Source: Darksidea phi
Lineage: Eukaryota; Ascomycota; Dothideomycetes; Pleosporales; Lentitheciaceae
Reading direction: 5' to 3'
DNA: 64,000 bases
Assembly (NCBI GenBank): GCA_030770425.1
Contig: JASJFT010000009.1
Coordinates: 186,001 to 250,000 of the forward strand
A program made the translations under genes and the position numbers. Below the pieces are notes generated by a model. The model was not told the origin of the DNA. It made no database searches and was given only the letters and a program-made list of their open reading frames with translations. Positions 1 to 64,000 of this stretch are shown here, piece by piece. The first letter of the stretch is position 1. Each line of letters starts with the position of its first letter.

Positions 1-757
1 TATTATGTCGGTCGAAAATTGTGCTCATGTAGGTACCTGCACGCTCTCCTCGTTGCTGATGCACGGCGTCCCTGAGTCGCATGCTGACGACCGCCACCAA
101 TCGACTGGTATATTACACGATTACGCACCAGTGCGTCGCAAAACGACTGCTGCGTGGTTCTGCGTCAGTGGGCGCCGACGCGGCCCGGCCAGACATGGAA
201 TTCAGTGGATGGATATGCCCATTAAACTGCTCTTCATTGGGACCGCTTCTCCTCCAGCACTGCTCTATCAGTGAAATTCGCGATCTCGAATAATCGTATG
301 GAAAAAATACTACATTTCAGGATGGCTGGACGCCAGCCTCGAGCGGGGGTGTGCTTGGCGCTATCTGCCGAATCTGAAATGGGCGTCGACCCTCCGATAT
401 GCAGTGAGCACCGAATAGAATAGAGGCGGCATAGTGGCGCACACAACAGGACCAAAGGGAAATATGACCAAGGACTTGTGATGAAAGCAATGACACGATT
501 TGGTAATGCGACACAGCTCGTATCTATTTCCATAAACGTATAGTATCTGTCGCGACGTCTGTTGAGACGATGAAAGACTACTCCTCCTACAGAAGCGTGC
601 ATAGTAAATACACCTAAAAGTCTACTCAGCGTCGTTTACATCCAGAAACCTTATCGGGAATATTCAATCTACGCCCCGCACCCCTAAAGATCAGCATCGT
701 CCTCGTCAGGAAGCGGCATCGGCATCGGCATCGGCACCGCGCCCGGCAACCCCTCCA
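1..757. other. Left edge, no supported gene
   Basis: Short overlapping open frames on both strands lack recognisable domains and good start contexts. Near 700-740 there is a short GGCATC-type hexamer repetition. I see no RNA gene or transposon end here. Confidence 0.4.
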
Positions 758-1337
758 TCAACGTAAAGCCAAAAGATTCGCATCGACAGCTACAGTTGTC
801 ATCGACTCATCAGCCTCCTTTACCTTTACCTCTTTCTCTTTCTCGCCATCGTTATCAGCATCATCATCATCATCGTCGTCATCATCAGGAAGTAGCATCA
901 AAGCCGCCCCCTCCATCACCACTCTCATTCGAGCTATCCAGGAAGGATAAGCATCGACGGGTGTGCATACCGCTACAGTAAAAGGAACTGTGTCCCAGTC
1001 GATGTCTTCAGCGTCTTCGTTGTCCTCTTTTGGCCCATCTCCCTTCGTTCCTTGCAGTCCATCCTGCTTCTCTCCTTCTACCAATCTATGATCCCAGCAT
1101 CGGCATGTTCTAAATCACCTTCTGCCCTCTCAACGGGTTCGGGTTCGGATTCTTGATTGATTCTGCTTTCGCACTACCCCCTTCCTTCCGACCCGTGTCG
1201 TGTTTCAACTGCTGCAATCCTTTTCTCCTCCCATCCTCATGCAAAGAGATATTTTCGTTCTTGTTTCCAAGCTTGCCCGGGATAGCGCTGACCGCATTCG
1301 CGGAAATAGCATAAGTAATTTCGGTCGTGGTTTTCAT
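758..1337 (-). CDS. Possible small acidic protein, structure unresolved
   Basis: Two minus-strand open stretches lie back to back: 1337-1110 starts with a true ATG, and 1084-758 carries a run of nine aspartates followed by a Lys/Glu-rich tail. They could be two exons, but the only obvious GT...AG pair between them (GTGATT to CATAG) would give an intron of roughly 33 bp, shorter than others in the window. No domain is recognised. The acidic run comes from a GAT/CAT-type triplet repeat, so part of the open frame may only reflect low complexity. It may equally be non-coding. Confidence 0.3.
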
Positions 1338-2063
1338 TCGTAGACAAAAAAAGTAAGAAAGAGGGGTTTTCCTGGCACAGGGGCTAGGACGAGGCTGAGA
1401 CTAGGTGTTTGAGGCGCAGCGACGATCGGTTTTATGCGTTGGTGCCTTAATGCCTTTTCGTTGCCTGGACTCAATCACCCTGGGCAAAAAATATGCTAAA
1501 ATCATGGATCAGATTGGTTTGAATCGTTGCGCTGCTATCTAATTGCAGTTTATTGCAATGATGATGCACTGCCATTTAAGCGCAAATATCGCGAAGCTAT
1601 TCGCACGTATGCATCTCTGCCGCATACCCATACACGGTGTCCCAACGTTCCAGAATCGTTTAGGCATACTAAGCCTACATACAGCAGCCCCCTGGGCGGC
1701 CATCCCAAAATTTCCCTTCTAATACTCCGGTGTTGATCCCTCTCTATAGCGTGCCGTGCCATGGCCAACGTAAAAGGAAAGTGGTATCTAAATAAATCCA
1801 AAGGTATCAAACGCCGACGCTATGTACAGTAATGCTGAAGTGTTTTTTCTAAATTGTGTGCGGAGAAGCGAATGACAAGGAGTAGTTTGAAAACAGGTCC
1901 AAAAGGTTAAAGTGAAAATTGTTGCTTGCAACGGTAGAAGTCGAAGAAAAACGTCGTCCGAAACTGGATACGGATCAGAAGTAACAAATTGGGTATAGTG
2001 GAAAAGAGAAATGTGACATGAAGCGAAAGTGGGTGGGAAGATGCTGAAGGCGTGTACAGGTGT
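1338..2063. other. Intergenic, nothing recognised
   Basis: No open frame with a domain or a supported splice structure. The stretch lies between the uncertain acidic ORF and the 3' end of the glycogen-binding-domain gene, and presumably holds that gene's 3' UTR. Confidence 0.4.
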
Positions 2064-4102
2064 TTATAGAACGGATTCTCCGAGAAAGGAAAACTCGTTC
2101 ACGAGTGTCTCCAATTGGCTGACCGAACTGCAACGATCGTGTTTGAAAGAAGGCTCCGAGTGGAGTTTGGGCTCAGTGATGGTGACCTTAGAAGTCGTTT
2201 CATCTTCGGGAAGCTTGTAACCCTGGAAACTCGGTCCGAAACAAGCTGCCTGCCGACGAGATCCGCGCGACCCTCGGGATCCGGAACCTCCGTGCTGGAT
2301 GTCGAGGTCGAATAAGTTGGTGCCGAACGTAGAAATACGCAGCTCATCAAGTCGTGGCGGGTTTGCGGAAAGGTGGGATGAAATGGCATCCTCTTCTGAC
2401 GTGCTGTTCAGTTCCTCGTCGGTTGCAGCAGAGTCGCGATTGGGGCTGTGCATGTAGTCGCTGATAGAGAAGCGTGCGGAGTCTCGTATGGGCGAGCTCA
2501 GTTCACTGCAGTCGCTGGTGAGGGAGCTGAATGTAGGGGAGTGAATTGCCCCGTCCTCTGATATGGGCGAGCTATAGGTGATAGAGTCGGCGCTCCACGT
2601 AGAGAAGTGGCTGTTGCTCTCCGAATTCTGGTTGACATCACTTTCCTCACGTGTCTCTTCTTCCTGGCTCCCTGCCTGTGACAAAGTCGGGTTTGGTGAC
2701 TGGCTGGAGCAAGCAAAGAGAGGAGCAGGGAATATGTAGCGAGGCAGCGGGGGAAGCTCTTTGTTCTTGTCAAGTGCCGACTGCCGTAGACCTGGACTTC
2801 GGTTGCCTCCATGGCTTGAGGTAGGCCGTGTATCGAGAGATGGAGGCTCAAGCGAGAATAATGGCCTTTGAAGCACTGCTGTAGGAGCCGATGATTGTGT
2901 CGTCTGTTCTTCGCCAATACGAGATGTCTGATGAGGCCGAGGTGACTGTACCCAAGGCTCGTTCGAGAATAGCTTAGTCCGCCGGGTCTCAGACGAATTT
3001 GCCCGGACAGTGCTCGACCTAGGTGGAAACTCGGTCGGAGTGATCCTCGATGCGTCTGACCGCGAACGGGGCCGACTGACTTGTTCTTCCTTATCGATTG
3101 GTGCGGCGAGACCGAGGTCTTTTGTAGGACACACAGGATGTGAGCCGAGAGGTGAGAATCCTCGCAGTCTAGCGGTAACAGGTAGCGAAAGAGACGGCGA
3201 TTGCTGATGAGAGCGCACGGGTGCCGATTTTGGAGGGGGTTGTAGCGAAGGAAGCGGAACAAGACTCACTTCCTCCGCTGTAGTGCTGATCAAGACAGGC
3301 GCACCAATCTCTAGCTCGCGTGTACTTCTTGACCGTGTTCTCGTGTTAGACGCCGACCGCTTCTGTGCTAGCTTCTCTTTTAGAAATTTGAAGTCTGAGA
3401 ATAGTGGTGTTGATGTCATTTGCGGCGAAGTAGAGGCAGGGCGAGCATGTCGTGCATATCCGGGCGAGAGCGATGGGCCAGATGACGGATAAGTCGCAGA
3501 CCTCGGTCCACCCAAACGTTGCATTGGAACGGTGTACGACTCTTTGCACAAGTCGCCTAACCGAGGAGAAGGTAGTGGCTTAGGCGGCACGGGTGTGAGG
3601 AATTTGTCCCGAGGATTGCGCGTGAAATTGTCTGCGCTCTCCGAATTACTTCGACTCCTAGACTCGCTAGGCACTTCCAGTACATTCAATCGTTGACCAG
3701 GCAGTAAAGGGCACACAGTTGTTGATGGTTCCGAGGGGTTGTGACATTCCTCGCCGTCGACGTTATACTACGGAGCAAGTCAGTAACAGTTTCGCTGACC
3801 TAGACACTGGAAATATCCAAACAAGCCACAGTACTCACATAGTACCAATATGTACCGCCCATTTTGAGCGCACCGGTCCTTCTTCCACTGATATTATCAA
3901 GGTCTCCGTCACATATAATGTCCTCGAAAGTATAACAACCGGACCAAGTACCGTAACCTCTTCGTCGATCGTGCTTGAGGGGATACGGTTTGGCGAAGTT
4001 GTCCCAAGAGCCCAGTAATTCGACGGTGCGAGCTGCAGCCGGGAGATCACTGGTATTTGTTTGAGCCATCGGAGGATTATAAGAAACCGAGGGGGTATAC
4101 AT
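2064..4102 (-). CDS. AMPK-type glycogen-binding (CBM48-like) disordered protein
   Basis: Two exons: 4102-3839 and 3767-2064, joined over a 71-bp GTGAGT...CGTAG intron; the product is about 655 residues. Residues about 26-105 resemble the AMPK1_CBM / CBM48 beta-sandwich: VELLGSWDNF, then a Tyr-Pro-Leu-Lys segment, WSGCYTF and, across the splice, GGTYWYYYNVDG, followed by ECHNPSEPSTTVCPLLPGQ, a run I recognise from fungal proteins of this type. The rest is Ser/Pro/Arg-rich and predicted disordered, with many potential phosphosites (SRSRSNSES, repeated SSP). In AMPK-beta and Mdg1-like proteins this domain binds glucans or acts as a protein-interaction module; the partner here is unknown. The ATG at 4102 follows an in-frame break and is preferred; a second Met is 12 codons in. 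The fold assignment is firm, the function is not. Confidence 0.82.
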
Positions 4103-6827
4103 ACAACAGGAAAGTAACGAGGGCTGTGGAGGAATCCATGGCGCCCGAGGAGCTGGGACGCCCAGGCTGTTAAAGCTAGTACGATCTCAATCTGAGGCGA
4201 GGACCCGATCTTGACCTCGGAGCACCAGTCGCTTCGCATTAAGAGCTATAATTACAGTCCAAAACAGAAGGTCATGTCAGGCTTCCTTACTGAATCCGTC
4301 TTAGTTTACGCATTATGTTTAGAGACGTTGGCAGGCAAACCTGGTAAATGCGTTGCGCGTGTTTACGATTGGAAGCCGTCGATAGGGCCTATGGTGGAGA
4401 ACTTGAAACCGAACAGGGTCGAGTTTGATGGGCCTGTCGGTGGGGGCTATGCGGCCTGCAATTTCACCGCTCGCAGATTTACTGCTCGCGCCTGAGGATG
4501 ATGTTTGATGCTCGAGGCTGCAGGAAGGCTTTCCCAGGGGGGATCCAATGTGTGAGCCGCAGCTATCGGCGTTGGAATAGATTCGAGATTGGTCCGATTG
4601 GCGCGGGGGGCGGTAAGGGAGGAGTATGCGGCCAGGGCGCTTAATGCAGAGCTTCGAGTAGTCGGAATGCGTCGTATGTGAAACACGGTAGCAGATCAGG
4701 GTCCAAAAAGCAGCAGCAGATGTCGTGTAGTGGTGCGTGGTAGAAAAGATGGGGGTGGAAAGAATAGAAGATGAGGGTTTGAGAGAGCCGTCAAATGTTG
4801 GACGGAAGGCGGCGTCGGTCTAGTGGCGCCTCCTTAGTCTTAAATGAAGAGACCAGTCGCGATGGAAGGATATGGTTCAAGCCGTGAGTTTATTGGAAGG
4901 CTCAAACGCACCAGAGGGCGCGCTTCGTTAAACACTACCACAAGACGTCGGCCGCAAGCGTTCAGTGGCTTCATTTCCCGAATGCACCATGGAGAACGTG
5001 TACCTTGGCTGCTGCGAGGCGTTCAATAGCAGACGCAGGTGAAGAGGAACCATGGCTGTGCTCGAGCTCAGCCCTCAATGGCACGAGCAAAAGAAAGCTC
5101 GCATCGTCCCACGACGTCCACTACGCTCCCTGAGTGCTGGAATCTTTCGTCTCCAAAGCAGCCGCCCCTGTCAGTGCCGGCCAACAGCAGGCCGCGGCGC
5201 AAATGTCCGGAGCCGATCCCGCATGGGATGGCCAATTTGACGGCACTGAGAGGGGGGCCGCAAGCGGGTCCTTCCAACATTCCCGGTTTCCCACGCTTCT
5301 TCGACGCATCGGGTAAGGCATCTCTGCTTGCTCTGTTGCTAGAGCTACCACTTTATCGACGTCGAGATCTAGCTTGCACAGCGAAAAGACGTTGATCGCA
5401 CGGATTTTGCTTGTTGTTGACAAGAATGTCGAGATGATGAGCTCAACTTCATGCGTAACCGCCGTCTTTTTGCGACCTGAAACGATAATCTTAGCTTGGC
5501 GGCCTGTCCAGCCATGCCACTCGCCAGCCGCAAGCGCCCGCCGCCGCGGCACAGGACATGCTCAACATCCACACCGCACAAACGGGACACGATAGCCTTG
5601 AGAAGACACTGAGGACGATTCATCAATGCCACCGCATGCCCCTAGCCGCGCAGTCGCAACAGCCGCCCATGAAACAGCGCTGCGCTATTGTTGGCACAGC
5701 CTCGCACCACAACGAGGCAGATTCTCTTTGCGCCTGTTCATCGCAACGAAACATCGTGGCTCTGTTTGATCGTTTTGCTGTCAGCGCGAGTCATCAAAGC
5801 CATCGGGTGTCCGTTTGCCTGTTTGCTCACATCCTGTTTCAACCCAATTTCTACCTTGAACATGCCTCAGGTGTCAGGCCCCCTCGAGACATCCCCGCAA
5901 TTCCCGCAAGGCCACCTAGTCTAAAATCTCTCATTTATGCCGTTGGCATTGCTGTCAGCACTGAGATGAGCTGTCTTCATTTCTAGTGCCTGTCGCACGG
6001 TTTTCCCTCCGGTGCAGTCAAACGCCCGTGGTAACAGAACCGTTCTTCGAGGCCACCCTCATCTGTGCATTAATAACGAATAGCGCTTTTCCTCCGCAGC
6101 CGCAGGTCGGCGTCCGCGGGTCGGCGTCCGCGGGAGATCCTCAGGCTCCGCTAGGCACGAAAGAGCAGCGTCTTCATGCTATCTTTCCTGATCATTGCCG
6201 GTGGGATACGGCCATCAGTGCCATTTCCACCAATGCGGATTGTCCAAATGTTTTCCCACGATGAAAATTAGCTGCACATATGCTAATGCGTGGTGCACAG
6301 GAGACTAGACGCGTACATGGAGACCATTTGGTGTGGCCGGAGTGACTACACGCTTTCGTCAGACGTTCAACAACCACATGCACGACCACCCCGAGCTTCC
6401 CAGACAACCCCAAGCACACCGCCGTATACTCCAACATCATCTGATCACCACCACTGGTCTGACCTTGAAACTGCGCACCCTCCAGATGTCTTCCTCTGCC
6501 GCCCCTCGTCCTCTCACACACTCCTCCAATCTCAAGGCGAACGCCTAGCTCCTTCTGGTCTGTGAGAGCATCACACGAGCACTCACGCGGCCAGCCGTGC
6601 CGTCCCCACAACCTATGCGAGGCACGCACGTGTATCTGGAGCTTCCAGCGTGTTAGGTGACGTTACAAGTGTATATTACTCGGATAAGCTCAGTCTATGA
6701 TCGGGGATGCTCCAAGCAAGTCGTAGCCACGATGCTCCATGACCCAAGCCATATATATTAACATCATCTACAATGTTGACACAGCGTGCTAGCTTCTACA
6801 GATGACCTCCTGTAAATAGATTGGTCC
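4103..6827. other. 2.7-kb region without a supported gene
   Basis: Open frames on both strands are short, mutually overlapping and rich in Arg/Ser/Pro/His, as expected for GC-rich non-coding fungal DNA. I could not link any by splice sites into a recognisable protein. No tRNA or transposon termini were noticed. Low-level coding by an unrecognised gene cannot be excluded. Confidence 0.4.
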
Positions 6828-8366
6828 TCACTGAAAGCTCGTGCCTAGGATACCCGGCTTTCGGTCCTCTAGATCCAAGATCATCTGCCCGAAAAGTCCA
6901 TTAGCCCAACTAAACCACTGCCTCGTCCAGTGCTGAGCGTCGAAGCTGTTGACGCTCTCGTGGATCAATCCTAGCCCCGCTGTACTACTCAGAATCTGCC
7001 TCAATTCCCCCACAATCTCCTTGTCGTCATCGCTCGTCAAGATGCGCACAATAGACGCCATAGGCCATGCCATACCGGGACCTTGGTGAGGCCCACCAAC
7101 GGCGTTGATGGCGGTTCCACGCATGAAGTACGGATTCGAGGCGCTGAGAACAAGGGCGCGTGTGTTGGCATAGACTTCCTCGTTGACAGGATAAGTGTTG
7201 AAGGGAGCGGAGAGGAGGGAGGGGATGTTTGCATCATCCATGATTGTCCTTCCGCCGAAGCCATCCACTTCGAATGCGTATATTTTACCATACTGGGCAT
7301 GTTCAACTGTGCCATGCGTCTCGATCGCGTCGCGGATGGAGCCGGAAAGGCTCCGCATGTTTCGGGCCAGAGCGGCGGAGTTGGCAGTATTCAGCTTCTC
7401 CATGATCTCGGCTGTGGAGGAAAGATAAGCGCTGAACATCATATTGGCGGGGATATATAGCTGGTAGATGGTGGAATCGTCGCTGGGTCGGAATGCGCTC
7501 CGTATGAGGCCCGTGCCGTTGGCTACCGGGTTTCCTATGCCGTCGTTTGCGAGAGTTTCTGTGGAGCGGGTTGTTCGGCGAGTGAAGGTAAAAGGACTCT
7601 GCAGAACCGTCCCGTCTTCTCCGTAGGTGGGCGTCTTCATATCTTCTGCAACTCGGAGAACTGCCTCGATTGCTTTCACCCATTTGAACTTCCCGAAAAA
7701 CTCTGCGTCTTTGGTTGCCTCGTAGTAGTTGGTCGATATCTGTAGAAACGCTGCAAGAGAGTCCAATTCGTACTTACATTCGAACACGGAGTTAGTCGAG
7801 TACGTCGGGTTCACTGTATCTTCACTTGCCGCACCATTCTCTGCCGGCGCGATGCCGCTCTCAACAGGAGGCTGAAACGAGTTGCAGTATGGCGATGTAA
7901 GCAAATATCTTGCTTGCAGGTTTATTGCTCCCCTATAAAGGCTCGCGATCGAGTTCGTATCACTGCTGGCGTTGAGCAGTGGCAGGTAGCTCTGCATCTG
8001 GTTTGATGAGTCGCGCAACCACATGGCATTGATGTCGCCGGTGATGATGAACGTAAGCTCCTCGTTCGAATTATCTGCCGCATGGCCCCTCCACTTTATC
8101 GCGGTATCGAGCGTGTTCGGGTATGCGTTCTGGAAGAGGCGGTAGAGGTCCGGGTCCTTGATTACTGATTCCATACGCGTGAGCGTATCTTCAACGCCTT
8201 GCGATTTGAAAGTGCGGCAGCTCTCGGATGGACGCTGGTACGCGAGCTTGTACTTGCCAGAGCTCAGAGGCTCGTGGATGTCCCTCGCGTACTCCGAGTA
8301 ATCGGGGCATTGCGCCAAAACCGAGAAGGGCACTGCCAGACCGGCAAAGAGGTGGGAGCCGCGCAT
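6828..8366 (-). CDS. GH125 exo-alpha-1,6-mannosidase (Mug157 family), secreted
   Basis: A single-exon gene of 512 residues from the chosen ATG at 8366. The family (glycoside hydrolase 125, formerly DUF1237; S. pombe Mug157) removes terminal alpha-1,6-linked mannose. Family hallmarks are visible: GDINAMWLRDSSNQMQSYLP at about 110-129, and a downstream VDGFGGRTIMDDANIPSLL segment. With the 8366 start the protein opens with a signal peptide (hydrophobic run to SVLAQ, then mature CPDYSEY). The frame stays open to 8555, where an earlier ATG would give a 575-residue type II membrane form using the FCIFLFVLGFFFL stretch. I prefer the shorter form because the upstream DNA is pyrimidine-rich like a 5' UTR. 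Length fits fungal family members. It is divergent from the regulator at 9099, sharing a 0.7-kb promoter interval. Likely role: trimming of cell-wall or N-linked mannan. Confidence 0.88.
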   Translation of the reverse strand: MRGSHLFAGLAVPFSVLAQCPDYSEYARDIHEPLSSGKYKLAYQRPSESCRTFKSQGVEDTLTRMESVIKDPDLYRLFQNAYPNTLDTAIKWRGHAADNSNEELTFIITGDINAMWLRDSSNQMQSYLPLLNASSDTNSIASLYRGAINLQARYLLTSPYCNSFQPPVESGIAPAENGAASEDTVNPTYSTNSVFECKYELDSLAAFLQISTNYYEATKDAEFFGKFKWVKAIEAVLRVAEDMKTPTYGEDGTVLQSPFTFTRRTTRSTETLANDGIGNPVANGTGLIRSAFRPSDDSTIYQLYIPANMMFSAYLSSTAEIMEKLNTANSAALARNMRSLSGSIRDAIETHGTVEHAQYGKIYAFEVDGFGGRTIMDDANIPSLLSAPFNTYPVNEEVYANTRALVLSASNPYFMRGTAINAVGGPHQGPGMAWPMASIVRILTSDDDKEIVGELRQILSSTAGLGLIHESVNSFDAQHWTRQWFSWANGLFGQMILDLEDRKPGILGTSFQ

Positions 8367-9098
8367 ATCGACAGAGGGAGAGTGGAGGAAAAAGAAGCCT
8401 AACACAAACAAGAAGATGCAGAATGACGAGAGGGTCAGGCTTTGTAGATGCACAACATGCAGGGCCCACGCGCGAGTGACCCGAACAAATGGTCTACCTT
8501 CCATATTACTCCAAGTTACCCCGCCGTTGATCATAAGAACCGCAGGGAGTGCCATGCGACCCCAATGAGGCTATTGCCAGGGCCAGCCCTAAGCAGCCTA
8601 CGCGACGTTATTGGGCTTGCTATACCGGGATGTGAATGCTAAGGTCGACCTGCTTGCGACATGGGCAGCTGGACAGTGTGCATCAAGTTTAAATCAGCAG
8701 CGACTCTCTCCATCGACAGCATAGATGGGGAAGGTTCTCAAGGATGACGAGATGAGGGGCCGCGTGCAGTTGTGCAGGAAAGTCAATAGGCACGAGACGC
8801 TGAGATCAGGATGTTTGCGGGGTACTGCGGGTGGCTGCGGCTCGGCGCTCATAGCTGGCAGAGCGAGCTAAGACAAGAGTAGAAGGCGATATATCCGAAA
8901 GAACGTAGAAGCTTGGAAAAATCAAGAAAGTAAGATGACGAGCCAGCGGTGAGAGGGGGCACGGGAGTTAACGCCGTGGATCATCCGGAGGTTGATAGGA
9001 TCTAAGCCTATATAGGCTAGCCCATTCCCGTGACTTCACTCGATAATCTAATTCGACTCATTCGTCATCTAGCAACGAAATAAAGACTACCGGCCCGA
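8367..9098. promoter_or_regulatory. Shared divergent promoter interval
   Basis: This 0.73-kb gap separates the minus-strand GH125 gene from the plus-strand Zn2Cys6 gene, so both promoters must lie here. No specific operator was identified. A TATA-like TATATAGG occurs about 90 bp before the regulator's ATG. Confidence 0.35.
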
Positions 9099-10551
9099 AT
9101 GTCACTGCGGAGAGCTCACCAGAAATCAAAGTTTGGATGTTCTACTTGTAAGAAGCGGCGGATTAAGGTGGGTTCTCTATTCATGCCCAAGCCTTCTCGG
9201 TTTGCAACACTCCGGCATCACAGAAGCCACAACATGTCACAGTGCACCTGAAGATTAACGTAGACAGTGTGACCTAGGCCGACCAGACTGCAAGAACTGC
9301 ACGAAACGTGGCGTTGAATGCAGCTTTCGCATTTCTGATCCAGCTCCGCGCTCATGTACGACAGCAAATGGCCAAGCGGCCTCGTCGAACAAGCTATCGC
9401 TTAAACTTCATACATTGCTACTCCAATCTCCCCCATCTCCAACCTTCATAGAAGGCCTGCTCGACGGACTTCCGGATGTTCTACAACCTCGCTTCAAACA
9501 GCTTCTGCATCACTTCGCAAACCAGACGAGCGCTACGATCTCTCACAATGCGCAAGCCCAAGTCACTTGGTGCGCGGTTGTCCCCCGGCTTACGGCGAGC
9601 CACGAATTTGTTCTTAAAGGCGTATTTTCTGTAACAGCGCTCCATCTTTCTCAGAAAGTTACAGTAGAGACAGAACGCAAGCACTTGCGTTACATTGCAG
9701 ATGCCCAGATGAACACAGGTCTAATCCGCTATCGAGCGGCTGTCGGCAACGTGACAGCAGAGAATGCAGAAGCACTCTTTGCATACGGAGTTATCATACT
9801 CGTGTTCACCCTCCTTGCCTCGGCAGAAGAATGCCATCGCCTTCTGCAATTCATCGGCAGCAGCAGCCAACAACCGAGTCAACGTCGCGTGGCTATGACC
9901 GAACTGGTACTTGTGATAACGAACTTTTTGCGTTGCCAGACGGGCATGCGCGTCGTAATTGTGCCATGTTGGCACTTGATCGCGAGGGGAATGTTGTCAC
10001 CAATTGTCAATCGAGACTGGTGGCCGTACCGCATCCCACTTTCTCCGCAAGCGATCGAAGAGGACCGAAAACTCCAGAATATCGAAATCTTATGGATGCA
10101 ACCAGGCCGACGCTACGAGTATTGGTTCGAAATCCTTAGACAAGCATTACAGAAACTACGCGAAGATTTTGCGCTGGTATCGCAACTTATCGCCGGCAAC
10201 AACACCGGTCAAAGCCATGGGAGTGGTCCGCCCTTTGACTGGAGTTCAGTCATGAGTTGGCCTGTTGAAGCGCCATCAGAGTTCACCAGCTTGCTTGAGC
10301 AACGGAAACCTGAGGCATGGGTTATCCTGGCCCACTATGCTATCCTCCCGTCAAAGGTTGATGAGATCTGGTGGATCAAAAACCTAGCACCAAACATTGT
10401 GTCAACGGCTGCACTGGTACTAGAGAAAGATATGTGGACATGGCTCGAATGGCCTGCATCAGTCACCGGTGTTAACTTAAACAATCTACTACCACCGTCT
10501 CGGACCATGACTAAAATCGGAGTAGTGAGGGAAGGGAGTGCTATAAATTAA
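9099..10551 (+). CDS. Zn2Cys6 transcription factor, Upc2-like
   Basis: Two exons: 9099-9167 and 9268-10551, separated by a 100-bp GTGGGT...GACAG intron; 450 residues. Splicing assembles a complete Zn2Cys6 binuclear cluster with cysteines at 14, 17, 24, 31, 34 and 41 (CSTCKKRRIK, then CDLGRPDCKNCTKRGVEC); the intron falls between Lys23 and Cys24. The C-terminal part resembles the Fungal_trans_2/DUF3468 regulatory region of sterol-uptake-control (Upc2-like) proteins: an LLHHFANQTS segment, YRAAVGNVTAENAEALFAYGV, and a tail with PEAWVILAHYAILPSKV. Such proteins are nuclear DNA-binding regulators; the targets cannot be read here. The divergent GH125 gene and the nearby P450 are possible but unproven targets. 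The exon 1 ATG has no competitor in frame. Confidence 0.88.
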
Positions 10552-10640
10552 GATCCACTCTCCTTCAGTCGTTAGTATTATTACAACACCATGCCTAAAA
10601 TAGTTTGTGTGGTGTTCTAAATGGAACTTATTCCACCACA

Positions 10641-11005
10641 ATGCCGAAAACACCTAATCGTCGCCTCACATATCGAGAACGCGTTCAGATATGGACCCTC
10701 AGAGAGGAGGGTTATCAACAGAAAGAGATTGCGCAGAAGCTTAGGATACCTATTCCTACTATCTCACGCTACCTAAACACCCCCACGACGCCGTAAAATA
10801 GGCCCTGGAGTACTACTAGGGGACTAATGAGTAGATGGAAGAGCGCTTGGAATAGGCCCTGAAGTACTACTAGGGGACTAATGAGTAGACGGAAGAGCGC
10901 TTGGAATAGGCCCTGAAGTACTACTAGAGGACTAATGAGTAGATGGAAGAGCGCTTGGAATAGGCCCTAGAGTACTACTAGGGGACTAATAAGTAGTAGG
11001 ATTAG
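10641..11005 (+). mobile_element. Tc1/mariner relic, copy A (HTH plus 54-bp repeats)
   Basis: The ATG at 10641 opens a 52-codon fragment beginning MPKTPNRRLTYRERVQIW and including EEGYQQKEIAQKLRIP, the N-terminal helix-turn-helix of fungal Tc1/mariner transposases; it stops at 10794. It is followed at once by nearly four copies of a 54-bp direct repeat (10802-11000). After the repeats homology to copy B continues only for about 15 bp. The catalytic DDE part and both terminal inverted repeats are missing, so this is a dead internal fragment. Confidence 0.75.
10802..11000 (+). repeat. 54-bp tandem repeat within relic A (about 3.7 units)
   Basis: Units begin at 10802, 10856, 10910 and 10964 with GCCCTGGAGTACTACTAG or close variants. 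The 54-bp period is 18 codons. Reading from each GCC gives ALxYYxGTNExMEERLEx, where x marks TAG stops and other variable positions; with TAG read as former TGG this resembles the RLxWAL...WT segment of mariner transposases. Confidence 0.85.
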
Positions 11006-11118
11006 GTCATCCCCCAACGGAGGCACGTCTAGTTAGCTGACGGATTTGCAAGTGCGACAGTTTGCGCCGGATGCCGTATTAAAAGCACATTCGACTTTGC
11101 GCACACCGAAGACGTCAC

Positions 11119-11499
11119 TTACGTGGTGTCTGAACTCGGTCTGTGGTGCATCGCAGAGATGACGGCAGGCTTCTTCGTTCTGTGCCTGCCCTCCATGCCG
11201 AAGCTCTTCAAAAACTCACCTTGGATACAAAAGTTTGTTGCTAGCCTCAAGTCTATGTCAAAATCGTCACAGGCTTTGGGAACGTCGTCCGATAGAAAGG
11301 CAACCCATTCTTGGCCCCGCTCAAAGCCTCGTCGGGCTCCCGATGCGAGTTTGTTCACAGATACGAGTACCTCAGGCTTTGTCCAGTTGGGTAACGTCAG
11401 TCTTGCGTCTGAGTCGGATGCAGAACAGATCAAGTCATTGGGGGCATGAGTGTCCCAAAGGTCAGGACCGCCGAGAGCTAAGCCCTGGTATTGCTCCAT
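11119..11499 (-). CDS. Hypothetical protein, 126 residues
   Basis: A single open frame from a genuine ATG at 11499, starting MEQYQGLALGGPDLWD, with a balanced composition unlike most spurious frames nearby. No domain, signal peptide or membrane segment is seen. It lies between transposon relic A and the P450 gene, so it may be a fragment of a broken gene. Function unknown. Confidence 0.33.
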   Translation of the reverse strand: MEQYQGLALGGPDLWDTHAPNDLICSASDSDARLTLPNWTKPEVLVSVNKLASGARRGFERGQEWVAFLSDDVPKACDDFDIDLRLATNFCIQGEFLKSFGMEGRHRTKKPAVISAMHHRPSSDTT

Positions 11500-11962
11500 C
11501 GGCTACAGATAAATGAGGTTTCAGCCCACTTTTTGGGAGCCGGTCATTGTTGCTGGGCCTCATTGGAGAAACCCTGGCGATGATCTTTTCAGCGGCCAAT
11601 TTTTCCTGCATGTTTCATCTACGCCTGCATAAGGCAACCAATACTTCCCGCATATTTAGCCTACGCGTGCATAACGCAACGCAGCGTAACGACCCGCTAG
11701 TTAGCCGTCGATAGATTGGATGTAAGACCGGCGAAAGAAAAAAGGGTTCTATCGGGAACCAGAATCGTATTGCTAACCAACCACACACCCGAAGCACCTT
11801 TGTTGGGTTCTTTAAAACAAACACGGTAAGCGATAGTCATTGTTCTGGCTAGCAGATCAATACCGTATTCCGTAGTTCTCTAAAGAGCCAGAAGCGGCGG
11901 TTGCTGTGAACCAAAAGTGGAACGTCTAGAATTCCCAGAGCAACAATGAGGGTCAACCACAA
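11500..11962. other. Intergenic, nothing recognised
   Basis: AT-richer DNA between the hypothetical ORF and the 3' end of the P450 gene. Only short frames without domains occur. Confidence 0.4.
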
Positions 11963-13775
11963 TCAAGACTCTCCTGACGAGAGTGTATGCAGATCTTCCT
12001 TCGAAAAACCATGTCTTAGCTTGAAAATGAGATTCGGCCCATGATGGACTGAGCTGAACTGGTCTTTGACTTGAAACTCAGGCTTTCCGCCACTGAACCC
12101 GGAGGTACCTTCTCCAACGTGGTCAAGTTTGGCGGTTCCCGGACGATAGAAGTCAAGGTACCAGAGTGTCTTTGCCAGGGTTAGACTCGCCTCCAGATAT
12201 GCCATAGCCTTGCCGCCGCATCCACGGGAGCCGATGGAGAAGGGAGTGAATGCGCCGTGCATGAGCTTTCTCTGTAATTTGGCGTGCTCGCTCGGGGACT
12301 CTTCCTGCAGCCACCTCTCTGGCCTGTAAGTGTACGGTTCAGGGAAGTACTGAGCGTTGTGATGCATGGTGTAAATGTTGACTCCTACCTCGGTGCCGGG
12401 AGGTATGACGTGTCCATCGACAACGAGCGGCTCTGGGGTGGCAGCAGATTTCGGATACGCACGCCAAAGCGTTGTACAGATAGGAGGCGTCATGCGAAGT
12501 GTCTCATCGATACAAGCGCAGAGGTAGGTACAGGATGCCAACTTGGGTCCGTTTTGGATCTGGGAAGCCGAAGAAAAAGTGCTGCGAATCTCAGTCGCGA
12601 GGCGGTCGTAACATAACGGGTAGCGAGAGAGGTAGTAGAACGCTGCTGACAAAGCGGTAGCGGTAGTGTCGCCTCCTGTGAAGAGTATTAGCTACGAAGA
12701 TGGGGTTGTGAGGCGATGCAAGTACCAGCTGGCATGAAGAAAGCAGCCTCGGTCCATATGTCGCGGAGACGCATGCCCTCTCCCGTCTCCGGATCCTTCA
12801 GATCTATGACAAAAGAGTAGAGGTCTTTCCTAGCATGCTTTTCCTCCTTCCTCCTAGCAACAATCAAGTCTCGCAGCATCTTGTAATACTTCATCTGGCT
12901 TGTTGCAATATATGGGAAGAGAAGAAGCTCCATGCCAGCTTTCTTTAAGAGCGGGAATTGGATGTACAGATTGATCCGAAAATTAGAAGTCTCGAGACCG
13001 CCAACCATGAACCGGTTCTTCTTCTCGTTCTGAAGCTTCAGGTTGGTGCCAAATCCCAGTTCGCTGATGACATCGAGACCAAGCCATCTGCACCGCTCAG
13101 TCATATCCACAGCTGTGCCTGGTTTCTCACAAGATTTGGCCAGCTCCTTCACGAATGTATTGATGTGTGCGGCCATTACTGGCTCGAAATTCCGCATCGC
13201 CTTCTCATTCACGCCTTGGCCTATGAGCCGCCGTTTCGTTCGATGTAGGCTTTTGTCGATAACGTTGAAGAGGTTGTACGTATCCGGAAGAGGTTGACTG
13301 ATGAGGTACGCACGAGATTTGAATAGTCGCTCATTCTGGTAGATATCTAACCCATTAGCCGCGCTACCAATTAATATGGAGGCATAAAATACCGTGTAGG
13401 GCTTGCACTGAGTTGAAAACTAGCTTATTTGGCCCTTGGCGGAACACCGGGCCTGAAAAACACAGCTGTCAGCACCAACTGCGTATTTCTTGTACTTCTC
13501 CGACTCACCATATTTCTCATGGTTACGATACGTAACAAAGTGTAAACGCCTCAAAAAGGCATGGTAAGCTCCGTACCAATCTGTGAACTTTGCAGCGAAA
13601 GGACCAGGATAGGCGTGCAACGGATGCAGAAAGATGCGGTAGCTATAGACAAAGATACTCTGCGCTGATTGTCAATGATATGTGGCATCAGGACTGGAGA
13701 TTTACCCACCCGCGCTATGAAGGCGTAAAGCAAATAACGGGCTGCAGCATACGCGATGTCGGTGGCAGCAATCAT
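11963..13775 (-). CDS. Cytochrome P450 monooxygenase (five exons)
   Basis: Exons 13775-13710, 13659-13509, 13452-13393, 13346-12726 and 12675-11963 join in phase to a 536-residue protein; introns are 50, 56, 46 and 50 bp. The N-terminus is a membrane anchor running into YRIFLHPLHAYPGPF, the proline-rich hinge of microsomal P450s. I-helix oxygen-binding AGGDTT is at 299-304, formed across the last intron; the K-helix ExxR is ETLR at about 357; RPERW follows; the heme-binding loop is FSIGSRGCGG with the thiolate Cys at about 452. All key residues are present, so the enzyme is probably active, on the cytosolic face of the ER with a reductase partner. Overall look is that of the large fungal families of secondary-metabolism hydroxylases (for example the TRI11/isotrichodermin type), but substrate cannot be inferred. 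The first intron could instead be 41 bp; the 50-bp choice is preferred. Confidence 0.9.
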
Positions 13776-15597
13776 TCTCGAGAATCGAAACAGTATAGGG
13801 CGACGTGCGGCGCAGAAAGAGAACGAAGCCAAACTCTGTGTGTCCAACTCCCGAAGCGAGGGTGAGGACGGATGTTCAGGCATGCGTGGGGCGTTTCTTT
13901 ACGCAGTACGGAGTAGCCAAGCCGATTACCATTGAGGCACAGCATACCACACCCTGCCCTGCAAAACCTAGCAAACCGGCCATGCTAGCGCACTCACACC
14001 GAAGCCGCGCTTTGGCAAAGGCGTCCACAGGTGGTTACATGCGCACTTATCTGATATATGCTAATTATAATAACGGCTTCCCGGAACAACGCCAAGCGGA
14101 TGGCTTCATGGTCAGTCGCCTAGCATGGGTTTTATTGTAGCGGCAAAAAGGGCATCTGTGAAATGTGGCGAAACCATCGGGAACCGTGGGACCCAACGAA
14201 TCGCGGTAAACAGGTGTGAAGTCGCACTAAAATGGTACGATATACACGCATTATTATCGCAGAGGCGGAAGTTTGCGTACAGTGCGGTATGCAATGAAGA
14301 ACGAAGAATGAATGCATCTTTTTTCGACCGCGCTGTGCTTTCTAACCGTACGCTATCTCCGGAGTATCTCTATACACGTGACGAATAGCAAGTATAACTT
14401 AATGAATATAGTACATAGAGAAAGAAGCGTGTATAGACTATATATAAAATAGTAGGTTCTAGATAGTCCGTATGCTCTAGGCCTTCTTGCAATACGAGCT
14501 GTCGGAGAGCTAAACAACTTATCGCCATTCAAGATCCTCGCCTTCATTATGTCTGTGCCACAGCAGACAGAAACTGCGCGATCTCTGTAGTCCTCTCTGA
14601 TTGCATTGATGAGCGCATCTCAGATAATTTGCCCCTGGTCGAGAAGCATCTGGTCGATGGCCAAGTGACCCGAGCTGCAGAAATTACCGTAACAATGTAG
14701 CGTGACCTATCGTGAATCGATAACGGCCATCTGCCCAGTGTTGCGTGGGAGATCAGCAACAGCTCCAAGATGAAAGGTGGTGAGCCATTGCGGCCCATCC
14801 ATTTTCGGCCGATTTATAGAGAACCCCGTACAGCAATTCGAGAGTAGTGGTAGTCAACTTCTCTAAATGTATATGGCTCAGATGCATGCCCGTGGTTTTC
14901 CTATTTTCAGGCTCAGGGTCTCGAGCGTCTTTGTCAGGGTCCGATATGGTGTTCACCTTGATTACGGGAGCCGAGAAGTTCTAGAGCTGCTGGGTAGTTC
15001 TAAAGTTGAAGATTGATCGCGCCATATCTGCGCGACCTCAGGTTGAAAAGATGCATACAGGATGCTGTACATCGCTGTGCAATGACAATTCCGTCTTCTC
15101 CTAGGTGGACCAGGTAAAGGTTGAGGTTGATGTACTGGAAGCTGTAACGTTCAGTGGTTGCAGAAACACGCCCGCAGATTGAGCTCTTTATGTAGAAAGC
15201 ATTGTATCAATCTTAAATGAGCCATTTCAGTATGCTTTCATTCCAAACGCAACCGCAGTAGTCACGAGATGATGAGAGATATGTGTCGGTCATCGTCCGG
15301 AAGATGTTGCTCCGAGACTGTATCGCCAGATGGCAAAGGAAGTCGAGTTGCTCTAGCACAACAGTCGCTCATACTTGACTGCCCTTCAAAGCCAAGGTCA
15401 CTTAATATGGTCCGATTTCCGATACAATCCAATCGAGCATACCCCGCCCAACAATTCCATCTTTGATGAGATATCGTGCAGCAGTTTGGCTCACAAAAAC
15501 ATCTGAGGAACAGAACCAAAATATCCTCGAGGGACAAAACGCTCTCTATATCTTGCTTCATGAACCTCAGTCTCCAGTGGTAAAATTGTTAAGCAGA

Positions 15598-15628
15598 GAC
15601 GTAGTAATTGTTGCACCGGCTAGCATAG
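15598..15628 (+). repeat. 31-bp direct repeat, left copy
   Basis: Core TTGTTGC-ACCGGCTAG. It matches 16613-16643 at 26 of 31 positions by eye, and all five differences are transitions. The two copies are in the same orientation about 1 kb apart. Confidence 0.5.
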
Positions 15629-16612
15629 CAGGATAAATGAGCGGCCACGGGAGGGGCGGAGCAGGAAATGGGGGGCTCTTAGCATGCAGTGAAATGACGC
15701 CTCAGCTCTGCATAGGCGGCTCTTCTAAGAAAAGATTGCTAGGCAACGACGTTAGAGCGATGTAAAACACCATGAGAAGGAGGGGTTTGATGAGGAATTG
15801 TAAGAGAGCGTTGGATAGATAGATAGGAGAAATAGCGGTACCTTTGGAGGTTCTATGGATCAGTAATGCGCGAGTTAGGTGTATACTAGTTGTTCCGTCG
15901 CACACCTCCTCCCGCGCCTGAGACTCAGCTGTTTGCGCCGTGGGCGACACCGAAGATTCGACCGCCGAGTTTAGGTCACTGCGGCAGTCTTTGCCCACTT
16001 CCTTAACGATGCTGGAGTAATCGCACCCTAGCGCCCCGATTAGCAAACATCTTTCTCATCCGCTTCTACTCCTTAAACACATGCTGATAATGCCACCCGG
16101 AGTGCCGAAATAGTTCGTGTGCTTAGCATCAGCTTCGCCATCACGTTAGCGCTTCATCACTGCAAGACTACCCACTCCACTCCACGTACTAAGATTCAAA
16201 GTTATAGCAACGACCTTGATTTTGATTTTGATGCATCTGGGTCGGGGACTAGGTTGGCCCACCTCTATGACTTCCGCCATGCCGGAGAATCGGATCACGA
16301 GGGTCTTCATCGCGGGTCCTTGGAGTGGAGAGTGTGCGGAGATGAAATAGGATGGGCAGTGACGGATTTGCTGAGCGGCTTTTAGTGCGAACATGTGAAC
16401 TGAAGATATGCTGGTGCGTAATGCCTGCAGTGTGGTGGACAGTATGATGGCTATTAGGTTAGAAATACGTGTAATCCCAACTCTTTTTACACAAAGACAA
16501 AAGATCGAAAGCATCTTATACTGCTTCTTTGAGCGATGGAGACATCAAATGGTGACATCCATGTTGAATACGGGCGGTGCAGTTGTGCATGTTTTGAGAG
16601 CCCCTATATAGA

Positions 16613-16643
16613 GACACAGCAATTGTTGCGCCGGCTAGTATAG
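16613..16643 (+). repeat. 31-bp direct repeat, right copy
   Basis: Partner of 15598-15628. Sequence similarity ends right after the shared CTAG-x-ATAG on the right side. Confidence 0.5.
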
Positions 16644-17070
16644 GAATGCGGGAGTTAGCCGCTAAACTCCGCGTGACGCTATACCTTCGTTCCAGACTAA
16701 TATACCGTAGATTCGTAGCTACCTTACTGATCGATTGAAAGGTTGTTCTGTTTCTATCGACGTCTGAGATTAGAATGAATTAAGTAGCTCTCTAACAGGA
16801 GTACGAACTGCGCCTTAGATTTGCTTTACCGATTTCGTACCTCAATCTGTAGACGTCCCACCTGTCACTTTCCTGTACCCCGTCATGGACATGTGGTACA
16901 TCTCTGTTGTGACGTTCCCTACAGCCCGGCCCCGCCAAAACTTCCCGTCCGTGCGCGCCCTCGCGTAAAACTACCCCGCCAAACTTTCGCCATGGGGTAC
17001 CTTCGAAAAACCTCACGTCCGGCGTGACTCCTCACTACTCAAAACGCCGCCATATCGACCGCGTCGCAAT

Positions 17071-19540
17071 ATGTCTGAACACCCAGATTTTGATGGGCGA
17101 CCCGCAAAACGCGCGCGCCTCGACGACACGGTCGAGACGGCCCCCCTCACCCCGAGCATTGCTGCTACTACGTCCACAGAGCTACCGAAAGCCCCAATTG
17201 CCTCCCGGTCGGCCACAATTGATAGCGACCTAGAGAGAGAAGTCAGAGCTGGGATCACCGAGTATGTGTGTCCGGACAATCTGGGCTTTACAGGTACATT
17301 GAAGCAGCGGTACACCGATTTCTTGGTCAATGAGATTGGGCTTGATGGTGAGGTTTTGCATTTGAGGTTTGCAGGTGTGGAGAAAAAGAACGGGGAGAGG
17401 AAGGTGGATGGTGGCAGGCAGCGTGGCGAGTCGGTAGACTCGAAGCAGGAAGGAAAAATTGATGCGAAAATGGATAATACTGCTTTCGACGCTGCACAGA
17501 AGCAAGATGTGACAGCGGAGGCGAAACCGGAGAGCAGCAATGCTGAAGGAGTGCTCAACGGGTACGACGATATCAAATCCGAGAAGCAGCAAGATCAGCA
17601 GGTATGCGTGAGTCAAACTAACTACAACGCCTCTCACTCACGCTTTGCAGCCCTCCGATGACGATCTCGCGACCCTTCACTCGATATTCGGCGAGACTAC
17701 GACGTCGCAAATCATCTCGCTTGTCCAAGCAATACGTAGAAAGGAAGACAGGAAAGCAAAAGACTTCAAAGCTGTCATAGCACCTCCGATAGCTGACAAG
17801 GAGGTTCGAACCGAAGCCCACAAATCTCTGCGCCGAATTTTCCCAAACCTACTTGAGAGTTCTATGGAGGAAGACCAGTCGATCCGAATAAAGGCTGTGC
17901 CACCGCGGGAACGCAAAGGAAAGAACAAGGGAAGAGGCGGAGAGCGCAGCGATAACCGCGGTCAAGGCCCTGATCGTCGTAGGGGACAACTAGGGTGGGA
18001 AGAGCTCGGCGGTGAATTCCTGCATTTCACATTGTACAAAGAGAATAAGGACACCATGGAAATCATCGGATTTCTAGGAAGCAAGATCGGCACCGGCACG
18101 AAGTCGTTGAGCTTTGCGGGCACGAAGGATAGGCGTGCATGCACTGTTCAACGAGTGTGCGTGAAGCGCCAGACTGCGGAGCGCATGAATGCCTTCAATC
18201 AAACGCTCTTCAATGCAGCGATTGGTGACTTTTCCTACCATAACCGCGACCTCAATTTAGGCGATCTGGTGGGCAACGAGTTCACCATCACCCTGCGCGA
18301 CTGCCGGTTTCAAGGAGAGGAGGGAATGGACCTCGTACAGCGGACATTGCTCGCGAACAAGATTGTCTCAAAGGCCGTCGCCGACTTCACTAACAGTGGA
18401 TTCATCAATTACTATGGCCTGCAACGCTTCGGTTCCTTTGCAGCAAGCACCGACACCGTGGGGCTGAAAATGCTTCAAGGAGATCTCAAGGGTGCCATCG
18501 ATGACCTTTTGGCCTACTCCGAGACTGCACTCGCCGCTGCTGATGGCACTGGCGATGCAACTGTCCTTGTGTCTCAGGATGACCGAAATCGAGCGAAAGC
18601 CTTGCATCTCTGGAAGACAACCAAAAAGGGCGGTGCAACTCTAGACATTCTGCCAAAGAAGTGCAACGCCGAACGTAACATCATACAACATCTCAGTTCT
18701 CGGAATGGCAAATCGGGCAAGTACGACAGGTTGTCAGACTGGCAGGGCGCGCTTATGTGCATCCCGCGCACTCTGCGCCTTATGTATGTTCACGCATACC
18801 AGAGCCTTGTCTGGAACGTGGTAGCAGGCAAGCGGTGGACCACCTACGGTGACAGAGTCGTAGAAGGCGATCTCGTTCTCGTAAACGAACACAAAGATAA
18901 AGAGGAGTCCGCGCAATCCGGTCTCGACCAGACCATCGACCAGGACGGAGAAATCATCATCAACCCCGAAGGCGCCGACAGCGCTCTCGCAGCGGAGGAG
19001 CAATTCGAGCGTGCTCGTCCGCTCACCGCCAAAGAAGCAGCCAGTGGCAAGTACAGTATCTTTGACATTGTACTACCGCAGCCGGGTTTCGACGTGGAGT
19101 ACCCAAAGAACGATATTGGAAAGTTTTACAAGGAGTTCATGGGCAGCGAGAAGGGCGGTGGACTCGATCCCCACAACATGAGACGGAGCTGGAGAGAAGT
19201 CAGCCTCAGCGGAGGATATCGCAAGTTCATTGCACGACCACTTCAGCCGGTTACATATGAAGTTAGGGATTACGTCAGGGATGAGGAGCAATTCGTTGAG
19301 ACGGACTTGGATCGGTTGAAGAAGGATGGGCAGAGGGTCAACGGTGGAGCTCGCGATCGTGGGAAGGCGAAGGAGGATAAGACCGTGGAGATGGGAGATG
19401 GTGCTGAGAAGGAGAGGAAGATCGCTGTCGTGGTCACGCTGCAGTTGGGCTCCAGCCAGTATGCGACGGTGGCTTTGAGGGAGCTCATGAAGCCTGGCGG
19501 TGTAAAGGCGTATAAGTCTGAGTATATGGGTGGACGTTGA
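17071..19540 (+). CDS. PUS7: tRNA/U2 snRNA pseudouridine synthase Pus7 (TruD family)
   Basis: Two exons: 17071-17601 and 17651-19540, with a 49-bp GTATGC...TTGCAG intron carrying a CTAAC branch site; 806 residues. The enzyme isomerises uridine to pseudouridine; the yeast orthologue acts on U2 snRNA, pre-tRNA-Tyr, tRNA position 13 and some mRNAs. TruD signatures are present: SFAGTKDRRACTVQRVCV, where the Asp (about 337) is the catalytic nucleophile, then FINYYGLQRFG and, near the end, GGYRKFIARPLQPV and LGSSQYATVALRELMKPGG. The first 60 residues hold a basic stretch (RPAKRARLDD) that could be a nuclear signal. Residues about 107-180 and an Arg/Gly-rich stretch near 270-290 are low-complexity insertions that make it longer than the 676-residue yeast enzyme. 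Orthology is well supported. Confidence 0.93.
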
Positions 19541-21145
19541 GGTGGTTGGGTTGGTATCATGGAAGCCAGCAACAATCCGCAGCTTACATGTTCGTTCGAG
19601 GGCTACTTGCATAGTGGTGTGCAAACTGCACCGTGTAAACACGCTAAGCGCAGCAGTTAGAGCCATGGCTTGTCCGAGGGATTGTCTATCCAGATTAACT
19701 TCAAGAGGCAATACCACAATGACTCGTCTTTCGAACGCGTCTCTCTATGATATTAAGCAAGCGATCATGTTGAGGAAGGTAAAGATGTAGTGGACATATA
19801 GTGTCGATCAGGGGCTATTCATTGCATATCCAAGAGATTATCTACATTGGGGCTGGAAATCGACAAGGTTTGAAGAACGTGCACTATGACTTGTGAGACA
19901 CCAGCATATCAAGCATTCAATATATTAGACTTGCATCCAGCAGAAGTCCCCCATGGCAGGTCTGTCCCAACCAGGTTTCCATTCAGACGTGTCGCTACGG
20001 GTTGTCGGAGGTTGTGTGTGAGGTGAAGAGTTCGTCCTTGCCCGTATCAGTGTTGGGCAAATCCATGCGTCTGGACATCCTCGAAATGTATACCAAAACC
20101 ACTCTTAGTCCCACCTGCCCCAAGCACCAACTTCAACACTACATTTGCTACAGTACGCCAGTAAATATATCCCCATGGCTTTCCGTGTTATCCCATTTGC
20201 AGTGCTTTGTATGAGGGATGGACGTCCGAGCAGGTATCACCCATCAATGCCTCCCTCCGGCACCTGCGTCCGCAAAGATGATCGCACTCGCAAAACTATG
20301 ATGGCCTCAACAATAAAATTTTAACACAGTCGTCCACAGATACAAGCGAGCCAATGCAAAAGACACAAATCCCTCAAGTAAAGGATTACTGCGGGTACGC
20401 GCGTCTGACTAAACAACCGCCGTAGTATGGCCACTTAAAGAAAAATGGTTTACATTATCCACAGAATAGGGTATACACCTCGCGGCTTAAATCTTCTGTC
20501 GGACACGCCTACAGGATGTTAACCAAGGATCAATATTGATTCCTACTCTGTTTATCGCGCAGCCTTACACGCGATGGTGACGCGTCATGTCTTACCATAA
20601 GCGAGAAACAGACAGGGTCACGAATCGCGGATTCGGAGGCTGTGCAGCTTGTTGGCCTGCCTGAAGGGGTGAGCATCATGTGGAGCGCACTCTAGGTCCA
20701 ATCAATATGCCTCCTGTGCGAAACGCTAGCGCCGAATGGGGAAACATACGAGCCCGCTAAGCCCTCCAACCGGAATTGTACGAGGCTCGGTGTCCGCCTT
20801 GTGGGAGTGGAGTAAGATGTTGGCAGTCGGATAGTCCGGAACTTTTGTCAGGCGGTTGCTATAGAATGCCCGCGTTTCCCCTTGAGAGGTTTCAAGGCCG
20901 CTTAATAAACCCGATCCGCCCGCAGCCCTCGAATTCATATAAGTCCCAGGGGGTTCTGTGCCTGGTTTGACCGAATTTCCGCGCCTTCATCACTTACTTT
21001 GTTACTGCTCGATAGACGCTCCTATACCGCGAAGACGACGATTCTGATTTATCAACGACCGGAAAACCCGCACGCTAGCGAGGTTAACGCCCCTCAACTG
21101 CTGCCTCAAATCACGGTGGAACTCTCCTTCAGGCAATCACACAAA
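19541..21145. other. Intergenic, nothing recognised
   Basis: 1.6 kb without a frame that shows a domain. It contains the 3' end of PUS7 and the 5' region of the small membrane protein gene at 21146. Confidence 0.4.
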
Positions 21146-21436
21146 ATGCCGGCCATCCCGCTCGAAATCCGACATGCATTCGAGAAGCGCGACAATATGG
21201 GGTACCCAATACACCCCGTCGCCATCGTGCTACTAGCGATGTTGGGCGCTGGATTCGTCGTCTGCGCCGCATACGCACTTACCTCGAGCTATCGCAAAGC
21301 CGAAGAGACCGAGCCCTCCCGATCCGTTTCCCAAGACCATTATATGCGAAAAGTAAGAGCGAGAAATGTGGACGGTATTATGGCAGAGAACTATGCGAGG
21401 TTTTACCACCAGCCACGGCGCGCGCCTCAGCAGTAA
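21146..21436 (+). CDS. Small single-pass membrane protein, 96 residues
   Basis: The frame is open from 20999, but the ATG at 21146 sits in a strong context (CACAAAATGCC) and is preferred. The protein begins MPAIPLEIRHAFEKRD, then HPVAIVLLAMLGAGFVVCAA at about 25-45 forms one transmembrane helix. A polar, Arg-rich tail with HYMRKVRARN and YARFYHQPRR follows. No Pfam family is recognised; the layout resembles small conserved fungal membrane proteins of unknown role. An upstream intron or longer 5' UTR is possible. Confidence 0.62.
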   Translation: MPAIPLEIRHAFEKRDNMGYPIHPVAIVLLAMLGAGFVVCAAYALTSSYRKAEETEPSRSVSQDHYMRKVRARNVDGIMAENYARFYHQPRRAPQQ

Positions 21437-22296
21437 GATAGATGGTCGCCATTACGGTCTGACTCAATGGCTAACAGGCATGACAGTTCCGTCTCAACAA
21501 CGCCGAAAACTTGAATCACATCACGGATCGCGCTCATAACCGTCCGAAAATAATGTTGACGCCGTGTTGGGCATACCTGCATAACGGACGGCTCAAGCCA
21601 TGGGAACAACGGCGTTACCGGACGAGTCGCAAGACAGCCCGTTCTGAAGAATCGATGCAGCGAAAGAATCTCGGAATCAATACGCTTTACATATAGGAAT
21701 GAAGCCACAGGGTAGCGACGACTGATAAACTGTCGTCCGATATTCCAACTCAGTCGCCGATCAGGGACACTGTTGATTACGTGTCATGGAGGACCATTCG
21801 TAGGGAATCTCCCACTTCGCGTAGCCCAGATCACGGAATCTGTATAGAAGTTCATGCAAAGCCTCCCTCACGCTGTGGTGCAGTTGTGGTCGGTCTCAGC
21901 TAGAGTCTGTAGGGCATCGCATGGTTAGCAAAATGGACTCAAGTTCCAGACTAAACTAATGTTAATCTCTAATCTCTACGGTGTCTATATAGTGATAGTG
22001 ACTGGAAATCTGCTCCTCACCACCCTGACTGTATGCTTTACCAGCTATTTATATAAGAGTTGGTAGCTCGGAAATTTTCGATGTCTACTCCCACCTCAAC
22101 TTCTACAGCAGGAATACAGTGCTGCTGTTCCTCTCCGTAGTTGAACGACAATAACAATGCCTCTAGACTGTATATATCATTTAATCCTGCTCTTAGCTAC
22201 AAGTGCTCGCGTTGAACCCACTTCCGTCACGTCGTTTCCGGCTTCAGAATATACTCCGAAGTAGATCGGCCGATCATTGCGAACTCTAGGCACTCG
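21437..22296. other. Intergenic up to relic B
   Basis: No gene supported. From about 22000 the DNA becomes AT-rich approaching the transposon relic. Confidence 0.4.
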
Positions 22297-22820
22297 TACA
22301 AGGGGGTATCATGAACGGGCGATACCGAGGGTTCTCCCGAGCGCCACCGAGTGCTTACGCTATACCGTTTTCTGTATATATTATATACAAAACAACATTC
22401 TATTAGTACTTCGTATGGCCACCCCTAGCCCGAATTACTACCTAGCACCGATCTCTTGTCTCTCGAATATACTTTAAACAGTTATCTAAGCTAATTATTT
22501 CCTACTCCTCTAATAGATATTACCTTAACTCTTCCTCTATATAAGGGAATTACTTCGAGATTCGATATTTAAGTAGTCTCTATACGTTTTTAATCGGGTT
22601 TAGATTAGGTAAGTTCGGTGGCCAGTCCTAAGCCTTCCTAATAGCTAGGGTCTAATTCTACTACTTATTAGTCCCCTAGTAGTACTTCAGGGCCTATTCC
22701 AAGCGCTCTTCCATCTACTCATTAGTCCTCTAGTAGTACTTCAGGGCCTATTTTACGGCGTCGTGGGGGTGTTTAGGAATAGGTATCCTAAGCTTCTACG
22801 CAATCTCTTTCTGTTAATAT
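22297..22820 (-). mobile_element. Tc1/mariner relic, copy B (3' end with TIR)
   Basis: Read on the minus strand, the element starts inside the helix-turn-helix coding part shared with copy A (ending NTPTTP), passes through about 1.6 units of the 54-bp repeat, then enters the C-terminal DDE region: a WPPNLPNLNPIKNVxRLLKY segment equals the WPxxSPDLNPIENVWRLLK motif of active enzymes. Several x positions are TAG where Trp is expected. The terminal inverted repeat CAAGGGGGTATCATGAACGG lies at 22299-22318, next to a TA dinucleotide at 22297 consistent with the TA target duplication of this superfamily. The 5' TIR and the central third are missing. Confidence 0.82.
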
Positions 22821-22880
22821 TTTGAAGGAGATTGCAGGAAGCTACTGTGCTTGGTCGTGGGTTTTATACTTGAATGTATA

Positions 22881-22977
22881 TGGCATGACTGCGACATGTA
22901 TGCCATGACTGCGACATGTATGCCATGACTGCGGCATGTATGCCATGACTGCGACATGTATATGGTATGACTGCGTG
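22881..22977 (+). repeat. 20-bp minisatellite, about 4.8 units
   Basis: Tandem units of GCCATGACTGCGACATGTAT with one or two variants; no spacers. It starts about 60 bp beyond the truncated end of relic B. Confidence 0.85.
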
Positions 22978-23032
22978 CGAAGCAAGAGTCACATCGAACA
23001 TCGTCATACTCACCCCACAAGGCCCCTTCATA

Positions 23033-24235
23033 TCAGACCTTCCCCTCCTTCGCCTTCTCCTTCTCCTTCGTAAAAGGCCACCCCATCAACCCCACAGTCA
23101 AAACCCCACCCCCCAGAATCTCCTCTTTCAATCCAAGAAGCTCATCTACATCCCAATTAACCCAGACAAATCTCCCACTCAAAAACCTCGCCTTCTCACT
23201 ATGCGATAGCCACACCATAAAATGGGCCGGCAACTCCACTGCCCAATATCAGCGTCCCTTTCACCCCCACCGATATCATACGCATGAAAAGAATACAAAA
23301 GAATGCAGGGGGCAGGAGAGCGAGAGAGTAACATACCAGTATCGATAGGCAACCCCTCCAAAGCCGACTTCTCCAACATCATCGTCTCCACAACCCCAGG
23401 ATGCACCGTACAAATAAAAATATTCGGATTCTCCGCAGCGAGGTACTCGACGAGTTTCGCCTGCGCCACTTTAGACGACATGTACGGGGAAAGTCCCTCC
23501 CAGGCGGGCGGGAAGATGGAACCCGCTGCGCCGACGGTTAGTATGGTGGCGTTGGGCTGCGCGATGGGGATGAATGTTTGGGCGGCTATGACGATGGATT
23601 TTACGTTTGTCTGTGATTATGAAGATCAGCGCCTTGACACCGACCATGTTACAATAACAAACATAGATGGGGAAGTAGGAGGGGGAACAAAGCATACCTC
23701 ATACGCCCTCCAAAACTCTTCCACCTCCACCTCCACAATCCTCACCGGCGGGGTCAAATACGCTGCATTCAGCACCAACACATGCCACGCGCCCATCTCC
23801 CGCGCTACCTTTTTCATCGCCGCTTCATCCGTGACCGAGCCGACGAATACAGAAACGAGGACATTCTTCGCAGCGCTGGAGATTAAAGCTTCCGTTTCGC
23901 GGAGTGTAGACTCGGTCCGGCCTAGGAGGGCGATGTGCTTTGCGCCGGCTTGCGCGTAGGCGAGGGCGGTTGCGCGGCCGATGCCGCTGCCCTTTTTCGG
24001 TATTAGTGGGGGCAGGGGAGGGGGTTGGTGGGAGAGCGAGCGGGGAAGAGTAAATTCTTATGACTTTTTACGCAGAGGAAGATGAGGAGAAAGAAGAGGA
24101 GAAGAAAAATAACCTTACCGCACCCGTAACTATCACAGTCTTCCCCTCATGACTCAATCCAGCCAAGGTAGGATCGATAGCGGGGTAAGTATCGTTATGC
24201 CATGTAGGCGTGAGAGAGGGAAAGGGTGGTTCCAT
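23033..24235 (-). CDS. Short-chain dehydrogenase/reductase
   Basis: Exons 24235-24119, 23991-23698, 23610-23337 and 23238-23033 join in phase to 296 residues; introns are 127, 87 and 98 bp. This is a classical SDR: the cofactor loop TGAGSGIGR at 37-45 is assembled across intron 1, VLNAAY stands for the NNAG element, a catalytic Ser is likely at 168, and YMSSK supplies Tyr180 and Lys184. After the catalytic residues VHPGVVETMM is the usual substrate-loop start. No signal peptide or membrane helix, so a cytosolic NAD(P)-dependent oxidoreductase is likely; substrate unknown. The N-terminus MEPPFPSLTPTWHNDTYPAI is common to a fungal SDR subgroup. The first intron's acceptor was chosen because only AAAAAG/GGC restores the glycine loop. 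Confidence 0.88.
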
Positions 24236-25153
24236 CTTCTATTCCGATTCGGATTCCTATCCCTATCCCTATTCCTATCCTTATCTCTTGCTCTCTTCCT
24301 CTCTGTTTTTGTCTCTTTATCTCTTTCCCTCCAATTTCTAAAAACCAAACCAGAGTAGAATGCAAGTGTGCAGGTTATCAGGGTACAGGGAACGTGGGCT
24401 TATTGTTTATATACATTTTTAATCAACATCAAGCTAGTGTGGTAAGGTGTGGTGTGGTGCGTGATACGTGGTGTGCTGGGCTCATTTCCTAATGTGGCAG
24501 TTTTGCATGGTAGTGACTAGGATGTCCAGGTGCTCACGTCAGAAAAAACCCCGCTTGATTGTCGCCGTGGTCGCATATAATAGAGTAGATAGAACGGTCA
24601 AGCACGATATGACAAATCAGGCGGTACAACCTTGCCTTTGCTGGGGCGGGATAGGCGGATCGGGCGGATCGGGCGGGAGCTCAGGATCCGATGGGATGGG
24701 TGCGAGGGGAACGTGAGGTAGGGGGCATACGAGCTTCATCCTCGAGTCAACCACACCACAACATCACCAATTAGTCCTAGACAAAAAAAGCCATTGTTTT
24801 CATTTTGATTCGCTTTCATTTAAACTATCTGTCAGATGAGTGCACTCGCCAAAAAGAACGGGCAAGCTACATCACATCGACTAGCGGTCCTCTAACTCCG
24901 CCAACCCGGGGGTATACATATGCTCAATCGTTGCTTTTGCATTCGCGCTACCGCATTCTGCCATAAGATATGGACATGGAGTGATGCTCGAGACGAAAGA
25001 TGGAAAGGAGAGAGGAAATAAGGTGTACATGCTGTAAAATCGGGGCCCTGTCCTCTGATGAAGAAGTGAGAGGAGAGGGAAAGAAGAAAAGTCTATATCG
25101 TGTCATATCGAACCCATCAAGGAATCCGACTAACCCTGTTTTCAAGGGTTCGC
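24236..25153. other. Intergenic with simple-sequence tracts
   Basis: Next to the dehydrogenase start (24240-24350) is a pyrimidine-rich tract with CCTAT-type repetition, probably 5' leader or promoter. Near 24645-24680 is a GGCGGATC-type G-rich repetition. The right part carries the 3' end of the GH55 gene. No other gene is supported. Confidence 0.5.
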
Positions 25154-27484
25154 TTACGGCTGAGCAAAAATCGCCAGCGTAGCGCAGAAGTTGCTCCGAT
25201 TGTCCGAATCAAGAGCAAGGCCCTTCCCGCTGGAAGTGATCATGTTGACCGAAGCCTTTGTCGATAGACCGAATATGTTGACGTTGGTCGAGTTCTCGAT
25301 CTGGTTGATGTCTTCCTGGCAGTTCTGCCCAGTCACACACGTTTGCTCGTAGTTCTGGAAGAACGAGTACGTGCCCGCACCGTAGTTCCAGATGCTGGAG
25401 CTGTCGATGATGCGGACGGCCCAGGCAGTCTTGTCGGCCTTGCTCGAGAAGTCGGGGTCGAAGTACTTGGGGTTGGACTTGAACGGCGTGGTGAAGTCTG
25501 GGTTGGGCTGGTAGTACGGTGTTTCGGTCTGGATAGCACCGTAGAGGATGTCCTTGGCACCTTGGAAGTGGTACTGAGACATTACGGAGTGCTCGGAGGC
25601 GGTACCATACAGCCAGACAGGTCCCTGAGATTCCACGAGCATGCCACGTCCGTTGTAGATGTCGATCTGTGCGTGGTCACCCTGGTCAAGCTCGTGGTCG
25701 GCGGTCCAAAGCCAGACGTTCTCGAAGTAGCCATTGGCGCTCTTGGTAATGTGGAGCTGCATGAAGGAACCGATGCACTTGACATTGGCCTCATGCGGGG
25801 ACTCCGGGCTCTTCTTGCACTCGGACGACTGAAGGTTGGTCCCGGCGAAACCACCGACACGGAAGTGGACATCCCAAAGGCCGGCAGCGCCGGACTCGGC
25901 GTTGATATTCCACTCCATCAAGATGGCACCCGGAGCGGCACCCTGGGTGGTGATGATGATATCAGACATTTCGAAAGAGCCCTTGTCACCGGATTTTTCG
26001 CCGACCTTGAAGACGGGTACGGGATTCTCTTGGTCCGCAAAGAATTCACCAGTTGCCAGGAACATGGGCCAGATTTCACCAACCCACTTCACATTCTTGG
26101 CGGCAGGAATGGTGATCGTCTTTGTGACCAGGTAGGCACCATGAGGAGCGTAGAGAATCTGCCCGTCCTGGAGCCCATCAATCGCCTTTTGAATGGCTTC
26201 GGTATCATCCGTCTTGCCGTCACCCTTGGCACCGGCAGTCAGAAGGCTGACGAACTGGCTGGCAGGGACGTCCTCGTACTGGGGCTTGCTGCGCTCGAAG
26301 AAACCGTTCTCACCAAGGAGGCTGTTGGGCTTCTGAGGCGCATTGGCGATGTCACCCTGAACACGGCCCTGAGTACCACCGGCAGCGAGAGCATGACCCT
26401 GACCCCAACCAGTGACAGTCTTGCCACCGGCAAGCACAGGCTGGTTCAAAGCCAGGACAGCGGTCTCAGAACCGGCGAAGTCAACATTATCCAAGATCAG
26501 TGAACCACCGGTGGTGGGGATGCTTTTCTCAGAGAAAGAGGTATTGACACCGAGGGGAGTGCCAACGAACTTGCTATCAAGCATGATGACGGAGCCGACA
26601 GTCTGATTATCGGGAGCGTTGGCCATGTCCATGCCGACCTTGCAGTTGTTGAAGGTGTTCGACTTCATCGTCCAGAGCCAGTTCCAGTTCATGTAGATAC
26701 CAGTACCGCAGCCGTTGAAGGTCATATTGCGGGTGGTGAATTGCTGGCTACCGAGGAAAGCACCAATCGCACCGCCGTTGAAGACAAGATCCGTCATGAA
26801 GCCGCCGGAGCCGTTGTCCTGGAAGATACCCTTCTGGTCCTTGCCGGCGTCACCCTCGGCCATATCGAAGACGACGTTCTGGATGCTGGTTGCTTGTGAC
26901 ACTTGCCAGTGTACACCGGCAGCGACTTTGGTATCTTTGATGTCAATGCGGAGGTTGCGGATTTGGCGGTAGAAGTTGTTCTGATTGGTGTACCAGTTGG
27001 CGCCGTTTCCACCGGGAATGTAAGGGTCAGCGTCGATAACACCCATGCCCTCGAAGCTGGCCGAAGCCTTTATCGTGGGCATCTGCTTGGCATCACCAAT
27101 GAACTGGGTGTAGTAGTATTGGATGATGGGCTTGCTGACAAGGTATGTGCCGGGGGGGAAGTAGACGATGGCGGGAGTTGTGGTCGAGGAGTCACATTTC
27201 TCTCCACAGCGGTTGCCCGAAGAGATGGCCGTGTTGATCGCCTCGGTGTCGTCGGAAGAGCCATCGCCCTTGGCTCCAAAGTCCATAACATTGCGGAAGA
27301 CCTTGTAATCCGCGTTGTCGTTGAAAGGTGCCTTGCCCTTGTGGAGTTCGGGGTCGGCGAGCCAGTAGCCGGAAGCACTGGCAGCGGGGGTCCCAGCCTG
27401 CGCAACCGGTGCGGCAGTGGAGGGGCCGGCCGAAAGGAGCACGCGCAGCGTGAGGAACAGCGCACTAGCGCTGAAGACCACCAT
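25154..27484 (-). CDS. GH55 exo/endo-beta-1,3-glucanase, secreted
   Basis: A single exon of 776 residues from the ATG at 27484. That start gives a signal peptide (MVVFSASALFLTLRVLLSAG...). The frame is open about 30 codons further upstream but has no ATG. Two pectate-lyase-3-like right-handed beta-helix halves are visible, each starting with the family's FGAKGDG element: DFGAKGDGSSDDTEAINTAI at about 70, and TAGAKGDGKTDDTEAIQKAI at about 425. IVYFPPGTYLVSKPI and ILYAPHGAYLVTKTI follow in the two halves. Length and duplicated architecture are those of GH55 (fungal Exg1-like or glucan 1,3-beta-glucosidase). Likely role: hydrolysis of beta-1,3-glucan, for wall remodelling or feeding on other fungi. 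Confidence 0.93.
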   Translation of the reverse strand: MVVFSASALFLTLRVLLSAGPSTAAPVAQAGTPAASASGYWLADPELHKGKAPFNDNADYKVFRNVMDFGAKGDGSSDDTEAINTAISSGNRCGEKCDSSTTTPAIVYFPPGTYLVSKPIIQYYYTQFIGDAKQMPTIKASASFEGMGVIDADPYIPGGNGANWYTNQNNFYRQIRNLRIDIKDTKVAAGVHWQVSQATSIQNVVFDMAEGDAGKDQKGIFQDNGSGGFMTDLVFNGGAIGAFLGSQQFTTRNMTFNGCGTGIYMNWNWLWTMKSNTFNNCKVGMDMANAPDNQTVGSVIMLDSKFVGTPLGVNTSFSEKSIPTTGGSLILDNVDFAGSETAVLALNQPVLAGGKTVTGWGQGHALAAGGTQGRVQGDIANAPQKPNSLLGENGFFERSKPQYEDVPASQFVSLLTAGAKGDGKTDDTEAIQKAIDGLQDGQILYAPHGAYLVTKTITIPAAKNVKWVGEIWPMFLATGEFFADQENPVPVFKVGEKSGDKGSFEMSDIIITTQGAAPGAILMEWNINAESGAAGLWDVHFRVGGFAGTNLQSSECKKSPESPHEANVKCIGSFMQLHITKSANGYFENVWLWTADHELDQGDHAQIDIYNGRGMLVESQGPVWLYGTASEHSVMSQYHFQGAKDILYGAIQTETPYYQPNPDFTTPFKSNPKYFDPDFSSKADKTAWAVRIIDSSSIWNYGAGTYSFFQNYEQTCVTGQNCQEDINQIENSTNVNIFGLSTKASVNMITSSGKGLALDSDNRSNFCATLAIFAQP

Positions 27485-29173
27485 TATAACGGCTAAAAGA
27501 TGGAAGTTTTCGCGTGTAAACCCGCGGTAAAATGATTGTAAAGGCTGAGAGAGGGCTCCGTCAGTGTCCTGCAAAGACGGTGATGTGGTGTTGTTTGGTT
27601 TTGCAAGCGTGCGGAATGCGAGTGTTGTGGTTGTCCGTAGCGACGAGCGGAAGAACCTTGATGACTAAATAGTCATGCAAAGATTCACAATGTGGTGAAA
27701 AGAGTGACAATAACGAAAGTATGCAGGGTCATTGAAGGGAACAATGACAAAGAATAGAGCAAGGAGCTACCGAAAGGCTGCGTGAAGAAAGAAAGGGAAG
27801 AGAGGCGAGGGTGACATTGTTCATATACAAAGTCACAGAAGCAAGAAATTAGACTCACAGTAGGGACGCGCCAATGGCCAGGTGTGTTTTCAAAAGTACT
27901 CGTTTCACGTTTCTGATGGCCGGCATGCGTTGGTCGCTCTCGTCTGGCCGCCCCACTGTCGGCATCGCATTGACAATTTATATCAAGATTCTGCATGTTA
28001 CCCCAGTACTCTTTTGTCGCCACATCGTCGCCAGCCGCGGCCACGGCTGGCGCCAGCAAGCCCACATTCTCTCGCGCCCCATGATATGGACAGAGAGCCA
28101 TACCTGCCCGCCCCGGAGCGCGTGTCCGAAAGGGGTGCCGGGGAATGCGCTTGTGGCCGCCGGATGCACATTCGAGAGGGTCGGGAGGGTAGACAGGGAG
28201 TCTTGTGCCTGTATTCCCTGATGCTAGGGCGATGGGTGAAACACCAAACAATGTGGGCCAGTCAGTGAATGGGATGCGGGTTGAGGTCAAGGGATGCGGT
28301 TGTGCCTGACAGGATGGCAATGGTTCTGCGCTAGCGCGCCACAGCCGAGCGCCGCTCTGAAACAGGCAAGCGTCTCAGGCTCATCACTGGCCGCGGCTCT
28401 CGGCGCCCTCACTGGCCAGCCGTTTCGCAGCGCGGAGATATTCTAGGGCCAGCGCTTCACGAAAGGCCGGTGGTCGACGCGCCCGCCCGCCAGCACATCG
28501 TGCCAGGAAACAAGACTGCGAACAGAGTCAGCGAAACATCGCCTGAGTCGCGCACACACGCCGCCGACGACGCACTCACTCGCTCGGGGTACCAGGCGCA
28601 GAAGGACCACGCCACACGCAACCCACAGCCTATGCTTCAGACAGATGACAGTCGTGGCGGAGAGACACTTCGCCTCCACCCTTCATTTCACCACATCCGA
28701 GACGGCACCAGATGGGGGCGGCTAAAGGCCATGTCTTACGAACAGAGGAAGCTCCGAACAATATGGTCACCTTCCTCACGCGTCGCGTTTGATTCCACAA
28801 CCCCCCGCGGCCGCTACCACTCCAAACGACTGGGGTTGTCCATCTCGTCGTTTACAATCGCGCGCCAATCACTGCACGAAGCGTAGATCCGAGCCGGGGT
28901 CGCCTCGCAGTAGAGTGCACTTTTATTTCAGGAGCGACTACCGCAGGGTCTTTGTTTGATGCGAAGGGAGCTTACACGCAGATCCCTCATGCTTAAACCG
29001 CTATAATATCCTCCGCTGCCCAATGAGATGCTGCAGAGGCCCTCCTTTCCTGCCTACTTCGCACGACACCTCCGTGGAGGTACCTCTGCATCCATGTACA
29101 ATTAGCCTCGCCTGCGCTGGAGATGGTGGCCCAAGGAAAGACCCGGGAGGAAGGCGGTCAATCTTGCGATCCA
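27485..29173. other. Intergenic, GC-rich, nothing recognised
   Basis: Holds the GH55 5' region and the 3' end of the aminotransferase gene. Several 60-200-codon frames on both strands are Arg/His/Pro-rich and show no domain. Confidence 0.4.
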
Positions 29174-31575
29174 TCACCAGAAATCCTTTGCGCTGCCCTC
29201 TGTCGCAGGTTGCATCGAAGCCCGATTCTCCCCATCTTGCTCATCTCGGAGTGTGCGAATTACCCGTGCGAGCCGTTCTATTCCCTCTGCTAGCATGTCT
29301 TCCTCTTCCCAGGCGAAGCACAATCTGGATTCCGGGTTAGCAAACTTGATGAAGCAGGATTTCGCTTCAGCCCATGCCAGAAGCGCAACAGCCGTAGATG
29401 AAGACAGTTTGGAGAGCGCCTCGCTGCTGCAGTGGCTCTGAGACAGGGCTCACGCCAGACCAACCCACCTTATATCATTTTCAAAATGTGTACCTGCGTG
29501 CTCCGTGTCACCGGGGACTTGGAAGATTTCGCCCTGGACACGCAGAGCCGTTAGCGCCCCCAGAACGTGCATCTGGACCATCTTGCTCTCACCTGTGCGA
29601 CCACAACATTCTCCATCTCTTTGGCGCGCTGTGTGACAACAGCGCCTTTGAGCGCATGGGGCAGGGTCAGCCATATAAAGTATCCTCCGACAAAATCCCG
29701 GTCCGTTTGAGGAAGGCGCACGCCGAGAGGGATTAGGTGTTCGTTGATAGCGCTGACCATCCTTTGGTAACGTTTCCCATAAGCTGGCTGTAGAGTGTCA
29801 TAGACGTAGCTTTGGAGTTCCCCCGCTTCCAGTGTCTCTGCTAAGAAGGTGGCTGCAAGCTGGGAGGGGGCGCCGCCTGACCGGCTTGAGCCTCTGCCAC
29901 GACGTTAGCTGTCACCGCAAGAGTAAGACATCTCACACTCAGCCCTGCTTATGAGTCCAGCTGCGCAGACCAATTCGCTCACCGGTACCAAACCGTCTTG
30001 GTTGCTATACCATAGAAAGGGGCCGGCGAATAACTGACGACCCCGATGACAAAATACCGTAAGGAAGGGCTCACAGGGCAACGTACGTTTGACTCACACC
30101 ATAAGCTAGCTTCGCCGTCCCTTCGCACCATCCAGTCCGCAAGCCAGGGCCGCAAATCTTAGAAAAACTTCCATTCGAAGCAGCATTACCAAATCCGTCG
30201 GCGCCTTCTCTCTCGGCACCGCCGTCTAAGTACCTATCGATGTCGACGATTCGAGGAAGAATCGCCTTCTGGACGGACAGAGTCTGCGCTGTGAGACTTG
30301 ACGGCCATTGCAGGAAATCGTACACATCATCAGTGATGATCAGAGCATCGTACTCTCTTGCCAACCTCACTAGCTCTTCTCTTCTCTTTAGGGTCATCGT
30401 CTTGAACGACGGGTTGGAGAAAGTTGGGACAGCATAGATGACGTGGCGATAGATCTTTGACCATGGGCGCGGGGGTTTGATGCGCTAACCGGTTAGTTAG
30501 TCGAAAGTGCGCAGTTGAGGTAGAGACTGGCGGTGATGTTGGACGATGCACTCAATTCGGCCGAGCCGTAGCCTTGATGATGCTCAGCTTCAGCCGAGGA
30601 GGGCATTCCGACCACTCGTCTTACGAACTCGATCGGCCTCTGTGAGACGTCTCGTGCCCGTCAGGCTAATCGAGTCGATCAAGACGAGCGGTGTTGGAAG
30701 CATCCGAGCGGGGAACTGGGCCGCGGTAGGTTTGCAGGCTGGTGTGCTCAGCGTCAATCACACGTACCGGCTCATTGTTCCCTTCGGCTGCAGCTTTTTC
30801 GTCGCTCCCTTTTATCTCCCGCTTCAAGAAATCAATATCAATACCCTCCTCATCCTCCGGCACCGCGCGGAGCTTCAGTGCACTATCCTCGAAGATGCGG
30901 AAGGCTAACATGTAAGCCGGGGACACCATCCACACATTACGCGTATACACAGGATCGGTGAACACCTGGAGAAGGCATGCTAAGTTCTGCGACGCCCCTC
31001 CGGTTATCGTTATTCGCTCGTCAGTGATGGGCGTGTGAGGCTGATAGAAAGAAGTAAGCCAGGACGCCAGATTCCTCCGCAATTTTGGATCTACTGATAG
31101 TCAGTCGTCAATCGCGACGTTAGGTCAGTGTTGTCACATTCCGCCAGGGTCTTGGCCGTATAGGAGGGCTGGGTGGCTCAGCGAGGGAGACTTGAACACG
31201 GTTTGAGATCCCTTCTCGACCAGATGCGTAGGCAGCAGGGAGGTGTTCGGCCATCTAACTCGGAGACGTCGTCAGCAAGTGTTGACGAAAGACGGGGGAG
31301 CGGTCCAAGTACGCGCAATGGCACGGCATCCGCGTTACGCGTCGTTGGGGAAGCTTCTCTGGCCCTCCACAACCGACGGCTTGCATCTACGAAAGCTCTT
31401 GAGGAAAGAGTGAGCGTGCAGGTGATACCCGGGCCGCTCCGTCGGGGGGTGAAGAGCCGATGCACACGGGGCGTACACAGACTGTAAGAAAGGCTGACTA
31501 CCCTCTCAACAGATTGATGAGCTTCTTCGGACTGGTGGCTGACCCGACCACTTCCGAAAAATTCAGTGGACCCAT
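29174..31575 (-). CDS. PLP-dependent class I/II aminotransferase (seven exons)
   Basis: Exons 31575-31502, 31254-31142, 31090-30768, 30484-30087, 29893-29593, 29533-29469 and 29324-29174 give about 474 residues. Splicing joins INLLRG to WPNTSLLP and then LLYGQDPG to DPKLRRNLASWL, the usual N-terminal substrate loop and small domain. The PLP site follows: YAVPTFSNPS, IITDDVYDFL (cofactor Asp and Tyr), and SNGSFSKICGPGLRTGW with the Schiff-base Lys at about 279. The end has EIFQVPGDTEHAGTHF and, across the last intron, IRLCFAWEEEDML (substrate-carboxylate Arg). It resembles fungal 2-aminoadipate or valine-pyruvate-type aminotransferases; the substrate is not determined. Introns are long for this window (247, 283, 193, 55-60 and 144 bp). 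The second intron has no GT donor: phase requires a cut near 31142-31145 where the DNA reads GGCGGAATG, so the gene may use a rare site or be damaged. Confidence 0.82.
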
Positions 31576-32696
31576 AATATGTAAAACAAAGCCCCTTTTC
31601 GCGGCAGCCTGCGCGCAGCGGTGCGCTCGGCAACTGTGCGGACAGCCCCCAATACGAAGAAGGGTGCAAGCTGTGGCTCGTGGTGCGCCACTCGCCTGGA
31701 ATTGCTGGAGTCCTGACGCCCTCGGAGAATGGCGAACGGCGAATGGCAAATGGCGAATGGCCTAGGCCTTGGTGAGGGCGTAGGAGGCAGAAGTGGGATG
31801 ACAACCGGTCAGGGGCAGGGTGGAGGCGTGCGCTGGCAGAGCCCACATTGCTCTTTTGGAGAGGAGATGAATTGGAGAGGCACGCCATCCAGGGTTAGCC
31901 AAGCAACCAGCAACCGACAATCGATAAAGAAGGCATACGTCACCCGGTGATCCGCGTCGCACCGCCGCTTGTTAGCGTTTCCTTAAAAAGCACATGTTGC
32001 ACGGCAAGTCAGCGACAACTTTCGCTTCAGTGGAGCGAGGGACTCGCCGTTGCTTGCAGAACTGCTGCAGACAATGACCACGTCCATCGAGTGCGGCCTC
32101 GTGTCCGCAGACGACGGTGACGCCATGGACGCGGCGGGCATGTCAGAGCTTGCTCGAGCTTGGGGGGCTCTGGTAGCGTGGTTGGTGCAAGGCGCGGGTC
32201 CTGGAGGCCCTGGAGTATGACGCCGCCCGGGAGGATCTGACTTTCCGAGCTCCTGGGCTGACAACCGCACGCGTCTGGCTTGAAATAGCTGCTTCGAACG
32301 GCCGTGAAACCAATAGCAGCTGGCCGGGAACGCGGCACACGGGTCGCACATGGCTCTCACCAGCGCACGTTTCGGCGGCCAAGTTGGCTGTTGGTGAGGG
32401 GCCCACTATTGCGGCCGTGCATTGCAAATCTTGCCTCGACCCAGGCCGTCTTGCCATGGTGACTTTCAACGCCTCTCGCCGCATACATATCCGATGGCTG
32501 GCCCAAGGGCCTTAGCCCCCCTAGCCTCCCAGACTCCTCTTCGCACCAAACATCCCTCCGGCGACCGTCCCCAGCCTTCATGGCGTCTTGTTTGTTGTTC
32601 ACTGCCGCCGTTTAGTTGACAAACAGCTTGGGAACACCGCCCGTAGCAACCTCGCGCCTGCTCTACCAACGCCCGTCCTGTGCCGCCTCTTTGACC
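31576..32696. other. Intergenic promoter interval
   Basis: Lies between divergent genes (aminotransferase on minus, conserved protein on plus). A GGCGAATGGCAAAT-type duplication occurs near 31735-31760. No gene is supported; the frames here are GC-rich and domain-free. Confidence 0.4.
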
Positions 32697-35409
32697 ATGT
32701 CGGTCGTCGAGAAGAAGCGGTCCACCCACCGCATCTCGTCAATGTTTTCCGGCGGTCGGGGTCCCTCACCTGCCCGCGGATCGGGGTCTGTCGCATCCAG
32801 CGATTCGGGAAACCGCCTCTCCCGGATGAAGAAGAGAGTGGTGAATATGCCCCATCATCCTCGTTGATAGACACTCCTGACACTGTGCTTTGAACTCCAG
32901 TCCTCCCTCGGCCCCACTGTCGAATACCCTCCGCCGCCTCTTCCGCCTCCTCCAAGCTATCTGACCAGCAAACCTGCAACCATACAGCCCGTCGGATCCG
33001 CACCCGCCGTTCTTGAACCCCCGCCTCCGCTCCCCTCTGCTCCCTCTCGGAGCTCTTCGCCGTCCCGGTTGACTAAGAGCCGGCCCGGGACTTCAAGTGG
33101 AGAGGCACACAATGCTCTGTTGGCCCCGGGAGACGGACAGGCGAAGAAGGCTCGGCGGAAGAGCAAGCTCTTCGGCGGCGGAGAGAGCAGCGGGGAGCGG
33201 GTAGGCGATGCTGAAAAGGATAACCCGCTGGCCTGGGTTGTCGGACACAAGGGAAAGGTTGCATACAACCTGACCCTGCTTCTAAATGGCCAAAAGGTAA
33301 GCTGCCAGATACGGCGCTGGCCTATCGAAGTGCTAATCGTTCTTGCAGGTGCCAGAGCTGTGGGACGAGCAAGGAGACACCTTCGTCTACCTCTTTCCGC
33401 GAACGTCGAACAAAGGGCCCTCCTTCCGCATAGACTCGTCCGTGTACGCCGCCTCTCGTGTCATGACGCGGTTAGTGCACGGCAGGCTCTACAGTGAAGC
33501 AACTCTCACGCCGCACGAACTGCCTGATGGCGTCCGCAGCTCGTCCGTCGGCCCGCCCTCACGAACTGCTTCCCCCGACCAAAGCGTAGCGGACAGCTCA
33601 GATGGGTCCAAGGGGTCTAGAGCGCTCAGTGACGCCACCGAGGACGACCATTCGGAGAAACACCTCTACATGCCGATTGCGCTGAGTACAGACCTAACGC
33701 CCGTCGCTCCGCAAAGGCAGGAACCGAGACTGTCAAACAAAGACATCGATATCCTCGTCACGTACCGCAACTTCTTCGCCTTCTTGATTGGCCAGTCCTT
33801 GGTCGCTACACGCAGTCACCCTGACCTGTTTGACATCTTCATGCGGATATCGGACATACTGCAGCACTACAACTTCTCCAATGTTGACAAGTCCACCTAT
33901 GGCGAAGTGGCCGCATCCAGCTTCGACAGTTATGTGGATGAGTTGCAATTGGCCGATGTACGGCACAGTCGGGAGAAGACCATTGAGGCTATTATCCTCG
34001 GCGAGAAGATGCGCTCCATGGCCCTGTACACCGAAGGCTTTGTGCACGCGGCCGGAAAGTTTGAGAGTATCAAAGACCTCCATCACTCCAAGTTCAACCT
34101 GATCAATCGTAAGACGGTTACCCGGATAGCTCGCGCGGCGCTAGATCTAGACAACCGGGAAATGAACATCAACCTCAAGTTGAAAGAGTTCGAGTTTGCC
34201 GCCATGTTTGCTGGCATTATGAACAGCGACACGTCAGACGAGAAGAAACTGGTCAACTTCAAACGGTGGAAGTCTGCTTTCATGAGCACGAGATCGTTCA
34301 CACTGGATTACTACAAGCACAAGTATGGCGGATGGCTTCCTAAAGCAAGGTCAAAGAAGAACAATCTCACCGTGAGTGGCCTCAATCGCTTGGTCCTACA
34401 GGATCTATACCGTGATATGTGCGACCTTTACGATCTACTTGTGGACCGGACAAATCTCACCAACCGTACTGCGGATGGTTTCATGAGCGAGGATGAAAGA
34501 CAAGATTTCGAGTCGGTCGCGAACCGCGCGCTGCGCAAAGTCCTCAGCGAATACGACCGCAGTGTTCCACCTGTGCAGCCGCCAATCCCCTTCGACGTCC
34601 CGCTCTATCCAACGCTCAAGGGGCGTAAGCGAGACTACCCATCCGGAGATGCGAAGAAGGACGCCAAAGCTCGCGCAAAGAAGCTCAGCAAAGAGGACAT
34701 CGCGCAAATGATCAAACAGTCGCACAACGCCGACGCTGTACTGAAGGTGACCCCTTTCTTGGAAGCCTTCCGTCGCTTCGAGCACAAGCAAGCCTCTGGC
34801 TGTACCATGGAGGAGCTTTGTCAGCTGCGGGCAGGACAGTGGCTTTTCCTTTATGCGACGATCCAGTCACTACCCATGCTGGTGGTAGATGCCCCCGGTT
34901 TAAGATTCACCGAAGGCGTAGAATACTTCCTTTGCGAAGTCCCACGATCCGGGGTGCCATGGGTTCACGAGGACACAAATCGTACGCGGACATGGTTCGG
35001 TGTCGCCGGTGGCTCTCAAGTCGTTAGTCTGCCAAGCGATGTTGTAGAACACGGTGTAGAAGGTGTCTTCCGACGCTCTCACTGCTGGAAGATGGCGGAG
35101 CAATGGTCGCAAGGCGACAGCATGTTGAATGCGGCCATGCAAGAAATGAATGCCGCGCCACTCCCACCCCCACCGCAGTTTCTTGATCCATACGGTGCGG
35201 GTAATCGCTCTCGCTCGCAGAGCCCGGACCGCCGACGCGAGAGCGTTATGGATCTTGGTCTCGAAGCTCTTCCTCTGCCACCGGGCATCGCACTTCCGAT
35301 GGGCTCGCCTGCCCAACGACCTGCATCCGTTCACGATCCGACGAAGACTTTCGACGCGATGCTGGGCCCAACTCCCTCACCAAAGGACAAGAAGCACAAG
35401 AAAAAATAA
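32697..35409 (+). CDS. Conserved fungal protein, DUF8004-like
   Basis: Exons 32697-32840, 32901-33296 and 33349-35409 join in phase to 866 residues; introns are 60 and 52 bp. The first 180 residues are Ser/Pro/Arg-rich and disordered (a proline-rich stretch YPPPPLPPPPSY near 53-64). A folded core follows: NPLAWVVGHKGKVAYNLTLL, VPELWDEQGDTFVYLFP, and a long helical region with FKRWKSAFMSTRSFTLDYYK, LNRLVLQDLYRDMCDLYDLL and ELCQLRAGQWLFLYATIQSL. I recognise this as a widespread uncharacterised fungal family, probably the one called DUF8004; that name is from memory. The C-terminus is again disordered and ends in a Lys-rich KDKKHKKK. No catalytic motif, signal peptide or membrane span is seen. 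The ATG at 32697 has a good context (GACCATGTC). Confidence 0.85.
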
Positions 35410-35931
35410 ATGGGGTTTCTACGCGACTGAATAATATGCCACGGCGGCTTTCGACACAGGATTTCGGATTGGACTTTGGGCTGTGAAAATAAAAATGGGC
35501 GGATTTATCGTATTGCTTTTGTTGTTCTCATTGTAATGTATGTACTGCATACCCGATGCTGGGCCCGGCGGGCGATTTCTTCCTCATCTACTCCTGGTAT
35601 TGGCGTGGTTTTGAAAGGCCGGGTGAGATGTAGGGTAATAATAATGTGGACGGGAGGCTCGAATAGACAGGAGTAGCTCCTTTAAGTATTATTGGGCCTT
35701 ATTAGGCTTGCGGTACCACGAGGCGCAATTCTAGCTATCAGATATGGGTATCCTTTCAAACGTTGGTATCGTGGTCCCTTATCAGCCTCGTGCCACCACG
35801 GCGGTTTGATGTGGGCCGAGCTGTCACCGCCATTCGTAGCGGAGTCCGAGCTTTTGATATTTATCCACACGAGCTCCCCGCTCCGACTTCGCTCTTCCAG
35901 AGCTCGCCGTTGAGCTCGCGGCTTCATTGTC
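35410..35931. other. Intergenic
   Basis: 3' region of the conserved protein gene and 5' region of sideroflexin. No further feature recognised. Confidence 0.5.
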
Positions 35932-37238
35932 ATGACTTCCTCCCTCCCCGGCAACCGCAACTTGCCCGTCTCCCAGTACGATCTCAGTACTTACTGGGGA
36001 CGCGTGCGGCATTCGATCGACCTTTCAGACCCGAGGTGAGATAGCTGCGCAATGGACTTCTCTTCGCACAAGGTGTGGTGAGTACCACTACCATTGGCTT
36101 TATTCCCACCTTCTTCCCCCAAGCACGAAATTGGCGCCATAACTAATGATGCGTATTAGAACGCTATTCACATCCTCTGCCGGCCTCGATCATGCCAAAC
36201 AACTCGTCACAGCGTATAAGACGGGGAAGATACGGGATATGACTCCGGAGCTGTGGAGGGCCAAGAAGATACTCGATTCCACGCTTCATCCAGGTACGGA
36301 TCGCGCGAGCAACAGGGGTTGGAGAACGGCATGCTGATTGCATACAAGATACGGGGCAGCCTGTTTTCCTGCCTTTTAGGATGTCGTCTTTTGTGCTGTC
36401 CAATTTGGTGGTCACAGGAGGGATGCTCACACCGGGACTTGGGGTATGACAACAGTCGTGTCTGTCGGAGAGTGTCTGCTAAAGCTTCATAGACTGTGGG
36501 CACACTTGGGTGGCAGGTCACGAATCAGTCACTCAACGTAGGCATCAATTTCTCAAATGCGAACAAATCAACCCCGCTTTCGACCCAGACGATCATCAAA
36601 TCATACTGCCTTGCGGTGAGCGCATCATGCGGCGTTGCACTCGGTCTCAACGCCCTCGTTCCGCGTCTCAAGAGCCTCTCACCGAACGCAAAGCTGATCG
36701 CTGGCCGTCTTGTTCCTTTCGCAGCGGTAGCAAGCGCGGGAGTTTTGAATGTCTTCCTCATGCGCGGAGAGGAGATTAGACGAGGAATTGACGTTTTCCC
36801 CGCCCTCACAGACGACGAAAAGATGAAAGTAGAGACAGGAGAGCTCGAGGTCAGGCCTCTGGGCAAGAGCAAGAGGGCTGCCATCCTAGCTGTCGGCGAG
36901 ACAGCCATTAGTCGCGTAATGAACGCAACGCCAATCATGGTCATCCCACCCCTCATCCTGGTCAGGCTCCAGAGAACACAGTGGCTGAAGCAAAGGCCTA
37001 GGATGACAATGCCCGTGAATCTCGGTGAGGCCCTACGAGTCCAATGCGCAGCAGTGAATTGCCCGAGGCGTTTGCTGACGAGGGTCTAGGACTAATTCTC
37101 GCAACATCGATCTTTGCCCTGCCACTTGCTCTTGCAGCATTTCCGCAGCGTCAGGCTGTTAGTGCCAAATCATTGGAGCCTCAGTTTCATGAGCGCGGAG
37201 GGAAGGACGGGATGGTGGAGTTTAACCGTGGGATATGA
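35932..37238 (+). CDS. FSF1: Sideroflexin (mitochondrial serine/tricarboxylate carrier)
   Basis: Five exons: 35932-36035, 36160-36293, 36349-36443, 36493-37024 and 37090-37238, in phase to 337 residues; introns are 124, 55, 49 and 65 bp. The N-terminus SLPGNRNLPVSQYDLSTYWG and RHSIDLSDPRTLF are typical of sideroflexins. The family motif HPDTG forms across intron 2 and is followed by RMSSFVLSN. Hydrophobic segments include SYCLAVSASCGVALGLNALV, LVPFAAVASAGVLNVFLMRG, AILAVGETAISRV and, over the last intron, GLILATSIFALPLALAAFPQ. NQSLNVGINFSNAN is also conserved. Animal SFXN1 imports serine into mitochondria for one-carbon metabolism; the fungal protein is in the inner membrane with a less settled substrate. 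It is a complete, ordinary family member. Confidence 0.93.
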
Positions 37239-37851
37239 TGGGTGAAGGCGGTTGTGGGCTGTAGGTGCAGTGTCTGAAGCCCAGTGGCCAGGTATTGAGC
37301 TTGTAGGCTTAGCTCGGAATACAGGACACGTGGAGAAAGAGATACACTGGCGTCCTGAAAAGGTCGTGGGCGTTGCAGAAGTTCGGGGAAGAGAGCGCTC
37401 TGATTGGCCAAGCTCGACAATACCGCAAAGCGGCATACGAAGCTTGCAAGAGCACAGAAGCTCCAAGAAAGCAGTGGAAACGTGAATTTAGTCTGAAATA
37501 AACTATCCCAAGCTCAAGCATGCACTTAATTGAGCTTGTTCCGTGCGCGCAACAACCGTGGCCTTAGGGTGTCGACGCGCCTTTGTCAAAGTGGCCTCTT
37601 CCTCAAGCTGCCAGCTGTTCACAAAAGCTCCGAGCTCTGACATATTTCATGCAGCAACCCGTACCCCCCACTGTTGCTCCATGTACCATTAACTCCCACA
37701 CCCGCAGTCGGGATAGATTCCCCATTCCTCTCTTTTACATTTTCAGCGAAATTTACCTTTCACGATAAGTCAGCGCTCGTCCTCCCCGCTACTTCGAAAA
37801 CATCCCACCTCCGGCGATACCTCGAGTCGCATCTACCTCCCACAGTACACA
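37239..37851. other. Intergenic, LHS1 promoter region
   Basis: 3' region of sideroflexin and the upstream region of the ER chaperone gene. The last 150 bp are C/T-rich, as in fungal 5' leaders. No specific stress element was identified with confidence. Confidence 0.45.
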
Positions 37852-40800
37852 ATGGCTCCGCCCGGCCGCCGGAGACACAATCTCTCCCCCGCCGCCCTCT
37901 TCCTCGGCCTCGTCTTTCTCTTCGGTTCGACCGCCTCCGCGGCATCTGCAGTCCTCGGTGTCGATCTAGGAACAGAATACATCAAAGCCGCCCTCGTCAA
38001 GCCGGGTATACCCCTCGAGATCGTCCTCACAAAAGACTCGAAGCGCAAGGAGCTCTCCGCCGTCGCATTCAAGCCCTCGAAGAGCGGCGCACTCCCCGCG
38101 GGAGAATATCCAGAGCGGTTCTATGGTTCTGATGCGGTGGCGCTTCAGGCGAGGTTTCCAGGCGATGTGTATCCAAATTTGAAGCAGCTGCTTGGTGTGG
38201 GCAAAGATGCGGATGTGGTGCAGGTGTATACGAGCAGGTATCCTGCGCTAAAGGTTGAGGGTGCGGAGGGCCGTAAGACGGTTGCGTTGAAGAGCGGCGT
38301 GTTCGCAGAGAGCGAGCCATCATTCTTGGTGGAGGAGCTACTCGCTATGGAGCTCCAGAATGTCAAGGAGAATGCAAAGACATTGGCGGGCAAGGGTGTC
38401 GATATCTCGGATGTGGTGTTTACGGTACCGCCGTTTTATACTGTGGAGGAGAGGCGCGCGCTTGAGGTTGCGGCGAAGTTGGCAGGATTGAAGGTACTTA
38501 GTGTGGTCAGTGATGGGCTGGCTGTTGGTATCAATTATGCGACCAGCAGGACGTTTCCTGTTGTCAACGAGGGGGGCAAGCCGGAGATCAACCTCGTGTT
38601 CGATATGGGTGCTGGGTCAGCATCTGCGACTGTTCTCAAGTTCCAAGGACGGTCAGTCAAGGATATCGGCAAGCGCAACAAGACTATTCAGGAAGTTCAG
38701 GTCATGGGGGCTGGATGGGACAAGACGCTCGGCGGCGATGCGCTCAATCAGCTTCTCGTTGATGACATGATCTCCTCCTTCGTCAATGTTCCCGCCGCGA
38801 AGAGCGCATCCATTACCGCCGACAAAGTCAAAGCCCACGGACGAACGGCCGCGAAACTCTTCAAAGATGCAGAGAAGACCCGACAGGTTCTCAGTGCCAA
38901 CAGTCAGACTTCCGCTTTCTTCGAGAGCCTCTACGAGGATGTCGACTTCCGCTACAAGATCACTCGCTCCCAATTCGAAGAGCTCGCTGCTGACTTTGCT
39001 GCGCGGGTGGATGGACCCATCAATAGGGCGCTCGAAGTAGCAGGCCTCACTATTGCAGATATCGACTCTCTCATTGTCCATGGTGGCGCCTCTCGTACGC
39101 CCTTTGTCCAACAGCGCCTTGAGGCTCTCGTCGGCAAGGCCAAGATCAAGGCTAATGTCAACTCCGATGAAGCCGCTGTGTTCGGTGCCGCGTTCAAAGC
39201 CGCTGGTCTAAGTCCTTCGTTCCGTGTCAAGGAAATCCGCGACACCGACACTCAGGGCTACGCCCACGGCATCCAGTACATGTTCAACTTGAAGGACCGT
39301 GATCAAAAAGTCTTCACGCCCACCTCCAAGATTGGGGCTACCAAGGACCTTCCCTTCCAGATGATGGGCGAGTTTGAGTTCTCCCTCTACCAGGCGGCTC
39401 CCAACGCCAAGGGTGATGTCGTCAAGAACCCCGTCCTTCACTTCGCGAGCGGTAACCTGACAAGGGTGGTCTCGAAGATGATCGATGACGACAAATGCGA
39501 CCGCGAAAGCTTCAACAACTACGTTCAGGTCAGGCTGAGTCCTGTCACCGGTGTCCCCGAGGTCACATCTGCGTGGGTTACTTGCGAGTCTGAAGAGGTC
39601 AAAGGCGGTATCGTCGATGGGGTTAAGAACTTCTTCGGTATGGGCGATAAAAAGGATCAAGAGCCGCTGAAGGAGGCCGAGAGCGCTTCTGAGTCGGCTT
39701 CTCCGTCTACAAAGTCTTCCAAGTCATCCAAATCTTCTAAGACATCAAGCTCTACCGCTGCGGAAGCGGAAGCTTCCGAGGATGCACAGCCAAAGAAGAA
39801 GACTGTTAGATCCGCAATTACGTACACGGTTACGGCGAAGGGGTATGAGAAGCATCCTCGCAAGGAGCTTAAGCGGATGCAGGACAGGTGAGGTGCTTCT
39901 CAGCACTCATATTCAAAGTACTGACAGCGAGTAGGCTCACCGCGTTCGATGCGTCCGACAAAAATCGTCGCATCCGTGAGGAAGTCTTAAACTCTCTTGA
40001 AGCGTTCACTTATCGCGCCCGGGACTACCTTGAGGACGAATCTTTCATCGCTGTCTCGACCGCCGAGGTTCGCTCTAAGCTCGAAGAGATGCTCAGCGCC
40101 ACCTCGGACTGGATCTACTCCGAAGGCCATGACGCCTCCCAAGATGTCCTAAAGGCTAAGCTCAGGGAACTAGAGGACATTGTCAAGCCCATCATCAAGC
40201 GCAAGACAGAAGCCGTGGACCGCCCTGCAGCTATCAAGTCGTTCGAATCGAATCTTGCCGACATCAAAAACGTCGCTGGTATCGTAAAGAAACAATTGGA
40301 CGATCAAGCGGTTGCGAGCTCAAAGGCCGCCGAGGCTGCTAGCAAGGCCTCCACTTCGAGCGCCGCATCACCCTCTCCGTCCGCAGACTCCCTCGATGAC
40401 CTTGAGGAGGAGGATATGCTCAAGGCGTCTTCATCAGAGACTACTGCTGAGCCTGAGACTACACCTGTCCCTACCATCTACACGGAAGAGGACCTCAAGG
40501 CCATCGAGGAGGCTCACAGCAATGCGAAGAAGTGGCTAGAGGAGAAACAGGCAGAGCAGGAGAAGCTAAAGGAAACCGATGATCCAGCCTTCACGACCGA
40601 GGACATAAAAGCGCAAACGCAAAAGCTTGAAAACGTCATCATCCGCATGATGACGAAGAAAGCGAACGCGCTCAACATGCCCAAACAGCAAAAACCCAAA
40701 CCCAAAGCCTCCAAGCCCAAGAAGAAGGCCTCTACGGGAAAGAAGGCGAAGAAGGGGGCCGAAGAGCCCGCGCACGAGCCTACTCAAGAGGAACTTGATG

Positions 40801-41036
40801 AAGCGCTCAAGAAGGCGGGGCTGAAGGGCGATGGCGTCAAGCTGAAGAGCTATGGCGTCGGCAAGGATAAAGAGGTTCGCGATAAGGATGGTAATCTTTT
40901 GACTAAGTTGGATTTCGCTGAGGACGCGACTGAGGAGGACATTTTGGCGGCTATTGATCGTGCAACTAAGGAGGGGCAGGAGAGGCTTGAGAGGGAGAAG
41001 AAGGAGAAGGAGAAGGAGATCCGTGATGAGTTGTAG
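37852..41036 (+). CDS. LHS1: ER lumenal Hsp70-like chaperone Lhs1 (GRP170 type)
   Basis: Two exons: 37852-39887 and 39935-41036, over a 47-bp GTGAGG...GAGTAG intron; 1045 residues. A signal peptide (LFLGLVFLFGSTASAASA) leads straight into the actin-like ATPase domain with VLGVDLGTEYIKAALVKP, then FTVPPFYTVEERRALEVAAK, LVFDMGAGSASATVLKF and VHGGASRTPFVQQRLE. The substrate-binding half has an acidic/Ser-rich insertion at about 605-645 (SKSSKSSKTSSS), long charged helices, and a Lys/Pro-rich segment near 945-960. The protein ends IRDEL, an ER-retrieval signal of the HDEL class. In yeast Lhs1 is the nucleotide exchange factor for Kar2/BiP and helps import and folding of secretory proteins. All expected parts are present; no frameshift seen. 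Confidence 0.94.
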
Positions 41037-41771
41037 GGTGTGGGCTGCTGTAGACTGTGGTTGGGGATAGAAGCTCTGTATAGTGAGATGGGCTCTTTGA
41101 GGAGGTGGTGGGTTATGTGGCATGCGGATGTGGATGGGATGGACGTGACGTGTACAATGTGAATTAGGCTGGTTGCTAGCATTTTACGGGAGTTTAGTTT
41201 ACGTGAATGGAAATCCCTGGTTTACTGTTCATCTGCGCTTGTGTGGAACTCTTCGACTTCGTATGTCTGGCGGAAGTGGTGATACAGTATTTTCCATTTT
41301 TGACCGCTGGATATGCAAAGCCTGCGTCATCGCCTCCTGGCTTTGCTAATTCAATGTCCAATGTCTAGTACTACATACGTATTTCGCGAAAACAAAATAC
41401 AGCTTCTTGTACCTAGACTATAGTGGTGCATGTATGTCCCTTCTTGGAGAGAATGGTAGCGAGCGTGAAGGTGAAAATGAGGATCTCTACATTTAAGCTT
41501 GGCCTGGACAACGAATGAACCTGGTTAGACAAATAACGCACGAGGGCTTCTACCGTGTAAAAACCGCTTCTGTGTTTCATGCGCACCCCGCAGAAGAGAC
41601 GTCCACTGTGTAAATCCAAAACAAATACATATAACGCACAACAGAAGCAATGCACCCCATCCATACTATTCAAATCCAAACAAACAGCCCAGTTCGCATC
41701 AACTTGCTCCCACCGTCTCTCCAGCAAATCCAAGCCCCTGTTCTCTAAACACGCAATCGCGCATAAATCGT
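41037..41771. other. Intergenic
   Basis: No gene supported. The part near 41551-41605 shares a diverged stretch with 63630-63690, mostly through transitions, suggesting remnants of a dispersed repeat. Confidence 0.4.
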
Positions 41772-42052
41772 AACGTGCTCACGCTATGCCGTTTTCTGTG
41801 TATATTGCATACTAAACAGCTTTCTATTAGTCTAATAGTAGTACTTCAGGGCCTATTTCAAGTGCTCTTCCATCTACTTATTAGTCCACTAGTAGTACTC
41901 CAGGGCCTATTTCAAGCGCTCTTCCATCTACTTATTAGTCCAATAGTACTAGTAAAACGCTTATAAAACAAGGTATTTGATTCTCGCAGCTTCCATATAC
42001 GGGCCTTTTGCCACCCAAAAGCGGGCTCGCCCGTTCATGATCCCCCCTTGTA
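41772..42052 (-). mobile_element. Miniature mariner relic, copy C (5' TIR)
   Basis: On the minus strand the element begins with the TIR CAAGGGGGGATCATGAACGG (from 42050 down; flanking TA at 42051-42052). It continues through about 100 bp of unrelated 5' sequence, then about 2.4 units of the 54-bp repeat (41950-41825), then the 3'-proximal segment shared with copies B and D, and breaks off at 41772 before the 3' TIR. No transposase remains except the repeat. Confidence 0.78.
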
Positions 42053-42350
42053 CTTGGCGATAGAATCTACTCGAACGCATCTTCACTTAGAGAGCTAAGG
42101 CGGTGTATGGGGAAGCAATTTCAAATTAAATGTATAGCTTTTTTATCCACGTGGCTTGGACTTGTGCGTCGACCCCTCAACGCATGGACCTTGTGATTCC
42201 ATAGAACAAACGAAATTAGCTGAAAGGCGTGGAAAAATGGCCTTATCCCAGCAACGAAGAAGAAAACCTGCCCTCAAAGGTCGCTTAGGCTGTTTACCAG
42301 AAAGGCAGATCTCTTACTCGTGTAGCCCCCCTTTACGGTCCTCGCCTTGT

Positions 42351-42357
42351 TATAAAA
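42351..42357 (+). promoter_or_regulatory. TATA box of secreted-protein gene
   Basis: TATAAAA about 95 bp before the ATG at 42452, followed by a CA/CT-rich leader with CCACC just before the start codon. Confidence 0.4.
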
Positions 42358-42451
42358 CTACGCCCCCTTCGTGGCATAACCCTCTCATCGCTTCAACTCC
42401 ACTCCACCAAACCCTCCACCAAATCGCAATCCCCACCAACAACCATCCACC

Positions 42452-42835
42452 ATGTACCACCCAGCCACCACCCTCTGCACTCTCACCCTCCTCCCCATCC
42501 TCACCCTCCTCGCCCTCCTCCTCCCCACCGCCCACGCCATGCCTACCGCCCACCCCGACACAGCCTCCCCCTCCACCGTCGGCGCCGTCTACATCTGTCT
42601 CAGTGACAACTTCTCCAAAGACTGCGAATACTACAAACCCGAGGAGCTCGCCATCTGCCAGCGCACCGACCCGAAGCACCCCATCAAATCGCTCGGTCCA
42701 GACTGGGGCACCACCTGCTTCACCTATGAGAACACCGAGTGCAAGAAAGTCCGGGATACTATCGTGTGGCCGGGAATATCGAGGGGTTTGAAGCCGTTTG
42801 GCTCCATGCATTGCGGAAAGTCTTCGAATCCGTAA
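42452..42835 (+). CDS. Small secreted cysteine-rich protein, effector-like
   Basis: A 127-residue single-exon gene with a strong start context (CCACCATG). A long hydrophobic signal peptide (TLCTLTLLPILTLLALLLPT) ends at a plausible AHA cleavage site near residue 30. The mature part of about 97 residues has six cysteines (ICL, DCE, ICQ, TCF, ECK, HCG), enough for three disulfides, and no recognised domain. Size, secretion signal, cysteine content and position between two transposon relics (C and D) are the usual profile of candidate effectors or secreted antimicrobial-like proteins; this is inference. Codon use is strongly C-ending, as in expressed genes. Confidence 0.75.
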   Translation: MYHPATTLCTLTLLPILTLLALLLPTAHAMPTAHPDTASPSTVGAVYICLSDNFSKDCEYYKPEELAICQRTDPKHPIKSLGPDWGTTCFTYENTECKKVRDTIVWPGISRGLKPFGSMHCGKSSNP

Positions 42836-43239
42836 GGGATTTACTGTAGAGGGTGGGAAGGTAGGGAGATGGATGTTCTGAAATCAACTCTGTAGGGCTT
42901 ATCTAGCTGGTGGTCAGGCCGCTTTACACTTCCCAGACAAGACCATCTGCACCGTTCCTAGCGGAAGCAAGCGATTCAGTATATAAGCATGCACATCAAT
43001 AGGACCAAGGAAATCAAAACTTGCTACTCCCACCTGCATCACTCAACACTGCGCTCATGCCACCCTCCATCCATCCTTCCCTCTTTTCCCCTCCCTAACT
43101 AACCAGTAAAGTCTCCCATTGGTGCACTAACCCCCTCTTTCCCCGACCTACCCTTCCTAACACGCTCCTTCGCCGCACTCTTATCCGTCTTAAGCGCCTT
43201 TAACTCCGGCGCATCCATATGCTCAACCACAATATCCGC
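42836..43239. other. Intergenic between secreted-protein gene and relic D
   Basis: About 400 bp with no supported gene; pyrimidine-rich near 43060-43200. Confidence 0.45.
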
Positions 43240-43420
43240 TTACTACTACTATTGGACTAATGAGTAGATGGAAGAGCGCTTGAAATAGGCCCTGAAGTAC
43301 TACTATTGGACTAATAGAATGTTGTTTTGTATGTAATATACACAGAAAACGGCATAGCGTGAGCACTCGGTGGCGCTCGGGAAAACTCTCGGGTTCGCCC
43401 GTTCATGATCCCCCCTTGTA
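43240..43420 (+). mobile_element. Miniature mariner relic, copy D (3' TIR)
   Basis: About 1.3 units of the 54-bp repeat (43240-43315) join directly to the non-coding 3' end of the element, which is nearly identical to the same part of copy B (ATAGAATGTTGTTTTGTAT and the CACTCGGTGGCGCTCGGG block). The TIR ends at 43418 with TA at 43419-43420. It sits 55 bp past the stop codon of the HET-ankyrin gene, so probably within that gene's 3' UTR. Confidence 0.8.
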
Positions 43421-43474
43421 TAAAACGAAGTCAAGCAGTAAGATGTGAGTAGGAAGGAAGGATAATACCAAAAG

Positions 43475-46400
43475 CTATTTACCGCTCGATCGTAGCAGCT
43501 CGACCACGGCCTTGTACTCCCCCCTGTCTGCCCATATAAGCGGGGTCCGACCGTTCTTATCCTTCGAGTCGACCTCGACCTTGCCCGTCTCAAGCAGTAG
43601 CTTGACTACGGCCTCGTTCCCTCCCTCGGCTGCCCATGAGAGCGGCGTCCGACCGTATCGGTCGTCCTTCGAGTCGACCTCGACCTTGCCCGTCTCGAGC
43701 AGTAGCTTGACTACGGCCTCATGCCCTCCCTCGGCTGCCCATGAGAGCGGCGTCTGACCGTATCGGTCGTCCTTCGAGTCGACCTCGACCTTGCCCGTCT
43801 CGAGCAGTAGCTTGACTACGGCCTCGTGGCCTTCCTCGGCTGCCCATGAGAGCGGCGTCCGACCGTCCTCATCCTTTGAGTCGACCTCGACCTTGCCCGT
43901 CTCAAGCAGTAGCTTGACTACGGCCTCGTTACCTTCCTCAGCTGCCCATGAGAGCGGGGTCCGACCGTCCGGATCGTCCTTCGAGTCGACCTCGACCTTG
44001 CCCGTCTCGAGTAGTAGCTTGACTACGGCCTTGTACCCTCTCCCGACTGCCCATAAGAGCGGCGTCTGACCGTATCGATCGTCCTTCGAGTCGACCTCGA
44101 CCTTGCCTGTCTCGAGCAGTAGCTTGACTACGGCCTCATGCCCTCTCCTGGCTGCCTGTGAGAGCGGCGTCTGACCGTCCTCATCCTTTGAGTCGGCCTC
44201 GACCTTGCCCGTCTCGAGCAGTAGCTTGACTACGGCCTCGTGACCTTCCTCGGCTGCCCATATGAGCGGCGTCCGACCGGATCGATCGCCCGAGTCGACC
44301 TCGACCTTGCCCGTCTCGAGCAGTAGCTTGACTACGGCCTCATGCCCTCTCCTAGCTGCCCATATGAGCGGCGTCTGACCCCATCGATTGTCCTTCGAGT
44401 CGACCTCGACCTTGCCCGTCTCGAGCAGCAGCTTGACTACGGCCTCGTGCCCTTTATAGGCTGCCCATAAGAGCGGCGTCCGACCTTCTTCTTTATCCTT
44501 CGAGTCAACCTCGACCTTGCCCGTCTCGAGCAGTAGCTTGACTACGGCCTCGTTACCTTCCTCGACTGCCCATGAGAGCGGCGTCCGACCGTCCTTATCC
44601 TTCGAGTCGACCTCACCCTTGCCCGTCTCGAGCAGTAGCTTGACTATGGCCTCGTTGCCTTCCTCGGCTGCCCATGAGAGCGGCGTCCGACCGTTCTTAT
44701 CCTTTGAGTCGACCTCGACCTTGCCCGTCTCGAGCAGTAGCTTGACTACGGCCTCGTGGCCTTCCTCGGCTGCCCATGAGAGCGGCGTCTGACCGTATTG
44801 GCTATCCTTTAAGTCCGGATCGACACCATCTTTCGCAAGTAGTAGGTGTACTATAGTACCGTACCCGTTCCCTGCGGCCCATGATAGCGGTGTCAGACCG
44901 TATTGACTTTTCAGCGTATACGAACGCTCTACCCCAAACGCCATCTCATAGCCCTTGATTGCTTCTTGAAGCTTCTTTTCTGCCTCTTGATACTTTCCTG
45001 AATCTCCCAATATTAGTGCGACATTCCATATTCTAGTAGCCTTGTCCAAATGGCCTTCGAGCTCCGTCGAATAATCCAACACCAAATTGTTTGTTTGTAT
45101 TAGGGCTTCGTATCCTTCTGGGTGTTGAAACTTCTCTAAGAAATTTTCCCAGTCCCAGACAAGTATAAAGCTGCGGGTGAAGAGTATTCCTGATTGCAAA
45201 AGTTTTGGCCACTTCATATATCCACTCTCCGTTGGAATACTCTCTGGAGGCCTAGCTGCGATCATAATAATTTCGAAATAATCTTGACACGGTCTAATGA
45301 TCGTAGGCTTTGAGGCTCCTCGAAGAAGGCAGACGAGGTCTCCCTCTCGGATGGGTTTTGCTGAGGTCTGAAGATTCCAACGAGCACTCCTCCAGTGCCT
45401 ATGCATGAAAAAGACCTTGGGACCCTCTCTATCATCCTGGACGGTGTCGCTTTTTACAAAGGACACCTTACCAAGAATACAGCCCTTGCTTTTGACTACC
45501 GCAATCTCCCTATCACCGCCCAAAGTCCCCACAGATATCTCTTCACACAGTAGATACTTGGTCAGTCGCTGCAAGAGTTCCTCCCATGGAACTCTATAAT
45601 CAGGTAATAGGTTGGCCTTGCTAAGATTATCTGAGCTCATACCTAGCAAGGCGAACACTTTGTCATGGTGCTTAGTAGCCTCATGGGTACGGTACATATC
45701 TATCAGCTCGCCTAGTGGGCATATATCTAGAGAAGACCTGCCTGATCTGCTTGTAGAGAAATCAGGCCTAAAGATTGCTCTCCTGATTAGGTAGGTCACT
45801 GAACGGGCCAAACTCTGCAAGTCTACACGAGCTTCGTTGAACCCTTCGAATAAATCTACACCTAAGCAGAAGGCGTAACCATCAATCTCTGTAGGTCCAC
45901 ACATAATTAGGATATGTCGAGCCGCAGCAACTTCCTGAAGTACCTAGATCAACCTATTAGTAATTTTGTAATATCGACAAGTATCTGTCCCCATACCCAG
46001 ATGCGCCGAAACCACGGTCGTTCAAGCAGCGCAATAACTGCTTGTTGAATCGTTTCATTGTCCAAAGAGTATTTCGAGTTCCTGCCTCCAGCAACGCGTA
46101 TCTTTTGGAGTGCTTGGTCGCTGTTGTCCGATGCTTCTCCAAGCCAAACAATTACACGGGTTGCTTGAGCGTAGATCTTCGCCATAAACTGAATCTGTTG
46201 CTCTTTCTCTCGTTCATTTTTCTGGTTGATGCAAACAGCATCTATCCATATAATTCGTTCAATGGAGCGGTTTCGAAGACGTGACAGCGCCTCGTGAAGA
46301 TTTTCTGTCACAGGTAGCTCATGTTCGCTCGTGGAGTCATGTTCGCGTATGAAGATAGACCGAGGCGTGTCCGAACCGCCCCATACGTAGGATAAAGCGT

Positions 46401-46557
46401 CATATGGATGCCTTCGTTTGCTTGATTCCTTTAGAGAGTAGTGGAAGAGCTCACATTGAATAGGCTTTTTGTCTTCATTAGGAAGTAAGCGAAGTAAACG
46501 AATACTCTCGAGCAACAAAGGTTTGCGATAACAATCAGGAGATGGGGTGCAGGACAT
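43475..46557 (-). CDS. HET-domain protein with 14 ankyrin repeats
   Basis: Two exons: 46557-45997 and 45943-43475, over a 53-bp GTATGG...ATCTAG intron; 1009 residues. The HET (heterokaryon incompatibility) domain has YDALSYVWG at about 52-60, IIWIDAVCINQKNEREKE at about 105, RVIVWLGEA and, across the splice, RPWFRRIWVLQEVAAARHI. A middle region without NACHT motifs includes a short TPR-like helical pair (GKYQEAEKKLQEAIKGYEMA). From about 535 to the end come 14 ankyrin units (13 full, one partial), most sharing EAVVKLLLETGKVEVDSKD almost unchanged. HET proteins trigger cell death on non-self recognition in vegetative incompatibility, and repeat domains act as sensors in comparable fungal NLR-like proteins. 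The repeats are so alike that the array has probably been homogenised or expanded recently. Exact role unproven. Confidence 0.92.
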
Positions 46558-47297
46558 CGTGCTCTGAAATTTGAATTGTGTGCATGTTAAATAGTTATGG
46601 TGCGGAGTATGATGAGCCTAAAATTGGGAGTGCCCCGCCAAATAACGTGATACATCTACACCGGTGCGGAAATAAAAGCAGCTAGCCAGAATGGCGCTAG
46701 TATGACTTGGCATTGTGGCTCAGCATAAATCTGGTACGTGTGCAGGAGAGAAGCCGATTTCGCTAGCGACTGTAGCAATAAAATGCATTTCTGTAAGTAG
46801 CGGGATGGGAAAGAGATCGGCGTCCGGGGATGATTCACGACCCAGCTACATGTACGTGGGCTTCTTTCAACCGCGCCACTCTCTAAATAATCCTACTGAA
46901 GTACCAAACCCGTATTTCATTCATAGCAAAAACAAGTGTTCCATGCGCCTATGGGGAAGTAGCGTAAAGTGCACTAAGTTTGGACACTTAGGCTACATTC
47001 GTTTTAACCTGCCATTAAAACTAACAGGCGAAGCTACTCGGAGAACATATCTCTAACGGTAGATTGCTGTGCGCGTTGTCATATCCCGCATGGAATTCAA
47101 GCAAAGTAGAAAGCGAGTCCACACTCGCGGAGCCAGAAGCACGCTTCACACAAGTTTCGAGAAGTGGTGTGGACACCAGCCTTATATATCTCGCCACCAT
47201 CGTACTTGTAGTATTACGCTTTAGAGGTTATTAGAATGAATCAATCACAGGAAAAGCAATTACAACTGGGAGCAATACCCGCCTCGGCCTATTTAAT
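46558..47297. other. Intergenic between the two HET genes
   Basis: Promoter side of the ankyrin HET gene and 3' side of the next HET gene, same strand. No other gene is supported. Confidence 0.45.
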
Positions 47298-50200
47298 TCA
47301 ACGGATTTCAAACACCATGGAAGGAATGACATCGTTGTCCTCCTCATCACCCTCATTCTGATACAACATCGCCTCTCCATCCATAAACCCATGTATATAA
47401 CACTCGCCCAACAGTTGATACGAGAAATAACCATCCTCACCAAGGCGCTGCTTCAGTCCTTCTTTGAAACCTTTGATAGCATCGTCTCGCTCCTTCTCCT
47501 CCTCCTCTGTTAGTGCTCGCTTCGCACCGTTCTTGCAATTTGTGTCATTTGAGGCGTTTTTGCCGTCTTGAACTCTTCCTTTCGCCTTTGCTTTCTCAAG
47601 TGCTTCTCTTTCGGCTTTCTTGATCCAACTCGGACGAATCTTATCACAGGAAGGAAGTTGTGCGTCGGTTTCGTTCGATAGTGGTGGAGTCAAAGCCCTA
47701 GGCATAGTTGTACTTCTGGATAAGACTATTGAGTCTCGTACGGTTCCGTCATCACTGCCGGTATCAGACTGCTCTTCCGCTCCTGCGATTGTGTCGCCCA
47801 GGACTTCTACACCCTGTATGGAAACATCGTCCTTCTCAGGTAGTACTTCGCTGTCCTCCAACTCCTCGTGAAACTGACCTGGCTTCGCAGAAGTCTGCCC
47901 GACATTGGACTTGAAGCTGACTGTTGTCACCCGGGATAATTTACCTGCCGAGTTCGATACCGACGGAGCTGTACTCTCGATCTCTTTCTTGTCCTGGGAA
48001 TTTCCCTTTTCGTAGACCTTATCGCTTCCTCCCTGTCCGGTCTGCTGTCTCCCTCCTTTATAGCGTTCGTTCCTCTCCTTTTCCAGCTCTTCATTAGCCC
48101 GCTTTTCATGTTCTTCGCGCAACTTTTCTTTCTTTTCCTTCACGATCTCTTTCCACCGACGACCCACTTTCAGCATATATTCGAACTCCCACCAGTCCAC
48201 AAGGCGTTTTGTCGACGCGATAGTCTCCCCCGAAAGACCATCAGCAGATCTGGTATTCTGTTCCGTGGCTAACGTAGAGCTGGTGGAGGTCCCATGCATG
48301 CCATTCATTGTCGTTATCTTTCCATTCTCTTCTTTGTCTCCTTGCTCTGACAGCTTGCGCTCATCTTCTTCGTCTTGCTTACGCTTCTCTGACCTCTTTT
48401 TGATGATCTCATCCATACGCTGTTTTCCATGGCTACGGATAGGCTCCTTTGCATTCTTTTCTTGTTTCATCCTCTGTTTGATAGCGAGCCATTCTTCATT
48501 CCGCCTCTGTACTCTGTAAACGTTGAATTCTTTAATGGCCTCGGTGACTCGACTGCTAAGGTAATCCTCAGCTTCTTTTTTAGTCCATTCCCTATCAGCC
48601 AATTTCCTCGTACAGTTCATGCGAGTCCATGCCTAAGTTTGGCAGTATAAAGTCAGTAATGCTCATCCAGAGGAGGCTTAGGGCATGTTCTTTAGACCAC
48701 AAGCTGCACTATGTCGCAAATGCGGCACGCACAGCGCTCATGCTTTACGTCCAAAGGCCCGATCTATACCGCAGTTTTACGTACCGTCATCTCCATCCAT
48801 TGCCGAAACTGTTGCGCCATCTCCTTTCGTTTCCGCCTCTCATGTTGTAGTTTACGCGCTTTGTATTGCGTCCAGCGCAGTCTCACTGTCTGAGCAAGGA
48901 AGTTGAGCTCCCAGCATAACTCTTTTTCGAATACCTCGTCGTCTTTCCTTGCGCTTTGTCGAAGGATGACCGGAACGCTCAGCCCGTACAAAATGCATAC
49001 CAAGTCGCCTTCCTTCACATCTTTACTGACGAGCCCGAGCCGACCTTTGTCTGTCCTTACAAGCGCCCGATTCCAGGTGACGGCTTGCACTCTTCGACAG
49101 AATTGTGAGACGACGGAATTTCGCTCGTAGTCAATCAAGTCAGTAGTGTTGACCGCGCCGCTTTCGTAGCCACCTTTCTTAAAAGTTTCCTCACATGCTC
49201 GCGAATAGTAGACTGGAGGGTTCTTACCATCTCGACCTCTGTCGGCTACGAGCGTACGCCAAAATGCATCCGGTGGCGTTCCTTTTGCGTCCATCCAGCC
49301 AGCGAGTTCAGCCCATTCTTTGGGAATCTGTCCGTTTCGAGCAACCTGCTCGACGCTGCGAATTTCATCTAGCTGAAATCCTCGCACATACATACTGTAG
49401 TGTTCGAGGTCAGACCTCTTGCGAAATTTGAGCGTCTTCGTATCGACTCTCTTCGTTTCGGCGGCCGAATAACTCTTGTAGATCGATCCAGGTGAACCGA
49501 CAAGTGGGTCCGCATTCTTGCGGCTCATCTTGAAGCCTCGTACTCCGGGTTGCTGGAACATGCCGTATGGGGCGCCCGAGAGCTGCGGAACCCAGGAAGG
49601 GAGGGGAAGGTCTCGACGATCGACCGTAGCAGCTGAGTCGCCGGTCGGTGTTCCTATTTTAGGATACGCGCCGACTTCGTTTCGAACGTTTTGTAGTTGT
49701 TGCTTCTGTTGCTGTGTATTACCCAAGGAAGATTGCCTAAGCAGGTTGCGTTTCATTTGTTCCATGCGCTCTTTCTCTTCACTTTGCTTCTGCTTCAGTG
49801 CTGCCCTTGCCCTTCTATCCAGATCCTTTTGTTCAGTGGCCCATGGACGACAAATGACGTCCAAAGCGCGACTGTGGTCGATCTGGAGAGATCGCTGAAT
49901 AGCAAACTCAATGAAATCCCTACAGACGTCGACGTAAGGAAGCTCGTAATCAACGTTGTACCTAAAGGTGGCGGTAGGAGTCAGCGAATCTCTTTCAATG
50001 GGCCGTCAACAGCTTTCGAATCAGACAGCAAGCTGCGTTGTACCGCGAAACTGAATGTCTTGCGGGGGTAATACTATCTATATTGCAAGTGACTTACTTT
50101 TTCCTTTGGGTGAAAAGTTCTAGCCCGGCCCGAGCGTACTCGGATGATTGCGGAGCATCTGTGCGCGCAGCTCTTGGAGTTGTGTCCTTGGATATCGCAA

Positions 50201-51480
50201 GCAATGCATATATAGTATCATGCGGCACAGTCGTGTTGAATATGGTCAGACTTGACACGAGATATTCGAGGCTTAACAAAGGCCTCATGTTGTTCTTCGT
50301 GGAGCCTGTGACGACCTCTTTAACACGGGCACCGACCGTATTGCCTGTCTGTGTGGTTCGGACGGCAGGAACTGGCGACCCGACCCTACTTTCTGGATCT
50401 GAATAAGCGTCTGAGTCGGATGATTGATCATCGTCATCGGCAGTAGATCGAGACGCGTGTTCTTCTCTATAGTCTCTAAACAGACGATCAGTGGCTTCAA
50501 CGAGAAGACTTGCACCGAGAGCCGAAACGTAGTCGAATAGGCGAGGTACGTGGTGATGCTTCGAATCCTTTCTCATGACTTCTGATAGCCGATGAGTTGC
50601 AGTCTCTACTTCCACGAATAGCTCCACGGCAATAGCAAACTTCTTCCACGAGATCTTGTCTTGCCCGCAGTAGATGACCGCCTTTTTGGCGAGGGCAATT
50701 TCTTGAACCACCCATCGCCTTGAAAACCAGGGCCTTTGCATGAGCTCAAGAAGAGCGCGCCAGTTCCTGCCTTCGTTTCCATCGCTGCAAAGTTCGTCGA
50801 AGTTTTGCAATTGCAGAACATCGTGTTTGATGAAACGCAAGGCCATCTGGCTTGATTTGTTTTCCTCCCCTAGCCAAATGCATACTCGATCGGCACAACC
50901 ATAAATGTCGTACATCATTTCGACCTGGTGATTCTTCTCCAAGAGATCTATGACAACAAATCAGTGGCTAGTTCGAACATACGCTAGAGATCGTGGCTGA
51001 GTAGTTTCACTTACTCTCTTGATTTATACAAACAGCATCAATCCAGAGATATCGATCTTTGACGGTGTGCCGAAGCGCTTTCAAGGCAGCGAAAAGATTG
51101 GGGCTGACACTCTTTCTGTACAATTTTCGATCTTTCCGAATGTGGATATCCTTGATGTCGGTATCGGTTCCCCAGCACCAGGACAGGGCCTCGTACTTGT
51201 AAGGGGTAGTTCCTTTCCCGAGAGGCTGCAGAACAAGTTCGCACTCGATATGGGGATTCTCAGTGCTGCTAGGCACGAGCTTCAGAAGTCGGATCGCGCC
51301 GCGTTGTTTCGGTAAAGGTTCGTAGTCAAAGGTCTCGTATTTGTAGGTTTTTAGTAGTCTACGAGTTCGTCGGGGTCCCGGGTGACGGAAGTTCGTTTCT
51401 TCCCGGGCCGCATTATTGTATACATCTCGACGGCGAGGAGAGGCTGGCCATTCGACGTCTGATTCGTCCCCGGAGCTCAT
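47298..51480 (-). CDS. HET-domain protein with long coiled-coil insertions
   Basis: Exons 51480-51015, 50947-50098, 49961-48785 and 48632-47298 join in phase to 1275 residues; introns are 67, 136 and 152 bp. The N-terminal HET domain has YKYEALSWCWG near 98-108, RYLWIDAVCINQEN across intron 1, RVCIWLGEENKSS, then RPWFSRRWVVQEIALAKKAV. NTTVPHDTIYALLAISKD and, after intron 2, YNVDYELPYVDVCRDFIEF are the standard region after HET. The C-terminus CYIHGFMDGEAMLYQ is the usual HET-protein tail. Unusual are long charged Lys/Glu/Arg-rich insertions (around 540-580 and 890-1070) predicted as coiled coils, which push the protein well past the usual 600-800 residues. The ATG at 51480 is used because the longer frame upstream has no better start. 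Confidence 0.9.
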
Positions 51481-54053
51481 TGTTCTTTCAGCCCGATTTC
51501 CCACTGCAAAAAGCTAGAGATTTGAGTAGGTCGAGGGTGGTGAGAGAGGTCATCGAGATCCGTGGTGCTTGTTGGCTTGATATACAGCCCCCGCAACAAT
51601 ACACTGTGACAGATGCAGCCGCCACTAGGCCTGCCGACAGCGACTCCAGCTGCTGACTGCGTTCGTGCTCGAGCTTCAACAGGTTCCGCCCATTGTATTG
51701 GTTGCAGCAACGGCATATCCCGAGGCTGGAACGGACATTGACCCGCACTTCGCGAAGCAATTCCAGATCCGACACATTGCAACCTATACCGACAAGGTTG
51801 GCCACATATAATGTTGCTTTTTGATGCTGTATAAGCTGATAAATGATAGGTGATTGGGGAGGCAGCTGAAAAGCGGCCGCCACAGCGGGTAATCGCGGGG
51901 CCAATATAATGCATCGCGACAAGGCTGTCTGCACGACGGACTGCGAGCTGCGTTCCTGGCAGATGATAGGCGTAAAGATAGATTAAGCGACAGCCACAGG
52001 GGGTGGTGGGTGGATGTTGTGTTCAGCCACACAGCCTTGTAGCCGTGTAGTCGTGAAGTGACAATCCGGAATGAACTGTCAAGCGTAACCCAAAGCGAAA
52101 AGCGTTCAATAAGTGACGAGGAGATAAGGAAGCTCTATCATGTAAGAGATTGTACAGATTGTTATCTATGAAACACTTTAAGGGGATACGAAATATTTCG
52201 ATTCCTAGAGTCGCTATATTTGGGACAAGGCTGGCTGGTACCGTAATCGTTTATTGTTGGGAGGGGGCACCCTGTGAAACTTAGCACGCGTTCCCTTGAA
52301 GAACCCCGCAATCGTACGCCACGTTGAACAAAAGCGTTTTCCCACGCTCCAATGGACAGACATCCAAAGTAGGCAAATCAGCCATGATTGAGACTCTCGT
52401 ATAGACTACGCCTCGTGTTCTCGAGGCGCTGGACCTTGAAACGAATACCCGAGTATTGTGGAAGGCTATCGTACTCCCAATTTTTGTTTTTCCCCTGAGA
52501 AAAAGCTGCATTGCGCGGGTACTCTAACGATGACCTGCAAATATCTGAAAAGCAGTACTGTAATAGTTACTCTATACTCGTTCTCTGCAGGTCTTTTAGT
52601 TACAAGCTTCGTCGTACGGATTTTTCGCCTCACTAAGAATGTGCGTTTGGACTGCGCGATTTTCACAGATCAGGCTGATAGGATATGCCCACGTATCAAC
52701 CCCAAAACCCTATCCACTGTTCCGTACATCCTGTTTGAGCACCCGGAACTTGCTCAACTGCAGCCGCTTGAGACGCAATCTTCAGTTTTGCCACTATAAC
52801 ATAGAGCCGACCTCAAGGATGGCGGCGTACCACGCGCGGTTGATGTCGTCGCTGTCGAGGGTGTCAATCGTATGATCCAGAACCATGTCTTGCAGTTCCA
52901 TAAGCAGGCCATGTATGCGTGTGCGTAGAGGCTAAGGATGACTGTGAAGCGCATAGAGCACCCAACGCACTGCTGTTTTTCAGGGAAAATTTTGGCCATC
53001 GAAGAAGGGCTCGACAGGGCTACATCGGGCGGCCTCCCCCCGTCTCGCTGAAGATGCGCATGCGAGTGATGGAGGTGATGACGTACGTGTCTACAACGTC
53101 TCAATGCTTCGAAAAGACCATGCCACTGCTGCGACCTGGATGGTGGCCTCTTGATTACCTGAAGTCACGATAAATGATATTGAAGTAGTGATTATCGACC
53201 GGTTTGCCAGCGCCGCTAATATTTGTAGTATAAATGACGTATACATTGTTGTGCAGGCTGATTGTGGGCACAATAGGAGGCTAGGCTAGGCGCTCCAGCC
53301 CAGCATATGCTCTGCATTGACGCGCCGTCGGTGACCGAAAAATTTGTTGCCGAAGTCTTCAGGCAAAAGGAGCTTTACTCTGAAGCTGAGCGTAAGGCAA
53401 CTCAGAATTTCCCTGCCTAATTGTATGATACCACTCCTCAATGGTAAGGCCCGAATCCCACCAGTTGGCCTGCGATATATGAGATCGACTAACTGCTTGG
53501 GAACAGTGTCTTAGGGAGCAGCTACGACTGAACACAGTAGTAAACAGGGTTGGAAGTGGGTACGTTTATCATGTTTGCTCAAGGCTCTCGAAAGAGTGTC
53601 CGCGTAGATGACGAATCTCATACGGGCGCCCGCATCTTCGGAGAGGAACAATCCAGATCTTATCGCCATAGAAGAGATGATCGGCAGGCCTGAGGCAGAG
53701 ACGCGGGCCTAATTTTGGTGAGTCCTGTGATCTATCATGAGTTTCGCTGGGCGGCCATGGTTGCTGCGCGATGCGTTGTACGAGTTGCGGCGCGGGTGTT
53801 GTATGAGTTGCCGAGTGACGGCAACGTTGTTCGCTTAACACGTTGTCCCCTGCAACGCCAGATAAACACAACTTCAGACGGCAACCACCATCAACCAAAA
53901 CCACACAACAGCGTTACCTACTGAAGATCGTCGCCAAACATCACTTCTACTTGACTTCTGTGCAATTGGTACATCCATAATCTGCAATTCCATTCGCTCT
54001 ATACGGAGGGATACCATCGTGGGCATACGCCGCACAAACGACCAGCATTTGAT
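51481..54053. other. 2.6-kb region without an intact gene
   Basis: Only short frames occur. A stretch at 52797-53270 on the minus strand shows fragments with coding-like codon use (separate entry). The rest shows nothing recognisable. Confidence 0.4.
52797..53270 (-). pseudogene. Possible decayed coding fragment
   Basis: Three short minus-strand segments in different frames have coding-like composition: NQEATIQVAAVAWSFRSIE, then DTYVITSITRMRIFSETGG, then LLMELQDMVLDHTIDTLDSD with INRAWYAAILEVGSM. No splice sites join them cleanly and no family is recognised. They may be leftovers of a broken gene, or chance. Confidence 0.2.
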
Positions 54054-56522
54054 ATGACGACAGTTCACCATTCACCCCCGCCGGGTGCGACGCCCTTTGC
54101 CATTTACGAAGACCCAGACGACCAAGCGCCGCCATCGCCGTCAGAAGTGTACGAGGGCGACGTGTCCTTCCATTCTGAGACCTCCATACCGGGGGCCAAT
54201 GAAGTCATACCCAGCATCGAGAATGAGCAAGAGTGCTTCGATGAACCAGAGCCCTATGTGAGCTCGTACACATCACGACCTTCCGTTCTCCCGACATCGT
54301 CACAATCTCGTCGCGTATCGGGCGTCACCTCAACGAGCTTCATCTCCTCGCTGCCGTCCGAAATCTCCATTTCCTCAAAACCCGTCCTGCCAGCCAACAA
54401 CGTCGACTCGCGATACTCTCCACGGAAGGAACGGCCGCCGTTCCGCAATCCATCTTCGGTACGCGCAATGCAGATGTCCTCACCACCACCGTTACCCGCA
54501 TACGACGGCTCACGAGAGCGGAAGGGGAACTACAAGCTCGCAACGCCAAGCAGGGCGGGCCAGTCTGATACAGTCTCTACAACGGGATCGCGGAGGTCAC
54601 GGGCACAGAGGGATAGTGTTCACAGTGACTACCAGGTGCTTCAGAGCCCGCGCTCTACGCCTACGCCGCAACAGAGCCTCCCCTTGGTGTTGCTGCATGT
54701 GACAATCCTTCCAATACAGCTCCCATACGCACACGAGTTCATGATCAAGGCGATGCCGGGATGGCTTGTGGAGAACTACAGGGTCTTAGGAGAGAAGCTG
54801 CAGGATATTGTGCTGATGCGGCGGGGCATATTGATATCCCATCCGCGGGACGAATACGACGTGTTGGAAGAGCGCATACTAGAGAGCTTGGAACTGAAAA
54901 CACCACGATTGCTAAAATGCGGACACTTCATTGGCGCAGATGCAGATGCAGATGAGGACGACCAGGACGATGAGGATGGAGGCAGCGTGACGGACGGAGG
55001 CACAGGACGAGGCAGTCGTATGAGCGGAGGGACTATAACAGCCGAAGAGGAGGCAGAATGGAAGTATCCTGCACCTGAGTCGGATGACGCAAGTGTATGT
55101 ACCGACTGCCATCGGCAAGTGAAGAGGCCTGGCAAGGGCGTCGGCGCGGGCACGAAGAGATGGGAGATCAAGATCTACGCAGCCAATGGCCTGATGCGTG
55201 CTGGAGCTTGGTCTGCCGCCTGGAGCGAGATGGAGAGATGCGATGTCGAGATTTCGCCCTGGATCCCTGATGATGTGCGGAAAGCTCTGGATAAGAGGCT
55301 AAGAGAAGAGCAAGAGGCCGCAGTGAGAAAGCAAATGTATGCTGCGGAGCTCGAGCGACAGATTGCCGAGGAAGCGGCAACAAAAAAGAGGCTGGAGGAA
55401 GAAGCAGAGATTAAGCGTAAAGCGGAGGAAGTCGCGTTGCAGAAACGGATCGAAGTAGAAGCAGCTGTCCTACAACAAAAACTCGAAGAAGAGGCGACGG
55501 AGAAGAAGAAACTCGAAGAATCGCTGGACGAGAAAATTGAGGAGGCGAAGGAGACTATTCGTCTCGAATTCGAGGCTCAGGCTCTGGCAGAAGCAAACTC
55601 GATTGCTGAACGCCTCCGTGCCATGGAGGAAACACTGAGAAAGGAGCAGGAGAAGGTTAAGACGCAACCGCCACCAGCTGATGTCCCGTCGCCTCAACAA
55701 CATACTCGCAGTCATTCTCGCGGAAGACAGCGGTCTAGGTCTCGTCGTTCAACGGTTCATGAAGTCCCGATCAGTACTCTGTTGAAGAACTATTTACTCC
55801 TGCACCTTCGAGATTCGCGGAACTACCTCATCGTCATACTCGGAGCTCTAGTCGTCTTTCTTGCGATGAACGCAAATACTAGTTGGAGTTTGAGTACCTC
55901 TGAATTGGATTTGGCCGCTGCAGTTCCTTTAGGACATGTAGTCGACGCTGTGCCTTCTATCGTCGTCACTTCTACGACTACCACGACTGCGACTTCTGTA
56001 GCGACCTTGACTGTCACGGAATTGCAGCAGGTAAAAAGCGCTCACGAGTCAATTTTGCCTTCATCAACCATCGCTATGATGGATGGAGCAGGGATCGAGA
56101 CCCCTACACCATCGCAGGAAGACTTGGAAACATTGGAGCCTGAAAGCGCTGCCCCTTTGCAGCAGGTAGTCAGCCAAGTGTTAACGAGCGCAACCCCGCA
56201 ATATCACTCCGAGACTGTCGCCTCCGAAAGCACCCCGGAGACAGTGGATTCATCGGCTACACCCTTGTCGATGTCCGCATCAGCAGTTTCAGACGAGGCT
56301 CCGACATTAACGAGCTCGCTCTTTGTTTCCAAACTTCCTGATGAGCCCGAGAGTGTGCCTTCCGTCGCTGAGTCAGAGGACACCTCACTCGAGACAGCCA
56401 CGCCCGAGCCAACGTCATCGCTTGTGAAGACCCTGGATACAGAAAACATCCTAGAAGCCGGCATTCCCGATGCAGAGACAACCGAGGCGCTCCCCGAGAC
56501 GCCCGATAAGGATGAGCTCTGA
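54054..56522 (+). CDS. Conserved fungal coiled-coil protein with one membrane span
   Basis: A single exon of 822 residues. Residues 1-215 are Ser/Pro-rich and disordered. A conserved core at about 218-400 holds LVLLHVTILPIQLPYAHEFM, the strongly conserved YRVLGEKLQDIVLMRRGILI, ESLELKTPRLLKCGHF and a CTDCHRQVKRPGKG cysteine pair. A Glu/Ala/Lys-rich coiled coil spans about 405-540, then an RSHSRGRQRSRSRRS basic stretch, a transmembrane segment at about 591-610 (YLIVILGALVVFLAM) and a long Ser/Thr/Glu-rich tail that may be lumenal or extracellular. Relatives are often labelled pathway-specific nitrogen regulator in fungal annotations, as far as I recall, but nothing here shows a DNA-binding domain, and I would not adopt that name. 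Probably a tail-side membrane-anchored scaffold. Confidence 0.85.
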   Translation: MTTVHHSPPPGATPFAIYEDPDDQAPPSPSEVYEGDVSFHSETSIPGANEVIPSIENEQECFDEPEPYVSSYTSRPSVLPTSSQSRRVSGVTSTSFISSLPSEISISSKPVLPANNVDSRYSPRKERPPFRNPSSVRAMQMSSPPPLPAYDGSRERKGNYKLATPSRAGQSDTVSTTGSRRSRAQRDSVHSDYQVLQSPRSTPTPQQSLPLVLLHVTILPIQLPYAHEFMIKAMPGWLVENYRVLGEKLQDIVLMRRGILISHPRDEYDVLEERILESLELKTPRLLKCGHFIGADADADEDDQDDEDGGSVTDGGTGRGSRMSGGTITAEEEAEWKYPAPESDDASVCTDCHRQVKRPGKGVGAGTKRWEIKIYAANGLMRAGAWSAAWSEMERCDVEISPWIPDDVRKALDKRLREEQEAAVRKQMYAAELERQIAEEAATKKRLEEEAEIKRKAEEVALQKRIEVEAAVLQQKLEEEATEKKKLEESLDEKIEEAKETIRLEFEAQALAEANSIAERLRAMEETLRKEQEKVKTQPPPADVPSPQQHTRSHSRGRQRSRSRRSTVHEVPISTLLKNYLLLHLRDSRNYLIVILGALVVFLAMNANTSWSLSTSELDLAAAVPLGHVVDAVPSIVVTSTTTTTATSVATLTVTELQQVKSAHESILPSSTIAMMDGAGIETPTPSQEDLETLEPESAAPLQQVVSQVLTSATPQYHSETVASESTPETVDSSATPLSMSASAVSDEAPTLTSSLFVSKLPDEPESVPSVAESEDTSLETATPEPTSSLVKTLDTENILEAGIPDAETTEALPETPDKDEL

Positions 56523-57284
56523 TGGCCCAAAGGTCCCACGCATCCGTTGAGGCGAAGCAGCTCCTTCCGCAGATCAGCAGAATGTGCCTCGCAAGGCAGA
56601 AGGCGCGCCACACTAGACCCACGTGCTTCACGGTGCACTAGCGATATATCGATGACGGCACAGTATGTTAGCCATGCGGGAACCGTCGTCACCGGTAGTC
56701 CTCGCTTGCCTTTCGCAAGAAACATAACGCCCCCTTTTACGACCCGCATGCACACCCTACGAACTAACGTACATAGGCCCTTCCTCTTGTGGCCATTTCT
56801 TTCATTTGTTTCTTTTGAGGCGCATCGATCGTGATGACTTGTTGCATGTTCAGCGTTCGAGCACTGTCTTAGCGAGGAGTTTTTGGGACTGAGAACTTAT
56901 GAGATTGGACACACACAGAAAGGTCGTTGGCGGAAACGGATTGTTGGAATAAATACATAGTAATTAGGATGAGCGATGAGATGGTGTGCTGTAGATAGAA
57001 ATGCTAAACACCTAATGACAGCCCTACCCACATCTCAGGCATCAGAATTGTTTTGATGTCTTCCTCTCAAGTATTCTTGTTCGCCAGTAACAATGTGACG
57101 TATCATAGCTATCAATCCCAGCAAGTAATCCCTCCATATTCACAAATACATACGGCAAATACACGCGGCCTCATTCTCCACATCCATGGACACATCTTCT
57201 CTCCCCTCTTACTTCTCCCTCCCTTCCCCTTTCTCATAGTATATATACCAATCAGCGCTCAAAAATATCTATATTCCAAAAAAC
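56523..57284. other. Intergenic before the tRNA gene
   Basis: 3' region of the coiled-coil protein gene; AT-rich towards 57280, as is common just upstream of Pol III genes. No other gene seen. Confidence 0.45.
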
Positions 57285-57320
57285 GGCCTTGTGGTCTAGT
57301 CGTATGATTCCTGCTTTGGG

Positions 57321-57337
57321 TTCTCTCTTAACACGAA
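57321..57337 (+). other. Canonical tRNA intron (37/38), 17 nt
   Basis: Lies one base 3' of the anticodon, the standard place for tRNA introns cut by tRNA endonuclease. The boundary could shift by one base because T flanks both sides. Confidence 0.75.
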
Positions 57338-57353
57338 TGCAGGAGGTCCCGGG

Positions 57354-57404
57354 GTAAGTCTGGCATCTGGAGAGAAGGGGTATAGGAAACTAATTGTGCT
57401 GCAG
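57354..57404 (+). other. 51-nt spliceosomal-type intron in tRNA T arm
   Basis: Begins GTAAGT and ends GCTGCAG. A perfect fungal branch consensus ACTAAT lies at 57389-57394, about ten bases before the acceptor. Length equals the first UCH37 intron nearby (51 nt). It falls exactly between tRNA positions 53 and 54 with nothing of the mature tRNA lost. It is not at a tRNA-endonuclease site and splits the internal B box. Confidence 0.7.
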
Positions 57405-57424
57405 TTCAAATCCCGGCGGGGCCC

Positions 57425-58207
57425 GATTGGTTATTTTCTTTTTGCTGCTTGCTTTTTGGTTTTATCAAAGTGGTTGGGGAAAGGGGGAGGGAAAGATGGT
57501 TTGGTGGGGAGGAGTGGATGGGGTGCTGTTTGCGGTGTGATGGAGAGCGGTGTGAATCTTGTGAGTTACGTGCAGGCTTTTAGACAAGAAAATAGCACAA
57601 TACTACCAAAATGTCTTATTCAACATCGCGATCGCGGACGGATCTTTTGAAGGCTTCTTTCGACCACGGACGGCAACGCCCTTTCGGCGTCTAATTCGCC
57701 TTCCGTTCCGAGACCCTCGGGGAAGATACACAAAGCTTTTGTACGTTTGCAAAGACACAGGCCCAAATAAACGCTTTTATTCGTTGGTCCATAAAAGAAT
57801 ACTTATTCAACATGGGTGGGTCTTACAGGAATGGCTACTGAGTGTGCGTGTGGTGTATTTCAGCCCGGAACATATCTTCTTGGCTAGACCATTCTCAACG
57901 ATCCCGGACTTCAGCTAGATCAGCTAGAATTCTGATGAGGTCTCTGTACTGCTGGGAATGATAGCTTTTGGGCGATGATACTTCTAGGGGCTGTGTCGCC
58001 AGACATTCAACGCAGGTGTAGTACGAATACGATTTTTGTAGCTGACGCATCCCATATCATTATACCTAATTAGACCGAGGGAGGAGCCATGCTGGCGAGC
58101 GTGCATACTTCTTACCTCTTTCTGCGTGAATTGAGGTCGGCGTGGATCCTATACCAGCAGTCCAATGATGTAAACCATTAATCCGGCCAAACCTCTTATC
58201 CTACTCC
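57425..58207. other. Intergenic
   Basis: After the Pol III terminator no further gene is recognised until the 3' end of the UCH37-type gene. Confidence 0.45.
57433..57444 (+). terminator. Pol III T-run terminator
   Basis: TTTT followed by TTTTT within 20 nt of the tRNA 3' end (ATTTTCTTTTTG), as expected for a Pol III transcription unit. Confidence 0.65.
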
Positions 58208-59315
58208 TCAATCAATCCCGTCACTTGCAATGCCCTGCTTCTTTCGATCCTCTATTCGCTTCTTCGTCTTGCCTTTCGCATCCTCCACCCATTTATCATA
58301 TGCCCCACCGCCCTGTGCTAACTTTGCCTTTGTGACGCCCTTCATCAGCTCGCCCACAAATCCAACGAAGTTGTGCCGCCTCAGCGCGTTCTCCCATAAC
58401 CAAGCGTTGCGCTTTTCCTCCTGCTCTTCCAACGCCTCCATATCGCCAATTTCTCGAGCGCGGATTCGCTGATCTTGGACGCAAGCGAGAAGATTAAATC
58501 GGATCTCGGTGGCTGGATAGCGGCCGATGCGCCGCTGGAGGACGGGTATGACTTTATCCGGGAATTGCTGGGTTGTGCATTCGCCGTGGAAGATGGGTGC
58601 GGGTTGGAGCCCGTCAAGTTCGTAGAGCTTGTTGTTTATTGAGGTGTAGCTGCTAGTGCATTAGCGGTGTCCCGGATCGAAATGACGGGCGGCTTCCTTA
58701 CGCAATGAAGTGGTAGACGTCGTCATCTTCGGTCGCAGTTCTCTGCGTCTCGTCGATGAAGGGTGATGACCTAGCGAAGGAATTGTGCACCTCCCGGATG
58801 ATATCCGAGTTCGTCAATGTGTCTCCACGGAACTACAGAGGTTTCACATATCAGCAGCCAGCTCTAGTCCGTATTCCGCAGTGTGAACGCACCTCCGGCG
58901 GGAACTCTTTCGTGAATTCCTTGAACTCTTTCAGATCCTTTCCGATATCCACCTCCCCATCCTTATTCAGTAGCACTGACAGTAGTGCTTGTGTGCCACA
59001 TGCGTTCTGTATCGTCTGCGCGGCGAAGAAGATGTTGTTCGCCGCCTCGTGGTCGAAGCTGCCGTCTTTCGGGGTTTCTGATCGTGTCTCGCCAGTAGGG
59101 TATTTGAAGAGGAAGATGACGCCGTATATCTTGCCCAAGCGCTTCAGCTCCTCAGGCTCAAGGGTCATGAGCTCTTCGAACTGCACATCTTTAACGCCGA
59201 GCTTCTCGATGAGGTATGTGAACACGCCCTGGACATGGTCAGCAAATATGTACACGTACGAAAGATCAGACAAGTTTACAGCATCGCTTTCTATTGTGTT
59301 CCAGCCTCCGGACAT
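58208..59315 (-). CDS. Ubiquitin C-terminal hydrolase, UCH37/UCHL5 type
   Basis: Exons 59315-59280, 59228-58893, 58832-58702 and 58649-58208 join in phase to 314 residues; introns are 51, 60 and 52 bp. The start [12 protein letters not shown] / [20 protein letters not shown] is a near-canonical UCH37 N-terminus once intron 1 is removed. Catalytic residues are all present: oxyanion Gln83 and Cys89 in [11 protein letters not shown], His165 in VYHFI, Asp180 in YELDG, each one residue from the positions known for human UCHL5. The helical C-terminal extension ([20 protein letters not shown], then FVGELMKG) resembles the proteasome- and INO80-binding ULD/KEKE-type tail, ending in a Lys-rich segment. 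It removes ubiquitin from chains, probably at the proteasome. Intron 1 is 51 bp and stop-free, so retention would add 17 residues in frame. Orthology is firm. Confidence 0.93.
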
Positions 59316-59553
59316 ATTGGGTGCCAAAAGAGGTGTAGTCGAAGTATTTGCGGGGTGTAATGGGAACCTTGCCTCGCACGCTTAGCGCCGGAGTTAACGT
59401 CGGGCCTTTAATTTTCCGATTCATATACGCTGGCTAGTAATGAGAGACGTTTGCAGAAAGTGTATATACATGGCGGTCGCGGATTAACGTAACAAGCTTT
59501 ATATGTCTGGCATGCTCACTTGCTTTAATACTTAATAACGGCACTGTCGTGAT

Positions 59554-59845
59554 TTATAAAAATCTTTCCGATCCTCTGCAGGTGCGGAAGGTTGCTAGAA
59601 GAGCAATTTCAATGCTAGTGGACTTTGGGCGATCGGTTTGAAGTACAAGTGGAGAAGGCAGGCCTTTTTTCATCGTGGAATCTATGAGACCCGGAGAAAA
59701 ATACATTGAACTCACATCTTGCAGCATCCTCTTTACCATCCCAAATCTTCACCAATGTAACCTCATCCGGTCTCTCTTCACTCAGATAATGCCACTTCTG
59801 CCCCTCATCATGGATGATGCCGACGGTTTGACCTTGCAAATCATG
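59554..59845 (-). pseudogene. C-terminal fragment of CmcJ/AsaB-type oxygenase-like protein
   Basis: Two minus-strand blocks match the end of the fungal CmcJ/AsaB-like hydroxylase/desaturase family: IIHDEGQKWHYLSEERPDEV with TLVKIWDG (59845-59716), then STMKKGLPSPLVLQTDRPKS with TSIEIALLATF (59681-59554), ending at a stop. A GTAAAG donor inside the first block or a GTGAGT donor at 59715, paired with the CATAG acceptor at 59682, joins them in phase (intron 55 or 34 bp). Upstream there is an in-frame stop and no sign of the N-terminal 200 or so residues, so the gene is truncated or has undetected diverged exons. Confidence 0.45.
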
Positions 59846-60340
59846 CTATTTGCTGTAGAGACAGCAGGGGTGGATGCGCGAGGGTGGGAGAGTAGTCCCT
59901 TAGAGGGCAATTTTGACATTGTGCGCTCGCGCGTGGCCCTCCTAGTTCTAACAACCTTCTTATATGTTAAGGTATTGAGGATAAAATAATTTTTATATTA
60001 CCTTGTTAAGCCATTCCGCGAGTTTGATCACGCGATGGCTACTACTTATTCGATGTGGCTCACATTCTTTGCAGCTTTTCCGACGGCCCCTTCTAATTCT
60101 AACCCTCAGCACCCGGAAACCCACGGATTTTGGCTTTGGCATTACTCGAGATATGAGTCAAGGCAAGCGTGTGTCAAAGGAGTGAGTAGGAGTACTTCAA
60201 AGATCAAATTAAGCATGCGTCATATACTATTGCGATTTCCCAAGAAGCTTCCTCAATCCTTTCATTTTCCTCCATCACCCTCCAAGCCCAAACCGCGTCC
60301 CAGCCCGACGACTAAAGAATCCCATCTCCTTCGGGTCCCC
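59846..60340. other. Intergenic
   Basis: No supported gene. The first 200 bp would be expected to hold the missing upstream exons of the oxygenase fragment, but show none. Confidence 0.4.
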
Positions 60341-61186
60341 TTATCCCCAAATATCCGCAAATGGATCGTTAGCGCCATCTGTCCACCTAACCTGCTCGAC
60401 TCGAGCCGCTAGATAGTCCGTGACATCCCTCCCAAAAATACTTTCCACCCACGCATACATAACGTCTGAGCCCGCGGAAAGCCCACTGCCAGTCCAAATA
60501 TTCCCATCTTGGACCCAGCGCGCCCTATCAACCCACTGGACCTTCGGCCAGGTCGTCTTAATCCAAGGAAGGCTATACTTGTTGCTGGTAGCCCGGCGGC
60601 CGTCGAGAATGCCGGACCGCGAGAGGATGGTAGACCCAGTACAGACGCTGACAATGGAGTTGAGACGGGGATATATTTGCTTGACGAAGGCAACCTCCGC
60701 AGCCATCTCTTGGCCTACCGTACCGCCACCTGGGACGATTAGGACTTCGAGCTGGCTCAATACCTTGGTCACGTTCGCGCCGTTTTCCTGTCCTTTCAAT
60801 GGCGGATATGGCTCCACCCAGGTCTTGCCGCTGCGCGCCAGCACCGCGTCCAGAGTGTCTGTTGGCACAATCGCCTGGCCGAAGTCACTATATGGAGCCG
60901 TCCTGTTGGAAACCCCGTTAATGAGGCGGGTGGAGACAGGTTCGAGGGTGGCGGAGAGGACGGAGAGGTGAATTCCTAGTTCCGGGTAGTTAAAGGCCAG
61001 TCCGTCGAGAACAGTGACGGGATTGAGGGCGTCGCCTGTTGCAAAGGAAGGCCGGACGACTACCCCGAAGTGTTTTGGAAAAGTGACATTTTTCGGGAGC
61101 GGAGGAGGATTTTTATCGAGCTTGGCGAAAGTGGGAGTGAGGACTGAGAGAAGAGCAAAAGGGTAGAGGAGTCCTTGGAGACGCAT
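60341..61186 (-). CDS. Secreted DJ-1/PfpI-family protein
   Basis: A single exon of 281 residues with a clear signal peptide (LLYPFALLSVLTPTFA). The DJ-1/PfpI fold is indicated by FGVVVRPSFATGDALNPVTVLDGL, LEVLIVPGGGT at about 146-156, and SVCTGSTILSRSGILDGRRATSNK, where Cys182 is the nucleophile-elbow cysteine. WIKTTWPKVQWVDRARWVQDGNIWT and GLSAGSDVMYAWVE complete the type seen in the intracellular-protease-like/AraC-N subgroup. Intracellular relatives act on small thiol or cyanide adducts or as chaperones; the substrate of a secreted form is unknown. One N-glycosylation site precedes the core (NVT), another follows NGVSNRT. Confidence 0.9.
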   Translation of the reverse strand: MRLQGLLYPFALLSVLTPTFAKLDKNPPPLPKNVTFPKHFGVVVRPSFATGDALNPVTVLDGLAFNYPELGIHLSVLSATLEPVSTRLINGVSNRTAPYSDFGQAIVPTDTLDAVLARSGKTWVEPYPPLKGQENGANVTKVLSQLEVLIVPGGGTVGQEMAAEVAFVKQIYPRLNSIVSVCTGSTILSRSGILDGRRATSNKYSLPWIKTTWPKVQWVDRARWVQDGNIWTGSGLSAGSDVMYAWVESIFGRDVTDYLAARVEQVRWTDGANDPFADIWG

Positions 61187-64000
61187 GATGGAGTATTGGT
61201 TGGGTGGATTTTGTTATTAGAATCTTCTTAGCGGAGAGGTCCGAATTCCGTTAATGATGGGGAATTTCAGATGTCTTCTTCGATGGGGTTATCTTGACAA
61301 GTGGAGATCTCTTTATACCACAAAAGAGAATATCATTTCCCACCCTTATAATTCACCAGCTCCTGTCCGTATGCCGTTTTTCCTTCTCTTGAGCTCATTT
61401 CTGTTTATCCAAATGATATTCAGAGCACATTTCCCCTCAGACAGCTTATCGCATCGCTCACAGACACGGCGCCAAGCATCACCAGATATGCAACCACGGG
61501 CAAAATTCTCTGCAATATCCTACAACCAGCGGGATTCGGCGCTGAGTTTTGATCTGCAATTGTCGACTGGAAAGGTATGTCGCACGACAGGCTTTTATCG
61601 ACGTGATGTGTTTGCGCGGGTTTGAGAACGTTTCCCTGAACCACCTGACATCGCGTCTTTGCATGGAATCCATGTAGATATGTGAACCAGGGTTAATCTG
61701 ACTGCGCGAATCTGGGAAAGTTTCCAAGGACCGCGTCATAAGCAACTCAGCTTAATTGCTTTTAATTACTTCCAATTGCAGCTGAGAAATCATCAAATGT
61801 GGGATGTCAAAGTGAGTGTTTAACAAGATCTGGTGCGTGAGGAAGGCCTTAAGGCGCGAAATTGATTACGACCCAAGAGTCTATTGCTAGAAAGGTTGCG
61901 GTGAACGGAGGTTATCGTAAAGAAAAGATTGGCATCGCTAGTGCGTCGATCGCAACGCCATGTTTCTCAAAGTCTTTTCCCCTGGAGTATGTAATTTTGA
62001 AGAGAAAGCTCTGTTGTAAAGGGTACTTGCTGCCAGCCCCGGCCCGAAGAGCGAGCAAGTGAAAGTCGCACTTCCGCGTAGCCCCTATTCTCATCAAGGA
62101 GAACCAACGGACGGCTCTAGGACAATTCTAAGACAACCTATACACGGAAGAGACTATTAGTTGTAATAACGGGGAAACATAGTTCCGAATATTTGTTTCC
62201 ACCCCTCCTGATACTTGGTGTATATATCTAGAAATTCGTCTTCGTCTGCGTTGCCTTTCCTTTAATTACTAGGTTGTAGGCGCACGCTACGCCTTCGCTC
62301 TCTAGGTCTACGTGCCCTTACTCTAGTTCATTAAACGAGCTCCCTAGTACCCAGTCTAGACGCAGTACGGTCTGCTGAGCACCGCTACCACTAGTCCCGT
62401 AGATGTTTATATTCATGTATCTGTGCGCGCTTAGCACTATTATTCAAGCATACTAAGCAATTAAGAATAGCTTGAGGGTTTATGTTATTTAGTACTTTAC
62501 CTCACGGTGGCTATACCGTTAGGATAGGCTTTTATTTCGTCGTTTCTATGATTCTGATGCTACATGTGAATAAATAGTAGAGATAGTAATCAAATGTTAC
62601 TTAAGACTACCACCCCTAAAATTGCAAAAATTGCTTTAACCGCTCATTCAACTATTCATTTGACCTAGAGAATGTCTCTCCGCAGAGAGCACAATGAATG
62701 TAGAAAGAGTTGATATTTGACGGAGTTGTGTGAGAAGATGAAGAAAGCCACATGAACAACAGGCAGCTTTTATACATGCTACCCCATGAAACTCCGGTCC
62801 ATATACTCGCCTTACTAGAGTTTGTAGATGAAAGAGCCATCAAGTACGTTAAATCTGGTATTAAGAACAGTTATCCATAGACCGCGCCGAGGCCTACTTA
62901 CGTTGAATTACAACACCAAAAAACGCCCTCGGGCACTAACTACAGTCGTCGCTACGATTGTCAGCCTTCTTAGAGAGAGTTGGAAATAGCAGATACATGC
63001 ACGAGCGGTTGCTCTTAATAAAGAACTAAGTTGATTCAGGGCGTACAGGGAGATCACGTCTGCAACTTGAGACACTAATCGGGAAATTGTTCCACTCAGC
63101 AAGATGTCAGCACCAACGACCTATAGACTTTCAACGCATTCGCATCCTTTGTTCCACGAATTCTCGCTCTTAAGACACACTTCTTCTTTTCGATTCGAGA
63201 AGGCATTCCTTTAATATATTTGTCTCTTCGTTCTCCCCAAACAATCAGGAGTGACTTCTGCCGTAATGATGGGGACCTTTGCACGATCGGCTGTATTTTC
63301 TACTCCACAGTTGGTCTTTGTCCCAGGACCGATTTTCAATAGTCTCTTGCTGGGCGCTTCCCAGATGACAGCTATTTGACGACTAATCACCCTACGGTAA
63401 CCAAGTCAAATTGGCGTATTTTCGGTGGCCGTGGATATGCTCTGGAGAGGATTGGACGGTGTGGGAGCTGTTGTTTTCCCTGATTATATTGCCTTATTAT
63501 GTTCAACGTTTCGACAGCATCGATGTTCCAAATATTACCTCGTCGATCTGGGATATCTCTTACGATCGATAGTATCGTATATAGCTCTATAGCTCTATTA
63601 TCGTCTAGAAGGTGTGGGTATAGTACCTTTACTATGTATAAACTCCTACTGTGTTTCATACGGACTTTGCAAAAGAGACTCCCGCTATGAAAGTAAATTA
63701 ATACTAAACGTATAGGAGCCTATGGTGCTCCTACAGTAAAGTAGCAAGCATTTCGCGTCTAATACGGTGGGTTTACAGTAGCAAGGATAATACTAAAGCA
63801 GTAAGAAAAGTAACAAATATCTCCGCACACCATATTTTCATGAAGTCTTCGCTTTTAACAAGAGCTCGGCCGTGAAAAGTGTACATCAATTGGAAGGTTA
63901 TTGCATACAATCGCTGCTTAGATGACATTTGAGCTCAGCTAGTGGGTGGTAGTTTAATACGCTACTGTGTACTGTAGTGCAGTCGTTTCCCATGTCAAAT
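61187..64000. other. 2.8-kb AT-rich right end, no supported gene
   Basis: Frames are short and domain-free. 62150-62650 and 63480-63800 are rich in TA dinucleotides and short palindromic AT words, suggestive of RIP-altered repeats. A segment at 63630-63690 resembles 41551-41605. No telomeric repeat, tRNA or TIR was seen. Confidence 0.4.

Follow-up and report, generated by a model that had tools for sequence, protein, structure and literature searches.

Introns of eukaryotic tRNA genes are located at position 37/38 and are cut out by an endonuclease. The tRNA-Pro(UGG) gene found on the forward strand of the window, i.e., the 64,000-nucleotide stretch of the Darksidea phi genome analyzed here, raises the question of how a tRNA could be produced from a gene that carries not only an intron of this kind, but also a second block, with GT-AG ends, in its T arm. 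We argue below that this block is very likely a U2-type spliceosomal intron residing in a nuclear tRNA gene that would be read by RNA polymerase III (Pol III), and that it is one of at least 18 such introns in this genome.

The tRNA-Pro(UGG) gene of the window

The gene occupies positions 57285..57424 (+ strand), as indicated by its sequence, by a match to the Rfam tRNA model and by an excision test, and contains two introns. Its first part (57285..57320, +) comprises the 5′ acceptor strand, the D arm and the anticodon arm up to base 37, including the anticodon UGG, the edge towards the adjoining intron being hand-placed. This canonical 17-nt intron at 37/38 (57321..57337, +) is the expected substrate of the tRNA endonuclease and can form three of the four central-helix pairs and all three outer pairs of a bulge-helix-bulge structure. 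It is followed by the 3′ anticodon strand, the variable loop and the 5′ strand of the T stem as far as base 53 (57338..57353, +), after which the tRNA is interrupted at 53/54 by a 51-nt block of spliceosomal type (57354..57404, +) that starts with GTAAGT and ends with GCAG. A branch-point motif, CTAAT (57390..57394, +), places the candidate branch A at 57393, 11 nt before the 3′ end of the block. The 3′ exon (57405..57424, +) supplies the T loop (TTCAAAT), the 3′ strands of the T and acceptor stems and the discriminator base. A first-pass annotation had described a block lying exactly between positions 53 and 54, its donor, branch motif and acceptor, and a separate, normal 17-nt intron at 37/38; all of these were confirmed, the exact coordinates of the block included.

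That removal of the block restores the T arm, as had also been proposed, holds as well: five of five T-stem pairs and the TTCAAAT loop are obtained, together with the B-box-like sequence AGTTCAAATCC (57403..57413, +), which fits 9 of 10 scored positions and is re-formed because the terminal AG of the intron supplies G53. The Rfam tRNA model produces a full-length match to 57285-57424 with an unmatched stretch of 57 nt in the T loop, scoring 24 bits against a cut-off of 29 and thus remaining below threshold. When the locus is searched with and without the block, a check suggested with the first description, ARAGORN is silent on the unspliced gene and calls no tRNA in the window, whereas a tRNA over the right span is reported once the block has been removed. 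The latter is named Ser(UGA), however, because ARAGORN misplaces the 37/38 intron.

Interrupted tRNA genes in the genome

The block of the window is no one-off: at least 18 tRNA genes of the assembly are interrupted, which is a genome-wide property. The same draft assembly (51.35 Mb, 477 contigs) was searched using the Rfam tRNA model, several A-box patterns, one T-arm pattern and BLAST with the window gene. The 17 further interrupted genes correspond to Pro (2), Gly (3), Gln (2), Ala (2), initiator-type Met (2), Glu (3), His, Lys and Trp. Whereas the window Pro(UGG) gene is interrupted at 53/54, the second Pro(UGG) gene (contig C179) carries a different GT-AG block at 58/59. The remaining blocks are located at 58/59 in Pro(CGG) (C157), at 60/61 in three Gly(GCC) genes (C79, C290 and C437), at 53/54 in Gln(UUG) (C149) and His(GUG) (C16), at 54/55 in Gln(CUG) (C335) and in two initiator-type Met genes (both on C312), at 52/53 in one Ala(AGC) gene (C79) and at 58/59 in another (C132), at 52/53 in two Glu(CUC) genes (C335 and C440), at 51/52 in Glu(UUC) (C445), at 28/29, in the anticodon stem, in Lys(UUU) (C436), and at 45/46, in the variable loop, in Trp(CCA) (C57). 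The T arm is the site of the block in 16/18 genes, a clustering that is partly due to ascertainment, since the census favours genes with an intact A box.

A hand count gave 37 other nuclear tRNA genes without a block, so that 18 of 55 are interrupted. Amino-acid names were taken from the anticodon, and ARAGORN gave several of the uninterrupted genes other names. The 55 genes exclude contigs C304 and C417, whose dense tRNA gene clusters are evidently mitochondrial, as well as a degenerate locus (L028), two mitochondrial-looking loci (L033 and L058) and five tRNA-like repeats or otherwise odd sequences (L075, L090, L093, L096 and L098). The census is incomplete and biased to a standard A box: no genes for Tyr, elongator Met, Val(AAC/CAC), Arg(ACG/UCU), Leu(CAA/UAG), Ser(CGA) or Gly(CCC) were obtained by it. 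Note also that pattern counts as such are not informative. The T-arm pattern gave 19 matches versus 22 for the reversed control, which makes the count itself meaningless; its 19 matches consisted of five known genes, seven matches with a junction AG that were inspected, and seven without AG that were left aside, and the seven inspected ones proved to be two new tRNA genes, two mRNA introns and three matches corresponding to nothing. Likewise, the first A-box pattern gave 28 matches versus 38 for its control, the tRNA genes being recognised from the surrounding sequence. Exact patterns of the Gly and Glu exons had no match in the viral or genome contig collections, as expected for a fungus.

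Putative splice signals, length and sequence of the blocks

All 18 blocks start with GT and end with AG. The donors are GTAAGT (7), GTAAGC (3), GTGAGT (3) and five other variants found once each, GTNNG[TC] fitting 17/18 with GTATGA as the exception. The acceptors are TAG (9), CAG (8) and AAG (1); the last belongs to the Gln(UUG) intron, which must end at AAG despite a CAG 3 nt upstream. Block lengths range from 49 to 55 nt, with a single block of 66 nt. A branch motif of the form [CT]TRAY, whose A precedes the 3′ end by 9-12 nt, occurs in every block (CTAAY in 14, CTGAC in 2 and TTRAC in 2, CTRAY thus accounting for 16/18). When the block interiors were shuffled 5000 times, this motif appeared at 9-12 nt in a mean of 0.85 and a maximum of 5 of the 18. 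As the anatomy of the window block recurs in 17 other tRNA genes and exceeds what shuffling gives, it is more than chance. TTTT is absent from all 18 introns (2.9 expected under shuffling, P = 0.03), which is weak evidence, since the exon parts of 5/18 genes do contain TTTT.

Compared pairwise, the introns are weakly similar at most, their signals being alike and their sequences not. Apart from the self-match, whole-gene BLAST of the genome (E ≤ 0.001) produced a single hit, covering the 5′ 67 bases of the other Pro(UGG) gene; hence no near-identical, introner-like copy of the window intron was found by this search, which answers in part the earlier question of whether further copies of the 51-nt block exist.

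The block had also been said to have the size of nearby mRNA introns. This agrees with the three protein-gene introns that were placed, i.e., a 49-nt intron in a TruD/Pus7 gene of the window (17602..17650, +) and two others of 50 and 57 nt, against 49-66 nt for the tRNA blocks, in a sample that is biased, as two of the three came from a pattern requiring a branch motif and AG. In these two the branch A is found 11-12 nt from the 3′ end, the position demanded by the pattern, and in the only mRNA intron that no motif search had selected, CTAAC lies 29 nt from the 3′ end.

Effect of excision

After excision of the blocks, 7/7 acceptor pairs, 5/5 T-stem pairs and 6/6 positions of the T-loop consensus are present in 18/18 genes. 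For the 14 T-arm genes identified by then, every possible deletion of 30-80 nt was scored by brute force: the GT-AG block reaches the maximum score in 14/14 genes, being the sole optimum in six and sharing it with ties (3-9) in the other eight. ARAGORN, run on 16 of the 18 genes, called a tRNA in 5/16 in the unspliced and in 16/16 in the spliced form, with the right anticodon in 12/16 of the latter.

Transcription signals

A T-run of at least four residues begins 0-25 nt after the gene in all 18 cases. In the window, TTTT and TTTTT (57434..57443, +), starting 9 and 14 nt 3′ of the Pro(UGG) gene, form a predicted Pol III terminator. On the 5′ side, TATATATA (57240..57247, +) is a possible TATA element that might act in Pol III initiation through TFIIIB, judging from its position at -45 to -38. 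The A box is untouched in the interrupted genes, for most of which it served as the search handle, and together with the T-runs it suggests transcription by Pol III. The best B-box match in unspliced DNA reaches 8-10/10 in 15/18 genes and 6-7/10 in the other three; a match of at least 8/10 survives in these 15 because AG|TTC re-forms GTTC, because GTANG after TTCGA fits the consensus or, in one initiator Met gene (L094, C312:8339), because the intron itself carries a B-box match, TGTTCGATTCC. The idea that introns are placed so as to spare the B box is not borne out, the mean match being 8.56 as observed versus 8.20 for alternative T-arm sites, which is not significant. Not every Pol III gene is affected, as U6 gives a full-length match to the U6 model without an apparent insert, as far as a model match can tell.

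Uninterrupted paralogues

Several interrupted genes have uninterrupted relatives with the same exons. An uninterrupted initiator Met gene (C334) is identical to a spliced C312 gene at 72/72 bases, an uninterrupted Glu(CUC) gene (C198) is identical to both interrupted Glu(CUC) genes outside the 37/38 intron, and an uninterrupted Ala(AGC) gene (C429) equals the C132 gene except for the 37/38 intron of the former. Since exons are shared in this way, the blocks of initiator Met, Glu(CUC) and Ala(AGC) are clean insertions of approximately 50 nt. The three Gly(GCC) genes have common exons and a common block site, while their introns have strongly diverged and have kept donor, branch and acceptor, as would be expected if splicing had been selected for since duplication. 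The similarity of their intron interiors is weak (matched by 12 to 55 of 300 shuffles), and the shared site makes a common origin of these introns likely, though not proven.

These paralogues bear on the possibility that the interrupted genes are dead and that intact copies supply the cell. Initiator Met, Glu(CUC), Ala(AGC) and His(GUG) are indeed also represented by uninterrupted copies, and the passages considered of a 2014 review note that eukaryotic D- and T-arm insertions are mostly seen in a single member of a large set of synonymous genes and are regarded as pseudogenes (PMC4090602). Yet eight isoacceptors were found here only as interrupted nuclear genes: all three Gly(GCC) genes, both Pro(UGG) genes and the single genes for Pro(CGG), Gln(UUG), Gln(CUG), Lys(UUU), Trp(CCA) and Glu(UUC) carry a block, and no uninterrupted nuclear copy of any of them was found among the best-scoring candidates in this draft assembly. 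This absence is strong evidence and not exhaustive, as the search engine scores the best candidates only and the assembly is a draft. Intact Pro(UGG) copies elsewhere, which the first-pass annotation had named as part of the observation that would speak against its reading, did not turn up; the outcome was the opposite, the sole other gene found being interrupted too. Since these tRNAs are indispensable to a cell and no uninterrupted gene for them was found, some of the blocks, at least, have to be removed. Moreover, acceptor and T stems are intact in 18/18 genes, and random insertions would not have common GT-AG ends, lengths and branch positions. A collection of dead genes is very improbable.

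How the blocks may be removed

No more probable than dead genes is excision of the blocks by the tRNA endonuclease via a bulge-helix-bulge, in the manner of archaea, Cyanidioschyzon and nucleomorphs. This idea has precedents in archaeal D- and T-arm introns, including some at 53/54, and in introns in the D and T arms of nucleomorph and C. merolae tRNAs, as far as the relevant passages of PMC4090602 describe them. The blocks as placed, however, show a 4/4 central helix in 0/18 and a 3/3 outer helix in 0/18 cases, and a 4/4 central helix is reached by 2/18 GT-AG blocks when a slide of 2 nt is allowed. Of eight canonical 37/38 introns of the same genome, seven have 3/3 outer pairs with at least 2/4 central pairs; the strict 4/4 test is insensitive, being passed by one of the eight, and is supporting evidence only. 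Endonuclease cleavage would also leave the GT, branch and AG signals without a role. A self-splicing or novel mechanism that mimics the GT-AG rules appears less probable still: the signals fit the spliceosomal consensus, and Rfam scans of the window locus and nine other loci gave no group I or group II intron. At approximately 50 nt, the blocks fall below the size of the known self-splicing introns. An assembly artefact or contamination is equally far-fetched. The genome is a draft of 477 contigs, but the 18 genes are spread over many of them and their blocks differ in sequence and site. In addition, the 503-kb contig of the window bears Pleosporales protein genes, its GH125 and TruD/Pus7 proteins being 87% and 84% identical, respectively, to those of Lentithecium fluviatile (Pleosporales, Lentitheciaceae), and no assembly error would furnish tRNA genes with GT-AG introns that carry branch points.

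Starting from the observed anatomy, its recurrence, the restored acceptor stem and T arm and the same-exon paralogues, we infer removal by the spliceosome and the following order of steps. Pol III would read the precursor through both introns as far as the downstream T-run. The spliceosome would then take out the GT-AG intron by the lariat route, thus restoring the T arm, and the refolded tRNA body could then be processed by RNase P and tRNase Z and by the tRNA endonuclease, which would cut out the 37/38 intron.

Relation to known systems

tRNA splicing is defined as spliceosome-independent in reviews, judging from the passages considered of PMC13149111, and the 2014 review regards eukaryotic T-arm insertions as likely pseudogenes, except in nucleomorphs and C. 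merolae (PMC4090602, in part). In an open-access library, no report of spliceosomal introns in tRNA genes was found. A close parallel is provided by fungal U6 genes: in fission yeast, U6 RNA, a product of Pol III, is described, in the text considered, as having an mRNA-type intron (PMC10484740), i.e., a spliceosomal intron with GT-AG ends in a short Pol III transcript, as proposed here. A B-box match inside the Schizosaccharomyces U6 intron, indicated by the title of Frendewey 1990 as cited in the same paper, resembles TGTTCGATTCC in the initiator Met intron. Unlike U6, which is a single-gene snRNA, the present case concerns tRNA, many genes and about eight amino-acid identities. Short spliceosomal introns outside protein genes are also known from ascomycete rRNA genes, among them a 57-bp example from Cladonia (PMC8527467, in part). 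Those introns, however, reside in large RNAs made by Pol I rather than in Pol III tRNA genes. A class of 18S introns is reported across Pleosporales, including Lentitheciaceae (PMC11889510, in part).

The canonical 37/38 introns, one of which is present in the window gene too, differ from the blocks in site, in signals and presumably in the enzyme that removes them. The tRNA introns of archaea, C. merolae and nucleomorphs share with the blocks their location in the T arm, D arm or anticodon stem, the archaeal ones including 53/54, but they are ascribed to the endonuclease and a bulge-helix-bulge; the non-canonical nucleomorph introns cited there measure 3-24 nt, and no GT-AG or branch signals are described for them in the passages considered (PMC4090602). 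Introner-like elements document recent spliceosomal intron gains in the Dothideomycetes, the same fungal class, with no mention of tRNA found in the portion considered (PMC4457414). They differ from the tRNA introns in forming near-identical families in protein genes, whereas the tRNA introns are mutually dissimilar. The route of intron gain is something we likewise infer rather than observe; an introner-like origin of the window intron, considered in the first-pass annotation, is not supported, as no copy family was detected by whole-gene BLAST.

Implications

We consider it quite probable that this genome uses a third route of tRNA intron removal, with about one-third of the nuclear tRNA genes found (18/55), and all found copies of several essential isoacceptors, needing the spliceosome. 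If so, translation would depend directly on pre-mRNA splicing, tRNA supply would be tied to splicing capacity, and single precursors such as that of the window Pro(UGG) gene would be cut by two unrelated systems, the spliceosome and the tRNA endonuclease. The rule that tRNA splicing is spliceosome-independent would gain an essential exception of genomic scale, and the spliceosome would routinely handle very short, uncapped and highly structured Pol III transcripts. The blocks would further provide a set of young and precisely dated insertions for studying how spliceosomal introns are gained, the uninterrupted paralogues serving as controls. Other genomes may hold such genes unseen, because standard tRNA finders miss or misname them.

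Additional observations

Among the sequences set aside during the census, three near-identical tRNA-Ser-like sequences (GGAGGGATGGTCGAGTGGT...; L090, L093 and L098, at C187:3187, C425:82584 and C158:12990, respectively) have an unusual anticodon arm and a common 3′ flank, and may be a tRNA-derived repeat or an organellar-type tRNA. At L096 (C29:73791-73885), a degenerate tRNA of Gly type precedes a second piece that is T-arm-like, an arrangement resembling a tRNA-derived repeat. A tRNA-Ile(UAU) gene (L046, C475:62419-62525) has a long 37/38 region without cleanly placeable intron boundaries. The minus strand of the window also encodes an 809-aa ORF consisting largely of ankyrin repeats (43478-45904) and an ORF with a heterokaryon-incompatibility (HET) domain (50097-50942).
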